From: Halorientalis regularis
Lineage (GTDB): Archaea; Halobacteriota; Halobacteria; Halobacteriales; Haloarculaceae
Direction: 5' to 3'
Length of the DNA: 64,000 nt
NCBI RefSeq assembly: GCF_023698535.1
Contig: NZ_JALJCL010000004.1
Location: 186,001-250,000, forward strand
Shown here: positions 1 to 64,000 of the stretch, in pieces
Position numbering within the stretch: the first letter of the stretch is position 1
How the letters are laid out: each line of letters opens with the position of its first letter
Translations under genes and position numbers: made by a program
The notes under the pieces: generated by a model
Seen by the model: the letters and a program-made list of their open reading frames with translations, nothing else
The model's database searches: none
Told to the model about the DNA's origin: nothing

Positions 1-308
1 TCGCGCTCCGGTTGGCCGGCCGGACCGGGCACGTCGGCGTCGCCAACTGCCTGCAGGGTGACGGCAACCGTCGCCGCGCCGAGAACATGCTCTCGGATCT
101 GGTCGAGCCCTTCGAGGGCTCGCTCGAAACGCGGGTTTCGAGTGCTCCCATCGAGGACTTCCTGTCGGCGAACGCGACGAACTACGATCTGGTGTTCATG
201 GGCGCGAGCACGGATCGAAGTCGCGCCTCGCGGCTGGTCTCGCCGCCCACCTTCGAGCGTATCCGCGATCTGGACTGTGACGTAGCTATCGTCGACCGCA
301 ACCGCTGA
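1..308 (+). CDS. UspA-domain protein, C-terminal part (5' end outside window)
   Basis: Open frame from the left edge (frame of base 3) to the TGA at 306. The ending DLVFMGASTDRSRASRL...CDVAIVDR is the usual last strand and nucleotide-binding loop of a universal stress protein domain. In haloarchaea this domain stands alone or forms the cytoplasmic tail of amino-acid permeases and cation antiporters. The missing 5' part decides which, so the parent protein cannot be named. It converges with the potassium channel gene, with only 3 nt between the stops. Confidence 0.75.
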   Translation, partial: ALRLAGRTGHVGVANCLQGDGNRRRAENMLSDLVEPFEGSLETRVSSAPIEDFLSANATNYDLVFMGASTDRSRASRLVSPPTFERIRDLDCDVAIVDRNR

Positions 309-311
309 GGA

Positions 312-1481
312 TCACTCGCCGGCCGCGCTCCCGCCGGAACTGTCGAGCAACTGGTCGGCAACGGTCTCGACGTTCTCGTCGCCCAGCGCCGACTCGACCA
401 GCAGGTGGCCACCGATGACTGCGGGGCTGATGACCGTGTCCGCACCCGCGCGTCTGAGTTTCTCGACGTTCTCGCGGTCGGTCGCGCCCGCGACCACCCG
501 GATGTCGGCGTTGAGTGACTTCGCGGTGAGGATCGCCAGCGCGTCGTTGGCGTCGTTGTTGGTCGCCGCGACGACCGCGCGGGCGTCCTCGATGCTCGCG
601 CGCTGGAGCGGTGCCTCGTCGCTGGGATCGGCCGACAGCACCGCGATGTCGCGGGCGTTGAGCTCCGCCGCCGCCTCCTGGTCCGGAGTGATGACGACGA
701 AGGGGACCGTGCCGTCGAGTTCGTCGATGATCGGTTCCGTCAGGTCGCCGTAGCCGAGGACGATCACGTGGTCCTCGAGCAGTTCGAGTTGTCGTTCTGT
801 CATGGTACCGAGTGCCTGTGCGAACCGCGCTTCTATGGCTGGGCCGAGTAGCGACCCCAGTGCGAGCGTGAAACTCGCCACCCCGAGGATCAACACGGAG
901 ATCGAGAACAGGCGGGCCTGCTGTGTGGTGGGAATCGCATCGCCGTACCCGACCGTGCTGGCGGTGACGATGGTGTAGTACACCGCGTCGAGGATGGTCT
1001 CGACGTTGTTGAAGTCCTCGCTGAGTCGGTAGGTGCCGGCCGTCCCGTAGACCATCGTGCCGAGGAGGGCAGCCGTCGCGGCGAGTTGGGTCGTCGACAG
1101 GTCGATCTGCCGGTCGAACCGGCGGTAGTTGAGCAAGACGAACGGAATCGAGAGCAGGGAGAGCGCGATCAGCGGCGTCGAGGCCACGCTGGATTGGGCC
1201 AGTCCCTGGACCGCCGTCACGGGCAACAGCAAGACGGTCGAGTACCACGCGACCCGAAGTCCGCGGCGGAGTCCGAGGACGCTTCCGAGCATCAGAAATC
1301 CGGTGAGCGCGCCCGTGAACCCGGCCGCACGTTCCAGATCCTCCGGAACGTACGCCGCGACCGATTCGTCGACGCCGGTGGTCCCGATTTTGACGACGCC
1401 AGTCGTAAACGAAAGCACCGCGACGAGCGTCACGAGAACCATCGTCACACGAGCACCGAGCAACACGCGCCGGGACGCCAT
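312..1481 (-). CDS. Kch-type potassium channel with cytoplasmic RCK/TrkA_N domain
   Basis: 389 aa. Several membrane helices fill residues about 10-215. The K+ selectivity filter TVGYGD is at 176-181, preceded by the pore helix. From about 237 a Rossmann-type RCK (TrkA_N) domain starts with HVIVLGYGDLTEP, which would bind NAD(H) or another nucleotide to gate the pore. The role is membrane K+ conductance, important for a salt-in halophile. It is divergent from the two TrkA_C membrane genes at 1574-3999, so the three may form one potassium-handling locus. That link is an inference from position. Confidence 0.85.
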   Translation of the reverse strand: MASRRVLLGARVTMVLVTLVAVLSFTTGVVKIGTTGVDESVAAYVPEDLERAAGFTGALTGFLMLGSVLGLRRGLRVAWYSTVLLLPVTAVQGLAQSSVASTPLIALSLLSIPFVLLNYRRFDRQIDLSTTQLAATAALLGTMVYGTAGTYRLSEDFNNVETILDAVYYTIVTASTVGYGDAIPTTQQARLFSISVLILGVASFTLALGSLLGPAIEARFAQALGTMTERQLELLEDHVIVLGYGDLTEPIIDELDGTVPFVVITPDQEAAAELNARDIAVLSADPSDEAPLQRASIEDARAVVAATNNDANDALAILTAKSLNADIRVVAGATDRENVEKLRRAGADTVISPAVIGGHLLVESALGDENVETVADQLLDSSGGSAAGE

Positions 1482-1573
1482 GCTCCTCCGTCCGACGTGA
1501 GCGCGGATAAAACCGCCGACCCGGACGCTCCATCCGGCGGTACTGGTTTGTACGAGGCGGTCCCAGCCAGTCC

Positions 1574-2806
1574 ATGGCCTCGCTCCCAGTCGAAGTTCTG
1601 CTGGGCATCTATCTCGGCTTTCTCACTGGTATCATCCCTTCGCTTGTCGCGTGGACGCTCGGCTTCGGATTCAAATACTTCACCGGCGTCTCCATCCCCG
1701 GGTTCGGTGTGGTTGTGCTTGCGGTCGCGCTGGCGGGCGTCAGCGGCGGTTTGCTGGCGCTCGCGGATCCGACCGTCACCCAGTCGACCAACGCACCGAC
1801 GCTGGTGACCGCCATCCTGGTGGTGACGGCGCTGTCGCTGTACGCCCACGCCAAGGGCGACCAGCTCGGCGCGAACGCCCCCCGGAAACTCTCACTGTCG
1901 AAACTCCGCGAGCGCACGCTCTCGCGGGATCTCGCTGACCTCGTGGCGGGCGGTCAGGTCCGTATCGACGTGGTCGGCGACGTGTCGGACATGGAGGGGT
2001 ACCCGCCGCTGTCCGACGACCTCCGGACCGAGATCCGCGAGGCCGAGTACACCTTCCCGGCGGACCTGCGTGTCGCGGAACTGGAAGAACGGGTCGCCGA
2101 ACGGCTCCGGACGGAGTTCGACCTCGGGGACGTGACGGTGACCATCGACGAACGCGGCCGGGCGTCGGTCGCGGCCGCACCGCCCTTCTCGGGGCTCTCG
2201 AAGCGCGTCCCGGCGGGCGAGCGGGCCGTGTCGGTCGACGCCCTCATTCCGACCGGGCTGGCCCGGGGCGACGAGGTGACGCTCATCACGGCCGACGCGC
2301 AGGTCAGTGGAACGGTCGTAAGCGCGAAATCGGCCGACCCGGCGGCCGACAAGCGCCTGACTGCGCCGACGACGCCCGCACACGTCGATGACGACGACGC
2401 GGAGTCGACCCCGCGGGCCGTGCGAGCGCCGACGACGGCTGGCGGTGAGGGGCGACTCACGGCTGCGGTCACCCGGACCGACGCGGAGCCGCTGGTCCGG
2501 GCCGACCGGGCCCGCGTCGTCGTGGAAGCACGGGGAACCCGGCTGGAGTACGAACTCATCTCCCTGCTCCGGCGCAGTGGCAAGCGGTTCCGCCGGTTCA
2601 CCGTCGCCGCCGAGAGTGCCCTCGACGGCGTGACGCTCGGGGCTGCCAGCGCCCGGGAGACACACGGTGTGGCGATACTGGCTGTCAGGAAACCGACGGG
2701 CTGGCAACTGGTCCCACAGGGGACGACCGCGCTCGCCGGCGGCGACGAGGTGTTCGCGGTCGGGCCGCCCGACAACCTCGACGCGTTCGCGGAGGTGGTC
2801 GCGTGA
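1574..2806 (+). CDS. Membrane protein with TrkA_C-like domains (potassium-transport associated)
   Basis: 410 aa. Three hydrophobic segments lie in residues about 5-95, followed by a long cytoplasmic part. A central region (about 125-260) alternates short beta strands and ends DEVTLITADAQVSG. The C-terminal domain (about 320-410) has the TrkA_C/RCK_C pattern: ...GVAILAVRKPTGWQLVPQGTTALAGGDEVFAVGPPDNL. No TrkA_N Rossmann fold is seen. The next gene starts inside its stop codon, so the two are translationally coupled and probably act together. The family is common in haloarchaea but its exact function is not established. Confidence 0.75.
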   Translation: MASLPVEVLLGIYLGFLTGIIPSLVAWTLGFGFKYFTGVSIPGFGVVVLAVALAGVSGGLLALADPTVTQSTNAPTLVTAILVVTALSLYAHAKGDQLGANAPRKLSLSKLRERTLSRDLADLVAGGQVRIDVVGDVSDMEGYPPLSDDLRTEIREAEYTFPADLRVAELEERVAERLRTEFDLGDVTVTIDERGRASVAAAPPFSGLSKRVPAGERAVSVDALIPTGLARGDEVTLITADAQVSGTVVSAKSADPAADKRLTAPTTPAHVDDDDAESTPRAVRAPTTAGGEGRLTAAVTRTDAEPLVRADRARVVVEARGTRLEYELISLLRRSGKRFRRFTVAAESALDGVTLGAASARETHGVAILAVRKPTGWQLVPQGTTALAGGDEVFAVGPPDNLDAFAEVVA

Positions 2807-3999
2807 TGGTCCAGACGGTCACGCTGTTCGACCGGCTAGTACTCGCACTCGCGAAACTGGTCGGCCTGGCCGTGCTGGCGGGCGTCCTCTCGGGAATCGT
2901 CGCACTGCTGTACCGGTGGTATACGCGCGACCGGATCCAGCGTGGCCTCCCCGTCCTGGTGGGACTCGGCGGTGTCGCGGTCTCGTTGAACACGATGACG
3001 GCACTCGGCCAGGTCATCGCGCCGACGACTGGCGGTACCAACCCCCTCTCGCCGGAAACCGCGCTGTTCAATATCGCGGCCGTCGTCGTCGCGAGTCTCG
3101 TCGCGGCCGGGGCCGTCGACGTGGGCGACCGCTTCGGCAACGACCTCTTTGCCGCGACCGGCAGCACGAGCGTCGAAGGCGAGGTCAGTCGCGTCGTCGA
3201 GGCGGTCGGCCGCGTGATCGCGGTCGACCTCCCCGAGGAGATCGACGACATCGTCGGCTACGATCCCGTCGCCGCCGAGACCAAAGAGCAACTCGCCGGC
3301 CGGACCTTCCTCTTTCCCAAGCGGCTGACCGTCGCGGATCTGGAAGACCGCCTGCGGACCCGGATCAAGGGTGATTTCGGTGTCGGCCACGTCGACGTGG
3401 ACCTCGCCGACGACGGCACCGTCGAGTACCTCGCCATCGGTGCGCGGGTCGCGGGGATCGGCCCGACGCTCCCGCCCGAGACCGCCGCCGTCGCTGTCCA
3501 GGCCGACCCCGCCTTCGCCGCCAGCTCCGGTGACGTGGTGCAGGTGTGGCGACCCGCCCCCTTCGAGCGGGTCACGACCGCCGAAGTGCGGGGGATCGCC
3601 GGCGACACCGTGACCCTGGCCGTCGACGCCGCCGACACGCCCAAACTCGACGCCGAGACCGAGTATCGCCTGATCACGCTGCCCGTCGAGTCCCGGACCG
3701 ACCGGGAGTTCGCCTCCCTCCTGCGGGCCGCCGAGGAGACCATGAGCGTCGTCGAGGTCGAGACGGGGAGCCCGCTGGTGGGCCAGCCTATCGGCTCGCT
3801 CGACGTGGCGGTGATCGCGATTCGGCCGGCCGACGGCGGCATCGAGGCGCTCCCGAACCGGAACCACGTCCTCGCGGTCGAGGACGCGGTCTACGCGGTC
3901 GCCAAACCCGAACGGCTCCGCAAGCTCGAAGCCGCCGCAAAGGGGGCCGACCCGGCCGCGACGCGGGTCGAAGCGGCCGACACGAGCGACGACGACTGA
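2806..3999 (+). CDS. Second TrkA_C-like membrane protein, coupled to the previous gene
   Basis: 397 aa from the ATG at 2806, which overlaps the upstream TGA; a GTG one codon earlier (2803) is also possible. About three membrane segments lie in residues 5-105. Two soluble domains follow that mirror the preceding protein, for example the strand pattern TFLFPKRLTVADLEDRLRTR here and TFPADLRVAELEERVAERLR there, and the ends VAVIAIRPADGG and YAVAKPERL. The two genes look like diverged paralogues. A role as a ligand-sensing subunit for K+ channels or transporters is an inference from the domain and the Kch neighbour. Confidence 0.75.
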   Translation: MVQTVTLFDRLVLALAKLVGLAVLAGVLSGIVALLYRWYTRDRIQRGLPVLVGLGGVAVSLNTMTALGQVIAPTTGGTNPLSPETALFNIAAVVVASLVAAGAVDVGDRFGNDLFAATGSTSVEGEVSRVVEAVGRVIAVDLPEEIDDIVGYDPVAAETKEQLAGRTFLFPKRLTVADLEDRLRTRIKGDFGVGHVDVDLADDGTVEYLAIGARVAGIGPTLPPETAAVAVQADPAFAASSGDVVQVWRPAPFERVTTAEVRGIAGDTVTLAVDAADTPKLDAETEYRLITLPVESRTDREFASLLRAAEETMSVVEVETGSPLVGQPIGSLDVAVIAIRPADGGIEALPNRNHVLAVEDAVYAVAKPERLRKLEAAAKGADPAATRVEAADTSDDD

Positions 4000-4114
4000 C
4001 GGGCGGTTCGACCCTGGGAGAACCGGTGTCCGTCCGAGCGGGCGCGAGCCCGCGAGCAGCGAGGTCGACGACCGAAGGGCAACGGCTTTTGCCGCCGCGG
4101 CCGCTCCTCCGGGT

Positions 4115-4393
4115 ATGGAGTGGAAGCTGTTCGCCAGTCTCAAGGAGGTCGTCGGTCAGTCCGAGGTCGAGGTCGACGTACAGCCGGGCGCGACGTTCGG
4201 CGACGCGCTCGACGCACTGCTGGAGGCCAATCCCGAACTCGCCGAGGAAGTGCTGAACGACGACGGCGAGTTGCGCGACCACATCCGCGTCCTCCACAAC
4301 GGGGACAACCCCTTCGTCTCCGGCGAGGGCCGGGATACGGAACTGGAAGCGGGCGACGAACTCGCACTGTTCCCGCCGGTCAGCGGCGGATGA
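4115..4393 (+). CDS. Ubiquitin-like small archaeal modifier / MoaD-family protein
   Basis: 92 aa with a beta-grasp ubiquitin fold pattern and the C-terminal diglycine (...LFPPVSGG) needed for adenylation by an E1-like enzyme (UbaA in Haloferax). Such proteins act both as protein modifiers (sampylation) and as sulfur carriers for molybdopterin or tRNA thiolation; sequence alone does not separate these roles. A T-rich box (CTTTTG, about 4085) lies about 27 nt before the ATG at 4115. It stands alone between the TrkA_C pair and a convergent GNAT gene. Confidence 0.85.
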   Translation: MEWKLFASLKEVVGQSEVEVDVQPGATFGDALDALLEANPELAEEVLNDDGELRDHIRVLHNGDNPFVSGEGRDTELEAGDELALFPPVSGG

Positions 4394-4414
4394 AGTTAGG
4401 ACCGACGCGTGCTG

Positions 4415-5356
4415 TCACCGCCCGCTCAGGTCCGCTTCCAGCACGAAATCGGGGTCCTCGCCGAGTTCGACGCCCGCGTACGCGGCGTCGCTGACCGCCC
4501 GGGCAGTCTCGGGGATCAGCACGCGCGTCCGGTCCGCGCCGACCGCGGCGGCGTCCCGAGAGATCGCGGCGAACAACGTCCGAGCGGCGGGCACGTCCGC
4601 CCACGCGGCGACGCCGTACTCGGCGATTCGCGCGTCACCCTCGCCGGGTTCGTAGTCCCGAACTCTGTAGGCCATCCCGCGGGTCCCGCTGCCGTCCTCC
4701 TGCACCGCGAACACGGCGGTCTCGTCGGCGAGTCGCCGGAGGTCCGCGCGAGTCAGTTCCCGGACGGCCCAGGACTCGTCGGGGGCCAGCGCCAGCCCCT
4801 GAAGCGCCCGATTGGCGTCGCTCCGTCGCCAGCAACTCCAGGCGGCGTCCGCGTTATCGGTGATCTCGTGGTCCGTGTCGACGCTCGCACCGGCGTCGGG
4901 TTCGGGGTGGGCCCACCGGAACTCGGAGACCGGCTCGAAGCCGATGCCCCGCGAGGTCCCAATCCCCTGTGCGTTCCAGGAGAACACGAGGTTGCGACAG
5001 ACGGCCGCGCCCTGCTCGGCTGCCCAGTCGAAGACCGCCCCAGTGAGTCGGTGGGCCAGACCCAGCCCGCGGGCGTCGGGGGCGACGCGCATCCCCTGCG
5101 CCCACCCCTCGTACTCGGAGAGCATGACGCCCTGCAGGACGCCCGCGGGGTCACCGTCGACCGTCGCGACGAACGTCCGCTGGTCGGGGCCGTCGCTCTC
5201 GACCCACTCGGGGAACACGCGAGGCAGGTAGTCGCTCACGTCGCGGTCCGGCCAGGTGTCCTCGGTGAAGGCGACGATCCCGTCGTGGTCGTCGGCGCGG
5301 GCCTGCCTGACGCGGACGGTCGGATCGACCGCCTTCTCGCCGCTCTCGTCGGCCAT
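4415..5356 (-). CDS. GNAT-family N-acetyltransferase
   Basis: 313 aa. The N-terminal half is a GNAT domain: VRVRQARADDHDGIVAF at the start, then the acetyl-CoA pyrophosphate-loop region VAPDARGLGLAHRLTGAVFDWA (the R/Q-x-x-G-x-G/A pattern as RGLGLA). The C-terminal half (about 160-313) looks like a second, degenerate GNAT-like domain, as in many two-domain haloarchaeal acetyltransferases. The substrate is unknown. The ATG is 1 nt after the gatD stop on the same strand, so it is co-transcribed with gatD. Confidence 0.8.
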   Translation of the reverse strand: MADESGEKAVDPTVRVRQARADDHDGIVAFTEDTWPDRDVSDYLPRVFPEWVESDGPDQRTFVATVDGDPAGVLQGVMLSEYEGWAQGMRVAPDARGLGLAHRLTGAVFDWAAEQGAAVCRNLVFSWNAQGIGTSRGIGFEPVSEFRWAHPEPDAGASVDTDHEITDNADAAWSCWRRSDANRALQGLALAPDESWAVRELTRADLRRLADETAVFAVQEDGSGTRGMAYRVRDYEPGEGDARIAEYGVAAWADVPAARTLFAAISRDAAAVGADRTRVLIPETARAVSDAAYAGVELGEDPDFVLEADLSGR

Positions 5357-5357
5357 C

Positions 5358-6605
5358 TCAGGTCCAGGGCCGCGACTGGGCCCGGATCTCGCCGGCCAGG
5401 GACTCTCGCATGGCCCGGGCGGGGTCGTCGGCGTTCGCCAGCACCCACATCAACTTCACCTTCGCCGTCCCCGGGAGCATGTCCTCGCCCTCGATCACGC
5501 CGGCGTCGAGCAGGTCGCGCCCGGTGTCGTACACCCGATCACAGACCCGCCCTTCCAGACACTGACTGGTCATCACGACGGTGGTGCCCGCGTCGGTCAC
5601 GGCCTCGACCGTCTCGATCCAGTCGGTGTCGACGTGGCCCAGTCCTGTCCCCTCGATGACGACGCCGGCCGCGCCGTCCGCCGCGGTTTCGAGCATCGCG
5701 GGGTCGGTGCCGGGCGTGAACTTCACGAGGCTCACGTCGGTCGCCAGGTCGTCCTGCAGCGTGAGGTCGGTCTCGCCGCGCCCGGCGTACTCGCGGCGGA
5801 ACGTGATCTCCTCGGTGTCGTAATCGACCTCTCCCAGTGGCTTCGCCCCGACGGTCTCGAAGGCGTCCCGCCGGGACGTGTGGTTCTTCCGGACCCGGGT
5901 GCCCCGGTGGAGCGCACACCGCTCGTCGGCCTCGTCGGCGTGCATACAGACCATGACCTCGGCGCAGTCGGATTTCGCCGCTTCGACCGCACAGACGGCG
6001 TTCATCACGTTGTCCGAGGACGGCCGGTCGGCCGACCGCTGACTGCCCGTGAAGACGATGGGGACGGGCGTGTCCAGCATGAACGCCAGCGCGGAGGCGG
6101 TGAACTGCATCGTGTCGGTGCCGTGCATGACGACGACGCCGTCCGCGCCGGCCTCGATCTCCTCGTTCACGGCGCGTGCCAGGTCCTGCCACACGCCGGG
6201 CGTCATGTTCTCGCTCAGGATGTTGGCGACGACCCGGCCGCGGTAGTTCGCGCGGCCGGCCAGGTCCGGCACCGCCCGCAGCACGTCCTCGGCGTCGAAC
6301 TGGGCGGTCACCGCGCCCGTCCGGTAGTCGACCGTCGAGGCGATGGTCCCGCCGGTCGAGATCAGCGAGATCGTCGGCAGGTCGTCGTCGAACTCGATGG
6401 CCGACTCGCCCTCGGCGTCCTGTGCGCCTTCCACGTCGTAGGTGTCGGCTTCGAGTACCTCGACCGACGCCGCGTCCCGGTCGACGCCGACGTTGTAGCC
6501 GCTCTCCAGTTTGACGACGAGGTTCTCGGCGGTCGTCGAGGGCAGCAAGACGCCCTCGTAGCTCTGGTCCGCGCGCTCGACGCGGACCCGGTCCCCTGGG
6601 TTCAT
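5358..6605 (-). CDS. gatD: Glu-tRNA(Gln) amidotransferase subunit D (asparaginase family)
   Basis: 415 aa. A small N-terminal domain (about 1-75) precedes an L-asparaginase-type catalytic domain. Both asparaginase signatures are present: TGGTIAS at 84-90 with the nucleophile Thr, and VVMHGTDTMQFTASAL with the second catalytic Thr-Asp. GatD releases ammonia from glutamine or asparagine; with GatE it converts Glu-tRNA(Gln) to Gln-tRNA(Gln), the archaeal route. gatE is not in this window. I take the ATG at 6605 because MNPGDRVRVERADQSYEGV is the normal N-terminus; the frame stays open upstream only as a shadow. Confidence 0.93.
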   Translation of the reverse strand: MNPGDRVRVERADQSYEGVLLPSTTAENLVVKLESGYNVGVDRDAASVEVLEADTYDVEGAQDAEGESAIEFDDDLPTISLISTGGTIASTVDYRTGAVTAQFDAEDVLRAVPDLAGRANYRGRVVANILSENMTPGVWQDLARAVNEEIEAGADGVVVMHGTDTMQFTASALAFMLDTPVPIVFTGSQRSADRPSSDNVMNAVCAVEAAKSDCAEVMVCMHADEADERCALHRGTRVRKNHTSRRDAFETVGAKPLGEVDYDTEEITFRREYAGRGETDLTLQDDLATDVSLVKFTPGTDPAMLETAADGAAGVVIEGTGLGHVDTDWIETVEAVTDAGTTVVMTSQCLEGRVCDRVYDTGRDLLDAGVIEGEDMLPGTAKVKLMWVLANADDPARAMRESLAGEIRAQSRPWT

Positions 6606-6695
6606 ACCCGAGCGTACCGCGTGCCCGGACTTGAAACCATCCTTCCGACCGGCCCGCGGGAAAAGACTCACGTCGCCCCGCGGGGAACGTCTCCT

Positions 6696-7259
6696 ATGGC
6701 CGAACGTTCCGACCAGCGGACCCGGCCGGACGAGTCCGTCGAGGAGCCACTCGACGAGGCGTCGTTCGGACTCGACGACGAGCCACCGGTCGAGACCGAC
6801 ACCGGGCCGTCCACGCCGGACGAGACCGGCAGTTCCGGCCTCACCGGCCGACTCGGGGCGGCCGTCCGTGCGCCGTTCGGCGCGGTCGCGTCGCGTCTGC
6901 GGTCGCCCTTCGAGGGGCTGTTCTCGCTCCGCGCGTTCCTGCTCTTGCTGGTCACCAGCGTCGCCGGCATGCTGCTGGCGGGCACGGTCCTCCCCTTCGG
7001 CTCTATCGGCGGACTCGTCGGGATCGCCGCGGCGACGTTCGCTGCCGGCCTCGCGGGCGAGCGGTCCCGCTACGTCGAGGCGTCGGCCAGCGGCGCGCTC
7101 GCGTCGGGGATCAGCTGGTTGCTCGGGAATCTGGTCCTGACGGCGGTCGGACCGGGCGTCCCGCTCGTCGCCGTCGGCGTCGGATTCGGTGTCCTCGCGG
7201 CGCTGCTCGGGCACTACTTCGGCCGGGACCTGCGGTCCGGGCTGACCCGTGACCTCTAG
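6696..7259 (+). CDS. Haloarchaeal membrane protein with acidic N-terminus (DUF5518/DUF456-like)
   Basis: 187 aa. Residues 1-75 are hydrophilic and acidic. Then come about four membrane segments rich in Gly/Ala (LRAFLLLLVTSVAGMLLAG, GGLVGIAAATFAAGLAG, and two more) and a short basic end. This layout fits the small GlyAla-rich haloarchaeal membrane proteins of the DUF5518/DUF456 kind; the function is unknown. It is divergent from gatD with 90 bp between the starts, and its last 4 nt overlap the end of the convergent regulator gene. Confidence 0.7.
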   Translation: MAERSDQRTRPDESVEEPLDEASFGLDDEPPVETDTGPSTPDETGSSGLTGRLGAAVRAPFGAVASRLRSPFEGLFSLRAFLLLLVTSVAGMLLAGTVLPFGSIGGLVGIAAATFAAGLAGERSRYVEASASGALASGISWLLGNLVLTAVGPGVPLVAVGVGFGVLAALLGHYFGRDLRSGLTRDL

Positions 7260-7909
7260 TCGGTGAGCCGCCACTGCTCGCCGTCGCGGGCGAGCAGATC
7301 GTTCTCCTCGAGTTCGGCCAGCGCCTCGCGGACGACCGGTGGGGGTGCTTCGACGCCCTCGACGATCTCGTCAGTGGTCGCCGGTTCCTCGACCAGTTCG
7401 CTCAATACGTCGGCGTAGAGGCGGGTGTCGTCCACGTCCAGCTTCTCGCCGAGCTGTTCCATGACGGCGGCGAGTCGCCCCTGGACCCACCGCTGGGCCA
7501 TCGACAGCTCGTTTTCCAGCTGTTCGAGCCGCGCCAGTTCCGTCGCCACGTCGCGGATATCGCTCGGATCACGCGTACTCACGTCGATTTTCAGGTGGCG
7601 ACAGCTGGCGGTCACGTCGAGGCTCTGGCTCGCGGGGTAGGCGCTTTTCGCCCCGAACCCGTACGGCGAGACGCTGACCTCCAGCCGGAGGTTCTGTGAG
7701 ATGAAGTAGTACTTCCGTCGCTGGTCGTCGGTCCGGCTCTCGACCAGGTCGGCCTCTTCGAGTTTCCGGAGGTGGTCGATGACCGCTTTCGGACTCACGC
7801 CGAGGTACTCGCTGATCTCGGTCACGTAGCAGGGCTTCCGAGCGAGCAGCCGCAGGATCCGTCTGCGGTTCTCGTTTCCCAGGAGGTTGAGTAACTCGGC
7901 CGAATCCAT
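7256..7909 (-). CDS. ArsR-family winged-helix transcriptional regulator
   Basis: 217 aa. The N-terminal wHTH is LLNLLGNENRRRILRLLARKPCYVTEISEYLGVSPKAVIDHLRKLEEADLV (residues about 5-57, quoted in pieces: ENRRRILRLLARKP, ISEYLGVSPKAVIDHL). A beta-rich middle with YYFISQNLRLEVSVSPYGFG follows, then a coiled segment (about 125-160) and a second small winged-helix-like C-terminus (VREALAELEENDLLARDGEQW). No Cys metal site of the classic arsenic sensor is seen apart from C27 and one later Cys. The regulator is conserved in haloarchaea and its target is unknown. Confidence 0.8.
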   Translation of the reverse strand: MDSAELLNLLGNENRRRILRLLARKPCYVTEISEYLGVSPKAVIDHLRKLEEADLVESRTDDQRRKYYFISQNLRLEVSVSPYGFGAKSAYPASQSLDVTASCRHLKIDVSTRDPSDIRDVATELARLEQLENELSMAQRWVQGRLAAVMEQLGEKLDVDDTRLYADVLSELVEEPATTDEIVEGVEAPPPVVREALAELEENDLLARDGEQWRLTD

Positions 7910-7955
7910 TTACCGAACGTAAGCGATGACCAGTGAAAAGGCTAACTGGCCGCGG

Positions 7956-8978
7956 TCAGGTGCGGCCGGGCGGTCCGCCGCCGGTGTCGCCACCCCCGGC
8001 GGGGCCCGCAGGTCCGCCGTTTCCGGGGCTGTCCGAGCCAGCGGCCGATCCACCGCCCGCCTCGCCGGCACCGTTGCCCGCCTCGTCGGCTCCGCTCCCG
8101 GTGTCGTCGGCGGTGTCGCCCTGGTCCGCGTCGTCGGATCCGTCGGCCGAGCCTGCCGATCCGCGATCACTGCTGTTTGCTCTCCGGTCGGCCGGTGACT
8201 CACCGTCCGTCGACGGTTCGGTCTCTTCGTTACCGGGTGGCCCGTCGTGCCGGCCGCGGTCGGCCGGCGGTCCCGGCTGGTCGTCGTTCGTTACGTTCGT
8301 CGACGGCCCCACACCCTCGGGCGGGCCAGCCTGTCCCGGGCCTCGGTCGTCGGGCGGTCCAGCGTTACCGGGCCCCCTGTCTTCCGGCGGGCCGGCGTGA
8401 TCTGGCCGACCCACGCCGAGTTCACGCGCGACGGCCGCGACCTCCTGCCCGCTCAGGTTCCGGGCCTGCGTCCGGAGCCGATCGAGTTGCGACGTGTTCA
8501 CACCCACGGCCCGCGCTCGGTCGCCCGTCTCGTTGATCGACTCGTCGAGCGCGTTCAGCTCCGCGGTGAGCCGGCTCGCCCGTGCTCTGTAGGCCACCCG
8601 TGGGATCGTACCGTTCTCGTATTTCGCCTGGAGGTCCGACATGCGCTCGCGCAACCGCTCGCTCCGGCGCTCCAGTCGGTCGATGCGGGACTGGACGACG
8701 GCCGGCCGCTCGTCAGCCTCGGACCGGTTGAACTCGGCGGCCCACATCCCCGCCTCGACGGAACTGTCCGTCTCCGCGCTGCTCGCCTGCATGAACGAGG
8801 AGATCCGGGCCCCGAGACTCACGTTACTCGCCGTCTCGTTGGTTCCGTTCGTCTGGACCGCCGACGCCCCGTCGCTGGCCGGTGCGATGCCGCCGACGGC
8901 ACCGAACACCGGGACGGCGACCAGGGCGACGCCGACCACGACGGCGACCGCGGCCAACAGTGTCCCACGAGCACTCAT
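7956..8978 (-). CDS. Secreted protein with coiled coil and long Pro/Gly/acidic C-terminal region
   Basis: 340 aa from the ATG at 8978. A signal-anchor (LLAAVAVVVGVALVAVPVFGAVGG) is followed by a Ser/Thr/Asn-rich stretch with NxT/S sequons. A charged coiled coil covers about 95-165 (SRIDRLERRSERLRERM...). The second half is low complexity: repeated GPPEDRGPG/GPPDDRGPG units, then Ser/Asp/Gly-rich sequence to the end. It is predicted to sit outside the membrane. There is no PGF-CTERM. The function is unknown; the repeats and disordered tail suggest a cell-surface linker role. Confidence 0.7.
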   Translation of the reverse strand: MSARGTLLAAVAVVVGVALVAVPVFGAVGGIAPASDGASAVQTNGTNETASNVSLGARISSFMQASSAETDSSVEAGMWAAEFNRSEADERPAVVQSRIDRLERRSERLRERMSDLQAKYENGTIPRVAYRARASRLTAELNALDESINETGDRARAVGVNTSQLDRLRTQARNLSGQEVAAVARELGVGRPDHAGPPEDRGPGNAGPPDDRGPGQAGPPEGVGPSTNVTNDDQPGPPADRGRHDGPPGNEETEPSTDGESPADRRANSSDRGSAGSADGSDDADQGDTADDTGSGADEAGNGAGEAGGGSAAGSDSPGNGGPAGPAGGGDTGGGPPGRT

Positions 8979-9228
8979 ACTGACCGTATCTATACCGGTA
9001 ACCCACAAAAAAGCGGAGATCCGTTCTCACTGTTCACCCGACCCCTCTCACGACCCCAGACCGTCCAATAGCGTTTACACGCCCCGCTCCACCGTCCGCT
9101 CCCGAAACCGCCCCAGTCGACCCGTCGGCGACGACACTCTCGCCGCCCGCGTTTCCCGTCCCCGCGCGCCCCGACGCCCGAAACCCGCTGAAAGCGCGAC
9201 GACATAAGGGCTCCGGCCAAGGTTTTTC

Positions 9229-9255
9229 TACGGTGATGTGGTAGGTGTCACCGTA
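9229..9255 (+). promoter_or_regulatory. Perfect inverted repeat just upstream of the DUF5802 gene
   Basis: Arms TACGGTGA (9229-9236) and TCACCGTA (9248-9255), 11 nt apart, end 4 nt before the ATG at 9260. A T-rich box (GGTTTTTCTA, 9221-9230) lies where a TATA element for a leaderless transcript would be. The repeat would cover the start point of transcription, so it could be a repressor operator or an mRNA hairpin at the start codon. Confidence 0.5.
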
Positions 9256-9259
9256 TAGC

Positions 9260-9646
9260 ATGTTTGAGCGGTTTTCGAGCGGGTACTACCTCGGCCGGTT
9301 GTACGTGACGCCGGGCGAGAGTGAGACCGCAGCCATCAGTCGGGACCAACACGAGCGCGTCAACGAGCAACTCTACGCCGACGGCGAGGGCGTCGAGCGA
9401 CTCGACAGACCGCTGGTGATGAAAGTCGACGAACGACACTTCCCCGTGACCGGCGCGGACGACGTGCCACAGGACACACTCGCAGTGCCACCGTCGGTGC
9501 TCGAAGACACGCGCGTCCGAAACCCACCGGCGCTCACGGAGGTCTTGCTGGCCAAGGCCGACCGCGCCCGACAGTTATTGACCATGACTGGGGGGAGCGT
9601 CGCCGTCGACGACCTCGAGGACGGCCCGGGCGGCCCCGCAATTTAA
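9260..9646 (+). CDS. DUF5802 family protein (haloarchaea)
   Basis: 128 aa beginning MFERFSSGYYLGRLYV, the usual start of this small haloarchaeal family. An upstream in-frame GTG at 9245 is less likely because it would place the start inside the inverted repeat. The conserved middle YADGEGVERLDRPLVMKVDERHFPV suggests a beta-sheet protein. No catalytic motif is visible and the function is unknown. The next gene follows after 25 nt on the same strand. Confidence 0.85.
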   Translation: MFERFSSGYYLGRLYVTPGESETAAISRDQHERVNEQLYADGEGVERLDRPLVMKVDERHFPVTGADDVPQDTLAVPPSVLEDTRVRNPPALTEVLLAKADRARQLLTMTGGSVAVDDLEDGPGGPAI

Positions 9647-9671
9647 GCCCCCTCCGCTGTCCTGTCCGGTG

Positions 9672-10559
9672 ATGCTCGACGAGCTGCTGGGGCGTGCCGA
9701 CCTCAAAGAGCGCATCGCGGAGCTAGAGGAGGACAAGCGCCACCTCGAACGACAACTGGAGGCCGAACAGGAGCGCCGCGCCGACGCTGCCAGCGCTCGA
9801 CAGGAGGCTCAACAGCGGGCCAACCGCCTCGAAGACCGGATCGCCGATCTGGAGGGCACCGTCGACCGCCTCCAGGACGAGGAGGCGTCGCTCGACTACC
9901 GCCGCCGCGAACAGCTTCGGGATGAGCGTCTGACTGCGGTGCTGGACCGCCTCGAATCGGTCGACACCGGTCCCGAGGGCGCGTTGACGGCCTACGTCGC
10001 CGACGACACCCCCGACGCAGTGCGTGACGGCTTCGGGAAGCGTGCGACGCTGGTATCCGAGGCGACGCCCTGCCTCGCGGTGACCGACGACGCCGGCCTC
10101 GTCAGCGCGACCCTCTCGGTCCCGGCCCCACCGGACCCGTTCGCCGAGTGGGGCGACGGGTTCCAGTTCGACCGGACCTGGTTCGAACCCGATGCCCAGT
10201 TCACCCTCGCACTGATCCGGTCGGACCTGTTCGCCATGGGCGAGTACGACGGCCGCGAGCGGACCGCGTTCCACGGCTTCGACTCCGATCTCAAGAGCCA
10301 ACACTCAAAGGGTGGGTTCTCGCAGGCCCGGTTCGAGCGACTGCGCGACGAACAGATCGACTCGCACGTCGATCGCTGTCTGGAGGCGCTCGACGAGCGG
10401 ACGACCGACCCGCTGTACGTCGTCGGCGAGCGGACGGTCCTCACGGAGTTCTCGTCGGTGGCGGACGTGACCGCCACGGTCGACGCCACCGGGGACCCCG
10501 AACCCGCGCTGAATGATGCCTTCCGTGACTTCTGGACGGTGCAGTTGCGTGCTATCTGA
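9672..10559 (+). CDS. Vms1/VLRF1-like archaeal peptidyl-tRNA hydrolase
   Basis: 295 aa. A coiled coil fills residues about 8-80, followed by an eRF1-domain-2-like fold (about 105-290). The stretch FHGFDSDLKSQHSKGGFSQARFER carries HSKGGFSQ at 211-218. In yeast Vms1/Ankzf1 the Gln of the equivalent GGxxQ loop is needed for cleaving peptidyl-tRNA on stalled 60S subunits. The likely role is release of nascent chains from obstructed large subunits. A GTG one codon upstream (9669) is an alternative start. Its end overlaps the stop of the convergent SecD-like gene by 8 nt. Confidence 0.8.
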   Translation: MLDELLGRADLKERIAELEEDKRHLERQLEAEQERRADAASARQEAQQRANRLEDRIADLEGTVDRLQDEEASLDYRRREQLRDERLTAVLDRLESVDTGPEGALTAYVADDTPDAVRDGFGKRATLVSEATPCLAVTDDAGLVSATLSVPAPPDPFAEWGDGFQFDRTWFEPDAQFTLALIRSDLFAMGEYDGRERTAFHGFDSDLKSQHSKGGFSQARFERLRDEQIDSHVDRCLEALDERTTDPLYVVGERTVLTEFSSVADVTATVDATGDPEPALNDAFRDFWTVQLRAI

Positions 10560-11870
10560 GCCGGGTCGCGAGCAGACCGCAACTCACGATGACCAGGGCG
10601 ACCAGGGCCGTCGCGGGCGAGAAACCCGGGCCGACCGCGTCGGTGACCGTCACCACGCCCGTCGAGTTGTCGGTCGACTCGGGGGTCGTGGTGCTGGCGT
10701 CGGTCGGACTCTCGGGTGCGGTCGTGTCGGTTGCGGGCTCGTCAGGCGTGTCGGGCGTCTCGTCCGTCGTGGGAGCGGAGTCGGTCGGTTCGTTCGGTGT
10801 CACGTCGTCCGGTGTATCGGCCGTGGGTGTGTCGGGCGTGTCGACCGTCCCTTCGTCGACAGGTGAGTCCGTCTCGAGTGCGGCTGCTCTGACCGAGTCC
10901 GAGAGTGGCGTGACCGACAGCGGGACCGGGAACGCGCCGCTACGGAGCGTCGCGGCCAGTTGTCGAGCTTCCGCCGTGGTTTGGGCGATGAGAAAGACCG
11001 AGGGGTCTTCGTCGTACTCCTGGAAGTTGATGGCCCAGGCGATGTCCCCGCCCAGCGACCGCGCGGAGACGAACTCGCCGTTGAAGTAGGTGTAGATGCA
11101 GTACCCCTGGGCCGTGTCGGGGTTCTCGGCCGCGTCGTCGGGACAGGCCGTGACGCCATCCTCGGTGAACCCGGCGCGTTTCACCGTCGCGGCGGCTTCA
11201 CGGGCCGCTTCGACGCCGAGGAACACCTCGACGGTCGGCCGATCCGTGAAGGCCCGACTCGCTCGGGCTTCCCCGATGCGGACGAAGTCCTCGTTTTCGA
11301 GGATGGTCGTCTCTCGGTAGACCGTCTGCCCGTTGGTCGTGGCCGGATAGTGCGCGATGATCTCGATTCGACCCTGGTTCCGGAGAATCGCACCGACCTG
11401 GGTTCGGTTCGCGCCCGTGACGACGACGTGTGGAATGCCGTCGACGGTGACGGTCTTCGCGGTCGCGTCGATCCGCCGCATATCGAGTCTGGCCTGCAGG
11501 ACCCGGACGACGGCCGTCCGCGTCCGGTCGGTGGCTCCCCGGCGCACCGCGTTCGGCGAGAACCCGGCCGCGGCGACCCCGTCCGCGATGGCGGCCGTCG
11601 ACAGGTTCGGACCGAACACCTCGGCCGTCCCGTTCGCCGGTTGCAACAGGACGTTGTCGGTCGGAACGCTGAGGTTCGCGGCCACGGTTCGACGGGTCCG
11701 CTCCGTCGCGTTCTCGTCTATCGCGAGCCCCGTGACGGTCCAGGTGTTAATTTCGACGCCGACGGCCGTCTCGTTTCCGTCGGTCGTGGACTGTGCGCCC
11801 GCCGCCGGCGTGGCGACGAGTGTGAGTACTAAGATGCCCCCACCAGGAGCGCTGTCGTTAGACGGCGCAT
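10552..11870 (-). CDS. SecD P1-like secreted protein with PGF-CTERM anchor; frameshifted in signal peptide
   Basis: The main frame runs from about 11836 to 10552. It contains SecD-like pieces (NQGRIEIIAHYP; AEARQLAATLRSGAFPVPLSV), a Thr/Pro/Asp-rich linker and a PGF-CTERM tail (DAVGPGFSPATALVALVIV... ending RLR), so it is exported and anchored at the surface, without the six helices of true SecD. The natural start is the ATG at 11870: it reads MRRLTTALLVG and then a stop, while the other frame continues GGILVLTLVATPAAGA. One extra C in the five-C run 11837-11841 joins them into a perfect signal peptide. A TATA-like box lies about 25 nt before 11870, as for a leaderless start. Either the gene is broken, phase-variable, or there is a base missing in the sequence. 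Confidence 0.75.
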
Positions 11871-11944
11871 ACCGAACTGTCACGCAATATCTATACAAAA
11901 AGATGGGTGTAGTGTTTATGCCCGAGCCACGAGACGGGTCGGGT

Positions 11945-12958
11945 ATGAACGTCGCCGTTCTCGCCCACGAGCGGTTCCCCGACCGCGCCAAGACCGCCGT
12001 CGGCGTCCTCCGATACGCCGACTACGACGTGACCGCCGTCCTCGACCGCGACCGCCCCGGCGAGCGGGTCGCCGACCACCGCCCGGACGTGCAGGACGCC
12101 CCAATCGTCGCCGGCATCGACGATGTCCCTGAGCCCGTCGATGCGATGGTGATCGGGGTCGCCCCCATCGGCGGTGACTTCGACGAGTCCTGGCGACCCG
12201 ACGTGCGCGAGGCCATCGAACGCGGGTGTGACGTGCTCTCCGGCCTGCACTACTTCCTCGCCGAGGACGACGAGTTCGCCGCCCTCGCCGACGACCACGG
12301 GGTCTCCCTCCGGGACCTGCGCCGGCCGCCCGCGGATCTGTCAGTCGCCGACGGTCGCGCCCGCGAGGTCGACGCCGACGTGGTACTCACCGTCGGGACG
12401 GACTGTTCGACCGGGAAGATGACTACGAGCGCCGAACTCGTCGCGGCCGCCCGCGAGCGGGGGATCGACGCCGCCCTGATCCCGACCGGCCAGACCGGCG
12501 TCCTGATCGAGGACTGGGGGATCGTCGTCGACCGCGTCCCGAGCGACTTCGTCGCTGGCGCGGTCGAGCGGCTGGTCCGCGAGCGCGGCGACGACCACGA
12601 CCTGCTGGTCGTCGAAGGCCAGGGGTCGATCACCCACCCGGCCTACTCGGCGGTGACCTGTAGCATCCTCCACGGGGCGATGCCCGACGCGCTCGTCCTC
12701 TGTCACGAGGCCGGTCGCGAGGCGATTCACGGCTACGAGGAGTTCCCTATCCCGCCCGTCGCCGAGGTCCGTTCGCTGTACGAGGATCTGGCCGCGCCCG
12801 TCGCGGACACAACCGTGGCCGCCGGCGCGCTGAACACGAGCGGACTGGCCGACGCCGACGCGAACCAGGCGGTCGTCGAGTACGCCACGGCCATCGACGC
12901 GCCCGCGACCGACCCCGTTCGCTTCGGGGCCGACGAACTGCTCGATGCAGTGCGATGA
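11945..12958 (+). CDS. dgcN: DgcN-type N-acetyltransferase (DUF1611 family)
   Basis: 337 aa starting MNVAVLAHERFPDRAKTAVG. A Rossmann-like N-terminal domain is followed by a P-loop domain with the motif TVGTDCSTGKMTTS and VVEGQGSITHPAYSAVT, both typical of DUF1611. In proteobacteria and haloarchaea DgcN acetylates D-glutamate, DgcA epimerises the product and a deacetylase releases L-glutamate. The next gene, dgcA, overlaps by 4 nt (ATGA), which supports this assignment. It is divergent from the SecD-like gene over a 74-bp AT-rich promoter region. Confidence 0.82.
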   Translation: MNVAVLAHERFPDRAKTAVGVLRYADYDVTAVLDRDRPGERVADHRPDVQDAPIVAGIDDVPEPVDAMVIGVAPIGGDFDESWRPDVREAIERGCDVLSGLHYFLAEDDEFAALADDHGVSLRDLRRPPADLSVADGRAREVDADVVLTVGTDCSTGKMTTSAELVAAARERGIDAALIPTGQTGVLIEDWGIVVDRVPSDFVAGAVERLVRERGDDHDLLVVEGQGSITHPAYSAVTCSILHGAMPDALVLCHEAGREAIHGYEEFPIPPVAEVRSLYEDLAAPVADTTVAAGALNTSGLADADANQAVVEYATAIDAPATDPVRFGADELLDAVR

Positions 12959-13998
12959 CTCTCGCCACCGCCTTCGACTGGCACGACCTCGAACTGGACG
13001 AACCCTTCGGGATCTCCCGTGGAACGACGACCGTCTCCGAGAACGTCGTCGTCCGGGTGGAAGACGAGGCGGGCCATCGCGGCGTCGGCGGCGCGGCCCC
13101 GGCCGACTACTACAGCCCGTCCCGCGAGGCGATCACCGACGCGCTCCCCGACCTGCTGGCGGCCGTCGCGGACTGTGACCCGCACAACCGCCAGCGGATC
13201 GCGCGCCGACTCGCCGCCGCCGCGGGCGGTCCCACCGCGCTCCCGGGAGCCCGGGCCGCCGTCAGTATCGCGCTGACGGACCTGGCCGCGAAGCGGGTCG
13301 ACCTCCCGCTCTATCGGCTCCTCGGCCTCGATCCAGACCGCCCGATCACCTCCTCGTTCACCGTCGGCATCGACGACACCGACCGGATGGCCGAGCGGGC
13401 GGCACGCGCGGCCGAGACCTACGGAATCCTGAAACTCAAACTCGGGACCGACCGGGACCGGGAGATCGTCCGGGCCGTCCGCGACCGGGTGCCCGACGCG
13501 ACGATCCGGGTGGACGCCAACGGGGCCTGGGACGCCGACGAGGCCGTGACGATGGCCCGATTTCTCGCCGACCAGGCCATCGAATTCGTCGAGCAACCCG
13601 TTCCGGCCGACGACCTCGCAGGGCTGGCCCGGGTCAGCGAGGACGGCCCCCTGCCGGTCGCCGCCGACGAGAGTTGCGTGGTCCCCGCCGACGTTCCCCG
13701 TGTCGCCGAGGCCGCCGACATCGTGGTGCTGAAACTCACGAAGAGTGGCGGCGTCTGGCCCGTCTTCCGGATGTGCCACGCCGCCCGCGCGTGCGGGCTT
13801 GACGTGATGTTGGGATGCATGACCGAGACCGACGCGTCCATCGCGGCCGCGGCCCACCTCACGCCGCTTTCCGACTACGCCGACCTCGACGGGGCGCTGT
13901 TGCTCGCCGAGGATGCCTTCGAAGGTATCGAGATGCCGGGCGGCGAGATCGACCTGTCGCGGGTCGACCGGGTGGGGACGGGTGCGCAGGAGCGGTGA
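12955..13998 (+). CDS. dgcA: DgcA-type dipeptide / N-acyl amino acid epimerase (enolase superfamily)
   Basis: 347 aa. It is a member of the mandelate racemase/muconate lactonizing branch of the enolase superfamily. Catalytic Lys pair and metal ligands: LKLKLG with KxK (about residues 160-164), RVDANGAWD (Asp ligand), EFVEQPVP (Glu ligand), ADESC (Asp ligand) and VVLKLTKSGG (second-half Lys). These residues fit L-Ala-D/L-Glu epimerase or N-acetyl-glutamate epimerase. Coupling with dgcN favours the D-glutamate catabolic role. Confidence 0.87.
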   Translation: MTLATAFDWHDLELDEPFGISRGTTTVSENVVVRVEDEAGHRGVGGAAPADYYSPSREAITDALPDLLAAVADCDPHNRQRIARRLAAAAGGPTALPGARAAVSIALTDLAAKRVDLPLYRLLGLDPDRPITSSFTVGIDDTDRMAERAARAAETYGILKLKLGTDRDREIVRAVRDRVPDATIRVDANGAWDADEAVTMARFLADQAIEFVEQPVPADDLAGLARVSEDGPLPVAADESCVVPADVPRVAEAADIVVLKLTKSGGVWPVFRMCHAARACGLDVMLGCMTETDASIAAAAHLTPLSDYADLDGALLLAEDAFEGIEMPGGEIDLSRVDRVGTGAQER

Positions 13999-14017
13999 GC
14001 GAGCGGGCGAGCCGGCC

Positions 14018-15535
14018 TCAGAGCCAGTCGGCGAAGGTATCGTGCTCCCGGGACAGCCGGGCGTACTCCGACTGCATCGTCGCGAGCGCCTCGTCGAGGC
14101 TCGCGCCCGCGTCCAGTTCTGCGCGGGCACGGCCGATCTTCCACTGGCTCGGAGTCGTCCGCTCGTCCCAGCGCGCTTCGAGTGGACCGAGGTAGCGGTC
14201 CGCGGTGGCGTCGTCGATGCCTTGCTCGGCGAGCCCGCGGCGAGCGAACTCGAAGACCTCGGGGAAGATGATCTCGCTGTCATCGGTCCGCTCGCCGTCC
14301 GCGGTGATCCAGGCCAGTTCGGCGTCGAGCCCGTTCTCGACGGCCGCGTAGAAACTCCGTTCCGCGGCGTCGTGGTCGAGGTCGCCCAGCGGGTGGTCGG
14401 CGGCGACGAGGCCCCGGAGGAGGCCGCCGACGAGCGCCTGAAAGCCCACGATGTCACGGATCGACGGCTGGGTCGGGAGCGGGCGGTACTCGATGCGGAT
14501 CGAGCGGCGGCCGCCGATGCCGTCGACGTGATCGCCGCCGATGACCCCGCGAAGCCAGCGCCAGAAGGTCCCACGCTTGTGGTCGAACTCCCAGATCTCG
14601 CCGGTGAAGCCCTCCTCGGCTCCCTCGACCCACTCCGCGAGGAAGGGGGCCAGGAGTGGGTCATCGACGACGTAATCGACGGCGTCGGTGTCCGTCTCCA
14701 GGTCGTCGGGCACGCGAACCTTCGGCGGGTCGGTGTGGTTGACCGACTGCTCGAACGCCGCGATCCGGAGTTCGTGGTGGGTCTCGTCGAGCAGTGTCTC
14801 GGGGTCGACGCCGTCGTCGTACATGTCCCCCGGGAGGAACGGGGAGTTGGTCGCGAGCGCCAGCACCGGGCCGAGCGTCCGGATGCCGAGGTTGTGGTAC
14901 CGCGGGAACTCGGTGGCGTCGGGGATCTGGACGTGCGGCTGAATCGACGTGGCCAGCGACTCGAACAGGATCGTCGGGAACTCGACGGTCGCGCCGGGCA
15001 CGTCGAAGGGGACGGCCCCGCCGGCCAGGTTCACGCAGTGGCGGTCGATGGCCCAGTACCGCGGGACCGGCCGCATGTTCGCCGGGAGGTCGGTCCCGTC
15101 GTGGTCGTCGGTATCGCCGAGATACGCCACGCTCCCCTCGGCCGGCGGCGTCGTCCACATCGCGTCCAGTACGAGGTCACAGCCGTGATCGCGGGCCGCG
15201 GCCTGTGCCCGTTCCCACTGGGCCGCCAGCGCCTGCGCCTGTGCGTCGAGCCCGTCGGCCGTGAACGGGTCCGGATCGGTGTTCAACTCGGCGTTGTGAA
15301 GCCCCAGCTCCTTGTTGCACGCCTCGAAGACACCCTCGGGGATGGTCGTGAGTCGCCCGCCGTCGTCGACGGCGTACACTTCCAGTTCTAGCCCGATAGC
15401 GAACCCCTCGGTGTCGAGGTCGCCCTGCTCCAGCGCCGTTCTGAGAAATTCCGCTTGCTCGTCCACGCGGTCCTCGAATGCGTCCCGCGTCGCCGGAGAG
15501 AGCGACTGCCCCACCAGCTCGACCGGATCGGTCAT
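14018..15535 (-). CDS. Glutamate-cysteine ligase-like (GCS2) protein
   Basis: 505 aa, longer than the roughly 350-370 aa of the haloarchaeal GshA that makes gamma-glutamylcysteine. GCS2-like features: IGLELEVYAVD near the N-terminus (acidic metal and substrate ligands), NTDPDPF, SIQPHVQIPD, NSPFLPGD and RSIRIEYRPLPTQPS. It probably ligates glutamate to an amine or thiol substrate, but the substrate is not readable from sequence, and the extra C-terminal helical region (about 400-505) marks a separate subfamily. It is divergent from the MinD-like gene over 168 bp. Confidence 0.75.
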   Translation of the reverse strand: MTDPVELVGQSLSPATRDAFEDRVDEQAEFLRTALEQGDLDTEGFAIGLELEVYAVDDGGRLTTIPEGVFEACNKELGLHNAELNTDPDPFTADGLDAQAQALAAQWERAQAAARDHGCDLVLDAMWTTPPAEGSVAYLGDTDDHDGTDLPANMRPVPRYWAIDRHCVNLAGGAVPFDVPGATVEFPTILFESLATSIQPHVQIPDATEFPRYHNLGIRTLGPVLALATNSPFLPGDMYDDGVDPETLLDETHHELRIAAFEQSVNHTDPPKVRVPDDLETDTDAVDYVVDDPLLAPFLAEWVEGAEEGFTGEIWEFDHKRGTFWRWLRGVIGGDHVDGIGGRRSIRIEYRPLPTQPSIRDIVGFQALVGGLLRGLVAADHPLGDLDHDAAERSFYAAVENGLDAELAWITADGERTDDSEIIFPEVFEFARRGLAEQGIDDATADRYLGPLEARWDERTTPSQWKIGRARAELDAGASLDEALATMQSEYARLSREHDTFADWL

Positions 15536-15663
15536 TGCTAAAGAATCCCGAGAGCGAGGGATTCAGTGTTGCGGATTGCCCGCGCCCGCCGAACCACCAC
15601 GCCGAGCCGGGGAACCGAACACGTTTCACCCCCGCTTTATTTAAAACACCTTTCTTTACCCAC

Positions 15664-15703
15664 GATATTTATTTGAGTTATCGGAAGGTATTGTCGATAA
15701 CTC
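15664..15703 (+). promoter_or_regulatory. TATA-like box and perfect inverted repeat at the start of the MinD-like gene
   Basis: ATATTTATTT (about 15664-15674) is a good archaeal TATA-like element. The repeat GAGTTATCG (15675-15683) and CGATAACTC (15695-15703), 11 nt apart, begins directly after it and touches the ATG at 15704. For a leaderless transcript the repeat covers the whole region between TATA and start point, the classic place for a repressor site. Confidence 0.6.
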
Positions 15704-16426
15704 ATGGCTGGGGACGTGTACACGGTTGCGGGCGGCAAGGGCGGTGTGGGCAAGACGACGACGGCCGTAAACACGGCGATCGCACTGCAAGCGGCCGGCC
15801 GACGGACCATCGTGGTGGACGCGGATCTGGGGATGACGAACCTGAGCGAACTGCTCGGGCTGGATCACGAACCGCGCCTCCACGACGTGCTGGCCGGCGA
15901 TGCCGAGCTGGGCGACGCCATCGCCGAGGGGCCTCGGGGTGTGTCGGTGCTGGCCGGGCGGGGCACGCTGGAGTCGTTCGCGGAGGCCGATCCGTCGAAC
16001 CTCCGGCCGGTCCTGCGGGCACTGCGACGCTCCTACGAGGCGGTCATCGTCGACACGGGCGCGGGGCTCTCCCACGAGACGCTCGTGCCGGCGGGGATGT
16101 CCGACGGCATCGTCCTCGTGACGACGCCGGACGAAGTGTCGCTGACCGACGCCAAGAAGGTCGGCGACCTGGCCGAGCGCGTCGACGGGTCGATCGTGGG
16201 GGCCGTCCTGACGAAGGTGCGCGACGACATCGACGTGTCCGCGGTCGGCGACGAACTGGGCGAGGAGATCCTTGGCGTGGTGCCACAGGACGACGAGGCG
16301 ACGGCGGACGAACCGCTCGTGGTCACCTCGCCGGATAGCTACGCCGCACAGGCCTACCGTCGCCTCGGGACGAAACTCGCCGACCGAATCGACGACCCGA
16401 CGGTCGAACGGCCCGTCGAGTCCTGA
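15704..16426 (+). CDS. MinD/ParA-family P-loop ATPase
   Basis: 240 aa. It has the deviant Walker A motif KGGVGKTT at 10-17, the switch I/Walker A' region VVDADLGMTNLSELLG and Walker B VIVDTGAG. No C-terminal amphipathic helix is obvious beyond RRLGTKLADRI. Haloarchaea carry several MinD paralogues with roles in positioning (for example archaella and chemosensory arrays) rather than in FtsZ placement. Which one this is cannot be told here. The promoter carries a perfect inverted repeat, so expression may be tightly controlled. Confidence 0.85.
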   Translation: MAGDVYTVAGGKGGVGKTTTAVNTAIALQAAGRRTIVVDADLGMTNLSELLGLDHEPRLHDVLAGDAELGDAIAEGPRGVSVLAGRGTLESFAEADPSNLRPVLRALRRSYEAVIVDTGAGLSHETLVPAGMSDGIVLVTTPDEVSLTDAKKVGDLAERVDGSIVGAVLTKVRDDIDVSAVGDELGEEILGVVPQDDEATADEPLVVTSPDSYAAQAYRRLGTKLADRIDDPTVERPVES

Positions 16427-16513
16427 TCGAGCCGATTCCTGTCGGCTCGGCGACCTCGGACTGGTCGCCCGGCTCTCAATACACTTATCCCGCGGTGCCG
16501 ACTTGCCACGGGT

Positions 16514-18436
16514 ATGAGCGAGGTCACGGTCACGCTCCCCGACGGGTCGACCCTCGAGATGGAGCAGGGGTCGACGGTCGAGGACGTCGCGTTCGAGATT
16601 GGACCGGGATTGGGTCGGGACACCGTCGCCGGGGTCGTCGACGGCGAACTCGTCGACAAGCACGCCCCCATCGAGACGGACGTGGACGTGGAGATCGTCA
16701 CACCGAGCGCCGACGAGTACCTCGACGTACTCCGCCACTCCGCGGCCCACGTGTTCGCACAGGCCCTGGAACGACTCTATCCCGAGGCGAAACTCACCAT
16801 CGGCCCCTGGACCGACGACGGCTTCTACTACGACATCGCCGGCGTCGACCTGGACGAGGACGACCTCGAAGCCATCGAGGAGGAAGCCCACGACATCATC
16901 CATGAAGACCTCGATATCGAGCGGGACATGGTCGCCCGCGACGAGGCGTTCGACCGCTACGAGGACAACCGCTTCAAACGGGAGATCCTCGACGACGAGG
17001 CGGCCGGCGAGGACCCCGTCCAGTTCTACCAGCAAGGCGAGTTCTACGACCTCTGTCAGGGGCCCCACGTCGAATCCACGGGTGAGATCGGCGGGTTCTC
17101 CCTGCTGGAGATCTCCGGCGCGTACTGGCGCGGCGAGGAGGACAACGAGATGCTCACCCGCGTCTACGGCACCGCCTTCCCCTCCGAGGACGATCTGGAG
17201 GAGTTCCTCGAGCAGCGCCGGAAGGCCCAGGAACGGGACCACCGCAAGATCGGCCAGGAGATGGACCTCTTTTCCATCGACGAGACGACGGGCCCGGGCC
17301 TGCCGCTCTACCATCCGAACGGGAAGACGATCCTGAACGAACTCTCGGACTACGTGGCCAGCCTCAACCGCGAGAACGACTACCGCGAGGTCGAGACGCC
17401 CCACGTCTTCCGCACCGAACTCTGGAAGAAGTCGGGCCACTACGAGAACTACGTCGACGACATGTTCCTGCTCGACGTCAACGACGAGGAGTATGGGCTC
17501 AAGCCCATGAACTGTCCCGGCCACGCGACCATCTTCGATCAGGGGCAGTGGTCCTATCGTGACCTCCCGGTTCGGTACTTCGAGGACGGGAAAGTCTACC
17601 GCAAGGAACAGCGAGGCGAACTCTCCGGCCTCTCGCGGGTCTGGTCGTTCACTATCGACGACGGCCACCTGTTCGTCCGCCCGGACCAGATCGAAGACGA
17701 GGTCGAGGCGATCATCGACATCATTCTCGACATCCTCGATACGTTCGATCTGGACTACACGGTGCAGTTCGCTACCCGCCCGGACAAGTCGGTCGGGAGC
17801 GACGAAATCTGGGAGCGCGCCGAATCACAGCTCGGATCGGTCCTCGACAGCGCGGACATGGAGTACGTCGTCGAGGACGGCGACGGGGCCTTCTACGGGC
17901 CGAAGATCGACTTCGCCTTCGAGGACGCACTGGGACGGGACTGGGACGGGCCGACGGTCCAGCTGGACTTCAACATGCCCGAGCGGTTCGACCTGACCTA
18001 CGTCGGCGAGGACAACGAGGAACACCGGCCGGTGATGATCCACCGCGCGCTGTATGGCTCCTACGAACGGTTCTTCATGGTCCTGACCGAACACTACAAC
18101 GGGAAGTTCCCCACCTGGCTCGCGCCCGAGCAGGTGCGCATCCTCCCGATCAGCGACGACCACATCCCCTACGCCGAGGAGATCAAACGCGAACTTGGCG
18201 ACTACCGCGTGACCATCGAGGAACGCTCCTGGACGGTCAAAAAGAAGATTCGTCAGGCCCACGAGGACCTGGTGCCGTACATGCTCATCCTCGGTGACGA
18301 CGAGGAAGGCGAGGGGACCATCTCCGTGCGCGACCGGAAAGAACGGGAGGCAAACGACGTGGACCCGACGGCCTTCCGCGAGCACCTCGACGACGAGGTG
18401 GGCCAACAGCGGATCGAACCGGACTTCCTCGATTAG
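16514..18436 (+). CDS. thrS: Threonyl-tRNA synthetase, bacterial-type architecture
   Basis: 640 aa. It has an N-terminal TGS domain (1-65), an editing/SAD domain with HSAAH at 75-79 and DLCQGPHV later (the HxxxH...CxxxH metal site), and a class II catalytic core with motif 2 region [33 protein letters not shown] supplies the zinc-binding Cys/His of the active site. An anticodon-binding domain follows ([17 protein letters not shown] to the end). The TGS plus bacterial-type editing domain differs from the classical archaeal ThrRS. A TATA-like CAATACACTTATCC (16477-16490) precedes it. Its end overlaps the convergent membrane gene by 4 nt. Confidence 0.95.
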
Positions 18437-19521
18437 TCGTCGATACCCGCGCTGTCGCCGCTTTTCGTCTCCGTATCGCCCCAGTCCAGATCGCGCTCCC
18501 GGTCGGTCTCCCGGAGGACGAACGGGCCGATGGCCAGCGTCCGTTTCGTGACCGTGACGATCCGCATGATGTACGACAGCAGGATGGCGAAGGGCAACAG
18601 CGATATCGTCACCGCCAGCGCCACGAGATAGAGCGCGTCGGTCTGGCCGAACGTCGTCGACGTGATCGTGCTGACCTCGAAAAACAGGAGCATGCCGATC
18701 GCGACGATCAGCGCCGGAACCGCGGTGAAGAGGATGGTTCGCGAGAGGGTCGTCAGCTCCCACTGGAAGTACAGCGTCTTGAAGTGTTCCCGTGCCGGCC
18801 CGAATAGCTCCAGCGCGTCGACGAGTTCTTCGAACGCCTCGGTCGCGGGGTCGGTCAACACGTCCTCGTATTCGGCCCGGATACGCCGGGCGGCGTACAG
18901 TTTCCAGGAGTAGTTGTAGTTCAGCGCCGAGAACACCACGTCGAACTCCCCGAACTGTGCGCCTTCGAGGTTGCTCGTGACCGCGTCGGCGTTCTGTTCG
19001 ACACTGTCGACGTAGATTTCGACCTGTTCGGCGAGGTTCTCGTCGTCGATGTCGTCGACGGCCTCTTGGACCGCCTGTGCGCGCCGCCGGGTGAGTTTCA
19101 CCAGCGACCGGAGGAACGCGGAGGGCTGGGCCGGGCTCACCGGCTCCTGGATCACGTCTTCCACGTCGCGACGGAACGACATGGCACCCTCCATGCGCTC
19201 GCGCTGGTCGCCGACCGGCCCCTGCTCCTGTGAGAGGACCAGTTGACTTAGGGTCAACACGAGCGTGACGCCCGTGACCGTCGCACCGATGATCGCCTGG
19301 AACAGTGTCTCCAGTGGGTCGCCGTTCGTCAGGAGCCGGAACGGGGGAGCCGGGGCGACGAGTCCGAACACGATCACCCCGAACAGGATGGCCGCTGAAA
19401 TGAGCGTCGTCACGACCCACCGATCCGCGACGAGCATGAACCAGAACTTGGCGCTGTTCTCGGGCACCCGCTGGCGCATCGTGTCGCTCGGTTGCCCACT
19501 GTCGCCGTCGGAGTCCGGCAT
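18433..19521 (-). CDS. Haloarchaeal integral membrane protein, function unknown
   Basis: 362 aa. Two hydrophobic segments lie near the N-terminus (about 38-60 and 75-100), then a long charged helical region with [23 protein letters not shown], then two more membrane segments (about 265-320) and an acidic tail. The pattern is conserved in haloarchaea without a named function. It lies 40 nt downstream of pspA on the same strand, so it may belong to the membrane-stress response; that is inference from position. Confidence 0.75.
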
Positions 19522-19542
19522 ACACCCACCGACGGTCGGGTG

Positions 19543-19552
19543 TCTAAAAAAG
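19543..19552 (-). terminator. Oligo-T tract downstream of pspA
   Basis: On the minus strand this reads CTTTTTTA between the pspA stop (19561) and the next gene (start 19521). Archaeal termination mainly needs such T-rich stretches. The same bases could also serve as part of the promoter of the downstream gene. Confidence 0.35.
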
Positions 19553-19560
19553 AGCAGTGA

Positions 19561-20430
19561 CTACTTCTCTTCTTCTTTCAGCTCTTCGAGTTCGGCGTCG
19601 AGTTCCGCGTCGCTGACCTCCGTCTCCTCGGCGTCGGGCGTTTCGACGGCTTCCGGGTCCACGTCGGCGGCGTCGACATCTCCCTCCGTCTCGGTGTCCG
19701 TGTCGGCGGTTCCGGTCTCGGACTCGCCCTCGTCTTTCCCCATCTCGGCTTTGAGCGTGTCGAGTTCGGCGTCGACCTCGCCCGTGGTGCGGATCTCCTC
19801 GAGTTCCCGGTCCAGCTGGTCCTTGTCGCTCATGGCGTCCTCGAAGGCACCGCTCTCCTGGAGTTCGTCCATCGCGGCCGAGCGCGCTTCCATCTCCTCG
19901 GTGCGTTCCTCGGCCCGCTGGATGGCCCGACCCACGTCTTCCATCTCGTCGCCGGCACCGGTCATCGCCTCGGAGACGCGGTTGGAGGCCTCGGCGGCCT
20001 TGTAGCGGGCCTTCATCGTCTCCTTTTTCGTGCGGAACTGCTCGATGCGGTTCTGGAGTTCGTCTTTCTTCTCGATCAGCTGGTCCTGCTGGCGCTGGAG
20101 GTCCTGGATCTGGCTCTCCAGATCCTCGATCTGGTTCATCTTCTGTTTTTTCTTCTCCAGCGCCCGGCGCGCGAGGTCCTCGCGGTCCTGGCGGACGGCC
20201 TCACGGGCCTGGTCGTTGTGCTTCTCGACGTTCTCTTCGAGGCGGCGCTGTTGAATCTCCAGCCGTTTCTTCTGGGTCGTCAGGTCGGCGATGCCCTGCT
20301 TGACGTTCTGGAGTTCGTCGCGCATCTGCTCGTAGGAGTAATCGAGAGTCTCGGAGGGGTCTTCGGCCCTGTTGAGAACCCCGTTGACCTTCGAGCGGAT
20401 GATGTAGGAGGCGCGCGAGAGGATGCCCAT
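19561..20430 (-). CDS. pspA: PspA/IM30 family membrane-stress protein
   Basis: 289 aa starting MGILSRASYIIRSKVNGVLNRAEDPS, the membrane-binding N-terminal helix of PspA/Vipp1. Residues about 25-225 are almost continuous coiled coil, and the tail is Glu/Asp/Thr-rich. PspA proteins form ESCRT-III-like scaffolds that support damaged membranes. Haloarchaeal PspA responds to salt and membrane stress in known cases. The gene is headed divergently from the alpha/beta hydrolase at 20486. Confidence 0.92.
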   Translation of the reverse strand: MGILSRASYIIRSKVNGVLNRAEDPSETLDYSYEQMRDELQNVKQGIADLTTQKKRLEIQQRRLEENVEKHNDQAREAVRQDREDLARRALEKKKQKMNQIEDLESQIQDLQRQQDQLIEKKDELQNRIEQFRTKKETMKARYKAAEASNRVSEAMTGAGDEMEDVGRAIQRAEERTEEMEARSAAMDELQESGAFEDAMSDKDQLDRELEEIRTTGEVDAELDTLKAEMGKDEGESETGTADTDTETEGDVDAADVDPEAVETPDAEETEVSDAELDAELEELKEEEK

Positions 20431-20485
20431 GGCATGCCTTGGGTACCGCTGCCCTTAAATCTCTCACACCTGACTGTCTCCCTAC

Positions 20486-21070
20486 ATGAGCGAACAGCGC
20501 CACATCGACGGCGACCGCACGATCCAGGTCACCGTCGACACGCCCGACGCCGACCGGGCCGTCGTCGCCTGCCCCCCACACCCACAGATGGGCGGCACCC
20601 GGTCGGATCCCCGCCTGCGCGCCGTGGGTGAGGCCCTGGCCGACCGTGGCGTGGCTTGCCTGCGCTTCGACTACGGCCCCTGGGACGAGGGCGAGGCCGA
20701 GCGCCGGGACGCGCTGAACGTCCTCGCGTCGGCGCGGGACCGCTACGCCGACGTGGGGCTGTTCGGCTACAGCTTCGGTGCCGGCGTCGCGCTGCTGGTG
20801 GCGGCCGAATCGGAGCCGGCCGCCCTCGCCGTCCTCGCACCGCCAGCGACGCTCGGTGATGCGGACACGGTGGCGGCCCTCGATTCCCTCACCTGCCCCG
20901 TCCAGATTTGCTACGGTGAGCGCGATTCCACCGTGGAGTGGGAACCGGTGGTCGAGCGCGCCCGCGAACGCGAGGACACAGTCGAGTCGATCCCGGGCGA
21001 TCACTTCGTCGCGGGGCAGATCGAGCGGATCGGCGAGTCGGTCGCGGCATTTCTCGGTGCACGAGCGTAG
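20486..21070 (+). CDS. Alpha/beta hydrolase (dienelactone hydrolase-like)
   Basis: 194 aa. CPPHPQMGG gives the oxyanion-hole HP motif. [10 protein letters not shown] carries the nucleophile elbow G-x-S-x-[11 protein letters not shown] the acid (Asp) and SIPGDHFV the catalytic His near the end, so the triad is complete. The size fits the small COG2945-type hydrolases. The substrate is unknown. The next gene is pyrG, 101 nt downstream with its own likely promoter. Confidence 0.82.
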
Positions 21071-21105
21071 TCGGGTCCCGGACGACTGTCGACCCCGGAT
21101 CAGAA

Positions 21106-21124
21106 GTGTGCATACGTTGCACAC
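21106..21124 (+). promoter_or_regulatory. Inverted repeat upstream of pyrG
   Basis: GTGTGCA (21106-21112) and TGCACAC (21118-21124) form a perfect 7-bp inverted repeat with a 5-nt centre, 47 nt before the pyrG ATG. It could be an operator for the nucleotide-synthesis operon or a terminator-like stem for the hydrolase gene. Confidence 0.4.
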
Positions 21125-21171
21125 TCGGGGCTTCCCGTAACCGTTTTGAGCGCGCCGCGCGCACCGTCGGT

Positions 21172-22821
21172 ATGCCGACCGAATCAGAGACGAACTACGA
21201 CCCCGAGCTGGGTCGGAAGTTCATTTTCGTCACCGGCGGCGTGATGTCCGGACTGGGGAAAGGCATCACCGCCGCGAGCACGGGGCGGTTGCTGGCAAAC
21301 GCCGGCTTCGACGTAACGGCGGTCAAGATCGACCCCTATCTCAACGTCGACGCGGGGACGATGAACCCCTACCAGCACGGCGAGGTGTACGTGCTGAAAG
21401 ACGGTGGGGAGGTCGACCTGGACCTGGGGAACTACGAGCGGTTCCTCGACATCGACATGACCTTCGACCACAACGTCACCACGGGGAAGGTCTACCAGCA
21501 CGTCATCGAGAAGGAACGCGCGGGCGACTATCTGGGCAAAACAGTACAAATCATCCCGCACATCACCGACGACATCAAGCGCCGCATCCGGGAAGCCGCC
21601 GAGGGCCACGACGTGTGTATCGTCGAGGTCGGCGGCACGGTGGGAGACATCGAGGGGATGCCCTATCTGGAAGCCCTGCGCCAGTTCGCCCACGAGGAAG
21701 ACGACGACGACATCCTCTTTACCCACGTCACCCTCGTCCCCTACTCGAAGAACGGCGAACAGAAGACCAAGCCGACACAGCACTCGGTCAAGGAACTCCG
21801 GTCCATCGGCCTCCAGCCCGACATCCTCGTCGGGCGCTGTGAGGACAAACTCCACGCCGACGTGAAAGAGAAGATCGCGCTGTTCTGTGACGTGCCCACC
21901 GACGCCGTCTTCTCCAATCCCGACGTCGAGGATATCTACCACGTCCCGCTGATGGTCGAGGAGGAAGGCCTCGACGAGTACGTGATGGAACGGCTCGACC
22001 TCGAATCCGAGGCCCTGCCCGAGGCAGAACGGGACAACCGCTGGCGGGAACTCGTGACCCAGGACACGACCGGCGAGGTCGAGATCGCGCTGGTCGGAAA
22101 GTACGGGCTGGAAGACGCCTACATCTCGATCCACGAGTCGCTGAAACACGCCGGCCTCGAAGCCGGTGTGGACGTGAACACGACGTGGGTCCACAGCGAG
22201 GATCTGGCCGACGGCTACGACGGGGAACTCGACGACGTGGACGGCGTCGTCGTCCCCGGCGGCTTCGGCTCCCGGGGCATCGAGGGGAAGATCGAGGCCT
22301 GCCGGTACGCCCGCGAGAACGACCTGCCGTGGCTCGGCCTCTGTCTGGGTTTCCAGATGGCCGTCGTCGAGTACGCGCGTAACGTCCTCGATCTAGAGGA
22401 CGCCCACTCCGCCGAGATCGAGGATGGCACGCCCCACCCCGTGATCGACCTGCTCCCCGAGCAGTACGACCTGGAAGACATGGGCGGGACGATGCGCCTG
22501 GGCGCACACGAAACCGACATCGACGCCGGGACGCTCGCCCACGAGCTGTACGGTGACACGTCCTGTACCGAACGCCACCGCCACCGCTACGAGGTCAACC
22601 CCGAGTACATCGACGACCTCGAAGACGCCGGCCTCGTCTTCTCGGGCCACACCAACAAGCGCATGGAGATTCTGGAACTACCAGACCACCCCTACTACCT
22701 GGGGACGCAGTTCCATCCCGAGTTCCGCTCGCGGCCCGGCCGCGCCAGTCCGCCGTTCGTCGGGCTGCTGGAGACCGTACTGGACGAGACCGGCGCCGAA
22801 CCCGAGGAGGTGGAGGCCTGA
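21172..22821 (+). CDS. pyrG: CTP synthase
   Basis: 549 aa, full length. The N-terminal amidoligase domain starts [21 protein letters not shown] (P-loop) and contains [15 protein letters not shown] and [11 protein letters not shown]. The C-terminal class I glutaminase has GLCLGFQ with the nucleophile Cys at about 391 and the His-Glu pair in GTQFHPEF. It makes CTP from UTP, ATP and glutamine. The ATG at 21172 gives the normal N-terminus. The stop overlaps the guaA start by 1 nt, so UTP-to-CTP and XMP-to-GMP amination are co-expressed. Confidence 0.97.
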
Positions 22822-23738
22822 TGGTCGACGTGGATTCGTTCATCGACGAGAAGATCGACGAGATCAGCGAGTCGGTCGGTGACGAAAACGCCGTCATCGC
22901 CCTCTCGGGGGGCGTCGACTCCTCGACGGCCGCCGCGCTGGCCTACGAGGCCATCGGCGATCAACTGACGCCGGTCTACGTCGACACCGGTCTGATGCGC
23001 AAAGGCGAGACCGAACAGATCGCAGAGACCTTCGAGTACATGGACTCCCTGCGGATCGTCGAGGCCAAGGATCGCTTCCTCGACGCGCTCGAAGGCATCA
23101 CCGATCCCGAGGAGAAGCGCCACGCCATCGGCGAGCAGTTCATCCGGGAGTTCGAGACCGTCGCTCGCGAGGTCGACGCCGACTACCTCGTGCAGGGGAC
23201 CATCTACCCCGACCGCATCGAGAGCGAGGGGACGATCAAGTCCCACCACAACGTCGGCGGCCTGCCCGAGGTCGTCGACTTCGAGGGCATCGTCGAGCCG
23301 ATGCGGGACCTCTACAAGGACGAGGTCCGTGAGGTGGCCCGCGACCTCGATCTGGAGGCGATCATCGCCGAGCGGATGCCGTTCCCCGGCCCCGGGCTGG
23401 CGGTGCGGATCATCGGTGAAGTGACCGAGGAGAAACTCGGCGTGGCCCGGGAGGCCAACCACGTGGTCGAGGAGGAACTGGAGGACCACGACCCGTGGCA
23501 GGCGCTGGCGGCCGTCATCGGGAAGGCCACGGGCGTCAAGGGGGACAACCGCGTCCACGGCTGGGTCGTCGCCGTCCGCTCGGTCGAGAGCCGGGACGGG
23601 ATGACCGCCCGCGCCCAGAACGTCGACTGGGAGACGCTCCAGCGCATCCAGAGCCGGATCACCGGTGAGAACGAGAACGTCGCGCGCGTGCTGTACGACG
23701 TGACCCACAAGCCGCCGGCGACCATCGAGTACGAGTAA
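22821..23738 (+). CDS. guaA: GMP synthase, ATP-pyrophosphatase (PPase) subunit
   Basis: 305 aa. The PP-loop [12 protein letters not shown] lies near residue 30, followed by [11 protein letters not shown] and, further on, [20 protein letters not shown] and FPGPGLAVR. The C-terminal dimerisation part ends [16 protein letters not shown]. It is the separate PPase subunit of the archaeal two-subunit GMP synthase; the glutaminase subunit is not in this window. It is translationally coupled to pyrG (TGATG). Confidence 0.96.
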
Positions 23739-23778
23739 CCCCCAGTCTTCTTTTCGCTGGCGCGAGTTCGGGGAGCCG

Positions 23779-24318
23779 ATGCCCTCCAACGGAGCGTCCG
23801 AACCAGACGATCAGGCCCTCGATCTGCCGGGCCGTCCGGAACCGATCCGGGCGGAGATCCGAGCCGTGCCGGTCCTGAACCCGCTGGCCGTGGCCGTCGC
23901 CGGCCTGGTCTACGCGGTCGTCCTCGCCGTGCTCCTCTCGCTGTGGTGGGGACTGGGACTGCTGGTTGCCCTGCCGACGCCGCCGATCTCGCTGCGCACG
24001 GGACTGATACTCTGGCTCGTGGGGATCGGGCTGGCGGTCGGGCGTGACGCGGCCCGGAAGGCCCGGATGTCCGTGGCGATCACGCCGGGCTGGATCACGC
24101 GCTCGTTCGGATCGCGGTCGGCGACGGTGCCGCGCGCGGAGATCGAGCGGGTGCAGGTTCGGACGACGCTCGTCGACCGCCTCGTCGGGACCCGGACCGT
24201 CGACGTGTACGACGCCGACGGCCACCGGCTCCGCATCCCGCGTGTCCGCGCCTCGGCGGCGGTCGAACGGGCACTCGCCGCCCACGTCGAGTCCGCCGAG
24301 TGCGGTCGGTCGGCGTGA
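23779..24318 (+). CDS. Small membrane protein with bacterial-PH-like domain
   Basis: 179 aa. Two membrane segments (about 30-60 and 70-92) are followed by a soluble beta-rich domain, RMSVAITPGWITRSFGSRSATVPRAEIERVQVRTT...VDVYDADGHRLRIPR, which has the strand order of a bPH domain. The function is unknown. It is 40 nt downstream of guaA on the same strand and could be read through from the pyrG promoter. Confidence 0.7.
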   Translation: MPSNGASEPDDQALDLPGRPEPIRAEIRAVPVLNPLAVAVAGLVYAVVLAVLLSLWWGLGLLVALPTPPISLRTGLILWLVGIGLAVGRDAARKARMSVAITPGWITRSFGSRSATVPRAEIERVQVRTTLVDRLVGTRTVDVYDADGHRLRIPRVRASAAVERALAAHVESAECGRSA

Positions 24319-24361
24319 CACGACCGTGAGAGCCAAATCCCGGGGGGCACAGAGGGCTACC

Positions 24362-24691
24362 ATGAACGCAGTCATCGCCGGCCCCGACGAACACGACCTC
24401 GGGGCGGCGCTGTCGGCAGCTGGATTTTCGGTGACGCGCGCCGCGGGCACCGCCAACCGCCCGGCGCTGGAGGAAGCGGGGATTCACGACGCGGAGCTGT
24501 TGGTCCTCACCGACGCTGCGCTGGCGACCGCGATTCCGGTCGCCACCGACCTCAACGACGACATCCGGATCATCGCCTACACCACCGACTCGCTCCCCGA
24601 ATTCGTCAAAGGACAGGGCCACATGGCACTCGATCCCGAGCTGTTCGATCCCGAGGACGTGGCCGAAGAAGCGGCCGACGCGGACGATTAG
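24362..24691 (+). CDS. Small haloarchaeal protein, Rossmann-like (DUF7126-like)
   Basis: 109 aa. The N-terminal MNAVIAGPDEHDLGAALSAAGFSVTR and AELLVLTDAALATAIPVATDLN resemble one half of a Rossmann fold. The tail is acidic. Short proteins of this type are often mislabelled as CTP synthetase in haloarchaeal genomes; no synthase motif is present. It lies in the same direction as pyrG-guaA, 43 nt after the PH-like gene. Confidence 0.7.
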   Translation: MNAVIAGPDEHDLGAALSAAGFSVTRAAGTANRPALEEAGIHDAELLVLTDAALATAIPVATDLNDDIRIIAYTTDSLPEFVKGQGHMALDPELFDPEDVAEEAADADD

Positions 24692-24705
24692 GGCCGCGGA
24701 GATAG

Positions 24706-25377
24706 CTACAGCGAGTCGGCCAGCGCGTCGAACGCGTCTCGGCCGCGAGCCGCGAAGGGTGTGCCGTGACCCATCGCGGCCACCGAGAAGTCGGGCGCAC
24801 GGTCGGCCAGATCCAGAACGCTCTCTCTGACTGCGTCGGTGTCGTAGCTCATGAGCCACGGCGAGGCTCGGAGGTCACCGCCGGATTCCCGGACGAGGTC
24901 GCCGAGGAAGGCCGCGTCCAGAGCCTCGCTGACGTAGGCGACGTGGCCGGGCGTGTGTCCTGGCGTGTGGTAGGCGGTGAACGACCCGATCTCGTCGCCG
25001 TCCGGGACGGTCTCGACGGAGAGGGCGGGGGAGTTCAGGAACGGGCCCAGTGCGTTCTGAAGCGCGCCCTTGTGGTTCGAGAGCGGCGGCCGTTCCTTGC
25101 CGGTCAGGTAGGGTTCGTCGGCCGACCCGACGTAGACGGTCGCGTCCAGACCCTGCAGGCGACCGAGGCCGCCGACGTGGTCGAAGTCGTAGTGGGTGAG
25201 CAGGACGCGATCCACGTCCTGCAGGGAGTAGCCGGCCTGATCCACGCCGAGAACGAGGTTGCGTCCGTCCCACGGGTTGCCCGCGTCGACGAGCGTCACC
25301 GTCCCGTCGTCGACGAGGTAGGCGTTCACCCCGCGCAGGTCGTACCACCACACGTCGTCCCCGAGTTCGGTTACCAT
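24706..25377 (-). CDS. Metallo-beta-lactamase fold hydrolase
   Basis: 223 aa from the ATG at 25377. Metal motif LLTHYDFDHVGGL (HxxxDH form, first position H, second Y, so His-Tyr-Asp-Phe-Asp-His), then TPGHTPGHVAY (third His), FLGDLV (bridging Asp) and MGHGTPF (last His). It resembles glyoxalase II-like and quorum-lactonase-like enzymes; the substrate is unknown. It converges with the small gene at 24362 with 14 nt between the stops. Confidence 0.82.
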   Translation of the reverse strand: MVTELGDDVWWYDLRGVNAYLVDDGTVTLVDAGNPWDGRNLVLGVDQAGYSLQDVDRVLLTHYDFDHVGGLGRLQGLDATVYVGSADEPYLTGKERPPLSNHKGALQNALGPFLNSPALSVETVPDGDEIGSFTAYHTPGHTPGHVAYVSEALDAAFLGDLVRESGGDLRASPWLMSYDTDAVRESVLDLADRAPDFSVAAMGHGTPFAARGRDAFDALADSL

Positions 25378-25471
25378 CGCCAGGGTCTGGGGCCGCCAGC
25401 GGCTAAAAGCCATGCCAAGCGACAGGCTCGACGGGGGAACCGCTAAGGGCGGGCCGGTCGACCATTCGGGT

Positions 25472-25789
25472 ATGCCACTGGATCGACTGCCCGATGTCGA
25501 CCCCGATGCGGGCGAGGTGATCGACGAAGAACTGGCCGTCAGCGACGACGTGCTGGTGAAGGTCTTCGCCCTTGGACCGGGTGCGGAACTCGACCCGCAC
25601 GTCCACGACGATGCGTCCAACGTGTTCCACGTGCTCGACGGGACGGTGACCGTCGTGCAGGACGACACCGAGGCGACGATCACCGCGCCCGGCGTGGTGT
25701 TCAACGAGCGTAGCCAGTCACACGGTGCGCGAAACGAGACCGACGACGTGGTGATTCTGACGGCGAGTCTCTGCCCGCTCCCCGGGTGA
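25472..25789 (+). CDS. Single-domain cupin
   Basis: 105 aa. Cupin motif 1 reads LDPHVHDDASNVFHVLDGTV (metal ligands H, H and the later H), motif 2 VFNERSQSHGARNET. Such small cupins bind a metal and often act as isomerases, dioxygenases or ligand sensors; the substrate is unknown. The last residues, LCPLPG, are followed after the TGA by an in-frame PGF-CTERM-like tail (next entry), so the 3' end of this gene may be the product of a rearrangement. Confidence 0.85.
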   Translation: MPLDRLPDVDPDAGEVIDEELAVSDDVLVKVFALGPGAELDPHVHDDASNVFHVLDGTVTVVQDDTEATITAPGVVFNERSQSHGARNETDDVVILTASLCPLPG

Positions 25790-25858
25790 GGGGCGCTCGC
25801 GGCGGCGCTCGGACTGGCGCTGGCCGGGGTGCTGGCGGCCCGGCGGCGGTTCGACTAG
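25790..25858 (+). pseudogene. Remnant of a PGF-CTERM sorting tail directly after the cupin gene
   Basis: In frame with the cupin and separated only by its TGA (25787-25789), the DNA encodes G, then LAAALGLALAGVLAARRR, then FD and a TAG. A hydrophobic segment ending in an Arg cluster is how PGF-CTERM proteins end, and the cupin supplies the preceding PG; the TGA stands where the F codon would be. It is probably the last piece of a deleted surface protein. Confidence 0.5.
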
Positions 25859-25859
25859 C

Positions 25860-26516
25860 TCACTCCCGCTGGGCGAGCCCGGCGAGATGTGGGGCCTGCT
25901 CGACGATGATCTCCTCGGTGCCGAGGCGGGCGGCGTTCTCACTGCCCGGGAGGCAGAAGACGACCGCACCGTCGACGATGCCCGCGGTGGCGCGCGTCCC
26001 CACGACTTTCGTCCCGATCTCGTCGTAGGAGAGATTCCTGAACAGTTCGCCGAATCCGGGCAACTCCTTGTCGAACAGCGGGGTGACGGCTTCGATGGTC
26101 ACGTCGTCGGGCGTGACCCCTGTCCCGCCGGTGGTGACGACGGCGTCCACGTCGCCCCGGCTGGCGACCGCGTCGACGGTGTTTTGCACGCCGTCGTGGT
26201 CGTCCCGGATCACGTCCCTGACGACGACCCCGTGGCCCGCCTCGGTCAGGCCAGTCTCGATGACGTCGCCCGCGGGGTCGTCCTCCCGCGTCCGTGACGA
26301 CGAGACGGTCACGACGGCCACCCCGAGGGACTCGGGGTCGTGTTCGTGGTGATCGTGGTCGTGATCGTGGGTGTGCTCCGCCTCGTGTTCGTCGTTATCG
26401 TGTTCGTCTCCCTCCGCGTCGGCGGCTGTCGTGTCGACCGCCTCCGTGTCCTCGGTGTCGGTTTCATCCTCGTCGTCGAGCGAGCGTCGTGTGTCGCGTG
26501 ACTGGAAGTCGACCAT
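25860..26516 (-). CDS. moaB: MoaB/MogA-type molybdopterin protein with His-rich N-terminal region
   Basis: 218 aa from the ATG at 26516. Residues 1-60 are acidic and include a His/Asp run (HTHDHDHDHHEHD, about 48-60) that should bind Ni, Zn or Co. From about 63 the MoaB/MogA fold follows: GVAVVTVSSSRT, VVTTGGTGVTPDDVTIEAV (MPT-binding GGTG), KELPGFGELFR, GTRATAG and FCLPGSENAA. MoaB/MogA adenylates molybdopterin before metal insertion. The His region is unusual for the family and may deliver or store metal. It ends 2 nt after the PGF remnant. Confidence 0.87.
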   Translation of the reverse strand: MVDFQSRDTRRSLDDEDETDTEDTEAVDTTAADAEGDEHDNDEHEAEHTHDHDHDHHEHDPESLGVAVVTVSSSRTREDDPAGDVIETGLTEAGHGVVVRDVIRDDHDGVQNTVDAVASRGDVDAVVTTGGTGVTPDDVTIEAVTPLFDKELPGFGELFRNLSYDEIGTKVVGTRATAGIVDGAVVFCLPGSENAARLGTEEIIVEQAPHLAGLAQRE

Positions 26517-26682
26517 AGCGAGGTTTCCGGTCGCGTCCCCTAAACACTCCCGCCCGGGCCCGGGGGATTCCTCTCGATCACGAAGCGGCCGGCCCCATCG
26601 CCGAATCGACGGCTCAGTGGCCAACAGTCCAATATATGTCGATGGAAAGCTATTAATAATAATGCGTGCTGAATTACATATT

Positions 26683-26832
26683 ATGGCACGGTACCACTTC
26701 GTCTGTCACGACTGCGAGGCGGAAGCCATCGTGGCCGACCGCGAATCGGCCGCGGGACGGCGCGACGATCACGTCGCACGGACCGGACACGAGGCGAGTT
26801 TCGCGGCGTTCGTCGCCGCGGAGGGGGCCTGA
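26683..26832 (+). CDS. Small C2H2-like zinc-finger protein
   Basis: 49 aa. C8 and C11 (VCHDCE) with H30 and H36 (DDHVARTGH) give a CxxC...HxxxxxH arrangement for one zinc. Haloarchaea encode many such small zinc proteins, some tied to motility and biofilm phenotypes; the role here is unknown. The gene is preceded by a strongly AT-rich promoter (about 26630-26680, with AATATATG and TATTAATAATAATG). An in-frame ATG at 26662 would add seven residues. Confidence 0.75.
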   Translation: MARYHFVCHDCEAEAIVADRESAAGRRDDHVARTGHEASFAAFVAAEGA

Positions 26833-26886
26833 CTGGCGGGTCGATCAGTCGACACCGTTTTGGACGCGCCGTCCGACCCAACGGCT

Positions 26887-27927
26887 ATGCAGGCAGTCCA
26901 ATTCTCCGAGCACGGCGACACCGACGTGATCGAGTACGGCGAGTTCCCGGACCCCGAACCGGCCGACGACGAAGTTCTCGTTGACGTGAAGGCGGCGGCG
27001 CTCAACCACCTCGACGTGTGGACCCGGCGCGGACTCCCGGGGATCGATCTGGAGATGCCCCACATCCCCGGCAGCGACGCGGCCGGCGTCGTCACCGAGG
27101 TCGGGGCGGACGTGGACCGCTTCGAGGCGGGCGACCACGTTGCCGTCTCGGCGGGGGTCTCCTGTGGCTCCTGTGAGTTCTGCCGCGACGGCGAACCGAC
27201 GATGTGCGTGGACTTCCACATCCTCGGCGAGCACGTTCGGGGCGTCCACGCCGAGCAGGCCGCAGTCCCCGCGGACAACCTCGTACCGGTGCCCGACCAC
27301 GTCGACTGGGAGGTCGCGGGGTCGGCGTCGCTGGTCTTCCAGACGGCCTGGCGGATGCTGGTGACGCGGGCGGACCTCCAGCCCGGCGAGAAGGTGCTGG
27401 TGCTGGGAGCGAGCGGCGGCGTCGGCCACGCCGCGCTTCAGATCGCGAAGTACGTCGGCGCGGAGGTGTACGCGACCGCCAGCAGCGAGGAGAAACTCGA
27501 CTACGCCGAAGAACTCGGCGCGGACGAGGTCATCAACTACGAGCAGGAGGACTTCGACGACGCCATTCAGGACATCACGGGCTACCGCGGCGTCGACGTG
27601 GTGGTCGACCACATCGGGGCCGCCACTTGGAACAAGTCGCTGGCCAGCCTCGCGAAAGGCGGCCGGATCGTGACCTGCGGTGCGACCACCGGTCCGAACC
27701 CCGAGACCGACGTGAACCGCATCTTCTGGAACCAGCTCGAAGTCATCGGCTCGACGATGGGCACCCCCGGCGAGGTCGACGACGTGCTGGAACTGGTCTG
27801 GGAGGGCGAGTTCGAGCCCCGCGTCCGTGACACCCTGCCGATGAGCGAGACGGCCCGCGCCCACGAGATGCTCCAGGAGCGGGAAGGGTTCGGCAAGGTC
27901 GTCGTCAGACCCGATAGCGAGCTGTGA
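26887..27927 (+). CDS. Zinc-containing MDR alcohol dehydrogenase / quinone oxidoreductase-like
   Basis: 346 aa medium-chain dehydrogenase/reductase. The structural zinc lobe is intact: SCGSCEFCRDGEPTMC with four Cys. The catalytic zinc ligands are not: the usual Cys is Asn in AALNHLDVW, and the GHE motif is GSD in IPGSDAAGVV. The NAD(P) site is VLGASGGVGHAALQIAK. The enzyme therefore looks like the NAD(P)-dependent quinone/enoyl reductase-like group rather than a true alcohol dehydrogenase. The next gene overlaps by 4 nt. Confidence 0.85.
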   Translation: MQAVQFSEHGDTDVIEYGEFPDPEPADDEVLVDVKAAALNHLDVWTRRGLPGIDLEMPHIPGSDAAGVVTEVGADVDRFEAGDHVAVSAGVSCGSCEFCRDGEPTMCVDFHILGEHVRGVHAEQAAVPADNLVPVPDHVDWEVAGSASLVFQTAWRMLVTRADLQPGEKVLVLGASGGVGHAALQIAKYVGAEVYATASSEEKLDYAEELGADEVINYEQEDFDDAIQDITGYRGVDVVVDHIGAATWNKSLASLAKGGRIVTCGATTGPNPETDVNRIFWNQLEVIGSTMGTPGEVDDVLELVWEGEFEPRVRDTLPMSETARAHEMLQEREGFGKVVVRPDSEL

Positions 27928-28259
27928 GCGACGACACGTACGTCCACGAACCGGGCGCCGTCGAGGACAGCGACGGCGATACGACCGACGAGGAGGACGA
28001 CACAGACGACGCCTATCCGCGCAACACCGTGGGCGACGTGGACGAGGAGTTCGACTGGCGCGGCTGGCTGCTGGTCGCCGCCATCGTCGTCGCCTTCCTG
28101 ATCGTCCCGGGCGCGCTGTACCTGCTGCCCGCGGCCCGCGGGAGCGTCGCCGCCCTCGGCTGGGGCTGGCGCAACACCTACCTCGCCCTGCCGCTGATCC
28201 CCGCGCTCGTCCTCGGGGCACTCGCCGTCTGGTCGGCGGTCAGCTCCCGAACGGACTGA
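27924..28259 (+). CDS. Small haloarchaeal two-helix membrane protein
   Basis: 111 aa from a GTG at 27924 that overlaps the stop of the dehydrogenase gene (GTGA). Residues 1-45 are very acidic, followed by two membrane segments (WLLVAAIVVAFLIVPGALYLL and LALPLIPALVLGALAVWSA). The function is unknown. Coupling implies joint expression with the MDR enzyme. Confidence 0.75.
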   Translation: MSDDTYVHEPGAVEDSDGDTTDEEDDTDDAYPRNTVGDVDEEFDWRGWLLVAAIVVAFLIVPGALYLLPAARGSVAALGWGWRNTYLALPLIPALVLGALAVWSAVSSRTD

Positions 28260-28332
28260 ATCCGCTCTCAATTTTGATAGCGTCGAGGGAACCCTTATTC
28301 TCGGGGTTGGCGTTGTCCCGGTAATCGGAGCG

Positions 28333-30105
28333 ATGCAACTCCAGTACACACCCTACACTGCACCCGTGTTTCTCTCTGCGGTCGTGGGGCTCGGTGTGGG
28401 TGCGTTCGCGTTCCACCACCGCGAGCGCCCCGGTGCTTTCCCGCTCGCGGTGTTCATGATCGGTGCGAGCCTCTGGTCGTTCGCCGAGGGGATGAATCTC
28501 GCGGCGGCGACGCTCGGGCCGAAGGTGTTCTGGACGCGACTGGAGGTCGTCGCCTCCGGTATCGTTCCGCTCGCGTGGCTGGCGCTCGTCCTCGAGTACA
28601 CCGGCAACGACGAGTGGATCAGCCGGCGAACAGTCGGCCTCCTGCTGGTCGAGCCCGCCGTAATCGTCGTGATCATCTGGGTCCAGCCGTCGCTCGTCCG
28701 GTCCGGGCTCGCCCTCGATACGAGCGGATCGTTCGCCGTCATCACCGGGTCACTTGGCCCCGTGTTCTACGCGCACCTCACCTACTCGTACCTGCTCGTG
28801 TTGATCGGTGGTGCCCTGTTGTTGCGGGTCATCCTCTTCGCCGAGGGGGTCTACCGGACGCAGGCGACCGCGCTGTTGATCGCGATGTTCGTCCCGCTCG
28901 TTGGCAACGCCCTGTACGTTTTCGACTACCTCCCCGCGGGAATCGATCCGACGAACGTCGGGTTCCTGTTCAGCGGGGTCATCGTCGCGGGGACGATTCT
29001 GCGCGGGCAGTTACTGGAACTCGTTCCGGTCGCCCGGCACCTCGCACGCGACGAGATTCTGGAGAACATGGAGGACCGGGTGATCGTCCTCGACGACAAC
29101 CAGCGGATCGCGGACATCAACCCGGCGGCCGCGGAGTTGCTCGACAGGTCCGAAGCCGCCGCGGTCGGGGAGCGAATCGAGACGGTCCTGCCCGACTTGG
29201 CCGCGTTGCTGTGCGAAGCGGCTGGCACACACGTCCAGACGGAACTCTCGCTGGAGGGGGAGGACGGTGTCAGATACTACAACGTTCGGGTTTCGCCGCT
29301 CCACCGGGCGCGGGGTGCGCTCGCCGGGACGCTCATCAGCCTGCGAGACGTGACCGAGAAACGCCAGCAACGCCAGCGACTCGAAGTCATCAATCGCCTG
29401 CTCAGACACAACCTCCGCAACGAGATGAACGTCGTCGCCGGCAACGCCGAACTCGTCGAGCGCCAGCTGGCCGATCCGGACCTCCGCGAGCGCCTCGACC
29501 TGATCGCGGAGACGGCGACCCGGATCACCGACCAGAGCGACAAGGTCGGGCAGGTCTCGCGGACGTTCGACGAGGACGGCACGGTGACGGTCGACCTCGG
29601 CGAGGCGGTCAGGACCGAAGTCCAGGACGCCCGGGACCGCTATCCGGCCGCGGAGATCTCCGCCGACGTGCCGGCGGACCTGGACGCCGAGGTCGACTCC
29701 GCCATCGCAATCGCGCTCGACGAACTCCTCACCAACGCCGTCCAGCACAACGACACCGACCACCCCACGGTCACCGTTCGGATCCGCGAGGACGACGACT
29801 TCGCGGTGCTGGAAGTCGCCGATAACGGCCCGGGGATCGATCCCCACGAACTGGCCGTGCTGGAAGAGGGCGAGGAGACGGCGCTCGAACACGGGAGCGG
29901 GGTCGGGCTCTGGGTCGTCTACTGGACCGTCGAGCAGTTCGGCGGTCGCCTGGCGTTCGAGAACGACGGCGATGGGTGTACCGTCAGGGCGTGGTTGCCG
30001 GACACCGACGAGGCGGACGAACCAGGCACCGCACACTCCGACGGGTTCGTCGGAATCAGGCAGGCGCTGGACGCGTCGGAAATCGAGTTCTCGGCCGACG
30101 ACTGA
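28333..30105 (+). CDS. Sensor histidine kinase with 7TM N-terminus and PAS domain
   Basis: 590 aa. Seven hydrophobic segments (about 10-225) form a histidine-kinase 7TM sensor. A PAS domain follows (about 240-340; ENMEDRVIVLDDNQRIADINPAA). The phosphoacceptor region INRLLRHNLRNEMNVVAGNAE has His at about 359. The ATPase core has DELLTNAVQHND (N box), VADNGPGI (G1) and HGSGVGLWVVYW (G2). There is no receiver or output domain, and no response regulator gene adjoins, as is usual for haloarchaeal orphan kinases. TATA-like CCCTTATTC is about 40 nt before the ATG. Confidence 0.92.
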   Translation: MQLQYTPYTAPVFLSAVVGLGVGAFAFHHRERPGAFPLAVFMIGASLWSFAEGMNLAAATLGPKVFWTRLEVVASGIVPLAWLALVLEYTGNDEWISRRTVGLLLVEPAVIVVIIWVQPSLVRSGLALDTSGSFAVITGSLGPVFYAHLTYSYLLVLIGGALLLRVILFAEGVYRTQATALLIAMFVPLVGNALYVFDYLPAGIDPTNVGFLFSGVIVAGTILRGQLLELVPVARHLARDEILENMEDRVIVLDDNQRIADINPAAAELLDRSEAAAVGERIETVLPDLAALLCEAAGTHVQTELSLEGEDGVRYYNVRVSPLHRARGALAGTLISLRDVTEKRQQRQRLEVINRLLRHNLRNEMNVVAGNAELVERQLADPDLRERLDLIAETATRITDQSDKVGQVSRTFDEDGTVTVDLGEAVRTEVQDARDRYPAAEISADVPADLDAEVDSAIAIALDELLTNAVQHNDTDHPTVTVRIREDDDFAVLEVADNGPGIDPHELAVLEEGEETALEHGSGVGLWVVYWTVEQFGGRLAFENDGDGCTVRAWLPDTDEADEPGTAHSDGFVGIRQALDASEIEFSADD

Positions 30106-30107
30106 AT

Positions 30108-30806
30108 TCACCAGTCGATTATCTGTCGGTCCCGCCAGAACTGTCCACGGGGACACTCGGGTTTGAACCGGGCGAGCCAGGCCGGGGTGTCCGCACCTTC
30201 TTCGGGACTGCGCTCGGCGTCGGGGCCGCCCATCGCGGTGCGGGTCCAGCCCGGACAGGCGGCGTTGGCGATGAGGCCCTGGTCGCCGTACTCGGCGTCG
30301 AGGTAGGCCGTCAGCGCGTTCAGCCCGGACTTGGAGATGCGGTAGGCGGGCATCCCGCGGCCGGCGTCGCTCCGGAGCGACGCCAGCGCCGAGGAGACGT
30401 TGACGACGCGGCTCCCGTCCCGCCACAGCAAGAGCGGGAGGGCGTACTTCGTGAGCAAGAGCGGGCCGCGCAGGTTGGTATCGAGGGTCTCGTCGATAAC
30501 GCCCGTGGGCATCTCCGCGAGCGCCGACCGACTGTCCATCACCCCGGCGTTGTTCACGAGGATGTCGAGGCGCCCCTTCTCGTCGTCCACGCGGTCGATC
30601 GCGTCGACGACGGCGTCCTCGTCCGTGAGGTCGAGCTCCAGCGGGAGCAAATCCGGTCCCGTCACGTCGTCGGGGTCCCGAGCGCCCGCGTACACCGTCG
30701 CTCCGCGGTTCGAGAGGTCCGCGGCGATGGCGGCCCCGATACCACGGGTTGCGCCGGTGACCAGAGCGATCTGGCCACCGAGCGAGTTGTACGTCTCGAC
30801 CTCCAT
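30108..30806 (-). CDS. Short-chain dehydrogenase/reductase
   Basis: 232 aa from the ATG at 30806. Classical SDR: cofactor motif TGATRGIGAAI, NNAG in LVNNAGVMD, active-site Ser in VVNVSSALA and YRISK as the YxxxK catalytic pair, then CPGWTRTAMGG. The Rossmann-motif context (AGARDP) does not decide between NADH and NADPH. The substrate is unknown. It converges with the kinase gene (2 nt apart) and is divergent from the CARDB surface protein over 181 bp. Confidence 0.88.
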   Translation of the reverse strand: MEVETYNSLGGQIALVTGATRGIGAAIAADLSNRGATVYAGARDPDDVTGPDLLPLELDLTDEDAVVDAIDRVDDEKGRLDILVNNAGVMDSRSALAEMPTGVIDETLDTNLRGPLLLTKYALPLLLWRDGSRVVNVSSALASLRSDAGRGMPAYRISKSGLNALTAYLDAEYGDQGLIANAACPGWTRTAMGGPDAERSPEEGADTPAWLARFKPECPRGQFWRDRQIIDW

Positions 30807-30939
30807 GTCTCGCCAGGCGACGGCCACCGGCAAAAAGCCGACCCGCCAGTTACCAGCAGTGAAAACCTTCACCGAATCCGGCCGCCATCCTGCAATTTCA
30901 TTCCACAACTCCACCCATAAATTACTGTCTGACTGAAGC

Positions 30940-30956
30940 GAAATATTATATGTATG
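30940..30956 (+). promoter_or_regulatory. Strong TATA-like promoter of the CARDB surface protein
   Basis: GAAATATTATATGTATG stands out against the GC-rich background, about 32-48 nt before the ATG at 30988. The leader carries GGGGGT, a possible ribosome binding site, unlike the leaderless arrangement of most genes here. This suggests strong, separately tuned expression. Confidence 0.55.
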
Positions 30957-30987
30957 GAACAATCTATGAAGACCTGGGGGTAGCGGA

Positions 30988-33666
30988 ATGCAAACCTTGC
31001 AAGCAAATCGTAAGTTACTGTACTCAGCCGGGTTGACGGCACTGCTTATCGCTATTGTGGCGATGGGGATGGTGGCGGTGCAACCCGCAGCGGCGACAGA
31101 CGTATCGACACAGACGACGGATCAGGCGGAATTCGGGAACGTTACCGCCGAAGTAACGAAGGAGACGCTTTTCACGGGGAAAGTTTCCAAAGTAACAGTT
31201 ACGTACACGGCTCCTGCGGGGGAGACAGTCGACATCACGGTCGCGGACGATAGCAAGACCGTGACGGCGGACGGAACCGAGAGCGAAGTGACGCTCCAGG
31301 TCGGGGCGTTCTTCTTCTTCGGTGAGTCCTACCCGGTCGACGTTTCGGCGGCCATCCAGGGCGGCGAATCCGTCGACGGGACGATCAACGCCGACGACGG
31401 CGTCGTCACGCTCAAACGCGTCGACGACGAGCCGGAACCGGAGCCGGCCACCTTCGCCGTCGGCGACCTGAGCACGACCTCGCCGGTGACCGAAGGCGAG
31501 ACGCTGGAGGTCACGACGACGGTCGAGAACACGGGCGACCAGCAGGGCACCCAGACGGTGACCCTGGACGTCGCTGGCGCACAGCGGGACAGTCAGGACG
31601 TGACGCTGGCGAGCGGTGCGAGCCAGACGGTCACGCTGTCCTGGACGACCCAGAGCGGTGACGCGGGCGATTACACCGCGACGGTCGCCAGCGCCAACGA
31701 CAGCGCGTCGGCCGCCGTGTCGGTGAACGCGCCGGCCACGCCGGCGAACTTCGCGGTGTCGAACCTGCAGGCGCCGTCCGAAGCGACGGTCGGTGACACG
31801 ATCACCGTGTCGGCCGACGTCGAGAACACCGGTGATCAGCAGGGCACCCAGACCGTCGCGTTCGGCGTCGATACGGACAGTGACGGTAGTCTGGAGACGC
31901 TGGCGTCCCAGGACGAGACGCTGGCCAGCGGGGCCAGCACGACGGTGACGTTCGACGTGGACACGAGTGCGCTGTCGGCAGGCACCTACACGCACGGTGT
32001 GTCGACGGCCAACGACACGGCGACGGCCCAGATCACGCTGACCGCGCCGCCGGTCGAACAGCCGCCGAACTTCCAGGTGCAGACCCTGGACACGAACTCG
32101 CCAGTGACGGAAGGCGAGACGCTGACGGTCGACGCGACCGTCGCGAACACGGGCGACCAGCAGGGGACACAGACGGTAACGCTGTCGGTCCTCGGTGCGT
32201 CGGACGACCAGCAGGTGACCCTGGCCGGCGGTGCGAGCCAGACGGTCACGCTGTCGGTCGCCACCGAGACTGGTGACGCCGGCTCGGGTACTGCGACGGT
32301 GACGACCGAAAACGACACGGCGTCGACGAGCGTGCAGGTCAACGCGCCCGACGCGCCCGCGAACTTCCAGGTTTCGGGAACCAGTAGCAACTCGCCGGTG
32401 ACGGAAGGCGAGACGCTGGACGTGACCGCGACGGTGCAGAACACGGGCGAGCAGCAGGGCACCCAGACGGTGACCCTGGACGTTGCCGGCGCACAGCGGG
32501 ACAGTCAGACTGTCCAGCTGGCCGCCGGCGCGAGCCAGGACGTGACGCTGTCCTGGACGACGGCGAGCGGTGACGCGGGCGACTACACCGCGACGGTCGC
32601 CAGCGCCAACGATACCGACACGACCAGCGTGACGGTGAACGAGCCGGCCACGCCGGCGAACTTCGCGGTGTCGAACGTCGGCAGTAACTCGCCGATCAAC
32701 GAGACCGAGACGCTGGACGTGACTGCAACCGTCGAGAACACGGGCGACCAGCAGGGCACCCAGACGGTGACCCTGGACGTCGCTGGCGCACAGCAGGACA
32801 GTCAGGACGTGACGCTGGCGGGCGGTGCGAGCCAGACGGTCACGCTGTCCTGGACGACGGCGAGCGGTGACGCGGGCGATTACACCGCGACGGTCGCGAG
32901 CGCCAACGACACCGGCACGGCCAGCGTGTCGGTGAACACGGAGCCGGAGCCGCCGGCGGAGCCGATTCCGTTCACGTCGTACGTGCGCGGTGACGAGAGT
33001 TACCTGCACACGGGGACGCCGAACAACGACCGGGCGATCACGTACCCGACCTGTCGGGACGGTCAGCCCCAGCCGGCCGACCAGCAGCCGTTCTACCTGC
33101 CGACGCCGGGCTGTATCACGGTCGATGGGACGCTGTTCCCCTCGAACAACACCTGGGACGGTGACATCGACTTCCCGCCCGCACGGGACTCGGTCAACGA
33201 CACCTCCCTGGGGACCATCTACTTCGAGGCCGACCTGTCGCAGGTCGGCGAAGCCGGTGGGACGCTCAACCGGGACAACGGCGTCGTCACGCTGAACACG
33301 ACGGTCGACATCGGCGTGACGATCTGGAACGTCGACAACGCCCAGACGGGCTGGGAGAACCGCGGCGATCCGGTCTCCGAGCCGAGTTGTACGATCCCGT
33401 CGGTGAGCATCTCGCTGTCGACCGAGAAGAGCTTCCAGACGGGCTCGCCGTTCCCGAGTACCAGTACGGTCTCGGGTGAACGGCTCGACGCCAACAACGT
33501 CGGGAAGATCGTCTCGGACGACTTCGACGTCGGCAGTGCCAGCGGCTGTGGGACCGTCCTCGGAATCGTCGATCTGAACGGTCAGATCAACGGTGAACAG
33601 GGCATCCCGGCCGGTCCGGGTGACAACGAAGTCGCGTACGACGTCGAGTTCGACTTCGGCAGCTAA
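30988..33666 (+). CDS. Large secreted protein with five CARDB-like repeats
   Basis: 892 aa. The N-terminal signal peptide ends about residue 36 (AVQPAAA). A first beta domain (about 40-145) is followed by five repeats of roughly 95-100 aa (about 150-650), each with N-S-P-V-T-E-G-E-T-L, VENTGDQQGTQTVTL and GDAGDYTATVA; this is the CARDB/BACON Ig-like pattern. The unique C-terminal domain (about 655-892) has four or more Cys and many Asn/Thr. There is no PGF-CTERM or membrane segment at the end, so it is probably released or held non-covalently at the S-layer. The ligand or adhesion target is unknown. Confidence 0.8.
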   Translation: MQTLQANRKLLYSAGLTALLIAIVAMGMVAVQPAAATDVSTQTTDQAEFGNVTAEVTKETLFTGKVSKVTVTYTAPAGETVDITVADDSKTVTADGTESEVTLQVGAFFFFGESYPVDVSAAIQGGESVDGTINADDGVVTLKRVDDEPEPEPATFAVGDLSTTSPVTEGETLEVTTTVENTGDQQGTQTVTLDVAGAQRDSQDVTLASGASQTVTLSWTTQSGDAGDYTATVASANDSASAAVSVNAPATPANFAVSNLQAPSEATVGDTITVSADVENTGDQQGTQTVAFGVDTDSDGSLETLASQDETLASGASTTVTFDVDTSALSAGTYTHGVSTANDTATAQITLTAPPVEQPPNFQVQTLDTNSPVTEGETLTVDATVANTGDQQGTQTVTLSVLGASDDQQVTLAGGASQTVTLSVATETGDAGSGTATVTTENDTASTSVQVNAPDAPANFQVSGTSSNSPVTEGETLDVTATVQNTGEQQGTQTVTLDVAGAQRDSQTVQLAAGASQDVTLSWTTASGDAGDYTATVASANDTDTTSVTVNEPATPANFAVSNVGSNSPINETETLDVTATVENTGDQQGTQTVTLDVAGAQQDSQDVTLAGGASQTVTLSWTTASGDAGDYTATVASANDTGTASVSVNTEPEPPAEPIPFTSYVRGDESYLHTGTPNNDRAITYPTCRDGQPQPADQQPFYLPTPGCITVDGTLFPSNNTWDGDIDFPPARDSVNDTSLGTIYFEADLSQVGEAGGTLNRDNGVVTLNTTVDIGVTIWNVDNAQTGWENRGDPVSEPSCTIPSVSISLSTEKSFQTGSPFPSTSTVSGERLDANNVGKIVSDDFDVGSASGCGTVLGIVDLNGQINGEQGIPAGPGDNEVAYDVEFDFGS
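31522..32919 (+). repeat. Near-identical DNA repeats inside the CARDB gene
   Basis: About 190 bp at 31522-31710 recurs almost unchanged at 32731-32919 and, less perfectly, at 32440-32620, all in the same direction and frame. Identity at DNA level, including silent sites, points to recent duplication or gene conversion between repeat-encoding segments, so the repeat number may vary between strains. Confidence 0.75.
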
Positions 33667-33687
33667 GGCATCGAGACGGAACCACGA

Positions 33688-33699
33688 CCCTCTTTTTTC
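33688..33699 (+). terminator. T-rich terminator after the CARDB gene
   Basis: CCCTCTTTTTTC lies about 25 nt after the TAA at 33664-33666 and before a convergent gene, with no clear stem; this fits the oligo-T termination signal of archaea. Confidence 0.45.
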
Positions 33700-33760
33700 G
33701 CGGTCCGAGAAGAGCGCTACTGAGTAGCCGTCACTGGGACGCGTACTGCTGGTCCTGGCG

Positions 33761-34348
33761 CTACTCGACGTCGCGGCGCATCGCGATCTCGAACCAGGGA
33801 CAGAGCCGGAGCTGTCGGTACCACCCGGGATTCTCGTGGAGGCGCTCGTAGGGCACCCACATGAGGCCGGCTACCTCGTCGGGGTCGGGGTCGAGCGTCC
33901 GGTCGGTCAGCGTCGCCTGCAGGACGGCACAGACTTCCCACTCGACGCCCTCGTTGGGGTAGTAGCGCTTGTACTCGAAGCGATCGGTCACTTCCAGGTC
34001 GTCGTACTGGTCGGGCGTGACGCCGAGTTCTTCTTCGAGTCGCTGGCGGGTCGCGTCCGCCTGACTCTGGCCCTGAACGGGGTGGGAGGCGACCGTGCCG
34101 TCCCAGAAGGTGTCCCAGAGGCGCTTGTCGGGGCTGCGCTGGGCCAGCAGGATGTTGTCGTCCTCGTCGAACAGCAGCGAGGTGAACGCGCGATGTCGGA
34201 TCCCGTCGCCAGTGTGGGCGTCGAGGCGGTTGGCCGTCCCGAGTTCGGTGTCGTCCGCGTCGACCGTGACGACCGCCTGGCGTGCGTTCTCGTGTTCCGT
34301 GTCGCCCCCGCCGGAGTCTGTCTCTCCGGGGGTCTCCTCTGAACTCAT
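33761..34348 (-). CDS. Isopentenyl-diphosphate isomerase-like Nudix protein
   Basis: 195 aa from the ATG at 34348. The type I IDI layout is clear: HRAFTSLLFDEDDNILLAQRS, LWDTFWDGTVASHP, the Nudix helix RQRLEEELGV, EYKRYYPNEGVEWEVCAVL and the C-terminal NPGWYRQLRLCPWFEIAM. However, the loop that carries the catalytic Cys in E. coli and human IDI (NSVCGHP/NTCCSHP) reads TVASHP here, with Ala87 in the Cys place. The protein may therefore isomerise IPP to DMAPP by a changed mechanism or act as a Nudix hydrolase. Residues 1-30 are a variable acidic extension. Confidence 0.78.
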   Translation of the reverse strand: MSSEETPGETDSGGGDTEHENARQAVVTVDADDTELGTANRLDAHTGDGIRHRAFTSLLFDEDDNILLAQRSPDKRLWDTFWDGTVASHPVQGQSQADATRQRLEEELGVTPDQYDDLEVTDRFEYKRYYPNEGVEWEVCAVLQATLTDRTLDPDPDEVAGLMWVPYERLHENPGWYRQLRLCPWFEIAMRRDVE

Positions 34349-34428
34349 GCCTGTGCAATCGACCAGCGGGTTGAAAAAGGAATCGAGGTTGACTCCGTAT
34401 CCGCCGTGAACTGACTCGTCTCGCTTCG

Positions 34429-34842
34429 CTACCCGAGCCGCTCGTCCAGAATCAACCGGGTTTTGGTCGAAACCACTTCGTCCAACTCCCGGGCCTTCGT
34501 GATCAACTCGTTGACGCGCTCGGTGTCGGCGGCGTCGACGACCAGCACGATGTCCTCCTCGCCCGAGACCTGCCAGACCGAGTCCACCTCCTGCCACTCG
34601 ACGATCCGATCCGAGACCGCGGCGGTGTCGACGTTCACGTCGACGCTGATCTCGATCATCGCCTTGACGTTCCCGGTGGACGTGGCGACGGTAAAGCGCT
34701 CGATGACGCCGTCCTCGACGAGTCGCTCGACGCGGTTCCGGACCGTCCCCTCCGAGGTCCCCACTCGATCCGCGATCTCGGTGTAGGCCGTCCGAGCGTC
34801 CCGTCGCAGAATACTCAGAATCTGCCGGTCCAGCTCGTCCAT
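34429..34842 (-). CDS. Lrp/AsnC-family transcriptional regulator
   Basis: 137 aa. The N-terminal HTH is MDELDRQILSILRRDARTAY...IADRVGTSEGTVRNRVERL, followed by the RAM ligand-binding beta sheet (VKAMIEISVDVNVD...VWQVSGEEDIVLVVDAAD). It is of normal length for the family. It diverges from carA, and the 102-bp gap carries the motif CGAAATTCGTA that recurs upstream of carB. It is therefore a good candidate regulator of carbamoyl phosphate synthesis; the link is inferred from position and motif only. Confidence 0.88.
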   Translation of the reverse strand: MDELDRQILSILRRDARTAYTEIADRVGTSEGTVRNRVERLVEDGVIERFTVATSTGNVKAMIEISVDVNVDTAAVSDRIVEWQEVDSVWQVSGEEDIVLVVDAADTERVNELITKARELDEVVSTKTRLILDERLG

Positions 34843-34881
34843 TGAGACTCGAGGATACTCGTCCGGCGTACTTGAGGATTG

Positions 34882-34892
34882 CGAAATTCGTA
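34882..34892 (+). promoter_or_regulatory. Motif CGAAATTCGTA upstream of carA
   Basis: The same 11 bases occur upstream of carB (43386-43396). Here the motif lies 63 nt before the carA ATG, just upstream of a TATA-like ACACTTATG (34910-34918), and within the promoter region of the divergent Lrp-type gene. It is a candidate operator shared by the two unlinked car genes. Confidence 0.5.
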
Positions 34893-34944
34893 ACTGCGCT
34901 TCGAAAGCAACACTTATGAACGGCCGACGGATACGCATCTCGTA

Positions 34945-35991
34945 ATGACGGACGCCTACGTGGCTATCGAGGGCGGACGCGTCGTCGAGGCGCGCTCCCG
35001 CGCTCCGGGCACGACTCGCGGGGAACTGGTATTCACGACCGCGTACACAGGGTACGAGGAGAGTCTGACGGACCCGTCTTACGAGGAACAGATTCTGACG
35101 TTCTCCTACCCCCTGATCGGGAACTACGGCGTCCGAGAGGAACGCTTCGAGTCCGACCGCGTCCACCCGCGTGGCGTCGTCGCCCGCGAACTCACCGAGG
35201 ACGTGGCCGAGTGGCTCGAATCCGAGGGCGTGCCGGCTGTCGACCACCTGGACACGCGCGAGATCGTCACGGGCATCCGCGACGAGGGGGCGATGAAGTG
35301 CGGTATCGCTGCCGGCCCGGACGCGACCGAGGCGGACGCCCTGGCCGAACTGGAGCAGTGCGAGCACATGTCCGACCACACCGAGATCGGCGCACAGGTC
35401 AGCGTCGGCGAGCCCGAACTGTTCAACGAAGACGGCGACGGCGAGACCGTCGCGCTGATCGACTGCGGTGCGAAAGGGTCGATCATCGACTCGCTGGTCG
35501 AACGCGACGCCGTGGTTCACGTCCTCCCCTACGACGCCACCGAGGACGACGTGGCCGCGGTCGACCCCGACCTCCTGTTCATCTCGAACGGCCCCGGCGA
35601 CCCCGAGAACTTCGAGCAGACCAAGGATCTCGTGGACAGCTACGTCGGCGAGACGCCCATGGCCGGCATCTGTCTCGGCCAGCAGGTCGTCGCCAGCGCA
35701 CTCGGCGGGTCGACCGAGAAGATGGAGTTCGGCCACCGCGGCGTCAACCAGCCCGTCCGCGACCTCCGGACCGACCGGGTCGTCATGACCACCCAGAACC
35801 ACGGCTACACCGTCGCCGAACCCGGCGACAAACTGGAGGTCACCCAGATCAACGTCAACGACGACACGCCCGAGGGGCTCGAAAACGACGACCTGGAGAT
35901 CATCACCCGCCAGTACCACCCCGAAGCGAACCCCGGCCCCAACGACTCGAAGGGCTTCTTCGACGACGTGCTGGCGATGGCCGAGGATTAG
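34945..35991 (+). CDS. carA: Carbamoyl-phosphate synthase small (glutaminase) subunit
   Basis: 348 aa. The N-terminal CPSase small-chain domain (ARSRAPGTTRGELVFTTAYTGYEESLTDPSY) is followed by a class I glutaminase with MAGICLGQQV (nucleophile Cys about 243), QNHGYTV and the final QYHPEANPGPND (His/Glu of the triad). It supplies ammonia to CarB for pyrimidine and arginine synthesis. carB lies about 4 kb away on the opposite strand, facing this gene. Confidence 0.97.
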   Translation: MTDAYVAIEGGRVVEARSRAPGTTRGELVFTTAYTGYEESLTDPSYEEQILTFSYPLIGNYGVREERFESDRVHPRGVVARELTEDVAEWLESEGVPAVDHLDTREIVTGIRDEGAMKCGIAAGPDATEADALAELEQCEHMSDHTEIGAQVSVGEPELFNEDGDGETVALIDCGAKGSIIDSLVERDAVVHVLPYDATEDDVAAVDPDLLFISNGPGDPENFEQTKDLVDSYVGETPMAGICLGQQVVASALGGSTEKMEFGHRGVNQPVRDLRTDRVVMTTQNHGYTVAEPGDKLEVTQINVNDDTPEGLENDDLEIITRQYHPEANPGPNDSKGFFDDVLAMAED

Positions 35992-36650
35992 TCCCGGTCG
36001 ACCGGCTGTCCCCGATAGGTGACGGTAAACTCTTCCTCTGTCTCACCGGCGGGTGACCCCGTCGAGTCACCACTATCGTCGCTGGATCCGTCGGTCGCGT
36101 CCCGTGCGACCGGTCGCCCGCGATACATCACGCGGCTCACCGCCTCGTCGTCCGCGACTGGCTCCGGCCGCTCGACCGTGTGTTCGCCCACGAAATCGGT
36201 CACCTCGTCGAGGACTGCCGTCTCTGTCTTCCGATGGACCCAGCAGTGGTACGCACTCTCCGGCGTCTGCAGGACGAGCCTGTGTTTCCGGAAGCCGGTG
36301 CTGTGCCGGACCGCTGCTACCGACTCGTGAGGGACTGAGATGGCCGAGTCACCGTCAGCCTGTCCGATCAGACAGAGCGTTCGTCGACCCGTCACGAGGA
36401 CGACCGTCCTGAAATCGCTATCGGGCGCGATGGTGTTACTCTTGACGCCGCGACCGATCCCTCGTTTCCCGTTCGTCAGCACGAAGACCGGTGCTTCCGT
36501 CTCCTCCAGATACGTCACCGGCGGGTCATTCAGCGGGGCCTGCTGTGAGAACCGGCCCTCGCGCCCGGCCAGGACCGACATCGTCACCGAATCGTCGGAC
36601 GCCATCTCCGCGAGTACGAACGCTCGCTCGGCGACATCGGAATCCGTCAT
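35988..36650 (-). CDS. PH-like domain protein with two C-terminal YRGxPVxRD motifs
   Basis: 220 aa. The middle (about 60-155) has the alternating strands of a bacterial PH/YokE-like domain (APDSDFRTVVLVTGRRTLCLIGQ...SVPHESVAAV). Near the C-terminus VMYRGRPVARD and, at the very end, VTYRGQPVDRD repeat the same motif, separated by an acidic Ser/Asp/Gly linker. The function is unknown. Its stop overlaps carA by 4 nt. It opens the accessory segment between carA and carB. Confidence 0.68.
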   Translation of the reverse strand: MTDSDVAERAFVLAEMASDDSVTMSVLAGREGRFSQQAPLNDPPVTYLEETEAPVFVLTNGKRGIGRGVKSNTIAPDSDFRTVVLVTGRRTLCLIGQADGDSAISVPHESVAAVRHSTGFRKHRLVLQTPESAYHCWVHRKTETAVLDEVTDFVGEHTVERPEPVADDEAVSRVMYRGRPVARDATDGSSDDSGDSTGSPAGETEEEFTVTYRGQPVDRD

Positions 36651-37075
36651 TCCGCCTCCACGTCGACGTAGACAACTGCCGTTGGGTGGTTCACACGACA
36701 GTCGTCGTGTCGTCCCGTAATCAGAGTTACGAACGTAGTGTTATATGTGGTATAGGGTATTATTATGATACATTTGGGGCACGGAATAGGAGAATGTGGT
36801 TGTAAACTCGGATTTAGATTCGGATACGACAGTTTCGACCGTGTGGGGGTGTCCGGGACGGCGCACCGGTGTCCTCGAACGAGTCCGCTGGGCTGTCGTG
36901 GAGTCACTCTCCGAACGGCCGCGCCGACGGTCTCGATCTCGCAGCGTTCCGTCTCCACGACCTCGTACTCGACGAGCTGGCTGTGCGCGTCCGCTCGTTC
37001 CGTTCTCCTCGGGCGTCTCCGGTTTCCGGTCGACGGGGTCGATCTGGTCGGCTCACCCGGTCCGGAGTGTCGGGG
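36651..37075. other. Intergenic stretch with AT-rich patch, inverted repeat and a gene remnant
   Basis: 425 bp without an intact gene. 36693-36710 holds ACACGAC-AGTC-GTCGTGT, an inverted repeat upstream of the PH-like gene. 36735-36800 is unusually AT-rich (TATTATTATGATACA) and probably carries that gene's promoter. From about 36910 on lies the degraded duplicate described next. Confidence 0.6.
36910..37052 (-). pseudogene. Degraded duplicate of the 3' end of the membrane gene at 38927-39874
   Basis: Read on the minus strand, this segment gives DQIDPVDRKPETPEEN and, in a shifted frame, SQLVEYEVVETERCEIET. The intact gene at 38927 ends DQIDLVHRKLEILKEN...SQYLAEYEIMETELGEIK. Order and spacing match apart from a deletion of about 15 codons with a frameshift. 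The intact and broken copies lie in the same orientation on either side of the PQQ-repeat lipoprotein gene. Confidence 0.7.
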
Positions 37076-38818
37076 TCATTCGTCCGTGAGCGCGAGGAGT
37101 TCACCGAACCCGACGCCGACGTACAGCCGGCCGTCGCCGACTGCCGGTGCGGACGTCGCCGCGTCCCCTTCGGTCCGCCAGCGCTCGCTCCCGTCGGCCG
37201 CGTCGAAGGCCACGACGTACCCGCCGTTGACCCGGCCCAGACCGCCGTAGACGGTCCCGTCCACGACCGCCGGGGCACCGGTCGTCCCGGTCCCCGCGTC
37301 GGCGGACGGGCCGCGCCATCGCACCGATCCGTCCGCTCGTTCGAATCCCCAGATAGACAGTCCGACGCCGGCGAACAGGCCGTCTTCGCCGACTGCCAGG
37401 CTCGATCCGAGTGACTCGTCGACCGTCGTCGTCCACTCGGGCTCGCCACCGTCGGTCGGAATCGCCGCCAGCGTCCCGCCGGTGATCGCCGCGTACCGGT
37501 CGTGATAGATTCGACTGGCGACGTAGACCGTCCCGTCCACGGCCGTAGGGGACGACTCGATCCGCCCCTCTACCGGTACCTGCCAGCGCACGGTCCCGTC
37601 CTCGACCCCGAGCGCGCGGACGCGACCGTCCCGGCCACCGACGAAGACCTGTCGGTCGGCGACGGCCGGTGCCGACGGTCTCGTTTCGACGTTTTCCGTC
37701 CACCTGACGGTCCCATCGGTGGCGTCGATGGCGTAGACCCGGCCGCCGGTCGTCGACACGTAGACGCTCCGTTCGCTCGCCGCGGGCGGACCGGCCACCG
37801 GCGCGTCGAGGTCGACCGTCCACGCCGCCCGACCGTCCCGTCTGTCGAAGGCCCGGACGCGACCGCTCGCCGCGTCGTCTCGGAACTGCCCCGTGTTGGC
37901 ACCACAGACCACGTAGCCGGCGACGACCGAGGGCGGGAAGTCGACGCGTCCCCCGGTCTGTTTCCGCCAGCGTGTCTCGCCGGTCGCCGCTTCGAGGGCG
38001 ACGATGCTGCCGCTGTCGTCGGCCGCGTAAGGGTTGCCCAGACCCAGGTACACCGTGTCGCCGACGACGACCGGCGACCCCCGCGTCCCGTCGAGGAAGT
38101 CGCGACGCCACACCTCGGTGCCGCTCTCCGTGGGTGGAGACGCCGTCCTCGTCCGACCAGTGTTTCCCCCGTCGTGGCCGAACTCCCGCCAGGTGTCGGT
38201 GAACTGGCCGGTCCCGGCGGGTACGTCCTCGACCGCCAAGTCGTACCGTCCGGGTTCGGTTACGCTCGGCTCGAACCGGACCTCTCGGGTCGTCTCGCCG
38301 TCGACCTCGACGGTCCGCGTCGCCACACTGTCGCCGTCCGCGGTCACCGTGACGGCCCGGCCGACGGCCGCTGGACCGTGATTGCGGATCGTCGCCAGCA
38401 GTGGCAGTCTCGTGCCCACGGGTCCACGCGCCCGCTCCAGACTCGCCTCACGGACCCGGATAGCGCGTTCGACGGTAACCGTCCCTGCGGCGACGCCGTC
38501 GACCGCGAGAGCGTACTCGCCGGGGGCCTCGAAGGACCGCTCGACGGTCACGGTCGTCCCGTCGCCACCGACGGTCACCGACTCCTCCGTGACCGTCTCG
38601 CCGTCGACGGTCAGCGCGACCGTCGTCTCGCTCTCGAGAACGCCGCTGTTTTGCAGCGTCACCTCGACGGTGACCGGCTCCCCGACCACCACCGTCTCGG
38701 TGCCCAGTGACGCGTCAGTCACCTGGGTGGTTCCGAGGACGCCACAACCTGCCAGGGCGGCCGTCGCCGGGAGTGCGAAACCGCACAGAACCTGTCGCCG
38801 ACTCGGTCCTCTCCGCAT
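37076..38818 (-). CDS. PQQ-repeat beta-propeller Tat lipoprotein
   Basis: 580 aa. The twin-arginine signal SRRQVLCGFALPATAALAGC has the lipobox Cys at 25, so it is exported folded and lipid-anchored. Two CARDB-like Ig domains (about 30-115 and 118-210) are followed by a PQQ/BamB-type propeller (about 225-580) with recurring blades such as GTVRWTENV, GTVRWQVPV and GSERWRTEG. The function is not known; such proteins act as surface scaffolds or binding modules. It lies between an intact and a broken copy of the same gene end, as if inserted by a duplication. Confidence 0.82.
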   Translation of the reverse strand: MRRGPSRRQVLCGFALPATAALAGCGVLGTTQVTDASLGTETVVVGEPVTVEVTLQNSGVLESETTVALTVDGETVTEESVTVGGDGTTVTVERSFEAPGEYALAVDGVAAGTVTVERAIRVREASLERARGPVGTRLPLLATIRNHGPAAVGRAVTVTADGDSVATRTVEVDGETTREVRFEPSVTEPGRYDLAVEDVPAGTGQFTDTWREFGHDGGNTGRTRTASPPTESGTEVWRRDFLDGTRGSPVVVGDTVYLGLGNPYAADDSGSIVALEAATGETRWRKQTGGRVDFPPSVVAGYVVCGANTGQFRDDAASGRVRAFDRRDGRAAWTVDLDAPVAGPPAASERSVYVSTTGGRVYAIDATDGTVRWTENVETRPSAPAVADRQVFVGGRDGRVRALGVEDGTVRWQVPVEGRIESSPTAVDGTVYVASRIYHDRYAAITGGTLAAIPTDGGEPEWTTTVDESLGSSLAVGEDGLFAGVGLSIWGFERADGSVRWRGPSADAGTGTTGAPAVVDGTVYGGLGRVNGGYVVAFDAADGSERWRTEGDAATSAPAVGDGRLYVGVGFGELLALTDE

Positions 38819-38926
38819 GGCTCTGCCGTCGGGCCGATCGGTAATAAGTCATTGCGCCGACGGATCGCGTCGACACTGGTCGGGGTTCCGACCGATTGCC
38901 GTCGCGAGGTCGAAGCGGTGCGGACG

Positions 38927-39874
38927 CTACACCGCAGACCGCCCGCCGGCCTTGATCTCGCCGAGTTCGGTCTCCATGATCTCGTACTCGGCGAGGTACT
39001 GGCTGCGCACGTCCTGGAGGCGCTCCTCCATGTTCTGGTCGTTCTCCTTGAGGATCTCCAGTTTCCGGTGGACGAGGTCGATCTGGTCTGCGATCTCGTC
39101 CTCGCCGCGCAGGTTCATGAACTCGCGGCGGTGGGCGTCGACCAGCAACGTGGCGTAGTCTTCGGTGTCGAGGTAGGCGGCCCCGTTCAGGGACGGCTCG
39201 GGGTTCGTGAGGATGAGCCGGGCGAACAGGCGCGGATGGGCGTCGACGAACTCGTTGGGCTCGGCCCACGGATCGACGCCGTCGGCACGGGCGGCACCCT
39301 CGTAGTTCTGCGGGACCACCTCGTCGATTGTCTCGGGCGGGTCCGACAGCTCGAAGGCGTGGTCGACGATCCGCGACAGGTCGGTGTGGAGGTCCTGCCA
39401 GGCGTCGCGGTACTCGCGGCTCGCCGTGAGGAAGGCACTCACGTCCGAGACGAGGTCGGGGTAATCCCGAGAGATGTCGGCGACCACGTCGTCTGGCACC
39501 CCGGTGTCTTCGATCTCCGGATAGACCGGCATCCCGGCGGGCGGGTTCGCCCGGTCCCAGCGGTCGCGGTTGGTCGTGAGCCACTCCAGAATCCGGTCGA
39601 TCCCCGTCGCGACGATGCGTTTGACGTACGGTCGGCGACGGAGTTTTCGACTCTCGGTCGCGGCGTCCTCCAGCTGTCTGGCGTACCAGCCGACGATCAC
39701 GAGCAGGACGACCGTCCCCAGCGCGCCCGCCACGGTGGCGAGCGTCTGGGCCGCCGCCAGACTCTCGGTGAACGCCGTGATCAGTACGCTCACGACCACC
39801 CCTACCACCACGATGGCGAGTATCTGGACCACCCCCGAGAGTAGCCGCGTCGTGCTGTTGTCCCTATCGAGCAT
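38927..39874 (-). CDS. Membrane-anchored protein with C-terminal coiled coil, function unknown
   Basis: 315 aa. Two membrane segments lie at about 10-35 and 43-65. A long cytoplasmic part follows, ending in a coiled coil (DEIADQIDLVHRKLEILKENDQNMEERLQ...). No known catalytic motif. Its 3' end is duplicated in degraded form at 36910-37052. A 244-bp gap without a supported gene separates it from the end of carB. Confidence 0.7.
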   Translation of the reverse strand: MLDRDNSTTRLLSGVVQILAIVVVGVVVSVLITAFTESLAAAQTLATVAGALGTVVLLVIVGWYARQLEDAATESRKLRRRPYVKRIVATGIDRILEWLTTNRDRWDRANPPAGMPVYPEIEDTGVPDDVVADISRDYPDLVSDVSAFLTASREYRDAWQDLHTDLSRIVDHAFELSDPPETIDEVVPQNYEGAARADGVDPWAEPNEFVDAHPRLFARLILTNPEPSLNGAAYLDTEDYATLLVDAHRREFMNLRGEDEIADQIDLVHRKLEILKENDQNMEERLQDVRSQYLAEYEIMETELGEIKAGGRSAV

Positions 39875-40118
39875 CTCCCGTCCCCTCGAACATGTTGCTC
39901 CGGTTTCCTGTGTGGGTACTTAGAGACTAGCATCTTTCACATCTCCTGTCAGGCGTCCCGGAGATCGTCGAGGGCCGCGGTCCGAATCGCCGCTGCTGCC
40001 GCCTCGTCGGCCCGCCGGACGATCCGAGTTTGGGGACGGTGTCGCCGCGGTCTCGCGGCTTGCACTTCACTCGAAACGGCGGGTGAAAACAGTCCCGGCG
40101 GGCCCGGGTCGCGACGCC

Positions 40119-43100
40119 TCAGTAGTCGCCCCAGTCGCGGGTGTCCTTTGGGCGGGTGGCCACGTCCTGCACGTTCAGCGGCTGGTCGGCGGACTCGATG
40201 GCTTCCAGCGCCGCCTCGGCGCTCTCGATGGTCGAGAAGTAGGTGATGGTCTCCTCGACACAGACTTCGAGAATCTCGCGGTTGCGCGAGACCACGAGGT
40301 CGATCTCGCCGTCGCGCAGGCGCTGTTTGACGTTCTCGAGGTCGGCGTCCTCGAGGTCCTCCACGTCGAAGTGGTCCTCGAAGCCGATGACGGGGAGGTC
40401 GACGATGGCGGTGCCTTCGAGTGGGATCGGCTTGCCGACGGACATCTGGGCCTTCTGGTAGGCCTTCCCGAAGGAGCCGGCAGTGCCCATGACCTCACCG
40501 GTCGATTTCATCTCCGGACCCAGCCGCGGGTCGCTGCCCGGCAGGCGGTCGAACGGGAGGACGACCTCCTTGACCGAGACCTGGTCGGGGATCTGCTCGT
40601 CCACGTCGAGGTCCGCCAGGCTCGCGCCGGCCATGACCTTCGCGGCGAGCTTGGCGATGGGGACGCCCGTCGCCTTCGAGACGAACGGCACTGTCCGAGA
40701 CGAGCGCGGGTTGGCCTCCAGCACGTACACCGTGCCGTCCTTGACGGCGAGCTGGACGTTGAGCAGGCCCACGGTGTCCAGCGCGGTCGCGATGTCTTCC
40801 GTGACCTCGCGGACGCGTTCGAGGACGCCCTCCGAGAGCGAGCGCGGCGGGATCATACACGCCGAGTCGCCGGAGTGGACACCAGCCGTTTCGACGTGTT
40901 CCATGATACCGCCGATGAGTACGTCGTCGCCGTCGGCCACGGCGTCCACGTCGAGTTCCACGGCGTCGGCGAGGAAGTCGTCGATGAGGATGGGCTTGTC
41001 CGGGGACACCCGAACCGCCTCCTCGATGTAGGTTTCGAGGTCCTCGTCGTTGTACACCACGTCCATCGCGCGGCCGCCCAGCACGTAGCTCGGGCGCACG
41101 AGGACGGGGTACCCGATATCGCGGGCGATCTCCAGGGCTTCCTGCTCGGAGGTCGCCGTGCCACCTTCGGCCTGGGCGATGCCCAGTTCGTCCATGAGCT
41201 GGTTGAAGCGGTCGCGGTCCTCCGCGAGATCCATCGCCTCGACGGCGGTCCCCATGATCTCACAGTCCAGCCCGCGGCGTTCGATCTCGTCTTCGAGGGG
41301 TTCGCCGATGTCGACGGAGGTCTGCCCGCCGAACTGGACCATCACGCCGTCGGCGTTGGTCGTCTCGATCACGTCGGCGACCTCCTCGGCGGTGATGGGC
41401 TCGAAGAACAGTCCTTCGGAGGTGTCGTAGTCCGTCGAGACCGTCTCGGGGTTGTTGTTGACGACGTGGGCGTCGATGCCCATCGCCTCCAGCGCCTGGA
41501 CGGCGTGGACCGAACAGTAGTCGAACTCGACGCCCTGCCCGATCCGGATGGGGCCCCCGCCGACCACGACGACGCTCTCGGCGTCGGTGTCGACTTGGAC
41601 CTCGTTGCGGCCCAGTCCCGAGAGCGGTTCGCGGGCGGAGTAGTAGTACGGCGTCGAGGCGGCGAACTCCCCGGCGCAGGTGTCGACCTGCTTGAACGCG
41701 CGGCCGGGGGTCTCGGCGTCGACCTGCTCGACGGTGACGCTCCCGCCGTCAGCCTCGACCTCTTCGCTGTCGACCTGCTGTGCCTCGTCGCGGTCGGGGA
41801 GCCAGGCGGCGTGGGTGTCGTTGAACTCGCCGCCGGCGATGGCGGTGATCTCCTGGTCGGTGAATCCTTCCTCGGCGGCGGCCGCGAAGTCGCCCGCCGC
41901 GGCCGCGGTGGCGGCGTCGGCGATGCGCTTGTAGCGTTCGAGGTACCACTCGCGGATCTCGGTGAGGGCGTTGACCTCCGCGACGGAGTAGCCCCGCTCG
42001 AAGGCCTCGAAGATGGCGTAGGTCCGGTCGGGGGTCGGCCGTTCGAGATACTCGCTTTCGAGTTCGTCGTCGCTCACGTCCGCCCAGTCGACGGCGGGGT
42101 CGTACTCGCTCGAACGCAGGGCCTTCAGCATGGACTCCTCGAAGGTCCGGCCGATGGCCATCGCCTCGCCCGTGGACTTCATGGCCGGCCCCAGCGCGAA
42201 CTCCACGTTGCGGAACTTGTCTTTGGGCCAGCGCGGCACCTTCGTCACGATGTAGTCGATCGCCGGCTCGAAGGCGGCGGTGGTCTGGCCGGTGATCTCG
42301 TTTTCGATCTCGTGGAGGCGCTTGCCCATCGCGACCTTGGCCGTGACGCGAGCGATGGGGTAGCCGGTCGCCTTCGAGGCCAGCGCCGAGGAGCGAGAGA
42401 CGCGGGGGTTGACCTCGACGACGCGATACTCGCCGCCGGGCGTGCCGTCGTCGTGCCAGGCGAACTGGATGTTACAGCCGCCCTGGATGCCGAGTTCACG
42501 GATCACCTTCAGCGCGGTGTCGCGCATCTCCTGGTGGCCCTCGTCGGGGATGACCTGACTGGGGGTGACGACGATGGACTCGCCGGTGTGGATGCCCATC
42601 GGGTCGATGTTCTCCATGTTGCAGATGATGATACAGGAGTCGTCGGCGTCCCGCATGACCTCGTACTCCAGCTCGATCCACCCGTCGATAGACTCGGTGA
42701 TCATCACGCGGTTGTCACGCGAGAGGTTCAGCCCCTTCCGGACGGCGTCTTTGAGCTCGTCCATGTCGCCGATGACGCCCGACCCCTGCCCGCCCAGGGT
42801 GTAGGTCGTCCGCATGATGACAGGGAGTCCGCCGACGGCCTCGACGGCGTCTTCGACCTCGTCCATCGAGTCGATGGTCACCGACTCCGGCACCGGTTCG
42901 CCGATGGATTCCATGCGCTGGCGGAACTGGTCGCGGTCCTCGGTCGCGTAGATGGTGTCCAGCGGCGTACCCATCACGTCCACGTCGTGTTCCTCCAGCA
43001 CGCCCTCCTCGGCCAGTTCGGCGGTGACGTTCAGCCCGGTCTGGCCGCCGAGGCCGGCGATGACCCCGTCGGGCTGTTCTTTCCGGATGATCTCGGCGAT

Positions 43101-43319
43101 GGCCTCGGTGTTGATCGGCTCGATGTACACCTTGTCGGCCATCTCCGGATCGGTCATGATCGTCGCCGGGTTCGAGTTGACCAGCACGACCCGCGCCCCT
43201 TCCTCCTGGAGCGCACGGCAGGCCTGCGCGCCGGAGTAGTCGAACTCCGCGGCCTGTCCGATCTTGATCGGCCCACTCCCGATCAGCAAGATCGTGCGGT
43301 CTTCTGATCCGTCTGTCAT
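40119..43319 (-). CDS. carB: Carbamoyl-phosphate synthase large subunit
   Basis: 1066 aa, full length. Two homologous ATP-grasp halves: the first starts TILLIGSGPIKIGQAAEFDYSG, the second VVVVGGGPIRIGQGVEFDYCS. Each has the ATP-grasp loops (TYTLGGQGSGV; SYVLGGRAMDVV). The C-terminal allosteric (MGS-like) domain is about 930-1066. It makes carbamoyl phosphate from bicarbonate, ATP and the ammonia delivered by CarA. Transcription converges on carA, and the two promoters share a motif. Confidence 0.97.
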   Translation of the reverse strand: MTDGSEDRTILLIGSGPIKIGQAAEFDYSGAQACRALQEEGARVVLVNSNPATIMTDPEMADKVYIEPINTEAIAEIIRKEQPDGVIAGLGGQTGLNVTAELAEEGVLEEHDVDVMGTPLDTIYATEDRDQFRQRMESIGEPVPESVTIDSMDEVEDAVEAVGGLPVIMRTTYTLGGQGSGVIGDMDELKDAVRKGLNLSRDNRVMITESIDGWIELEYEVMRDADDSCIIICNMENIDPMGIHTGESIVVTPSQVIPDEGHQEMRDTALKVIRELGIQGGCNIQFAWHDDGTPGGEYRVVEVNPRVSRSSALASKATGYPIARVTAKVAMGKRLHEIENEITGQTTAAFEPAIDYIVTKVPRWPKDKFRNVEFALGPAMKSTGEAMAIGRTFEESMLKALRSSEYDPAVDWADVSDDELESEYLERPTPDRTYAIFEAFERGYSVAEVNALTEIREWYLERYKRIADAATAAAAGDFAAAAEEGFTDQEITAIAGGEFNDTHAAWLPDRDEAQQVDSEEVEADGGSVTVEQVDAETPGRAFKQVDTCAGEFAASTPYYYSAREPLSGLGRNEVQVDTDAESVVVVGGGPIRIGQGVEFDYCSVHAVQALEAMGIDAHVVNNNPETVSTDYDTSEGLFFEPITAEEVADVIETTNADGVMVQFGGQTSVDIGEPLEDEIERRGLDCEIMGTAVEAMDLAEDRDRFNQLMDELGIAQAEGGTATSEQEALEIARDIGYPVLVRPSYVLGGRAMDVVYNDEDLETYIEEAVRVSPDKPILIDDFLADAVELDVDAVADGDDVLIGGIMEHVETAGVHSGDSACMIPPRSLSEGVLERVREVTEDIATALDTVGLLNVQLAVKDGTVYVLEANPRSSRTVPFVSKATGVPIAKLAAKVMAGASLADLDVDEQIPDQVSVKEVVLPFDRLPGSDPRLGPEMKSTGEVMGTAGSFGKAYQKAQMSVGKPIPLEGTAIVDLPVIGFEDHFDVEDLEDADLENVKQRLRDGEIDLVVSRNREILEVCVEETITYFSTIESAEAALEAIESADQPLNVQDVATRPKDTRDWGDY

Positions 43320-43378
43320 TGTCCGTCCTCAGTCCGCTCATCGTAATAAGCCCGGCGATAGATTGCGAGCATCGTAAC

Positions 43379-43396
43379 CGAATTTCGAAATTCGTA
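43379..43396 (-). promoter_or_regulatory. Palindrome and shared motif upstream of carB
   Basis: CGAATTTCGAAATTCG (43379-43394) is a perfect 16-bp palindrome; with the next two bases it contains CGAAATTCGTA (43386-43396), also found upstream of carA. It lies 60 nt before the carB start and about 25-30 bp upstream of a TATA-like CTTATTACG (about 43345-43353), the same relative place as at carA. Confidence 0.6.
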
Positions 43397-43440
43397 TTGT
43401 CGCCGGTTGACACGGGTCGGTCCTCCGCGTGGCGAATTGG

Positions 43441-44289
43441 TCAGCGGAGTCGGTCGGCGAATTCGTCGACGCGGTCACGGACGATCCCGTCGTGTCGGTC
43501 CCCGAACTCCCGGATCCGGATCGCGGCGGCGACCGAGAACACGGCCAGCAGCAGGCCCGCGACCACGTCGGTGCCCCAGTGGATGCCCAGATACATCGTC
43601 GAGACGGCGACGCTTCCAGCCATGAACACGGCGACCGGGAGCCAGTAGGGGTACGCGTCGCGGGTCCGGTAGGCCATCAGGGCGACGGTCACCGACAGCG
43701 ACGTGTGCAACGAGGGGAAGACGTTCGTGTTGCGGTTGATCTCGCTTGTGAGCAGTTGCGCCCGGGGCCAGTGCGTATAGAGGAGGGGTTCGACCACGTC
43801 CGGCATGAAGTTCCGCGGGCCGTACGCGATGAAGGCGAGATAGCAGAGCAGGCCGATCCCGTAGTTGAGAATGAACGCGACGGTCAACTCCCGCATCGGC
43901 CGCTGGTCGTCGATGGCCAGGTACGCCACCAGCGGGAAGAGCATCAGGAAGGCGTAGCCGTAGACGTACACGTTCGAGAAGTACGTCGTCAGGGCCGGGG
44001 AGGCCACGGTCTGGATCTGTCCGACGAACGCCCCCTCGATGGCGTGGATCGTGCTGGTGATCCGGACGCCGATCAGCTGTGAGAGGTCGGTACTCACGTC
44101 GCGGATGAAGCCGTTGATCGCCAGCACGCCGCCCAGTACGGCCACCGCTGGTCCTGCCTCGCGGAGCCGACTCCCGATGTTCGTCCGCATCTCCCGGAGC
44201 CGTCGCGGGCCGACGAACACGAGCGACGCGACGACGAGCATCACGCCGACCACGCCCAGCACCCGTGCGGAGAGTTCGAGCAGTGTCAC
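43441..44289 (-). CDS. PAP2-family membrane phosphatase / inositol-phosphorylceramide-synthase-like
   Basis: 282 aa with about seven membrane segments. The PAP2 catalytic motifs near the C-terminus are NVFPSLHTSLSVTV (SxxHxx motif 2) and STMYLGIHWGTDVVAG (motif 3, His and Asp). Substrates are lipid phosphates; in archaea possibly polyprenyl or archaetidyl phosphates. The start is 4 nt after the stop of the lipoprotein gene on the same strand, so the two form an operon. Confidence 0.85.
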   Translation of the reverse strand: MTLLELSARVLGVVGVMLVVASLVFVGPRRLREMRTNIGSRLREAGPAVAVLGGVLAINGFIRDVSTDLSQLIGVRITSTIHAIEGAFVGQIQTVASPALTTYFSNVYVYGYAFLMLFPLVAYLAIDDQRPMRELTVAFILNYGIGLLCYLAFIAYGPRNFMPDVVEPLLYTHWPRAQLLTSEINRNTNVFPSLHTSLSVTVALMAYRTRDAYPYWLPVAVFMAGSVAVSTMYLGIHWGTDVVAGLLLAVFSVAAAIRIREFGDRHDGIVRDRVDEFADRLR

Positions 44290-44293
44290 GGTA

Positions 44294-46081
44294 TCACCGC
44301 TTCAGAAGTCGGCCGCCCTCGTAGCGGAAGCCTGCCTCCTGCCAGGCCTGTTGCAGCCGCTCCTCGGCCACGTCACCGTCGGACCCGAGGAACGGGAGGA
44401 CCGGGTGGTCGCCGTTCCACTCGAGGGTCGACGGGAGCCAGTCCGTCCCCGCCAGCGGGCTCGCGGCCGGCTCCGCGTACCCGTCGAACACCGCGTCGGC
44501 GAGGTGCTCACGGTCGAGCAATCGGCCCAGGACGCGCCGGAACTGATAGTTGTGCAGCGGCGGTCGTCGCGTGTTGTACCCCAGCACGTAGTAGGAGTTC
44601 GAGGGTCGGGTCAACAGATCCAGCGCCGGGGCGTCCACGATCCGGTCGACGGTCTCGGCCCCGATTCCGTTGATCGCGGCGTCGAGCGTCCCGTCGGCCG
44701 CCGCCTCGACGAGGATCCCGTCGGACACGTCCGCCTGCACGACCAGCTGCTGGAAGGGCAGCCCGCCGTCCATCCACGCCGGGAACGTCCCGCCGTCGGT
44801 CCGGTGGAGGAAGTGCTCGTCGAACCGGCTCAACACGAGTTCCACACTCGAAGGCTGTTCCTCGAATTCCACCGGCCCGCTCCCGACCGCCGGGACGTTT
44901 TTCGTCACCAGCGCCTCCGTCACCTGCCCGCCAACGTCGACACCGCCGAGGGTGGCCGGCCGCCGCCGCTGTTGCCAGACGTGCTCGGGCAGGATCGGCA
45001 CGGTTAGCGCGCGCCGCGCGACGGTCTCCGAGCAGTCCGTGAATGCGAACTCGACGGTCCGGAGGTCGGTGGCCCGCACGCTCTCGATCAGGCTGGCCTG
45101 CCCGTGATACCGCGGCACGGGGACGAATCCGTCGGCGTCGGCGGCCGACGTGTCCGCGATGAATCCGTACGTGAACGCCACGTCGTCGGCGGTCAGCGGT
45201 TCGCCGTCGTGCCAGCGCTGGTTGGGCCGCAACCGGACCGTCGCCCGGAGGTCCTCGCCCCGGCGCTCGAACTCCCAGCTGTCGGCCAGCCAGGGCTCGA
45301 TCCGGTCACTGCCGACGGTCCGGCCCAGCGGATCGTACAGCAGGTTCGTCAGGATGGTATTGTCGCGGTAGCGCACCGACAGCGGGTTGAGGTTCTGGAT
45401 CTCCTGCTGGTAGGTCGTCCCGATCCGGAGTGTGCGCGGACTCGCCGCCGCCTCGGCGGTCGCTTCCAGTGCCAGATACCCCAGCGGCGAGTCCAGATTC
45501 GCTCGCTCCCAGCCGGTGAACCGGTCGGTCCGGACCGCCCGGATCGTCTCCGGGAACCCGAGGATACTGAACGGCTGGGTCCGCGCGATGGTCCGCTGGA
45601 GGGTCGCGACCACGTCCCGCCGGTCCTGTCCGGTCGCGCGCCGCTGGCGCTGGAGCAGATCGTCGACCTGTGCGTTCGAGTACCCGAAGGGGTTACGCCA
45701 GCCCGGTGCCAGGACCCCCGTCGAGTGCAGGAGCGAGTACAGGGTGTCCGGCTCCCGGGGCACGTCGGGCGTCCGGCCGACGAACAGGTCGAACTGGTGG
45801 TTGACGAGGATCTGTCGGCGGAGTTCGTCCTCGGCTGTCGGGATGACCTGGGCGTCGACCCCCGCCGCCTGCAGCCACTCCCCGACTGCCCGCGCCAGCC
45901 GGAGTCCGTAGGGGTCCGCGTCCGCCGGCAGCGTCTTGATCCGCAGTGTCGTCTGGCCGCCGCCACGCCAGCCCAGGAGGGCCTGGAGCCGGTCGAGACA
46001 GCCGGCGCTCGCGCCGGCCGCGCCCGTCGCGGCACCGGCGAGGAGCTTCCGCCTGGTCACGCCCGCTCGGCCCGACGACAT
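44294..46081 (-). CDS. Extracellular solute-binding Tat lipoprotein (SBP family 5)
   Basis: 595 aa from the ATG at 46081. The Tat signal TRRKLLAGAATGAAGASAGC has the lipobox Cys at 28. The family 5 (peptide/nickel ABC transporter) layout is present, with LADSWEFERRGEDLRATVRLRPNQRWHDGEPLTADDVAFTY around 310-345 (quoted in part) and NQRWHDGEPLTADDV as the signature. No ABC permease or ATPase genes adjoin, so it either works with distant partners or has another binding role; its neighbour is a PAP2 enzyme. Confidence 0.85.
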   Translation of the reverse strand: MSSGRAGVTRRKLLAGAATGAAGASAGCLDRLQALLGWRGGGQTTLRIKTLPADADPYGLRLARAVGEWLQAAGVDAQVIPTAEDELRRQILVNHQFDLFVGRTPDVPREPDTLYSLLHSTGVLAPGWRNPFGYSNAQVDDLLQRQRRATGQDRRDVVATLQRTIARTQPFSILGFPETIRAVRTDRFTGWERANLDSPLGYLALEATAEAAASPRTLRIGTTYQQEIQNLNPLSVRYRDNTILTNLLYDPLGRTVGSDRIEPWLADSWEFERRGEDLRATVRLRPNQRWHDGEPLTADDVAFTYGFIADTSAADADGFVPVPRYHGQASLIESVRATDLRTVEFAFTDCSETVARRALTVPILPEHVWQQRRRPATLGGVDVGGQVTEALVTKNVPAVGSGPVEFEEQPSSVELVLSRFDEHFLHRTDGGTFPAWMDGGLPFQQLVVQADVSDGILVEAAADGTLDAAINGIGAETVDRIVDAPALDLLTRPSNSYYVLGYNTRRPPLHNYQFRRVLGRLLDREHLADAVFDGYAEPAASPLAGTDWLPSTLEWNGDHPVLPFLGSDGDVAEERLQQAWQEAGFRYEGGRLLKR

Positions 46082-46190
46082 CGTGTTGCGGTTACGTTTA
46101 CCCCTGCCCGCTATATCCCTTATGTATTCGGGAGTCGCGGGTCCGGGTCGCTCGTTCCGTCCCACACCGCGCTTCGAGCTCTGGAGCGGT

Positions 46191-47453
46191 TCACAGCCCG
46201 AACAGTGGGACGGCCAGCGCGACGAGCCAGGCCAGGGCGGCGACCGCGACCAGTGCGGTGCCGATCCGCCGCCGGCGACTCCCGGGACTACCCGCGGCCC
46301 GCGCGCTCGCGCCCGTCGCCAGCAACCCCGCCGCGAGCGCGACGCCGACCCGGTGCTGGACGAGTTCGGGTCTCGGGAGGCCGACGCCGACCACCGCGAA
46401 ATCGGCGGCGAACGCGACGAGCAGTGCCGCCACCGTCACGCCGAACGCCCGGAACGGACCGACCGCTCTCCCCTGTCTGTGCGCCATCGCGGGCACGCCC
46501 AGCGCCACGACGGGGTACAGCACCGCCGCGAACAGCTTCGGGTGTATCCAGGGGAGAACCGTTTCGAGCGCCATCCCCGCCAGCCTGACACCGAGATAGA
46601 GGCCGCCGACGCCCACGGCCAGGGCTCCTTCGTCGCCGAACCTGTCGTCGCCGGTCCGCACCAGATCGCGCGCTCGTTGGCTGATCGAGTCGATTCCGCG
46701 CCCGACGCCGAGCGCGACTGCGGGTAGCGCCAGGGCCAGCAGGTCGACGACCGTGATTCCCCCTGCACCGCGACTGCCGTATCCCGAGAAGTTGCGGCCG
46801 CGGACGCGGACGCCCCGCTCGTCCGTGAGATCGTCCTCGACGAGTTCCTGTGACCCCCGCGTCGAGGTGACGGTGTGGCGCAGTCGGAACCAGTCCCACC
46901 ACTCGGCGTGGACCTGGATCGCCGTCCACGCCCCGGACGGTGCGCCGAACGCCCGGACGTGCTGGCGCGTCCCGAGATACGTGCCCGCGTGGAGCTGGAA
47001 GTCCTGCGCGGCCCAGCGCGCTCGCCCGCGTGCGGGGTCGACGTACGTGTATCGCACCGCGCCGTGGGACCCCGCCCACGTCAGATGGACCGCGGGGGCG
47101 TCGACCTGCAGGTCTCCCTGTGGCCCGGTTTCGACCTCGGCATCTTCCGTCCCGGGGAGCGGGACCGACGCGTCGCCGGACGGTTGGGCCCCGTTGGCTC
47201 GCTCCCAGTCGACGGCCGCTTCGCGGGTCAGCACCTGGCGCGCACGGGTGGTGTCTCCGCGAATCAGGACGTTGATCGCGAGCGTCTTCCCGGCGGTCGA
47301 CCGGCGGTTGCTCGTGTAGGGCCAGAGTCGGGTCTCGCCGTCGACCGGCTCGATGAAGGCACGCGTCGGCGCGTCGGCGGCCCCGACGGCACCGCTGGCG
47401 ACGGCCAGACAGGCTACTGCCGCGACGAGTACGACAGCCCAGCCCAGTCGCAT
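46191..47453 (-). CDS. Haloarchaeal exported/membrane protein with six C-terminal helices
   Basis: 420 aa. The signal peptide MRLGWAVVLVAAVACLAVASG precedes an extracellular domain (about 27-230) rich in Arg, Trp and Asp (WAAQDFQLHAGTYLGTRQH; WWDWFRLRHTVTSTRGSQ). About six membrane segments then run to the end. The family is seen only in haloarchaea as far as I know and has no assigned function. It could be a membrane-bound enzyme or sensor; no catalytic motif is evident. Confidence 0.7.
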   Translation of the reverse strand: MRLGWAVVLVAAVACLAVASGAVGAADAPTRAFIEPVDGETRLWPYTSNRRSTAGKTLAINVLIRGDTTRARQVLTREAAVDWERANGAQPSGDASVPLPGTEDAEVETGPQGDLQVDAPAVHLTWAGSHGAVRYTYVDPARGRARWAAQDFQLHAGTYLGTRQHVRAFGAPSGAWTAIQVHAEWWDWFRLRHTVTSTRGSQELVEDDLTDERGVRVRGRNFSGYGSRGAGGITVVDLLALALPAVALGVGRGIDSISQRARDLVRTGDDRFGDEGALAVGVGGLYLGVRLAGMALETVLPWIHPKLFAAVLYPVVALGVPAMAHRQGRAVGPFRAFGVTVAALLVAFAADFAVVGVGLPRPELVQHRVGVALAAGLLATGASARAAGSPGSRRRRIGTALVAVAALAWLVALAVPLFGL

Positions 47454-47551
47454 ACGACCATACCTCCGACAGAACGACCAAAACTGTCCCGGTCGTGACC
47501 CCTCCGGTCACGGACCCCGGGACACGGCGGTCGAGCGGACGGCGCGACGCG

Positions 47552-47785
47552 TCAGGAACCGTCCTGGAAGCGATACCGGTAGGGCTGGTCGCGGATGACC
47601 TCGACGTCACCCGTCTCGGCGCGCCGGCCCAGCACTGTCGCGATCTGGTGGGCGCTGTCGAACTCCACGCCGTGCTCGTCCAGCAGGTTCAGAATCTCCC
47701 GCGCTGTCAGTGGCTCGTCGGCGTCCGCGTCGTCGAGCACGGTGCGGATGCGTTCGAACTTGCCCTGACGTAAGCGCATACGCAT
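47552..47785 (-). CDS. Small winged-helix-like protein
   Basis: 77 aa. LTAREILNLLDEHGVEFDSAHQIATVLGRRAETGDVEVIRD has the helix-turn-helix plus wing pattern of a small DNA-binding protein. The N-terminus is basic (MRMRLRQGKFERIR). A possible regulator; the target is unknown. The second in-frame ATG (codon 3) could also be the start. Confidence 0.7.
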   Translation of the reverse strand: MRMRLRQGKFERIRTVLDDADADEPLTAREILNLLDEHGVEFDSAHQIATVLGRRAETGDVEVIRDQPYRYRFQDGS

Positions 47786-48007
47786 ACTGATGCCCTACTA
47801 TCACATTAAACGGCGTCAGACACCCGTCGGACGCCCGTTCGACGAAAATCCCCCGACAGCACCTACCCGTCTGTGTCAGCCACTGTCATACGAACTGTTC
47901 ATTTCGATAAAAAGAGTATAGATTCAACGTATGGCGGGGCAAAACCACTTGGTCCGAGCCGGACACGGCGCTCGACGCGGTTGCCGGCGGCCTCCGTCGT
48001 CGTCGAC

Positions 48008-48541
48008 TCAGACCGCCCGGTCGTCTTCGGACTCGAATTCGCGCTCGCGCCGATACGTCTCCACGAACTCGCTCACGTCGAACTGGAGCATCTGTTCTTC
48101 GAATTCGGCCATGGCGTCGTCGTCGCCGGCGTGACTCATCGCGTGTTCCATGAGTTCGACGAGCAACTCGACGGTTACTTCGTGGAGTTCCCGCGAGTCG
48201 AAGTCCGTGATCCAGATGGCGCTGTAGCCCACGTCGCCGTCGTCGGAGCAGTCGGCGCTCGCGACCTGGCCCGGGAACTCCTCGATCACCATCCCCATCA
48301 GGTGGGCGGTGGTGAACTCGTCGAACTCGTCTGCGGGTTCGACCGTCGCGCGCAACACGTCCGCCATCGACTCCGGAACGAACCGGCCCAGCGGGTGGAC
48401 GTCCATCACGACCCCGTGGGCGTCGCCACAGTCACAGTCGAACTCCCGGACGCCCAGATCGAGTTCGCGGGGACTGACGGGTTCGCCACAGGCCAACTCC
48501 AGGTCGTTGCCCCCGTCGCCCGGTACGCGCGGTTCTGGCAT
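48008..48541 (-). CDS. DUF5815 family protein
   Basis: 177 aa. The N-terminus has Cys at LACGEP and a CDCGDAHG pair (C-x-C), which may bind zinc together with His (HGVVMDVHPLGRF). The rest is acidic and helical, ending DVSEFVETYRREREFE. It is a conserved haloarchaeal family of unknown function. The 222 bp downstream (47786-48007) hold no gene I can support, only a TATA-like AGAGTATAGAT (about 47912-47922) on the plus strand. Confidence 0.8.
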   Translation of the reverse strand: MPEPRVPGDGGNDLELACGEPVSPRELDLGVREFDCDCGDAHGVVMDVHPLGRFVPESMADVLRATVEPADEFDEFTTAHLMGMVIEEFPGQVASADCSDDGDVGYSAIWITDFDSRELHEVTVELLVELMEHAMSHAGDDDAMAEFEEQMLQFDVSEFVETYRREREFESEDDRAV

Positions 48542-48592
48542 CGCCGACGGGTAGGATTCGCGCTCGGTTAAACGCCGCGGGTCCGGGTCGGC

Positions 48593-49432
48593 TCAGTACA
48601 CGTCGTCTCGGCCGCCGGGTTCTTGCCGGTCGTCGTCGACGCCCGTGGCTCCGCCCCGTTCGGTCCGAAGCTGCTGGTAGGCCCGCGTGGTCACCGCGAT
48701 GCCGAACACGCCGACCACCGCGCCGACTATTACGTTGGCGAGTGCGTTCACCGCTGGACCGAGGAGTCCGCCGATCAGGCCGATGACGCCGCCGACGACG
48801 GCACCGATGACGCCGAGGATGACGAGCAGTCCAAAGAGGTACCAGCGGCTCCCCTTGGCGACGCTCCAGCTCTCGCTCAGCGCGCCGATCGCGTTCTCGT
48901 CTTCGAGTGCCACCGCCTGCCTGACGAAGACCAGCGACACGACGAGGAACGTGGCCAGGACGAACCCGCCGACGATGAGGCCGATCAGCCCCACGACGAA
49001 CCCGACGGTGACGATCACGAACACGAAAATCCCGGCGAGAAAACCGTTCACGGTCGCCAGCGGCAGGCCGTCGGCGAGCCCGTCGGGGAGCCGATCCGGG
49101 TCGGACGCGGCGAACAGGCGCACCCCGACGATGCCCAGCGCCTCGCCGACGAACGCCAGCGCGACGAACGCCACGGCCAGCAGTGTGGGCGGGAGCGACA
49201 CGGCGAAGGGCAACACGCCGACTTCGTTTCGGAACTCGTCGAGACTGCCCGTTTCTGCCATCTGGGGACCGAACTCCTCGACGACGAATTCGACCGCCAC
49301 ATCCAGCAACGACTGTACGACGACCGTGTTCGCGAGACCGAGCGCGAGAAACGCACCGACGAGATACGCACCCGGTTGCGTGAGAACCCGGTCGAGTCCA
49401 TCGCCGAGGGCTTTCTCTATGTCCAGCGACAT
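48593..49432 (-). CDS. Haloarchaeal multi-pass membrane protein (DUF7847/DUF4013-like)
   Basis: 279 aa with about six membrane segments full of Gly/Val/Ile (VGFVVGLIGLIVGGFVLATF; LGVIGAVVGGVIGLIGG). A cytoplasmic loop RQAVALEDENAIGALSESWSVAKGSRW is the conserved helix of the glycerophosphodiesterase-membrane-domain-like families. The function is unknown. Confidence 0.75.
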   Translation of the reverse strand: MSLDIEKALGDGLDRVLTQPGAYLVGAFLALGLANTVVVQSLLDVAVEFVVEEFGPQMAETGSLDEFRNEVGVLPFAVSLPPTLLAVAFVALAFVGEALGIVGVRLFAASDPDRLPDGLADGLPLATVNGFLAGIFVFVIVTVGFVVGLIGLIVGGFVLATFLVVSLVFVRQAVALEDENAIGALSESWSVAKGSRWYLFGLLVILGVIGAVVGGVIGLIGGLLGPAVNALANVIVGAVVGVFGIAVTTRAYQQLRTERGGATGVDDDRQEPGGRDDVY

Positions 49433-49519
49433 AGTGACAGCCTCACAACAGGACGTGATAACAGTGTCGCTCCGTATCGGTCGGCGGGACGGCGTTGCCT
49501 GTCCGGGCGGGGATGACGG

Positions 49520-49909
49520 TCAGGGCCAGTCGTCGCGGCTGTCCTCGACGTCTTGGTCGGGCGTGTCGGGTTCACCGAGCTCCCAGTCGGCGGCCGCGGC
49601 AGCGTCCTCGACCGGCAGGAACTCCCAGCCGACGGCCTCGGCGAGGGCCTCGTCCTCGTCGTCGGTGCCGACGAAGACGTGGCGGCCGGTCTCGAACTGC
49701 CCTTTTACGTTGCCGAGGCTCTCCTCACGGCCCCGCGGCCCCGAGAAGAAGTCCTGGCGGATCCGGTGTTTGCGCGTGAAGTTGGTCACGACGTAGGTCG
49801 GCTTCTCGGAGACGACACCGACGTACTCGCTCCACTGGCGCGCGTCGTTGAACACCGAATCTGGGTGTGCCAGCTCCTTGAGTGCGCTCAGGTCGAAGGC
49901 AAGGGTCAT
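49520..49909 (-). CDS. Small haloarchaeal protein (DUF7124-like)
   Basis: 129 aa from the ATG at 49909 (MTLAFDLSALKELAHPDSVFNDARQW). It has a conserved core, TYVVTNFTRKHRIRQDFFSGPRGREESLG, and an acidic tail. It probably folds as an alpha/beta domain; no function is known. The frame stays open upstream only with very basic, non-haloarchaeal sequence, so the shorter start is taken. Confidence 0.78.
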   Translation of the reverse strand: MTLAFDLSALKELAHPDSVFNDARQWSEYVGVVSEKPTYVVTNFTRKHRIRQDFFSGPRGREESLGNVKGQFETGRHVFVGTDDEDEALAEAVGWEFLPVEDAAAAADWELGEPDTPDQDVEDSRDDWP

Positions 49910-49992
49910 GTCGCTGCTCCCGCCACCGTTCATATCTCCCGGTGGGCCCGCGCCGGAGAAAACGCCTTCGATACGCGGGTTCGTGGCGGTGG

Positions 49993-50097
49993 TCAGCCAA
50001 GAGCGAGTCGTCGATACAGCGTCACGCCGACGGCGACGGCGGCGACGACCGCGCCGACGAGCTAGAGGGACTTCGATTCGGAGGCGTGTCCCGGCAT
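49993..50097 (-). pseudogene. Tiny single-helix membrane protein interrupted by a TAG codon
   Basis: 35 codons from ATG 50097 to TGA 49993. The translation is MPGHASESKSL, stop (TAG at 50062-50064), LVGAVVAAVAVGVTLYRR and LALG. The sequence after the stop is a complete membrane helix with a positive end, in frame with the start. A Trp codon (TGG) at this position would need one base change. It is probably a freshly broken small gene, or a base error in the sequence. Confidence 0.5.
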
Positions 50098-50155
50098 ACA
50101 CGGCAGGTTACGCTGTGGAGGGAAAAACTGGTCCGGAATCGCCGGGCCGGCGACC

Positions 50156-51406
50156 CTACTCGCTCTCGGCGGTCGCGGGCGCGTCCAGGTTCTCCAGATC
50201 TACGTCCTGTTCGAGCAGGACCTCCTTCTGGTCCGCGACCACACGCTCCTCGCGGATCAGCTGTTTGTACTTCGACTGCGGGGCCAGGTCGCCGATGAGG
50301 ACGCCGCCAACGATTTTGCCGTCCTTGAACGCCAGTCGCCGCCACTCCGTATCGGAGTACTTCCGTTCGGCGTGGTCGTCGCCGAGCGTCGGGTGACCAA
50401 AGGAGAGGAAGGGGAAATCGAAGTGCGTGATCGAGTACGAGGAGACCCAGCGGAATTCCTCTGCCTCGCTGTCGGCGACCATGTTCTCGCCGGCGACCGC
50501 GCCCTGTTCCTTGGCCGAGCCCCAGGCCCCGTTCTGGGCGTACTCGCCGAGGATCGTGTCGTAAAAGCGGGTGATGTCACCCGCCGCGTACACGTCTTCG
50601 ACGTTGGTCCGCATGTACTCGTCGACGACGATGCCGTCGTCGAGTTCGATGTCGGTGTCCCGGAGGAACTCCGTATTGAAGTTCAGGCCGATAGCCACCC
50701 CGACGAACTCGCCCTCGTACTCCTCGCCGTTGGGGTCGACCGCGCCGGTGACGACGCCGTCGTCGTCGGTGGTGAAGTGATCCACACCGGAGTCGAAGAC
50801 GGGGGTGACGCCGTTGTCTTCGAGCGCGTCGTGGATGATTTCGGCACCCTCCAGCGAGAGCGCGTAGCGCCACCAGCGGTTGCCCCGCATCAGATAGTGG
50901 GCCTCGATGTCCTGTGCGCCACAGATGGCCGCCAGGTCGATCCCGAGCAGGCCCGCGCCGACGACGATCCCGGTGTCGGACTCGTCGGCGTGTTCGCGGA
51001 TGGCCCGGGCGTCCTGGAAGGTCCAGAAGTGGTGGATCCCCTCGGCGTCGGAGTTGTCGACGGGGAGTTGGGTCGGCGTCCCACCGGTCGCCAGCAGGAG
51101 TTTGTCGTACTCGATCTCGCCGCTCTCGTGGGTGGTGACGACCTTCTCGTCGGTGTCGACACCGGTGACCACCGTGTTGAGTTCGAGGTCGATGTCCCGC
51201 TCGGCGTACCAGTCTTCCTCGTGGATCGAGATCGGGGCCTCGGGGAGCTTACCCTTGGCGAACTCCTTGATGAGAATCCGGTTGTACAGCGCCTCACCCT
51301 CCTCGGTGACGACCGTGATGTCGGCATCGGGGTCCTGTTCCCGGATTGTCTCCGCCGCGGAACTCCCCGCGATACCGTCTCCGATGATCACGTGCGACGC
51401 GCTCAT
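50156..51406 (-). CDS. FAD/NAD-dependent oxidoreductase (nitrite/rubredoxin-reductase-like)
   Basis: 416 aa. FAD site VIIGDGIAGSSAAE at the N-terminus, NAD(P)H site VVGAGLLGIDLAA (about 147-160) and second FAD motif VEDVYAAGDITRF. A C-terminal domain (about 315-416) follows, WRRLAFKDGKIVGGVLIGDL. This matches class-III pyridine nucleotide reductases such as NirB N-terminal or rubredoxin reductase. The redox partner is unknown. Transcription diverges from the DUF6149 gene over 144 bp. Confidence 0.87.
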   Translation of the reverse strand: MSASHVIIGDGIAGSSAAETIREQDPDADITVVTEEGEALYNRILIKEFAKGKLPEAPISIHEEDWYAERDIDLELNTVVTGVDTDEKVVTTHESGEIEYDKLLLATGGTPTQLPVDNSDAEGIHHFWTFQDARAIREHADESDTGIVVGAGLLGIDLAAICGAQDIEAHYLMRGNRWWRYALSLEGAEIIHDALEDNGVTPVFDSGVDHFTTDDDGVVTGAVDPNGEEYEGEFVGVAIGLNFNTEFLRDTDIELDDGIVVDEYMRTNVEDVYAAGDITRFYDTILGEYAQNGAWGSAKEQGAVAGENMVADSEAEEFRWVSSYSITHFDFPFLSFGHPTLGDDHAERKYSDTEWRRLAFKDGKIVGGVLIGDLAPQSKYKQLIREERVVADQKEVLLEQDVDLENLDAPATAESE

Positions 51407-51550
51407 AACTCGTGGTTTGCATACCGGGCCTAATGTGCATTGCTATCCGGGAGAGTATCGCGGTGAGTCGGTCACGTCACCGGGGCGACGCCACGCGCCG
51501 ACGGAAACCCGGGACGTTTTAGGAGATCCCGTCCTTACGAATGGGTCGAG

Positions 51551-52147
51551 ATGAAGATCCGTCAGAACGTCCGCCACTGGGCCGCGAAGAAGGCACTGAC
51601 AGCTCCCGTCATCGGCCAGCGCGTCAACGACAAGTTGGTCGACCTCCACACCGGCGTGTTCCTGGACAAGGCCGACGAGGGCCACGCCGAGGCCCGACGT
51701 GCACACCTCGACGACTTCTTCGACGCGACGATGGACACGTACGTCGCCGCACTGGATTCGGACTTCACCGAGGCCGAGGCCCGGGAGATCACCCACGTGC
51801 AGGCCAACTTCGACTTCTACAATCACGGCTGGACGGAGATGATGGAGTTCCCCAGCGACGAACTCGAGGACCACTACGACCGCTACGCGGACTTTTTCGA
51901 GCGCTGGGGCATCACCATCGACGACCCGCTCGGGGAGTTCCGCCCCACCGACGGTATCGCCGACGCGCCCTCGACCCCCGAGAAACTCGACGACCCCGAG
52001 CACCCACACGCCGAAGGTGGCTTCGCGGACGACGTGTACGTCGAGACTGACGACGGCGAGGTCGTCGTCGGCGGCCAGAACGAACCCGAGGAGGTGGACC
52101 CGGCCGAGGCTCCCGGGCTCGACTCCGACGAGGCCGGCGCGGACTGA
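51551..52147 (+). CDS. DUF6149 family protein
   Basis: 198 aa. A basic N-terminal helix MKIRQNVRHWAAKKALTAPVIGQRVND is followed by a helical core containing ITHVQANFDFYNHGWTEMMEFP (conserved His, Asn and Tyr) and an acidic disordered tail. This is a conserved haloarchaeal family without known role. A second ATG 10 nt upstream (51541) is out of frame. Confidence 0.8.
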   Translation: MKIRQNVRHWAAKKALTAPVIGQRVNDKLVDLHTGVFLDKADEGHAEARRAHLDDFFDATMDTYVAALDSDFTEAEAREITHVQANFDFYNHGWTEMMEFPSDELEDHYDRYADFFERWGITIDDPLGEFRPTDGIADAPSTPEKLDDPEHPHAEGGFADDVYVETDDGEVVVGGQNEPEEVDPAEAPGLDSDEAGAD

Positions 52148-52241
52148 CGCGGTGGCGCCCGACCAGCGCGCCCCGGGTTCCGTTCTCAGTGGTGAGAACT
52201 GACAGGGTACATTCTTGATCGTCCTTTGCAGATGTGTTGCC

Positions 52242-53909
52242 ATGAGCGCCGAATCCGTCGACCGAGACTCACATGGTGACGACACGGTCGAGATTTCGCC
52301 GTCGTTCTCACCAGAGGAGTGGTGGTGGTACTTCAGCGGGACCGCCTCACGGCAATTCAAGCGACTCTTCCCGGACGTGATTCAGCGGACGTTGAACAGA
52401 GAACTGTGGATCTACTCGACGATTGCCATCGCCGTCCCCGTTTCCGCGGCGATCTACGACGGGAGCTGGCTCACTGTCGGTGCGATCTTCGGGGCGACCT
52501 TCCTGTTCGGTGGGATGATCTACGGCGAGTCCTACGTAATCATCAAGACGCTTCAGGAAGCCGTCGAGACGGTGGGCCGGGGCCAGTACCGGTTCCGTAT
52601 CCCCGAACAGCGGGCCGACGAACTCGGTGACGTGTACCGCGGCTTCGAGCAGACGGCGGCCACCCTCGACGAACGGATCGAGGAAGCAGAGGAAGCCAAA
52701 GAACAGGCCCAGCGCGAGCAGGAACGCGCCGAGGAGGCCCGCGCCGAGGCCGAGGCCGCCAAACAGGAGGCCGAAGCCGTCGCCGACCAACTCCGCACCC
52801 GCGCCCAGGAGTACAGCCGGGTGATGGACGAAGTAGCCGACGGCGACCTGACCCGCCGGCTCGACACAGACACCGACAACGAGGCGATGGCCGACATCGC
52901 CGCGGCGTTCAACGAGATGCTCGACTCCCTGTCCGGGACCGTCGCGGAGGCCAGCGAGTTCGCAGACACCGTCGCGAGCGTCAGCGAGGACGCCGCCGCT
53001 AGCGGCCAGGAGATCCGCCGGGCCAGCGACGAGGTGAGCGGCTCGATGGAGGAGATCGCCAGCGGCGCCGAGGACCAGCGCGAGCAGGTGGCGGAGGCAT
53101 CGGAGCGGATGAACGACCTCTCAGCGACCATCGAAGAGATCGCCTCCTCCGCGACCGAGGTAGCCGACACCGCCGCGGACGCGGCCGACACCGGCGAGGA
53201 GGCCCGTGATGCCTCCGAGCGGGCGGGCGAGGAGATCGCCTCCATTCGGGAGAACGCCGCTTCGGCTGCCACGGAGGTCGAGACGCTCGATCAGCGTATC
53301 GAGCAGATCGACGAGATCGTCGATCTGATCGACGGGATCGCCGAGCAGACCAACACGCTGGCGCTGAACGCCTCCATCGAGGCCGCACGCGCCGGTGAAG
53401 CGGGGGAAGGGTTCGCCGTCGTCGCCGACGAAGTGAAAGACCTCGCCGAGGAGACACAGGAGGCGACCGACGAAGTCGAGTCGGTGATCGCGGAGATGCG
53501 CGAGCAGGCCGCCGCCGCGACCGATGAAATGGACGACATGGAAGACAGCGTCGAGAGCGGGGCCGACACCATCGAGGACGCCATGGGGAAACTCGAATCC
53601 GTCGTCGCGACTATCGAGGACGTCAACGCCGGCGTCCAGGAGATCGACGACGCGACCGACCGCCAGGCCTCGACGACCCAGGAAGTCGTCGCCATGATCG
53701 ACTCCGTGGCCGCGATCAGCGACGAGACCGCAGACGAGGCCCAGTCGGTCTCGGCCTCGGCGGAGGAACAGACCGCCGCGACCCGCGAGGTGACCGAGAC
53801 GATCCAGCAACTCTCGACGGAGGCCGATCAGCTCTCGACCCTGCTCGACGAGATGCAGGTCTCCACGGGCGGTTCGGGTGCCACCATCGCCGCCACCCTG
53901 GAGGACTAA
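52242..53909 (+). CDS. Methyl-accepting chemotaxis transducer without extracellular domain
   Basis: 555 aa from the ATG at 52242. Two adjacent membrane segments (about 58-105) have almost no loop between them. Two HAMP-like regions with coiled coil follow (about 105-240). The signalling hairpin has the highly conserved tip [19 protein letters not shown] and [16 protein letters not shown]. Many EE/QA pairs are candidate methylation sites. It should sense a membrane, redox or cytoplasmic cue and signal to CheA/CheW; none of these is in the window. Confidence 0.92.
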
Positions 53910-54571
53910 CGCTCGACCGAAAACAGCGCCACGCACTCCACCCACGTCGATCCATCCGTCTTCCCGCTCCCGCCCAGCGATCCCGTAATCGCGAACGCGT
54001 AGACGCCCGATTCGAGGTCTTCGACCAGTGTCAGGTGATCGTCCCGAGCCGGTGACGGATGGGTCTCGACGCTCAGCCGCCAGGTGTACGTCCCGCCGTC
54101 CTCGACGGTCCGCCACGGCTCGACGTACTCCTCGGGCGCGACGTGTTCCCAGCCGTCGCCCGTCCGTCGCTTGATCGCCCAGGCGTAGGGGTTCAGCCCG
54201 AACGGCTCGTCCGACTCGTTGCACAGCGTGAACGTGATCGTCTCCACCGTGTTGTCGCCGGTCGTGGGCGCGAACACCTCGCTGTCGGGTTCGACCCAGA
54301 CCTCGGCCGCATCGTCCTGGATCGCGTGGTAACAGACCGTCCGGTCGACGCTGTCGCTGAAGCCGGGGCAGTCCGTCCCGTCGAACCGCCCTGAGAGAAC
54401 CGTGGGCGTCCGTCTCTCGTCGGTCGCCGTTCCGGGTGGCGTCCCCGTTCGATCGGTGCGCCCTGGCCCGTCCGTGTCGGTCGGCGTCGATCCGTCCCCG
54501 GATCGGTCGAGACAGCCCGCGGTCGCCACCGTCGCCGTGCCGAGTGCCGTCAGTACCGTGCGTCGTTTCAT
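53906..54571 (-). CDS. Haloarchaeal Tat-type lipoprotein
   Basis: 221 aa. The signal is [20 protein letters not shown] with the lipobox Cys at 20; twin Arg at 3-4. A Thr/Asp/Pro-rich linker (about 24-60) leads to a beta-sandwich-like domain with two Cys pairs (DCPGF...VCYH; LCNES; VECVALF) and [21 protein letters not shown]. The function is unknown. It converges with the transducer gene with a 4-nt overlap. Confidence 0.8.
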
Positions 54572-54613
54572 ACGTGATCGATGACCGCCACCGATGACAT
54601 GTCTTCTGGAGAG

Positions 54614-55939
54614 TCAAACGCCGGTTTCACTCTCCCCAATCAGCACGTCGGCAGCGGCGAACCCGGCCTCGATACCGCCGTTGAGACTACGCTCGGGGTA
54701 CTGGGCGCGGCTGGCCATCCCGGCGTACGTGACGCCCTCGGCGACCGGTTCCGAGAGGTCGGCGGGTACTACCATGTCCAGATACCCCCGTTCGTAGACG
54801 GGTGCAGTCCGGGGGTTGCGTGCCGTCTCGACCCAGTTCACGCTGTCGGGGTCGAACTGGGGGAACAGGTCGGCGATGCCGTCCTGCCACAGTCGTTCGA
54901 CCGCGCCGTCGTCCAGGCCCCAGAGGTCGTCGTCGAGGTCCTGCACGTAGCTGGCCGTGTAGTAGAGGTGTTCGCCGCCGTAGCGCTCGGCCGGGACGAA
55001 GTTGGTGTGTTCGATGAACACGCCGAATGGAGCGTCGTCGGCGAGGTTCAGCCAGTACGTGTCGGTCAGTGACTCCTCCATGCTCCAGACAGAACAGACC
55101 GTCCCCTGGAAGTCGATCTCACAGGGGTAGCCCGTCAGCGCCTCCAGCACGTCGGGCATCGCGGCGACGACGACGCCGTCCACGTCGTGTGTTCCGGTCC
55201 CCTCGTCAGTCGTGACCGACAGCGACTCGACGCGCCCCTCGCCGGTCCCGAGGTCGGTCACCCGTGCGCCGGTGGTGACGTTCTCGCGCCCCACGGCGTC
55301 GACCAGTGCGTCGAGGAAGGGCGCGAACCCGCCGTCCGGATAGCCCAGGATCTCGCCCCGGAGGAGGTCGCGCTCGCCGCGGAACTTCACGCGGCCCAGG
55401 AGCCAGGCGGCGCTGACGTCTTCCTTGCGCGAGCCGAACTTGGCGTCGAGCAGCGGGTCCCAGAAGTTCTCGTAGACGCTCCGGGTGGTGTGGTCCAGCA
55501 GGAACTGCTTGATGGGTACGTCCTCGAAGGCTTCGAGGTCGTCGTAGGTGTCGAAGGTGGGGACGCCGCCGCGCACGTCCACCTCCATCGTGAGCATCGC
55601 CAGCCGGAACTTGTCGTACAGCGAGAGGTGCGGGTAGGCCAGGATCTCCCAGGCCGTGTCCAGCGGGTGGACGACGCCGTCGACGTAGTAGGCGTTCTTC
55701 CCGACGCGCCACTCGATCCGGTCGCCCAGGCCCAACTCCTCGGCGACCTCGACGATGGTCTCCTCGGATTTCGAGAGGTGGTGGTAGAACTTCTCGATGG
55801 AGTCGCCGGCGGTCTCGTAGACGGCTGCGAGTCCGCCCACGTCGTCGCTCGCCTCGAACACCTGTACCTCGTGGCCGGCCTGCTGGAGCCGGTGGGCCGC
55901 GGCCAGTCCCGCGACCCCGCCGCCGACGACGCCGATCAT
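54614..55939 (-). CDS. NAD(P)/FAD-dependent amine-oxidase-family oxidoreductase
   Basis: 441 aa from the ATG at 55939. MIGVVGGGVAGLAAAHRLQQ with EASDDVGG is the FAD Rossmann site of the flavin amine oxidase/UDP-galactopyranose mutase/protoporphyrinogen oxidase group. The C-terminal FAD motif RSLNGGIEAGFAAADVL closes the fold. KFYHHLSKSEETIVEVAEELGL is typical of the branch near UDP-galactopyranose mutase and carotenoid desaturases. The substrate cannot be fixed from sequence. Confidence 0.83.
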   Translation of the reverse strand: MIGVVGGGVAGLAAAHRLQQAGHEVQVFEASDDVGGLAAVYETAGDSIEKFYHHLSKSEETIVEVAEELGLGDRIEWRVGKNAYYVDGVVHPLDTAWEILAYPHLSLYDKFRLAMLTMEVDVRGGVPTFDTYDDLEAFEDVPIKQFLLDHTTRSVYENFWDPLLDAKFGSRKEDVSAAWLLGRVKFRGERDLLRGEILGYPDGGFAPFLDALVDAVGRENVTTGARVTDLGTGEGRVESLSVTTDEGTGTHDVDGVVVAAMPDVLEALTGYPCEIDFQGTVCSVWSMEESLTDTYWLNLADDAPFGVFIEHTNFVPAERYGGEHLYYTASYVQDLDDDLWGLDDGAVERLWQDGIADLFPQFDPDSVNWVETARNPRTAPVYERGYLDMVVPADLSEPVAEGVTYAGMASRAQYPERSLNGGIEAGFAAADVLIGESETGV

Positions 55940-56027
55940 GTCACCCGCTTCGCCCGGCGGGCACATGTGCGTTGCCTTCGCCGGTCACTCCCCGCCGGTG
56001 AGCTGCGACCGTGGGCCTTCGGCCCAC

Positions 56028-56408
56028 TCACGGGTCGCTTCGCTCCCCGCTCGCACAACCCGAGGTCTCCCGCAGGTCGCCCTCGCGCCGCTCGAACCCC
56101 TCCTCGCCGATCCTGCCCGCGGCGTAGCGCTGGCGCAGGGTCGCGAGCCCCCCGTCGCCCTCGTTCCCGCCGCTACCACCGTCCCGCGTCGTCAGCGCGT
56201 ACAGTACGACGGCGGGCACGGCCACCACGGCGAGCAGGCCGCCGAGCATCCAGAGTCAGCCCAGGCCGGCCCACATCCCGCCGTCGTGGTGGTGCATCCA
56301 GTCGTCGCCGCTGTGGCCCGCCGCGAGTCCACCGGCCGCCACGAGCAGCGCCAGCGCGACACCGACCGCCAGTGTGACGCTCGTGAGTCGCGTCGCCGTT
56401 CGGCTCAT
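56028..56408 (-). pseudogene. SHOCT-domain membrane protein split by an in-frame TGA
   Basis: 127 codons in one frame from ATG 56408. An N-terminal membrane segment (LAVGVALALLVAAGGLAAG) and a His-rich stretch (WMHHHDGGMWAGLG) are followed by TGA at 56256-56258, then LWMLGGLLAVVAVPAVVLY (second helix) and a C-terminal SHOCT domain (LATLRQRYAAGRIGEEGFERRE). In related haloarchaeal proteins this region is Trp-rich; TGG to TGA is one change. The second part could be re-started at the ATG at 56249. Confidence 0.65.
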
Positions 56409-56679
56409 ACCCGAACGTACGCGACCGGTCTTTACTGCGATTCCGGTTGCGTTTCAAAAGCAGCCGGTCGCCGAAATTTTCGGAACGAGAGTCGGCTCGT
56501 GCCCGTCGGTCGGAGTGAACCCCCGTCGCCGCGGTCGGATTCCGGCCGGACCGACAGCGCCGACCCACCTGGGGCCGCCACCGTCGGAGTGGTTCGGATT
56601 CGACCTCGGTGACCTGTCAGAGTCGTTAGACAGATTTCCTGACACAGCGGCTATACGCCCACGCGGTGTAACTGGAAGC

Positions 56680-57093
56680 ATGGACGAACTGGAGCTCGGC
56701 CAGGCCACGATCACCTACGACGATCACGACGGAGAGACAGTGACGAAAACCGTCGACAACGAAGAAATCGTCTACGCGCGCGACCACTGGATGGTCAAGA
56801 CGGGGACCGACGAGGACGGTAACGACCTGATGCACCAGATTCCGCGCGAGCGCGTCCACCACGTCGCCCGGAGCGCCGAGGAGTTCGAAGACCAGATCGA
56901 CACGGTCCGCCACCGCGTCGAATCCATCGCCAGCGACCTCCGGGAGCGCATCCCGGTCGACATCGGTGATGGCGGGCGGGGCAGTCGCGGAGACGCTCAC
57001 GGCGAGGGACCTCCCTCCGACAGCACGACCGTCCAGATCGACCCCGAACCCGACGAGCCCGAGCACGAAGCAGGGTCCGAATCCGAGCAGTAG
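56680..57093 (+). CDS. Small acidic haloarchaeal protein
   Basis: 137 aa. ATITYDDHDGETVTKTVDNEEIVYARDHWMVKTGTD is a beta-sheet N-terminal domain, followed by one helix (AEEFEDQIDTVRHRVESIASDLRERI) and a long acidic tail. The function is unknown. The 271 bp upstream (56409-56679) include an early frame without clear coding character and a short hairpin-poor leader. Downstream begins the tRNA-derived tandem array. Confidence 0.7.
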   Translation: MDELELGQATITYDDHDGETVTKTVDNEEIVYARDHWMVKTGTDEDGNDLMHQIPRERVHHVARSAEEFEDQIDTVRHRVESIASDLRERIPVDIGDGGRGSRGDAHGEGPPSDSTTVQIDPEPDEPEHEAGSESEQ

Positions 57094-57138
57094 CCCTCTG
57101 TCGACGACGAGCGCGAGCCCGCTTCCTCTCGCGGCGAT

Positions 57139-57658
57139 GTGAGCGACACGCAAAGCGGTCGCTCACGGATTTGTTCGCCGCAGGAATGCGCTGGCCGAGA
57201 TTTGAACACGCCGAGACGTTCCGGGCATGCGGCGCGTCGCGCCGTTCCGAGGCTGCGACTCGTCTGCTCAAATCTCTGAGCGATTTCGTCTCGCACGGAA
57301 GTGAGCGACACGCAAATCAGTCGCTCACGAACCTGCGCTCGACAGAAATGCGCTGGCCGAGATTTGAACACGCCGAGACGTTCCGGGCATGCGGCGCGTC
57401 GCGCCGTTCCGAGGCTGCGACTCGTCTGCTCAAATCTCTGAGCGATTTCGTCTCGCACGGAAGTGAGCGACACGCAAATCAGTCGCTCACGAACCTGCGC
57501 TCGACAGAAATGCGCTGGCCGAGATTTGAACTACGCGAAGACGGTCTCTCCCTGCGGCCGAGCGTGCGTCTTCTCTCGTTCAAATTCGGTGCGACGTTGC
57601 GACTCACGGACGACTCGCGACACTACGCGTCGCTCGTCGGTGTTGTTCGTCGCAAAAG
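57139..57658 (-). repeat. 162-bp tandem array made of tRNA-Gly 3'-end copies and hairpins
   Basis: A 21-bp piece equal to the last 21 bases of the tRNA-Gly gene occurs at 57187-57207, 57349-57369 and 57511-57531, and finally in the real tRNA (57659-57679). The first three are exactly 162 bp apart. Each unit also has a perfect hairpin, arms GTGAGCGAC and GTCGCTCAC with a 10-nt loop, at 57139-57166, 57301-57328 and 57463-57490. An antisense piece (TCAAATCTC, for example 57269-57277) pairs with the tRNA piece across about 60 bp. The unit next to the tRNA (57532-57658) is a diverged copy with GTTCAAATTCGG in the same place. There is no integrase nearby. Confidence 0.85.
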
Positions 57659-57729
57659 TGCGCTGGCCGAGATTTGAACTCGGGTTAGGACCGTGGCAGG
57701 GTCCTGTGATACCACTACACCACCAGCGC
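57659..57729 (-). tRNA. tRNA-Gly (anticodon GCC)
   Basis: 71 nt on the minus strand with discriminator A and no encoded CCA. Acceptor stem GCGCTGG/CCAGCGC (7 bp), D-arm GTGTAGTGGTATCAC, anticodon stem GGACC/GGTCC with loop CTGCCAC (anticodon GCC), T-arm CCGAG/CTCGG with loop TTCAAAT. All stems are perfect. No intron. Its 3' end is repeated three more times just downstream in its direction of transcription. Confidence 0.95.
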
Positions 57730-57743
57730 GCTACTTCGCTACA

Positions 57744-58217
57744 TCACACAGTATCCATGCTGGAAGGTATAAGGCTTCCGAATCGGTCCGAAATCGCCGG
57801 GCGGCGTGCCAATTGCTCCCGTGCCCACGCTATGACTCGCCCGGGTACGCCATCGTCGACAGTAGCGCGTTCTCGGCCTGCCGGGAGTCGAGTGTGCTGG
57901 CAGACCACGGGCCGGTCGGACTCGACGACGCTGGCGAAGGCCACGCCCCGCGGACCCTCGGGGTCGTCGAACTCGTTGAACTGGACGTGTCTGGTTCGTT
58001 CGGCGGGCACGGTCACCTCGTAGGGGCCCACGGGGTCGCGGTCCTGGAAGTGGACCGTCACCGCGACGTGAGCGGCGGCCTCGGTCGCGTTCAGCAGGCA
58101 GACGGTCTCGTGGCTCTCCATCTCCGGCGGACCGTGGCTGGTCTCGGGGATGTCCCCTCCGGGATCGACCACTGAGTGCGTCCGATCACGGGATAGCGGT
58201 TCCACGTCCGACATCAT
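57744..58217 (-). CDS. Sensory-rhodopsin-transducer-like (ASRT family) protein, frameshifted near its end
   Basis: From ATG 58217 (or 58214) the sequence follows the ASRT/PF07100 pattern: SHETVCLLNATEAAAHVAVTVHFQDRDPVGPYEVTVPAERTRHVQFNEFDDP and VVESDRPVVCQHTRL, quoted in part. The family normally continues with D-S-R-Q-A-E-x-A-L. Here the main frame goes to PAGRERATV and runs on to 57744, but the other frame from 57892 reads LDSRQAENALLSTMAYPGES and stops at 57830. A deletion of 2 or 5 nt near 57888-57895 explains this. ASRT proteins are soluble beta-sandwich tetramers linked to microbial rhodopsins or sugar/nucleic-acid binding. No rhodopsin gene is here. Confidence 0.7.
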   Translation of the reverse strand: MMSDVEPLSRDRTHSVVDPGGDIPETSHGPPEMESHETVCLLNATEAAAHVAVTVHFQDRDPVGPYEVTVPAERTRHVQFNEFDDPEGPRGVAFASVVESDRPVVCQHTRLPAGRERATVDDGVPGRVIAWAREQLARRPAISDRFGSLIPSSMDTV

Positions 58218-58308
58218 AAGTGGTCGCGCGTGTGGCGCGTTGCTCGGCCCGAACCTGCTGGAACGCTGACCCGTGTGAACGCGACTCAACGCGCACGCGA
58301 AGCGGGGT

Positions 58309-58317
58309 CTTTTTAAC
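58309..58317 (+). promoter_or_regulatory. TATA-like element of the ribosomal operon
   Basis: CTTTTTAAC in an otherwise GC-rich leader, 57-65 nt before the first gene (58374), leaves a leader of about 30 nt. It is the only such element between the ASRT-like gene and the S10-type operon. Confidence 0.5.
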
Positions 58318-58373
58318 CTGGCAGTAGAGTAGATTCGGCACAGTCTAGTGGCGTGGCGTGGAAGCGTCACGGC

Positions 58374-59249
58374 ATGACAGTCAGCGTACTCGTGCCGTCA
58401 TCGCTGACCCGGGAAGCCGAGGACAAACGCGAGGCAACTCGCAAACTCGGTTACGTCGCCCGCGCGGCGGCGGTGTTCCGGGTCGATCGCCTGGTCGTGT
58501 TCCCCGATTCCGGGGCCGAAGGCCGGTGGGGTGACGGGTTCGTCGAAACCGTGCTGCGGTACGCCGCGACGCCGCCATACCTCCGAAAGGAGGCGTGGGG
58601 TAAGCGGGACGAGCTGGAGTACGCGGGCGTCCTGCCGCCGCTCCGCGTCGCCTCACGGACCGGCTCCGGATCGGACGATTCGGGGTCGTTAAGACAGGGA
58701 ATCGTGACCGAGGTCGGATCTGACGGGCGCGTTCGGGTCAATTGCGGACTGCAACACCCGATCTCCCTCCCTGAACCTGACGAAGGTCTCACGGAGGGGG
58801 AGCGCGTTTCCATCAGGGTCTCTTCGCGACGGCCGGTCCGCGCCAAGTTCGTCGACGAGTCCCCGCCGGGATTCGTCGTCGAGGCGTCGGACCTCTCGAC
58901 GGAGCTCTCGCGTGACGACGCCGGCGTTCGCATTGCCACATCACGGCACGGCGAACAGCTGAGTGTCGACCGTCTCGGCGACATCGTCGCCGACACGGCG
59001 CCGCGAGGGACGACGGTCGCGTTCGGAGCGCCCGAGCGCGGCCTGCCGGAGATACTCGGTGTCGCCCCACCGGGCGGCGACGAGGGCGGTGCAGAGACCG
59101 AGCGAGAACGGACGGATCTACCCGCGGACGAACCGGATGGGTCCCGGTTCGACCTCTGGTTGAACGCGGTTCCGAACCAAGGCAGCGAGGTCGTGCGAAC
59201 CGAAGAAGCGATGTTCGCCGTGCTCGCCTGCCTCTCACTCACGGAGTGA
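58374..59249 (+). CDS. SPOUT-class putative RNA methyltransferase at the head of the ribosomal operon
   Basis: 291 aa from ATG 58374 (MTVSVLVPSSLTREAEDKREAT). The SPOUT alpha/beta-knot core has VDRLVVFPDSG at the start and TTVAFGAPERGLPEIL with WLNAVPNQGSEVVRTEEAMFAVLA as the knotted SAM-binding loop at the end. An inserted OB-like domain (about 105-190) is typical of archaeal and eukaryotic SPOUT proteins in this place. It likely methylates rRNA during 50S assembly; substrate unproven. It leads directly into rpl3 (7 nt). Confidence 0.82.
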   Translation: MTVSVLVPSSLTREAEDKREATRKLGYVARAAAVFRVDRLVVFPDSGAEGRWGDGFVETVLRYAATPPYLRKEAWGKRDELEYAGVLPPLRVASRTGSGSDDSGSLRQGIVTEVGSDGRVRVNCGLQHPISLPEPDEGLTEGERVSIRVSSRRPVRAKFVDESPPGFVVEASDLSTELSRDDAGVRIATSRHGEQLSVDRLGDIVADTAPRGTTVAFGAPERGLPEILGVAPPGGDEGGAETERERTDLPADEPDGSRFDLWLNAVPNQGSEVVRTEEAMFAVLACLSLTE

Positions 59250-59256
59250 CCAACGA

Positions 59257-60273
59257 ATGCCACAATCAAGCAGACCACGCAAAGGCTCGCTGGGCTTTGG
59301 CCCGCGCAAGCGGTCGGGCAGCGAAGTGCCGCGCTTCAACACCTGGCCCGACGACGAGGGACAGCCGGGCCTCCAGGGCTTCGCCGGATACAAGGCCGGC
59401 ATGACACACGTCGTGCTGATCAACGACGAGCCCGATTCCCCGCGCGAGGGGATGGAGGAGACGGTGCCCGTTACCGTCGTCGAGACGCCGCCGATGCGCG
59501 CCGTCGCCGTGCGAGCCTACGAAGACACGCCCTACGGCAAGCGACCGCTCACGGAGGTCTGGACCGACGAGTTCCACCCGGAACTCGACCGGACGCTGGA
59601 CCTGCCCGACGAGCACGACGCCGAGGGCGCGCGCGAAGAAGTACAGACCGCGCTGGACAACGGTAATCTCGCGGACGTGCGTGTCATCACGCACTCGGTC
59701 CCCGACGCCGTTCCCAGCGTCCCCAAGAAAAAGCCCGACGTGATGGAGACTCGCGTCGGCGGTGGCTCGCTCGACGACCGCCTCGAGTTCGCGCTCGACC
59801 TCGTCGACGACGGCGGCGAACACGCCATGAACGACGTGTTCCGCGCCGGTGAGTACATGGACGTCTCCGGCGTCACGAAAGGCAAGGGGACGCAGGGTCC
59901 CGTCAAGCGCTGGGGCGTTCAGAAGCGGAAGGGCAAGCACAAGCGCCAGGGCTGGCGACGCCGGATCGGTAACCTCGGCCCGTGGAACCCCTCGCGTGTG
60001 CGCTCGACCGTCCCTCAGCAGGGGCAGATGGGCTACCACCAGCGGACCGAACTGAACAAGCGGCTCATCGACGTGGGCGAGGGCGACGAACCCTCCGTCG
60101 ACGGCGGCTTCGTCAACTACGGCGAGGTCGACGGGCCGTACGCGCTGGTGAAGGGCTCGCTGCCGGGACCGGACAAGCGCCTCCTGCGCTTCCGCCCGGC
60201 GGTCCGACCGAACGACCAGCCGCGCCTCGACCCCGAGGTGCGCTACGTGTCTCAGGAGAGTAACCAAGGATGA
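59257..60273 (+). CDS. rpl3: 50S ribosomal protein L3 (uL3)
   Basis: 338 aa, archaeal length. MPQSSRPRKGSLGFGPRKRS is the basic extension that reaches the peptidyl transferase centre; DVSGVTKGKGTQGPVKRWGV and RRIGNLGPWNPSRV are the uL3 signatures. Its stop overlaps rpl4 by 4 nt. Confidence 0.97.
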   Translation: MPQSSRPRKGSLGFGPRKRSGSEVPRFNTWPDDEGQPGLQGFAGYKAGMTHVVLINDEPDSPREGMEETVPVTVVETPPMRAVAVRAYEDTPYGKRPLTEVWTDEFHPELDRTLDLPDEHDAEGAREEVQTALDNGNLADVRVITHSVPDAVPSVPKKKPDVMETRVGGGSLDDRLEFALDLVDDGGEHAMNDVFRAGEYMDVSGVTKGKGTQGPVKRWGVQKRKGKHKRQGWRRRIGNLGPWNPSRVRSTVPQQGQMGYHQRTELNKRLIDVGEGDEPSVDGGFVNYGEVDGPYALVKGSLPGPDKRLLRFRPAVRPNDQPRLDPEVRYVSQESNQG

Positions 60274-61013
60274 ACGCGACAGTACACACCCTGGACGGCG
60301 ACGAAGACGGGGAGGTCGACCTCCCCGAGGTCTTCGAGACGCAGCTTCGACCGGACCTGATCCGGTCGGCGGTGCTGGCCGCTCAGGCAAACCGAAAACA
60401 GGACTACGGCAGCGACGAGTACGCCGGCCTGCGAACGCCGGCCGAGTCTTTCGGCTCCGGCCGCGGTATGGCCCACGTCCCCCGCGAGGGTGGCAAGGCA
60501 CGTCGCGTGCCCCAGGCCGTCGGTGGCCGCCGGGCGCACCCGCCGAAGTCCGAGAAGGATCGCACGCAAGACATCAACGACAAAGAGCGCAAGCTCGCCG
60601 TCCGGTCGGCTCTCGCGGCCACGACCGACGAGGAGACCGTGCGCGAGCGCGGCCACGAGTTCGACGACGGCGTCGACCTGCCGCTGGTCGTTGCCGACGA
60701 CTTCGAGGACCTCCAGAAGACTCAGGCGGTCGTCGACGTGCTGGAGGCACTCGGTCTCGAAGCCGACATCGAGCGCGCCGACGAGACGAAGATCAAGGCC
60801 GGTCAGGGGAAGACCCGTGGCCGGAAGTACCGTCGGCCGTCCTCGATCCTCTTCGTCACCAGCGAGGAGCCCTCGCGTGCCGCTCGCAACCTCGCGGGCG
60901 CGGACGTGGCGACCGGTCGGGAGGTCAACGCGGAAGACCTCGCGCCAGGCGGCCAGCCCGGTCGGCTCACCGTCTGGACCGAGAGCGCGCTGGAGGAGGT
61001 GGCCGAGCGATGA
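60270..61013 (+). CDS. rpl4: 50S ribosomal protein L4 (uL4)
   Basis: 247 aa. YAGLRTPAESFGSGRGMAHVPREGG is the archaeal internal loop that lines the exit tunnel; ALEAGLEADIERADE-like helices and GKTRGRKYRRPSSILFV follow. It starts in an ATGA overlap with rpl3 and ends in another with rpl23, so it is strictly coupled. Confidence 0.96.
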   Translation: MNATVHTLDGDEDGEVDLPEVFETQLRPDLIRSAVLAAQANRKQDYGSDEYAGLRTPAESFGSGRGMAHVPREGGKARRVPQAVGGRRAHPPKSEKDRTQDINDKERKLAVRSALAATTDEETVRERGHEFDDGVDLPLVVADDFEDLQKTQAVVDVLEALGLEADIERADETKIKAGQGKTRGRKYRRPSSILFVTSEEPSRAARNLAGADVATGREVNAEDLAPGGQPGRLTVWTESALEEVAER

Positions 61014-61264
61014 GTTCGGTCCTCCAGTACCCCCACGTCACGGAGAAGGCGATGAACAAGATGGACTTCGAGAACAAGCTCCAGTTCATCGTCGACACCG
61101 GTGCGGGGAAAGACGAGATCGCCGCGGCCATCGAACAGCAGTTCGACGTGTCGATCGTCGACGTGAACACGATGGTCACGATGAAAGGCGAAAAGAAGGC
61201 GACGGTGACGCTCTCCGAGGAGGACGACGCCGAAGAGATCGCCTCCCGGATCGGGGTGTTCTGA
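61010..61264 (+). CDS. rpl23: 50S ribosomal protein L23 (uL23)
   Basis: 84 aa, the archaeal length. VLQYPHVTEKAMNKMDFENKLQFIVD and VDVNTMVTMKGEKKATVTL are the uL23 signatures. It sits at the tunnel exit. It overlaps rpl4 by 4 nt; rpl2 begins 2 nt after its stop. Confidence 0.96.
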   Translation: MSSVLQYPHVTEKAMNKMDFENKLQFIVDTGAGKDEIAAAIEQQFDVSIVDVNTMVTMKGEKKATVTLSEEDDAEEIASRIGVF

Positions 61265-61266
61265 TC

Positions 61267-61998
61267 ATGGGACGACGAATTCAGGGACAACGACGCGGTC
61301 GCGGTGGTCCGACGTTCCAGGCCCCGTCGCACCGCTACAAGGCGGACCTGTCGCACCGGAAGCTCGAAGACAAAGACACCGTCTCGGGTACGGTCGTCGA
61401 CATCGAACACGACCCGGCCCGCAGCGCACCCGTCGCGGCCGTCGAGTTCGAGGACGGCGACCAGCGGCTCGTGCTCGCGCCGGAGGGGATCGGCCTGGGC
61501 GATCAGATTCAGGTCGGTATCTCCGCGGCCATCGAACCGGGCAACACCATGCCCCTGGCCGAGATCCCGGAAGGGGTCCCGGTCTGTAACGTCGAGGCCA
61601 ACCCCGGCGACGGTGGGAAGTTCGCCCGCGCGTCGGGCGTCTCCGCCAACCTGATGACCCACGACCGCTCGGTCGCGGTCGTGAAGCTCCCCTCGGGGGA
61701 GATCAAGCGGCTCGATCCGGACTGCCGGGCGACCATCGGGGTCGTCGCCGGTGGCGGTCGGACCGAGAAGCCCCACGTCAAAGCCGGTAACAAGTACCAC
61801 AAGATGAAGGCGCGAGGGACGAAGTGGCCGAACGTCCGCGGTGTGGCGATGAACGCCGTCGACCACCCGTTCGGTGGTGGCGGTCGCCAGCACCCCGGCA
61901 AGCCCAAGTCCATCTCGCGGAACGCACCGCCGGGCCGGAAGGTCGGGGACATCAGTTCCCGGAAGACCGGACGTGGCGGCAAGGGTGGTAACGAATGA
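61267..61998 (+). CDS. rpl2: 50S ribosomal protein L2 (uL2)
   Basis: 243 aa from ATG 61267. KYHKMKARGTKWPNVRGVAMNAVDHPFGGG is the universal uL2 core, including the conserved His near the peptidyl transferase centre (quoted in part). Its stop overlaps the start of a 21-codon reading frame that leads to rps19. Confidence 0.97.
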   Translation: MGRRIQGQRRGRGGPTFQAPSHRYKADLSHRKLEDKDTVSGTVVDIEHDPARSAPVAAVEFEDGDQRLVLAPEGIGLGDQIQVGISAAIEPGNTMPLAEIPEGVPVCNVEANPGDGGKFARASGVSANLMTHDRSVAVVKLPSGEIKRLDPDCRATIGVVAGGGRTEKPHVKAGNKYHKMKARGTKWPNVRGVAMNAVDHPFGGGGRQHPGKPKSISRNAPPGRKVGDISSRKTGRGGKGGNE

Positions 61999-62060
61999 GT
62001 TCTGTCGCACGCACGGCGCGCGACAACCTCATCGTTCTCACCGGTGGTGAGAACCAATGA
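61995..62060 (+). CDS. 21-residue micro-ORF linking rpl2 and rps19
   Basis: ATG 61995 lies in an ATGA overlap with the L2 stop, and its own TGA (62058-62060) lies in an ATGA overlap with the rps19 start. The product would be [20 protein letters not shown] plus Q. Exact coupling at both ends, in an operon where such overlaps are the rule, argues that it is translated. Its last third spells a hairpin that hides the region before rps19. No function is known; it may act only as a leader for S19 synthesis. Confidence 0.55.
62034..62054 (+). promoter_or_regulatory. Hairpin directly upstream of the rps19 start codon
   Basis: GTTCTCACC (62034-62042), loop GGT, GGTGAGAAC (62046-62054) form a perfect 9-bp stem ending 2 nt before the rps19 ATG (62057). 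GGTGAG in the 3' arm resembles a Shine-Dalgarno sequence, so the stem could hide it until a ribosome reads through the micro-ORF. Confidence 0.65.
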
Positions 62061-62479
62061 GTTCCGAGTACCAGATCGGCCACGAGGGAGAGTTCTCCTA
62101 CCGTGGTCACACGCTCGACGAGTTGCAGGACATGGACATCGACGAGGTCGCGGAACTGCTCCCCGCACGCCAGCGGCGAAGTATCGAGCGCGGCCTGTCC
62201 TACGAGAAAGAACAGCTGCTCGAGGAGGCCCGCGAGGCCGGCGAGGAGGAGACAGCCAACGACCCCATCCGGACGCATCTGCGCGACATGCCGATCCTGC
62301 CGGAGATGATCGGGCTGACCTTCGCCGTCCACAACGGCCAGAGCTTCGAACGCGTCGAGGTCGAGCCCGAGATGCTGGGCCACTACCTCGGCGAGTTCCA
62401 GCTCACCCGGAAATCCGTCGAGCACGGACAGGCCGGGATCGGGGCGACCCGGTCTTCCAAGTTCGTGCCACTCAAGTAA
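62057..62479 (+). CDS. rps19: 30S ribosomal protein S19 (uS19)
   Basis: 140 aa. [23 protein letters not shown] is the haloarchaeal N-terminal extension; [40 protein letters not shown] and [18 protein letters not shown] are the conserved core (quoted in parts). It binds 16S rRNA in the 30S head. Translation probably depends on the preceding micro-ORF. Confidence 0.97.
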
Positions 62480-62482
62480 CAC

Positions 62483-62944
62483 ATGGGAATCAGCTACTCA
62501 ATCGACCCGGACCCGGACACGACGGCGAAAGCGATGCTTCGGGAACGGCAGATGAGCCACAAGCACAGCAAGGCCATCGCCCGAGAGATCAAGGGGATGA
62601 CCGCTGGCGAGGCGACGGAGTACCTCGAAGCGGTCGTGAACGAAGAGCAGTCGGTGCCCTTCAGGTCCCACAACTCGGGCGTCGGTCACCGCAACGACAT
62701 CGACGGCTGGGACGCCGGTCGGTTCCCGGAGAAGGCCAGCGAGGCCTTCCTCGACCTGATCGAGAACGCGGTCGGCAACGCCGACCACCAGGGATTCGAC
62801 GGTGAGAACATGGAGATCATCCACGTCGCCGCCCACAAGGTCGGCGAGACCCGCGGCCGCAAGCCCCGTGCGATGGGGCGGGCCACGGAGTGGAACTCCC
62901 CGGAAGTCGACGTCGAACTAATCCTCGAGGAGGGTGATGCCTGA
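62483..62944 (+). CDS. rpl22: 50S ribosomal protein L22 (uL22)
   Basis: 153 aa. Archaeal form with MGISYSIDPDPDTTAKAMLRERQ at the start and the tunnel loop HNSGVGHRNDIDGWDAGRFP; HVAAHKVGETRGRKPRAMGRA ends the conserved part. Its stop overlaps rps3 by 1 nt. Confidence 0.97.
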   Translation: MGISYSIDPDPDTTAKAMLRERQMSHKHSKAIAREIKGMTAGEATEYLEAVVNEEQSVPFRSHNSGVGHRNDIDGWDAGRFPEKASEAFLDLIENAVGNADHQGFDGENMEIIHVAAHKVGETRGRKPRAMGRATEWNSPEVDVELILEEGDA

Positions 62945-63891
62945 TGGCTGACGAACACCAGTTCATCGAGGACGGCCTCCAGCGGACCCAGATCGACGAG
63001 TTCTTTGCCGACGAACTGGGCCGTGCGGGCTACGGCGGCATGGACGTCGCCAAGACGCCGATGGGGACCCAGATCGTCCTCAAGGCCGAAAAGCCCGGCA
63101 TGGTCATCGGCAAAGGCGGGAAGAACATCCGGAAGGTCACGACCGAACTCGAAGATCGGTTCGACCTCGAAGACCCCCAGATCGACGTGCAGGAGGTCGA
63201 GGAGCCGGACCTGAACGCCCGGATCGTCGCCGACCGCCTGGCCAACGCCCTCGAACGCGGCTGGTACTTCCGGAAGGCCGGTCACACAACCATCGACCGG
63301 ATCATGGAAGCCGGCGCACTCGGGGCCGAGATCGTCCTCTCGGGCAAAGTCACGGGCGCACGCTCACGCGTGGAGAAATTCAACCGTGGCTACATCAAGC
63401 ACAACGGCGAGCCCGCGGAGGAGATCGTCGACCACGGACAGGGGACGGCGGTCATGAAGCTCGGTACTATCGGCGTGGACGTGAAGATCATCCCGCCCAA
63501 CGCCCAGCTCCCCGACGACTTCCGCATCTACGAGGACGCGGACGTCGAGGAGTACGTCGAAGACGTCGAGGGCGAGAGCGTCGAGGAACTGCTGGAAGGC
63601 GAGCCGGAAGGCGAACCCGAAGCCGGCGACGAGGAGCCCGCGACGGGCGCGCCGCCGGAGGGTGACGAGGCCGAACCGGCAGACGAGGAAGTCGTCGAGG
63701 AGACCATCGACGAGGAAGTCGTCGACGAAGCCGACGACGAGGTCGAGGTTCCCGACGAGGAACCCGAAGACGTCGATATCGACGAACTCGACGACGCTAT
63801 CGAGTCCGAGGTCGACGACGAGACCGAGGCCGAAGCGGAAGAGCTGATGGACGAGATGGAAGACGAAGATGCCGAGGAGGATGAACAATGA
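62944..63891 (+). CDS. rps3: 30S ribosomal protein S3 (uS3) with long acidic tail
   Basis: 315 aa. The KH domain has MVIGKGGKNIRKVTTELEDRF (GKGG RNA-binding loop); the C-terminal domain is RKAGHTTIDRIMEAGALGAEIVLSGKV and GTAVMKLGTIGVDVKIIPP. Residues about 205-315 are an almost purely acidic tail (Glu/Asp/Ala/Pro), a known halophile trait that keeps the protein soluble at high salt. It overlaps rpl29 by 4 nt. Confidence 0.97.
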   Translation: MADEHQFIEDGLQRTQIDEFFADELGRAGYGGMDVAKTPMGTQIVLKAEKPGMVIGKGGKNIRKVTTELEDRFDLEDPQIDVQEVEEPDLNARIVADRLANALERGWYFRKAGHTTIDRIMEAGALGAEIVLSGKVTGARSRVEKFNRGYIKHNGEPAEEIVDHGQGTAVMKLGTIGVDVKIIPPNAQLPDDFRIYEDADVEEYVEDVEGESVEELLEGEPEGEPEAGDEEPATGAPPEGDEAEPADEEVVEETIDEEVVDEADDEVEVPDEEPEDVDIDELDDAIESEVDDETEAEAEELMDEMEDEDAEEDEQ

Positions 63892-64000
63892 CGATTCTCC
63901 ACCCGGACGAGATCCGCGACATGACGCCTGCCGAACGGGAGGCCGAACTCGAGGATCTGGAGACGGAGCTGCTGAACACCCAGGCCGTCCAGGCCGCGGG
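63888..64000 (+). CDS. rpl29: 50S ribosomal protein L29 (uL29), 5' part
   Basis: The 37 codons before the window edge read MTILHPDEIRDMTPAEREAE and continue LEDLETELLNTQAVQAAG, the N-terminal helix pair of uL29. It starts in an ATGA overlap with rps3. The 3' end lies outside the window. Confidence 0.93.
   Translation, partial: MTILHPDEIRDMTPAEREAELEDLETELLNTQAVQAA

Follow-up and report, generated by a model that had tools for sequence, protein, structure and literature searches.

The genome of Halorientalis regularis (G000) contains, within the 64-kb stretch of DNA analyzed here (hereafter the window), a tRNA-Gly(GCC) gene that is followed on its own strand by a short tandem array (Table 1). 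Read in the sense of the transcript, a unit of this array consists of a first hairpin (H1), which immediately follows a discriminator base, then an inverted T-loop sequence, the core of a second hairpin (H2), and a copy of the 3' end of the local tRNA. The minus strand holds the T-loop-to-discriminator 21-mer GTTCAAATCTCGGCCAGCGCA once in the tRNA itself and three more times as exact downstream copies, with the nearest extra copy 148 bp from the tRNA's own, the extra copies spaced 162 bp apart, and no further site at up to five mismatches on either strand of the 64 kb. Analysis of the array with TRF returned a period of 162, 2.5 copies, and a score of 713.

Table 1 Features of the tRNA-Gly(GCC) array, in window coordinates.
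Feature	Position	Strand	Note
tRNA-Gly(GCC)	57658-57729	minus	ARAGORN; Rfam RF00005, 64 bits
tRNA-Gly(GCC) mature 3' end	57659	minus	discriminator A
tRNA-Gly(GCC) T-loop-to-discriminator 21-mer	57659-57679	minus	GTTCAAATCTCGGCCAGCGCA
Unit 1, H1 trailer hairpin region	57587-57658	minus	
Unit 1, H2 and tail	57511-57586	minus	
Unit 1, inverted T-loop	57579-57586	minus	AATTTGAA
Unit 1, tRNA 3' copy	57511-57531	minus	21/21
Unit 2, body (H1 and H2)	57370-57510	minus	
Unit 2, H1 hairpin	57463-57490	minus	
Unit 2, inverted T-loop	57427-57438	minus	with H2 core AGACGAGTCGCAGC..GGAACGTCTCGGCGT
tRNA-Gly 3' end, copy 2	57349-57369	minus	21/21
Unit 3, body	57208-57348	minus	tandem duplicate of unit 2
Unit 3, hairpin	57301-57328	minus	
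Unit 3, inverted T-loop	57265-57276	minus	
tRNA-Gly 3' end, copy 3	57187-57207	minus	21/21
Terminal H1-like trailer hairpin region after last copy	57123-57186	minus	
Terminal trailer hairpin	57139-57166	minus	

What the preliminary description observed at this locus is confirmed, with two refinements. The three downstream copies are exact and alone in the 64 kb, the perfect 9-bp hairpins GTGAGCGAC/GTCGCTCAC are all present (at 57139, 57301, and 57463), and the inverted repeats said to bound each cassette are the inverted T-loop sequences. The antisense tRNA piece that had been ascribed to every unit, TCAAATCTC, is real at 57268-57276 and 57430-57438, but the hairpin at 57139 has no antisense/copy pair behind it and is a terminal trailer. 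Similarly, the unit nearest the tRNA, which had been called diverged, does differ in sequence, though not as a decayed copy: units 2 and 3 have one common H2 family, whereas unit 1 has another (GAAGACGC..GACCGTCTTC) together with a different H1, and a near-identical H1 lies directly behind the tRNA-Gly of a congener (G002).

The genes around the array are ordinary, encoding a sensory-rhodopsin-transducer-like protein, an RNA methyltransferase, ribosomal protein L3, and an amine oxidoreductase, and, in agreement with the preliminary description, no integrase or transposase was found among the six neighboring proteins checked. Separately, a strong match to the L4-Archaeoglobi leader family of Rfam (75 bits, cut-off 34.5) lies at window positions 58720-58816 on the plus strand, within the predicted RNA methyltransferase gene and ahead of that for ribosomal protein L3; this Rfam family may partly capture coding sequence.

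Anatomy of the cassettes

Across the collection, units are non-coding and about 75-160 bp long, with H1-H2 spacers of mostly 75-145 bp and a median unit body of 98 nt. The inverted T-loop is GATTTGAA or a local variant of it, and the copied tail comprises the T-loop, the 3' strand of the T-stem, the 3' strand of the acceptor stem, and the discriminator of the local tRNA (about positions 53-73). Aligned over 248 copies, this identity block runs from approximately position 53 to the discriminator and has sharp edges, with an identity of 0.89-1.00 inside the block, 0.70 one base before it, and 0.56 one base past the discriminator; the values inside the block are inflated by the selection of copies at 17/21 matches, which leaves the drop at the edges unaffected. 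Judged by eye, at least five H2 families recur, including, besides that of unit 1, CAGGGAG..CGACCGTG, GAGGACGAGCG..GTCCTCGC, GCCAGTCGCGCGC..CGTCTGGC, and CCGAGGTTCTGCGCGG..CCGCAGGTTCTCGG.

Several variations on this plan were observed. Some copies behind Thr, Trp, and Leu tRNAs have an extra T-loop base (e.g., TTCACAATCC and TTCATAATCC; loci L230, L284, L060, L310, L157, and L158), which breaks the T-loop identity and leaves the H2 stem in place with a one-base bulge. At tRNA-Asp, Lys, and Gly(TCC), units terminate in a common tail, TTCAAATTCCGACCGACGnAGTCGGTCG, in place of the local tRNA 3' end (L053, L209, L216, L217, and L243). A second tRNA-tail element, which begins with CCCACTTTTTAC or TCCACCTTTTTC and contains AAAAACGTGGG..AAAAA, was seen at 13 of 268 tRNAs, either flush behind the 3' ends of tRNA-Pro, Ala, and Arg (L069, L080, L204, L226, L232, L245, L263, and L304) or further down, behind the copies of an array (L054, L056, L210, L269, and L294), and at L047 a stretch resembling it precedes an incomplete copy of a tRNA 3' end.

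Distribution in the genome and across Halobacteriales

A scan of the flanks of all listed tRNA genes of G000 found copies of the gene's own 3' end behind 24 of the 44 (45 copies in total), with none in 58.8 kb of upstream control sequence. Arrays are also present in four congeners, and downstream copies were found for 21/52 tRNA genes in G002, 14/34 in G005, and 17/33 in G006. G002 also gave four upstream matches, whose probable source is a clustered block (L220) that is included in its 52 tRNA genes. Such dense blocks of clustered, diverged tRNA genes, seen at G000:C4:112978-117203 (L066) and G002:C1:2240734-2244630 (L220), look virus- or plasmid-derived.

The array was to count as a single local duplication if its unit occurred nowhere else and no related strain had a copy or a variable number, yet a search with the 162-bp unit matched 43 of 58 genomes. 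In G000, this search found a second site behind tRNA-Ser(CGA), where a stretch is 82% identical to the body of unit 2, and the repeats there hold the 3' end of tRNA-Ser, not that of tRNA-Gly. Of 29 matched loci taken from relatives (L006-L034), all but L026 have a tRNA gene, of one type or another, beside the match. With at most one mismatch, all 12 matches to the H2 head in G000 lie behind tRNA genes. In a species-level genome collection, the 16-mer GATTTGAATCAGGGAG is present in at least 115 stretches and, among the matches listed, falls within 600 nt behind a same-strand tRNA at 74 of 79 haloarchaeal sites (median distance 49 nt; three of the five exceptions lie at stretch edges), covering tRNAs of 14 amino-acid types, as compared with 0/38 of the listed non-haloarchaeal sites, which are chance matches. 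When any base was allowed at one position, the H2 head motif occurred in 223 of 392 Halobacteriales genomes and 68 of 95 genera, a reversed-pattern control gave zero in every genome listed, and a phylum-wide sample held a single match outside the order (G515). The window array is one array of an order-wide family of non-coding cassettes located at mature tRNA 3' ends.

Shared H2 cores and turnover between relatives

Cores of H2 are common to different tRNAs and genera, whereas each copied tail corresponds to the local tRNA. Among the H2 cores taken from the tRNA listings, 62 of 72 had a relative of at least 80% identity at a different tRNA, and 77 of the 83 pairs of similar H2 joined different tRNAs, with only six joining tRNAs of the same type. 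Over the whole collection, same-tRNA pairs made up 22% for H1 versus 8% for H2; H1 types are also common to several tRNA types, and certain H1 sequences of Ser(CGA) and of Gly(GCC) are present in several species, each time paired with a different H2. The same element is found at many genomic sites and has no coding capacity, as would be expected of a MITE-like element.

Between congeners, orthologous tRNAs carry differing numbers of units: Gly(GCC) has three units in G000, none in G002, and two each in G005 and G006, and Ser(CGA) has five, four, two, and none, respectively. At Ser(CGA), the downstream gene region aligns among G000, G002, and G006 despite their five, four, and zero units, and the empty site, with its conserved downstream gene, retains an H1. 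The Gly(GCC) locus of G002 likewise keeps an H1 and an inverted T-loop without any copy, which marks it as a remnant and not a virgin site. Congeners show H1 and H2 types in reshuffled combinations, and no simple polarity of insertion, such as the tRNA-nearest-first order known from CRISPR and integrons, was apparent. No insertion within a species was caught; the closest pair (~95% alike) differs by one unit, a difference for which tandem recombination accounts.

A further comparison came from tRNA-Trp in the genus g24 (52 genomes), where G036 has two units, G315 has one related unit, and G144 has one unit of another H2 family. In these three genomes, the last copy is followed by the flank AGCGGTCTTC or a similar sequence, which in G530, G236, G251, and G357 stands directly behind tRNA-Trp, with exact junctions. 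Either the units were inserted upstream of the flank or the flank used a copy as its attachment site. Sequences behind tRNA-Trp in this genus (L330-L359) differ in many species, as they should where integration is frequent, and because of this variation the flank is possibly itself an integrated element.

Signals at the RNA level

Thermodynamically, H2 is 4.8-5.0 kcal/mol more stable as tRNA-sense RNA than as its complement (149 versus 29 units). Dinucleotide-shuffled controls account for 1.6 kcal/mol of this difference, leaving an excess of 3.2 (p = 3e-16, 146 reduced cases), a p-value that is overstated because related H2 sequences are not independent, though the direction is consistent. The inverted arm is also fitted to its own tRNA, with which it forms 3.37 of 5 extra T-stem pairs as compared with 2.42 after shuffling (the maximum of 1000 shuffles being 2.62), and in the first H2 family the inner stem is closed by a CG, TA, or GC pair in 88 of 94 sequences. 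H2 thus combines covariation with sense-strand-biased folding, the pattern of a conserved structured RNA, and its sense-strand stability and the adaptation of the inverted arm to the local tRNA make it probable that the hairpin is maintained in its RNA form. Some of the fit of the arm could arise without selection through quasi-palindrome correction, which would not by itself produce the strand bias. Where copy and tRNA differ, antisense pairing fits only the copy in 23 cases and only the tRNA in 11, a weak preference, since the anchoring used in the comparison itself favors the copy. Inspection of H2 by sequence alone revealed no canonical motif that would identify it as a C/D-box guide or a kink-turn.

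These signals lend indirect support to an idea raised in the preliminary description, that the array may be a source of small RNAs, which strand-asymmetric folding and pairing fitted to the local tRNA would favor. They also bear on the foremost alternative to a mobile element, since a conserved RNA fold and an adapted antisense arm could mean host function: the units would be selected tRNA-trailer RNAs, with H2 either released from the tRNA transcript or controlling tRNA 3' maturation as its antisense T-loop switches between the tRNA and the copy. The strand preference, the fit of the arm to its own tRNA, and the constrained closing pair all speak for such an RNA. However, its distribution is patchy, with roughly half of the tRNA genes lacking units and orthologues in congeners carrying 0 to 5, and the array has no match in Rfam 15 at E-values up to 1, nor up to 10, RtT included. 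We consider this explanation unlikely, though the most probable of the alternatives.

A proposed model for cassette movement, and its alternatives

On the genomic patterns described above, we posit that the cassettes are non-autonomous, RNA-structured mobile DNA that would insert flush at tRNA 3' ends and multiply by repeat recombination, a reading for which we see support and doubt in about equal measure. Upon insertion flush with the mature 3' end, a new cassette would leave the tRNA intact because the T-loop-to-discriminator segment flanks it on both sides, much as an att identity block or a duplicated target site would. Arrays would grow, shrink, and reassort through recombination between the 21-bp direct repeats, and H2 cores could pass between tRNA genes via the T-loop sequence present at both of their ends, since this sequence is common to nearly all haloarchaeal tRNAs; such transfer would require no more than homologous recombination or, alternatively, a recombinase supplied in trans. 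The array is presumably transcribed together with the tRNA, in which case the H2 fold would keep the antisense T-loop paired with its own copy and unavailable to the tRNA, rendering the insertion harmless, and may have been kept for that reason.

As in elements inserted by tyrosine integrases, the tRNA 3' identity block is found on both sides and the tRNA is intact, but the window array has no integrase inside or beside it. G000 has 15 tyrosine-recombinase matches, 12 of them over the cut-off and none in the window, and these enzymes are candidates to act on the cassettes in trans. No cassette matched phage or plasmid records, viral contigs gave chance matches only, and no autonomous partner with matching ends was found among the virus, phage, and plasmid sequences searched. 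The earlier proposal of small non-autonomous elements accumulating at this tRNA is strongly supported by their presence at many tRNAs and in many genera, their variable copy number, and the existence of sites with and without units, on a scale far wider than had been supposed; present-day movement and a mobilizing enzyme are putative parts of this proposal.

Attachment-site remnants or decoys would offer another explanation, with the copies being either scars left by proviruses, similar to attL/attR, or alternative sites at which integration would spare the tRNA. Haloarchaeal integrative elements do duplicate the 3' parts of tRNA genes (PMC7921747, PMC3119063), and in g24 the same flank adjoins either tRNA-Trp or the last array copy. 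The spacers, though, are recurring H1-H2 hairpins at no fewer than 14 tRNA types and not leftover phage DNA, and scars would not have common H2 cores, which makes this account improbable. A simple tandem duplication of the region 3' of the tRNA, as suggested by the near-identity of units 2 and 3, holds for the last duplication step in the window, but as a full account it is contradicted by the presence of the same H2 cores at other tRNAs, both within this genus and in others, and is highly improbable. Mobilization by reverse transcription, Cas1/casposase, or an integron integrase, each able to make repeat-flanked arrays of similar layout (an array beside a fixed site, a repeat duplicated per unit, a hairpin-bounded unit), is scarcely credible and as a present-day mechanism in these genomes largely refuted, with RVT_1 in 0 of 58 genomes, Cas1 missing from G000 and from 41 of 58 genomes (including the array-bearing G002, G005, G006, and G036), and no integron integrase over the TIGR02249 cut-off in any of the 58, though one of these systems may have been a past source.

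Relation to known systems

The nearest precedent for the cassettes is the tyrT/rtT repeats of E. coli, whose 178-bp spacing at tyrTV we confirmed and which contain the annotated RttR RNA. There, too, tandem units stand behind a tRNA gene and each has a copy of the tRNA 3' end; however, that system involves one locus and one tRNA, whereas the cassettes lie behind about half of the tRNA genes and have an inverted T-loop arm and several H2 families interchanged among tRNAs. The integrative elements and proviruses of haloarchaea that target tRNAs (PMC7921747, PMC3119063) also duplicate the 3' part of their target tRNA and spare it, but are kilobase-sized and encode a XerC/D-type integrase, unlike these arrayed, non-coding units of 75-160 bp. 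Integron attC arrays similarly consist of uniformly oriented hairpin units with tips of variable length beside a fixed site, but the cassettes here come without integron integrase or cassette genes and fold better on the transcript strand. With MITEs and REP/REPIN palindromes they have in common that they are short, non-coding, dispersed palindromes without an enzyme of their own, and they differ in being confined to tRNA 3' ends, in a single orientation and with a tail from the local tRNA.

In the genome of Haloferax gibbonsii LR2-5, 11 partial tRNAs have been reported, several of them immediately beside the full gene (PMC7921747), and these are probably the same cassettes as met during annotation; the passages of that paper on partial tRNAs mention neither spacers nor hairpins, nor that such copies form a family. 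Searches of open-access main texts turned up no account of these cassettes as a family, of their hairpins, or of their exchange between tRNAs.

Taken further, the cassettes might represent a new mobile class, selected in the form of an RNA hairpin and addressed to the tRNA T-loop, forming integron-like arrays that would colonize any tRNA harmlessly, moved by a putative host or viral recombinase and supplying tRNA genes with exchangeable non-coding tails, a proposal that we advance tentatively and consider unlikely as it stands. Remarks on partial tRNAs aside, an order-wide non-coding family found at a large proportion of tRNA genes has apparently been overlooked. Its existence bears on the tolerance of tRNA genes to insertions, on tRNA 3' ends as hot spots of integration, and on the origin of small RNAs from tRNA trailers.
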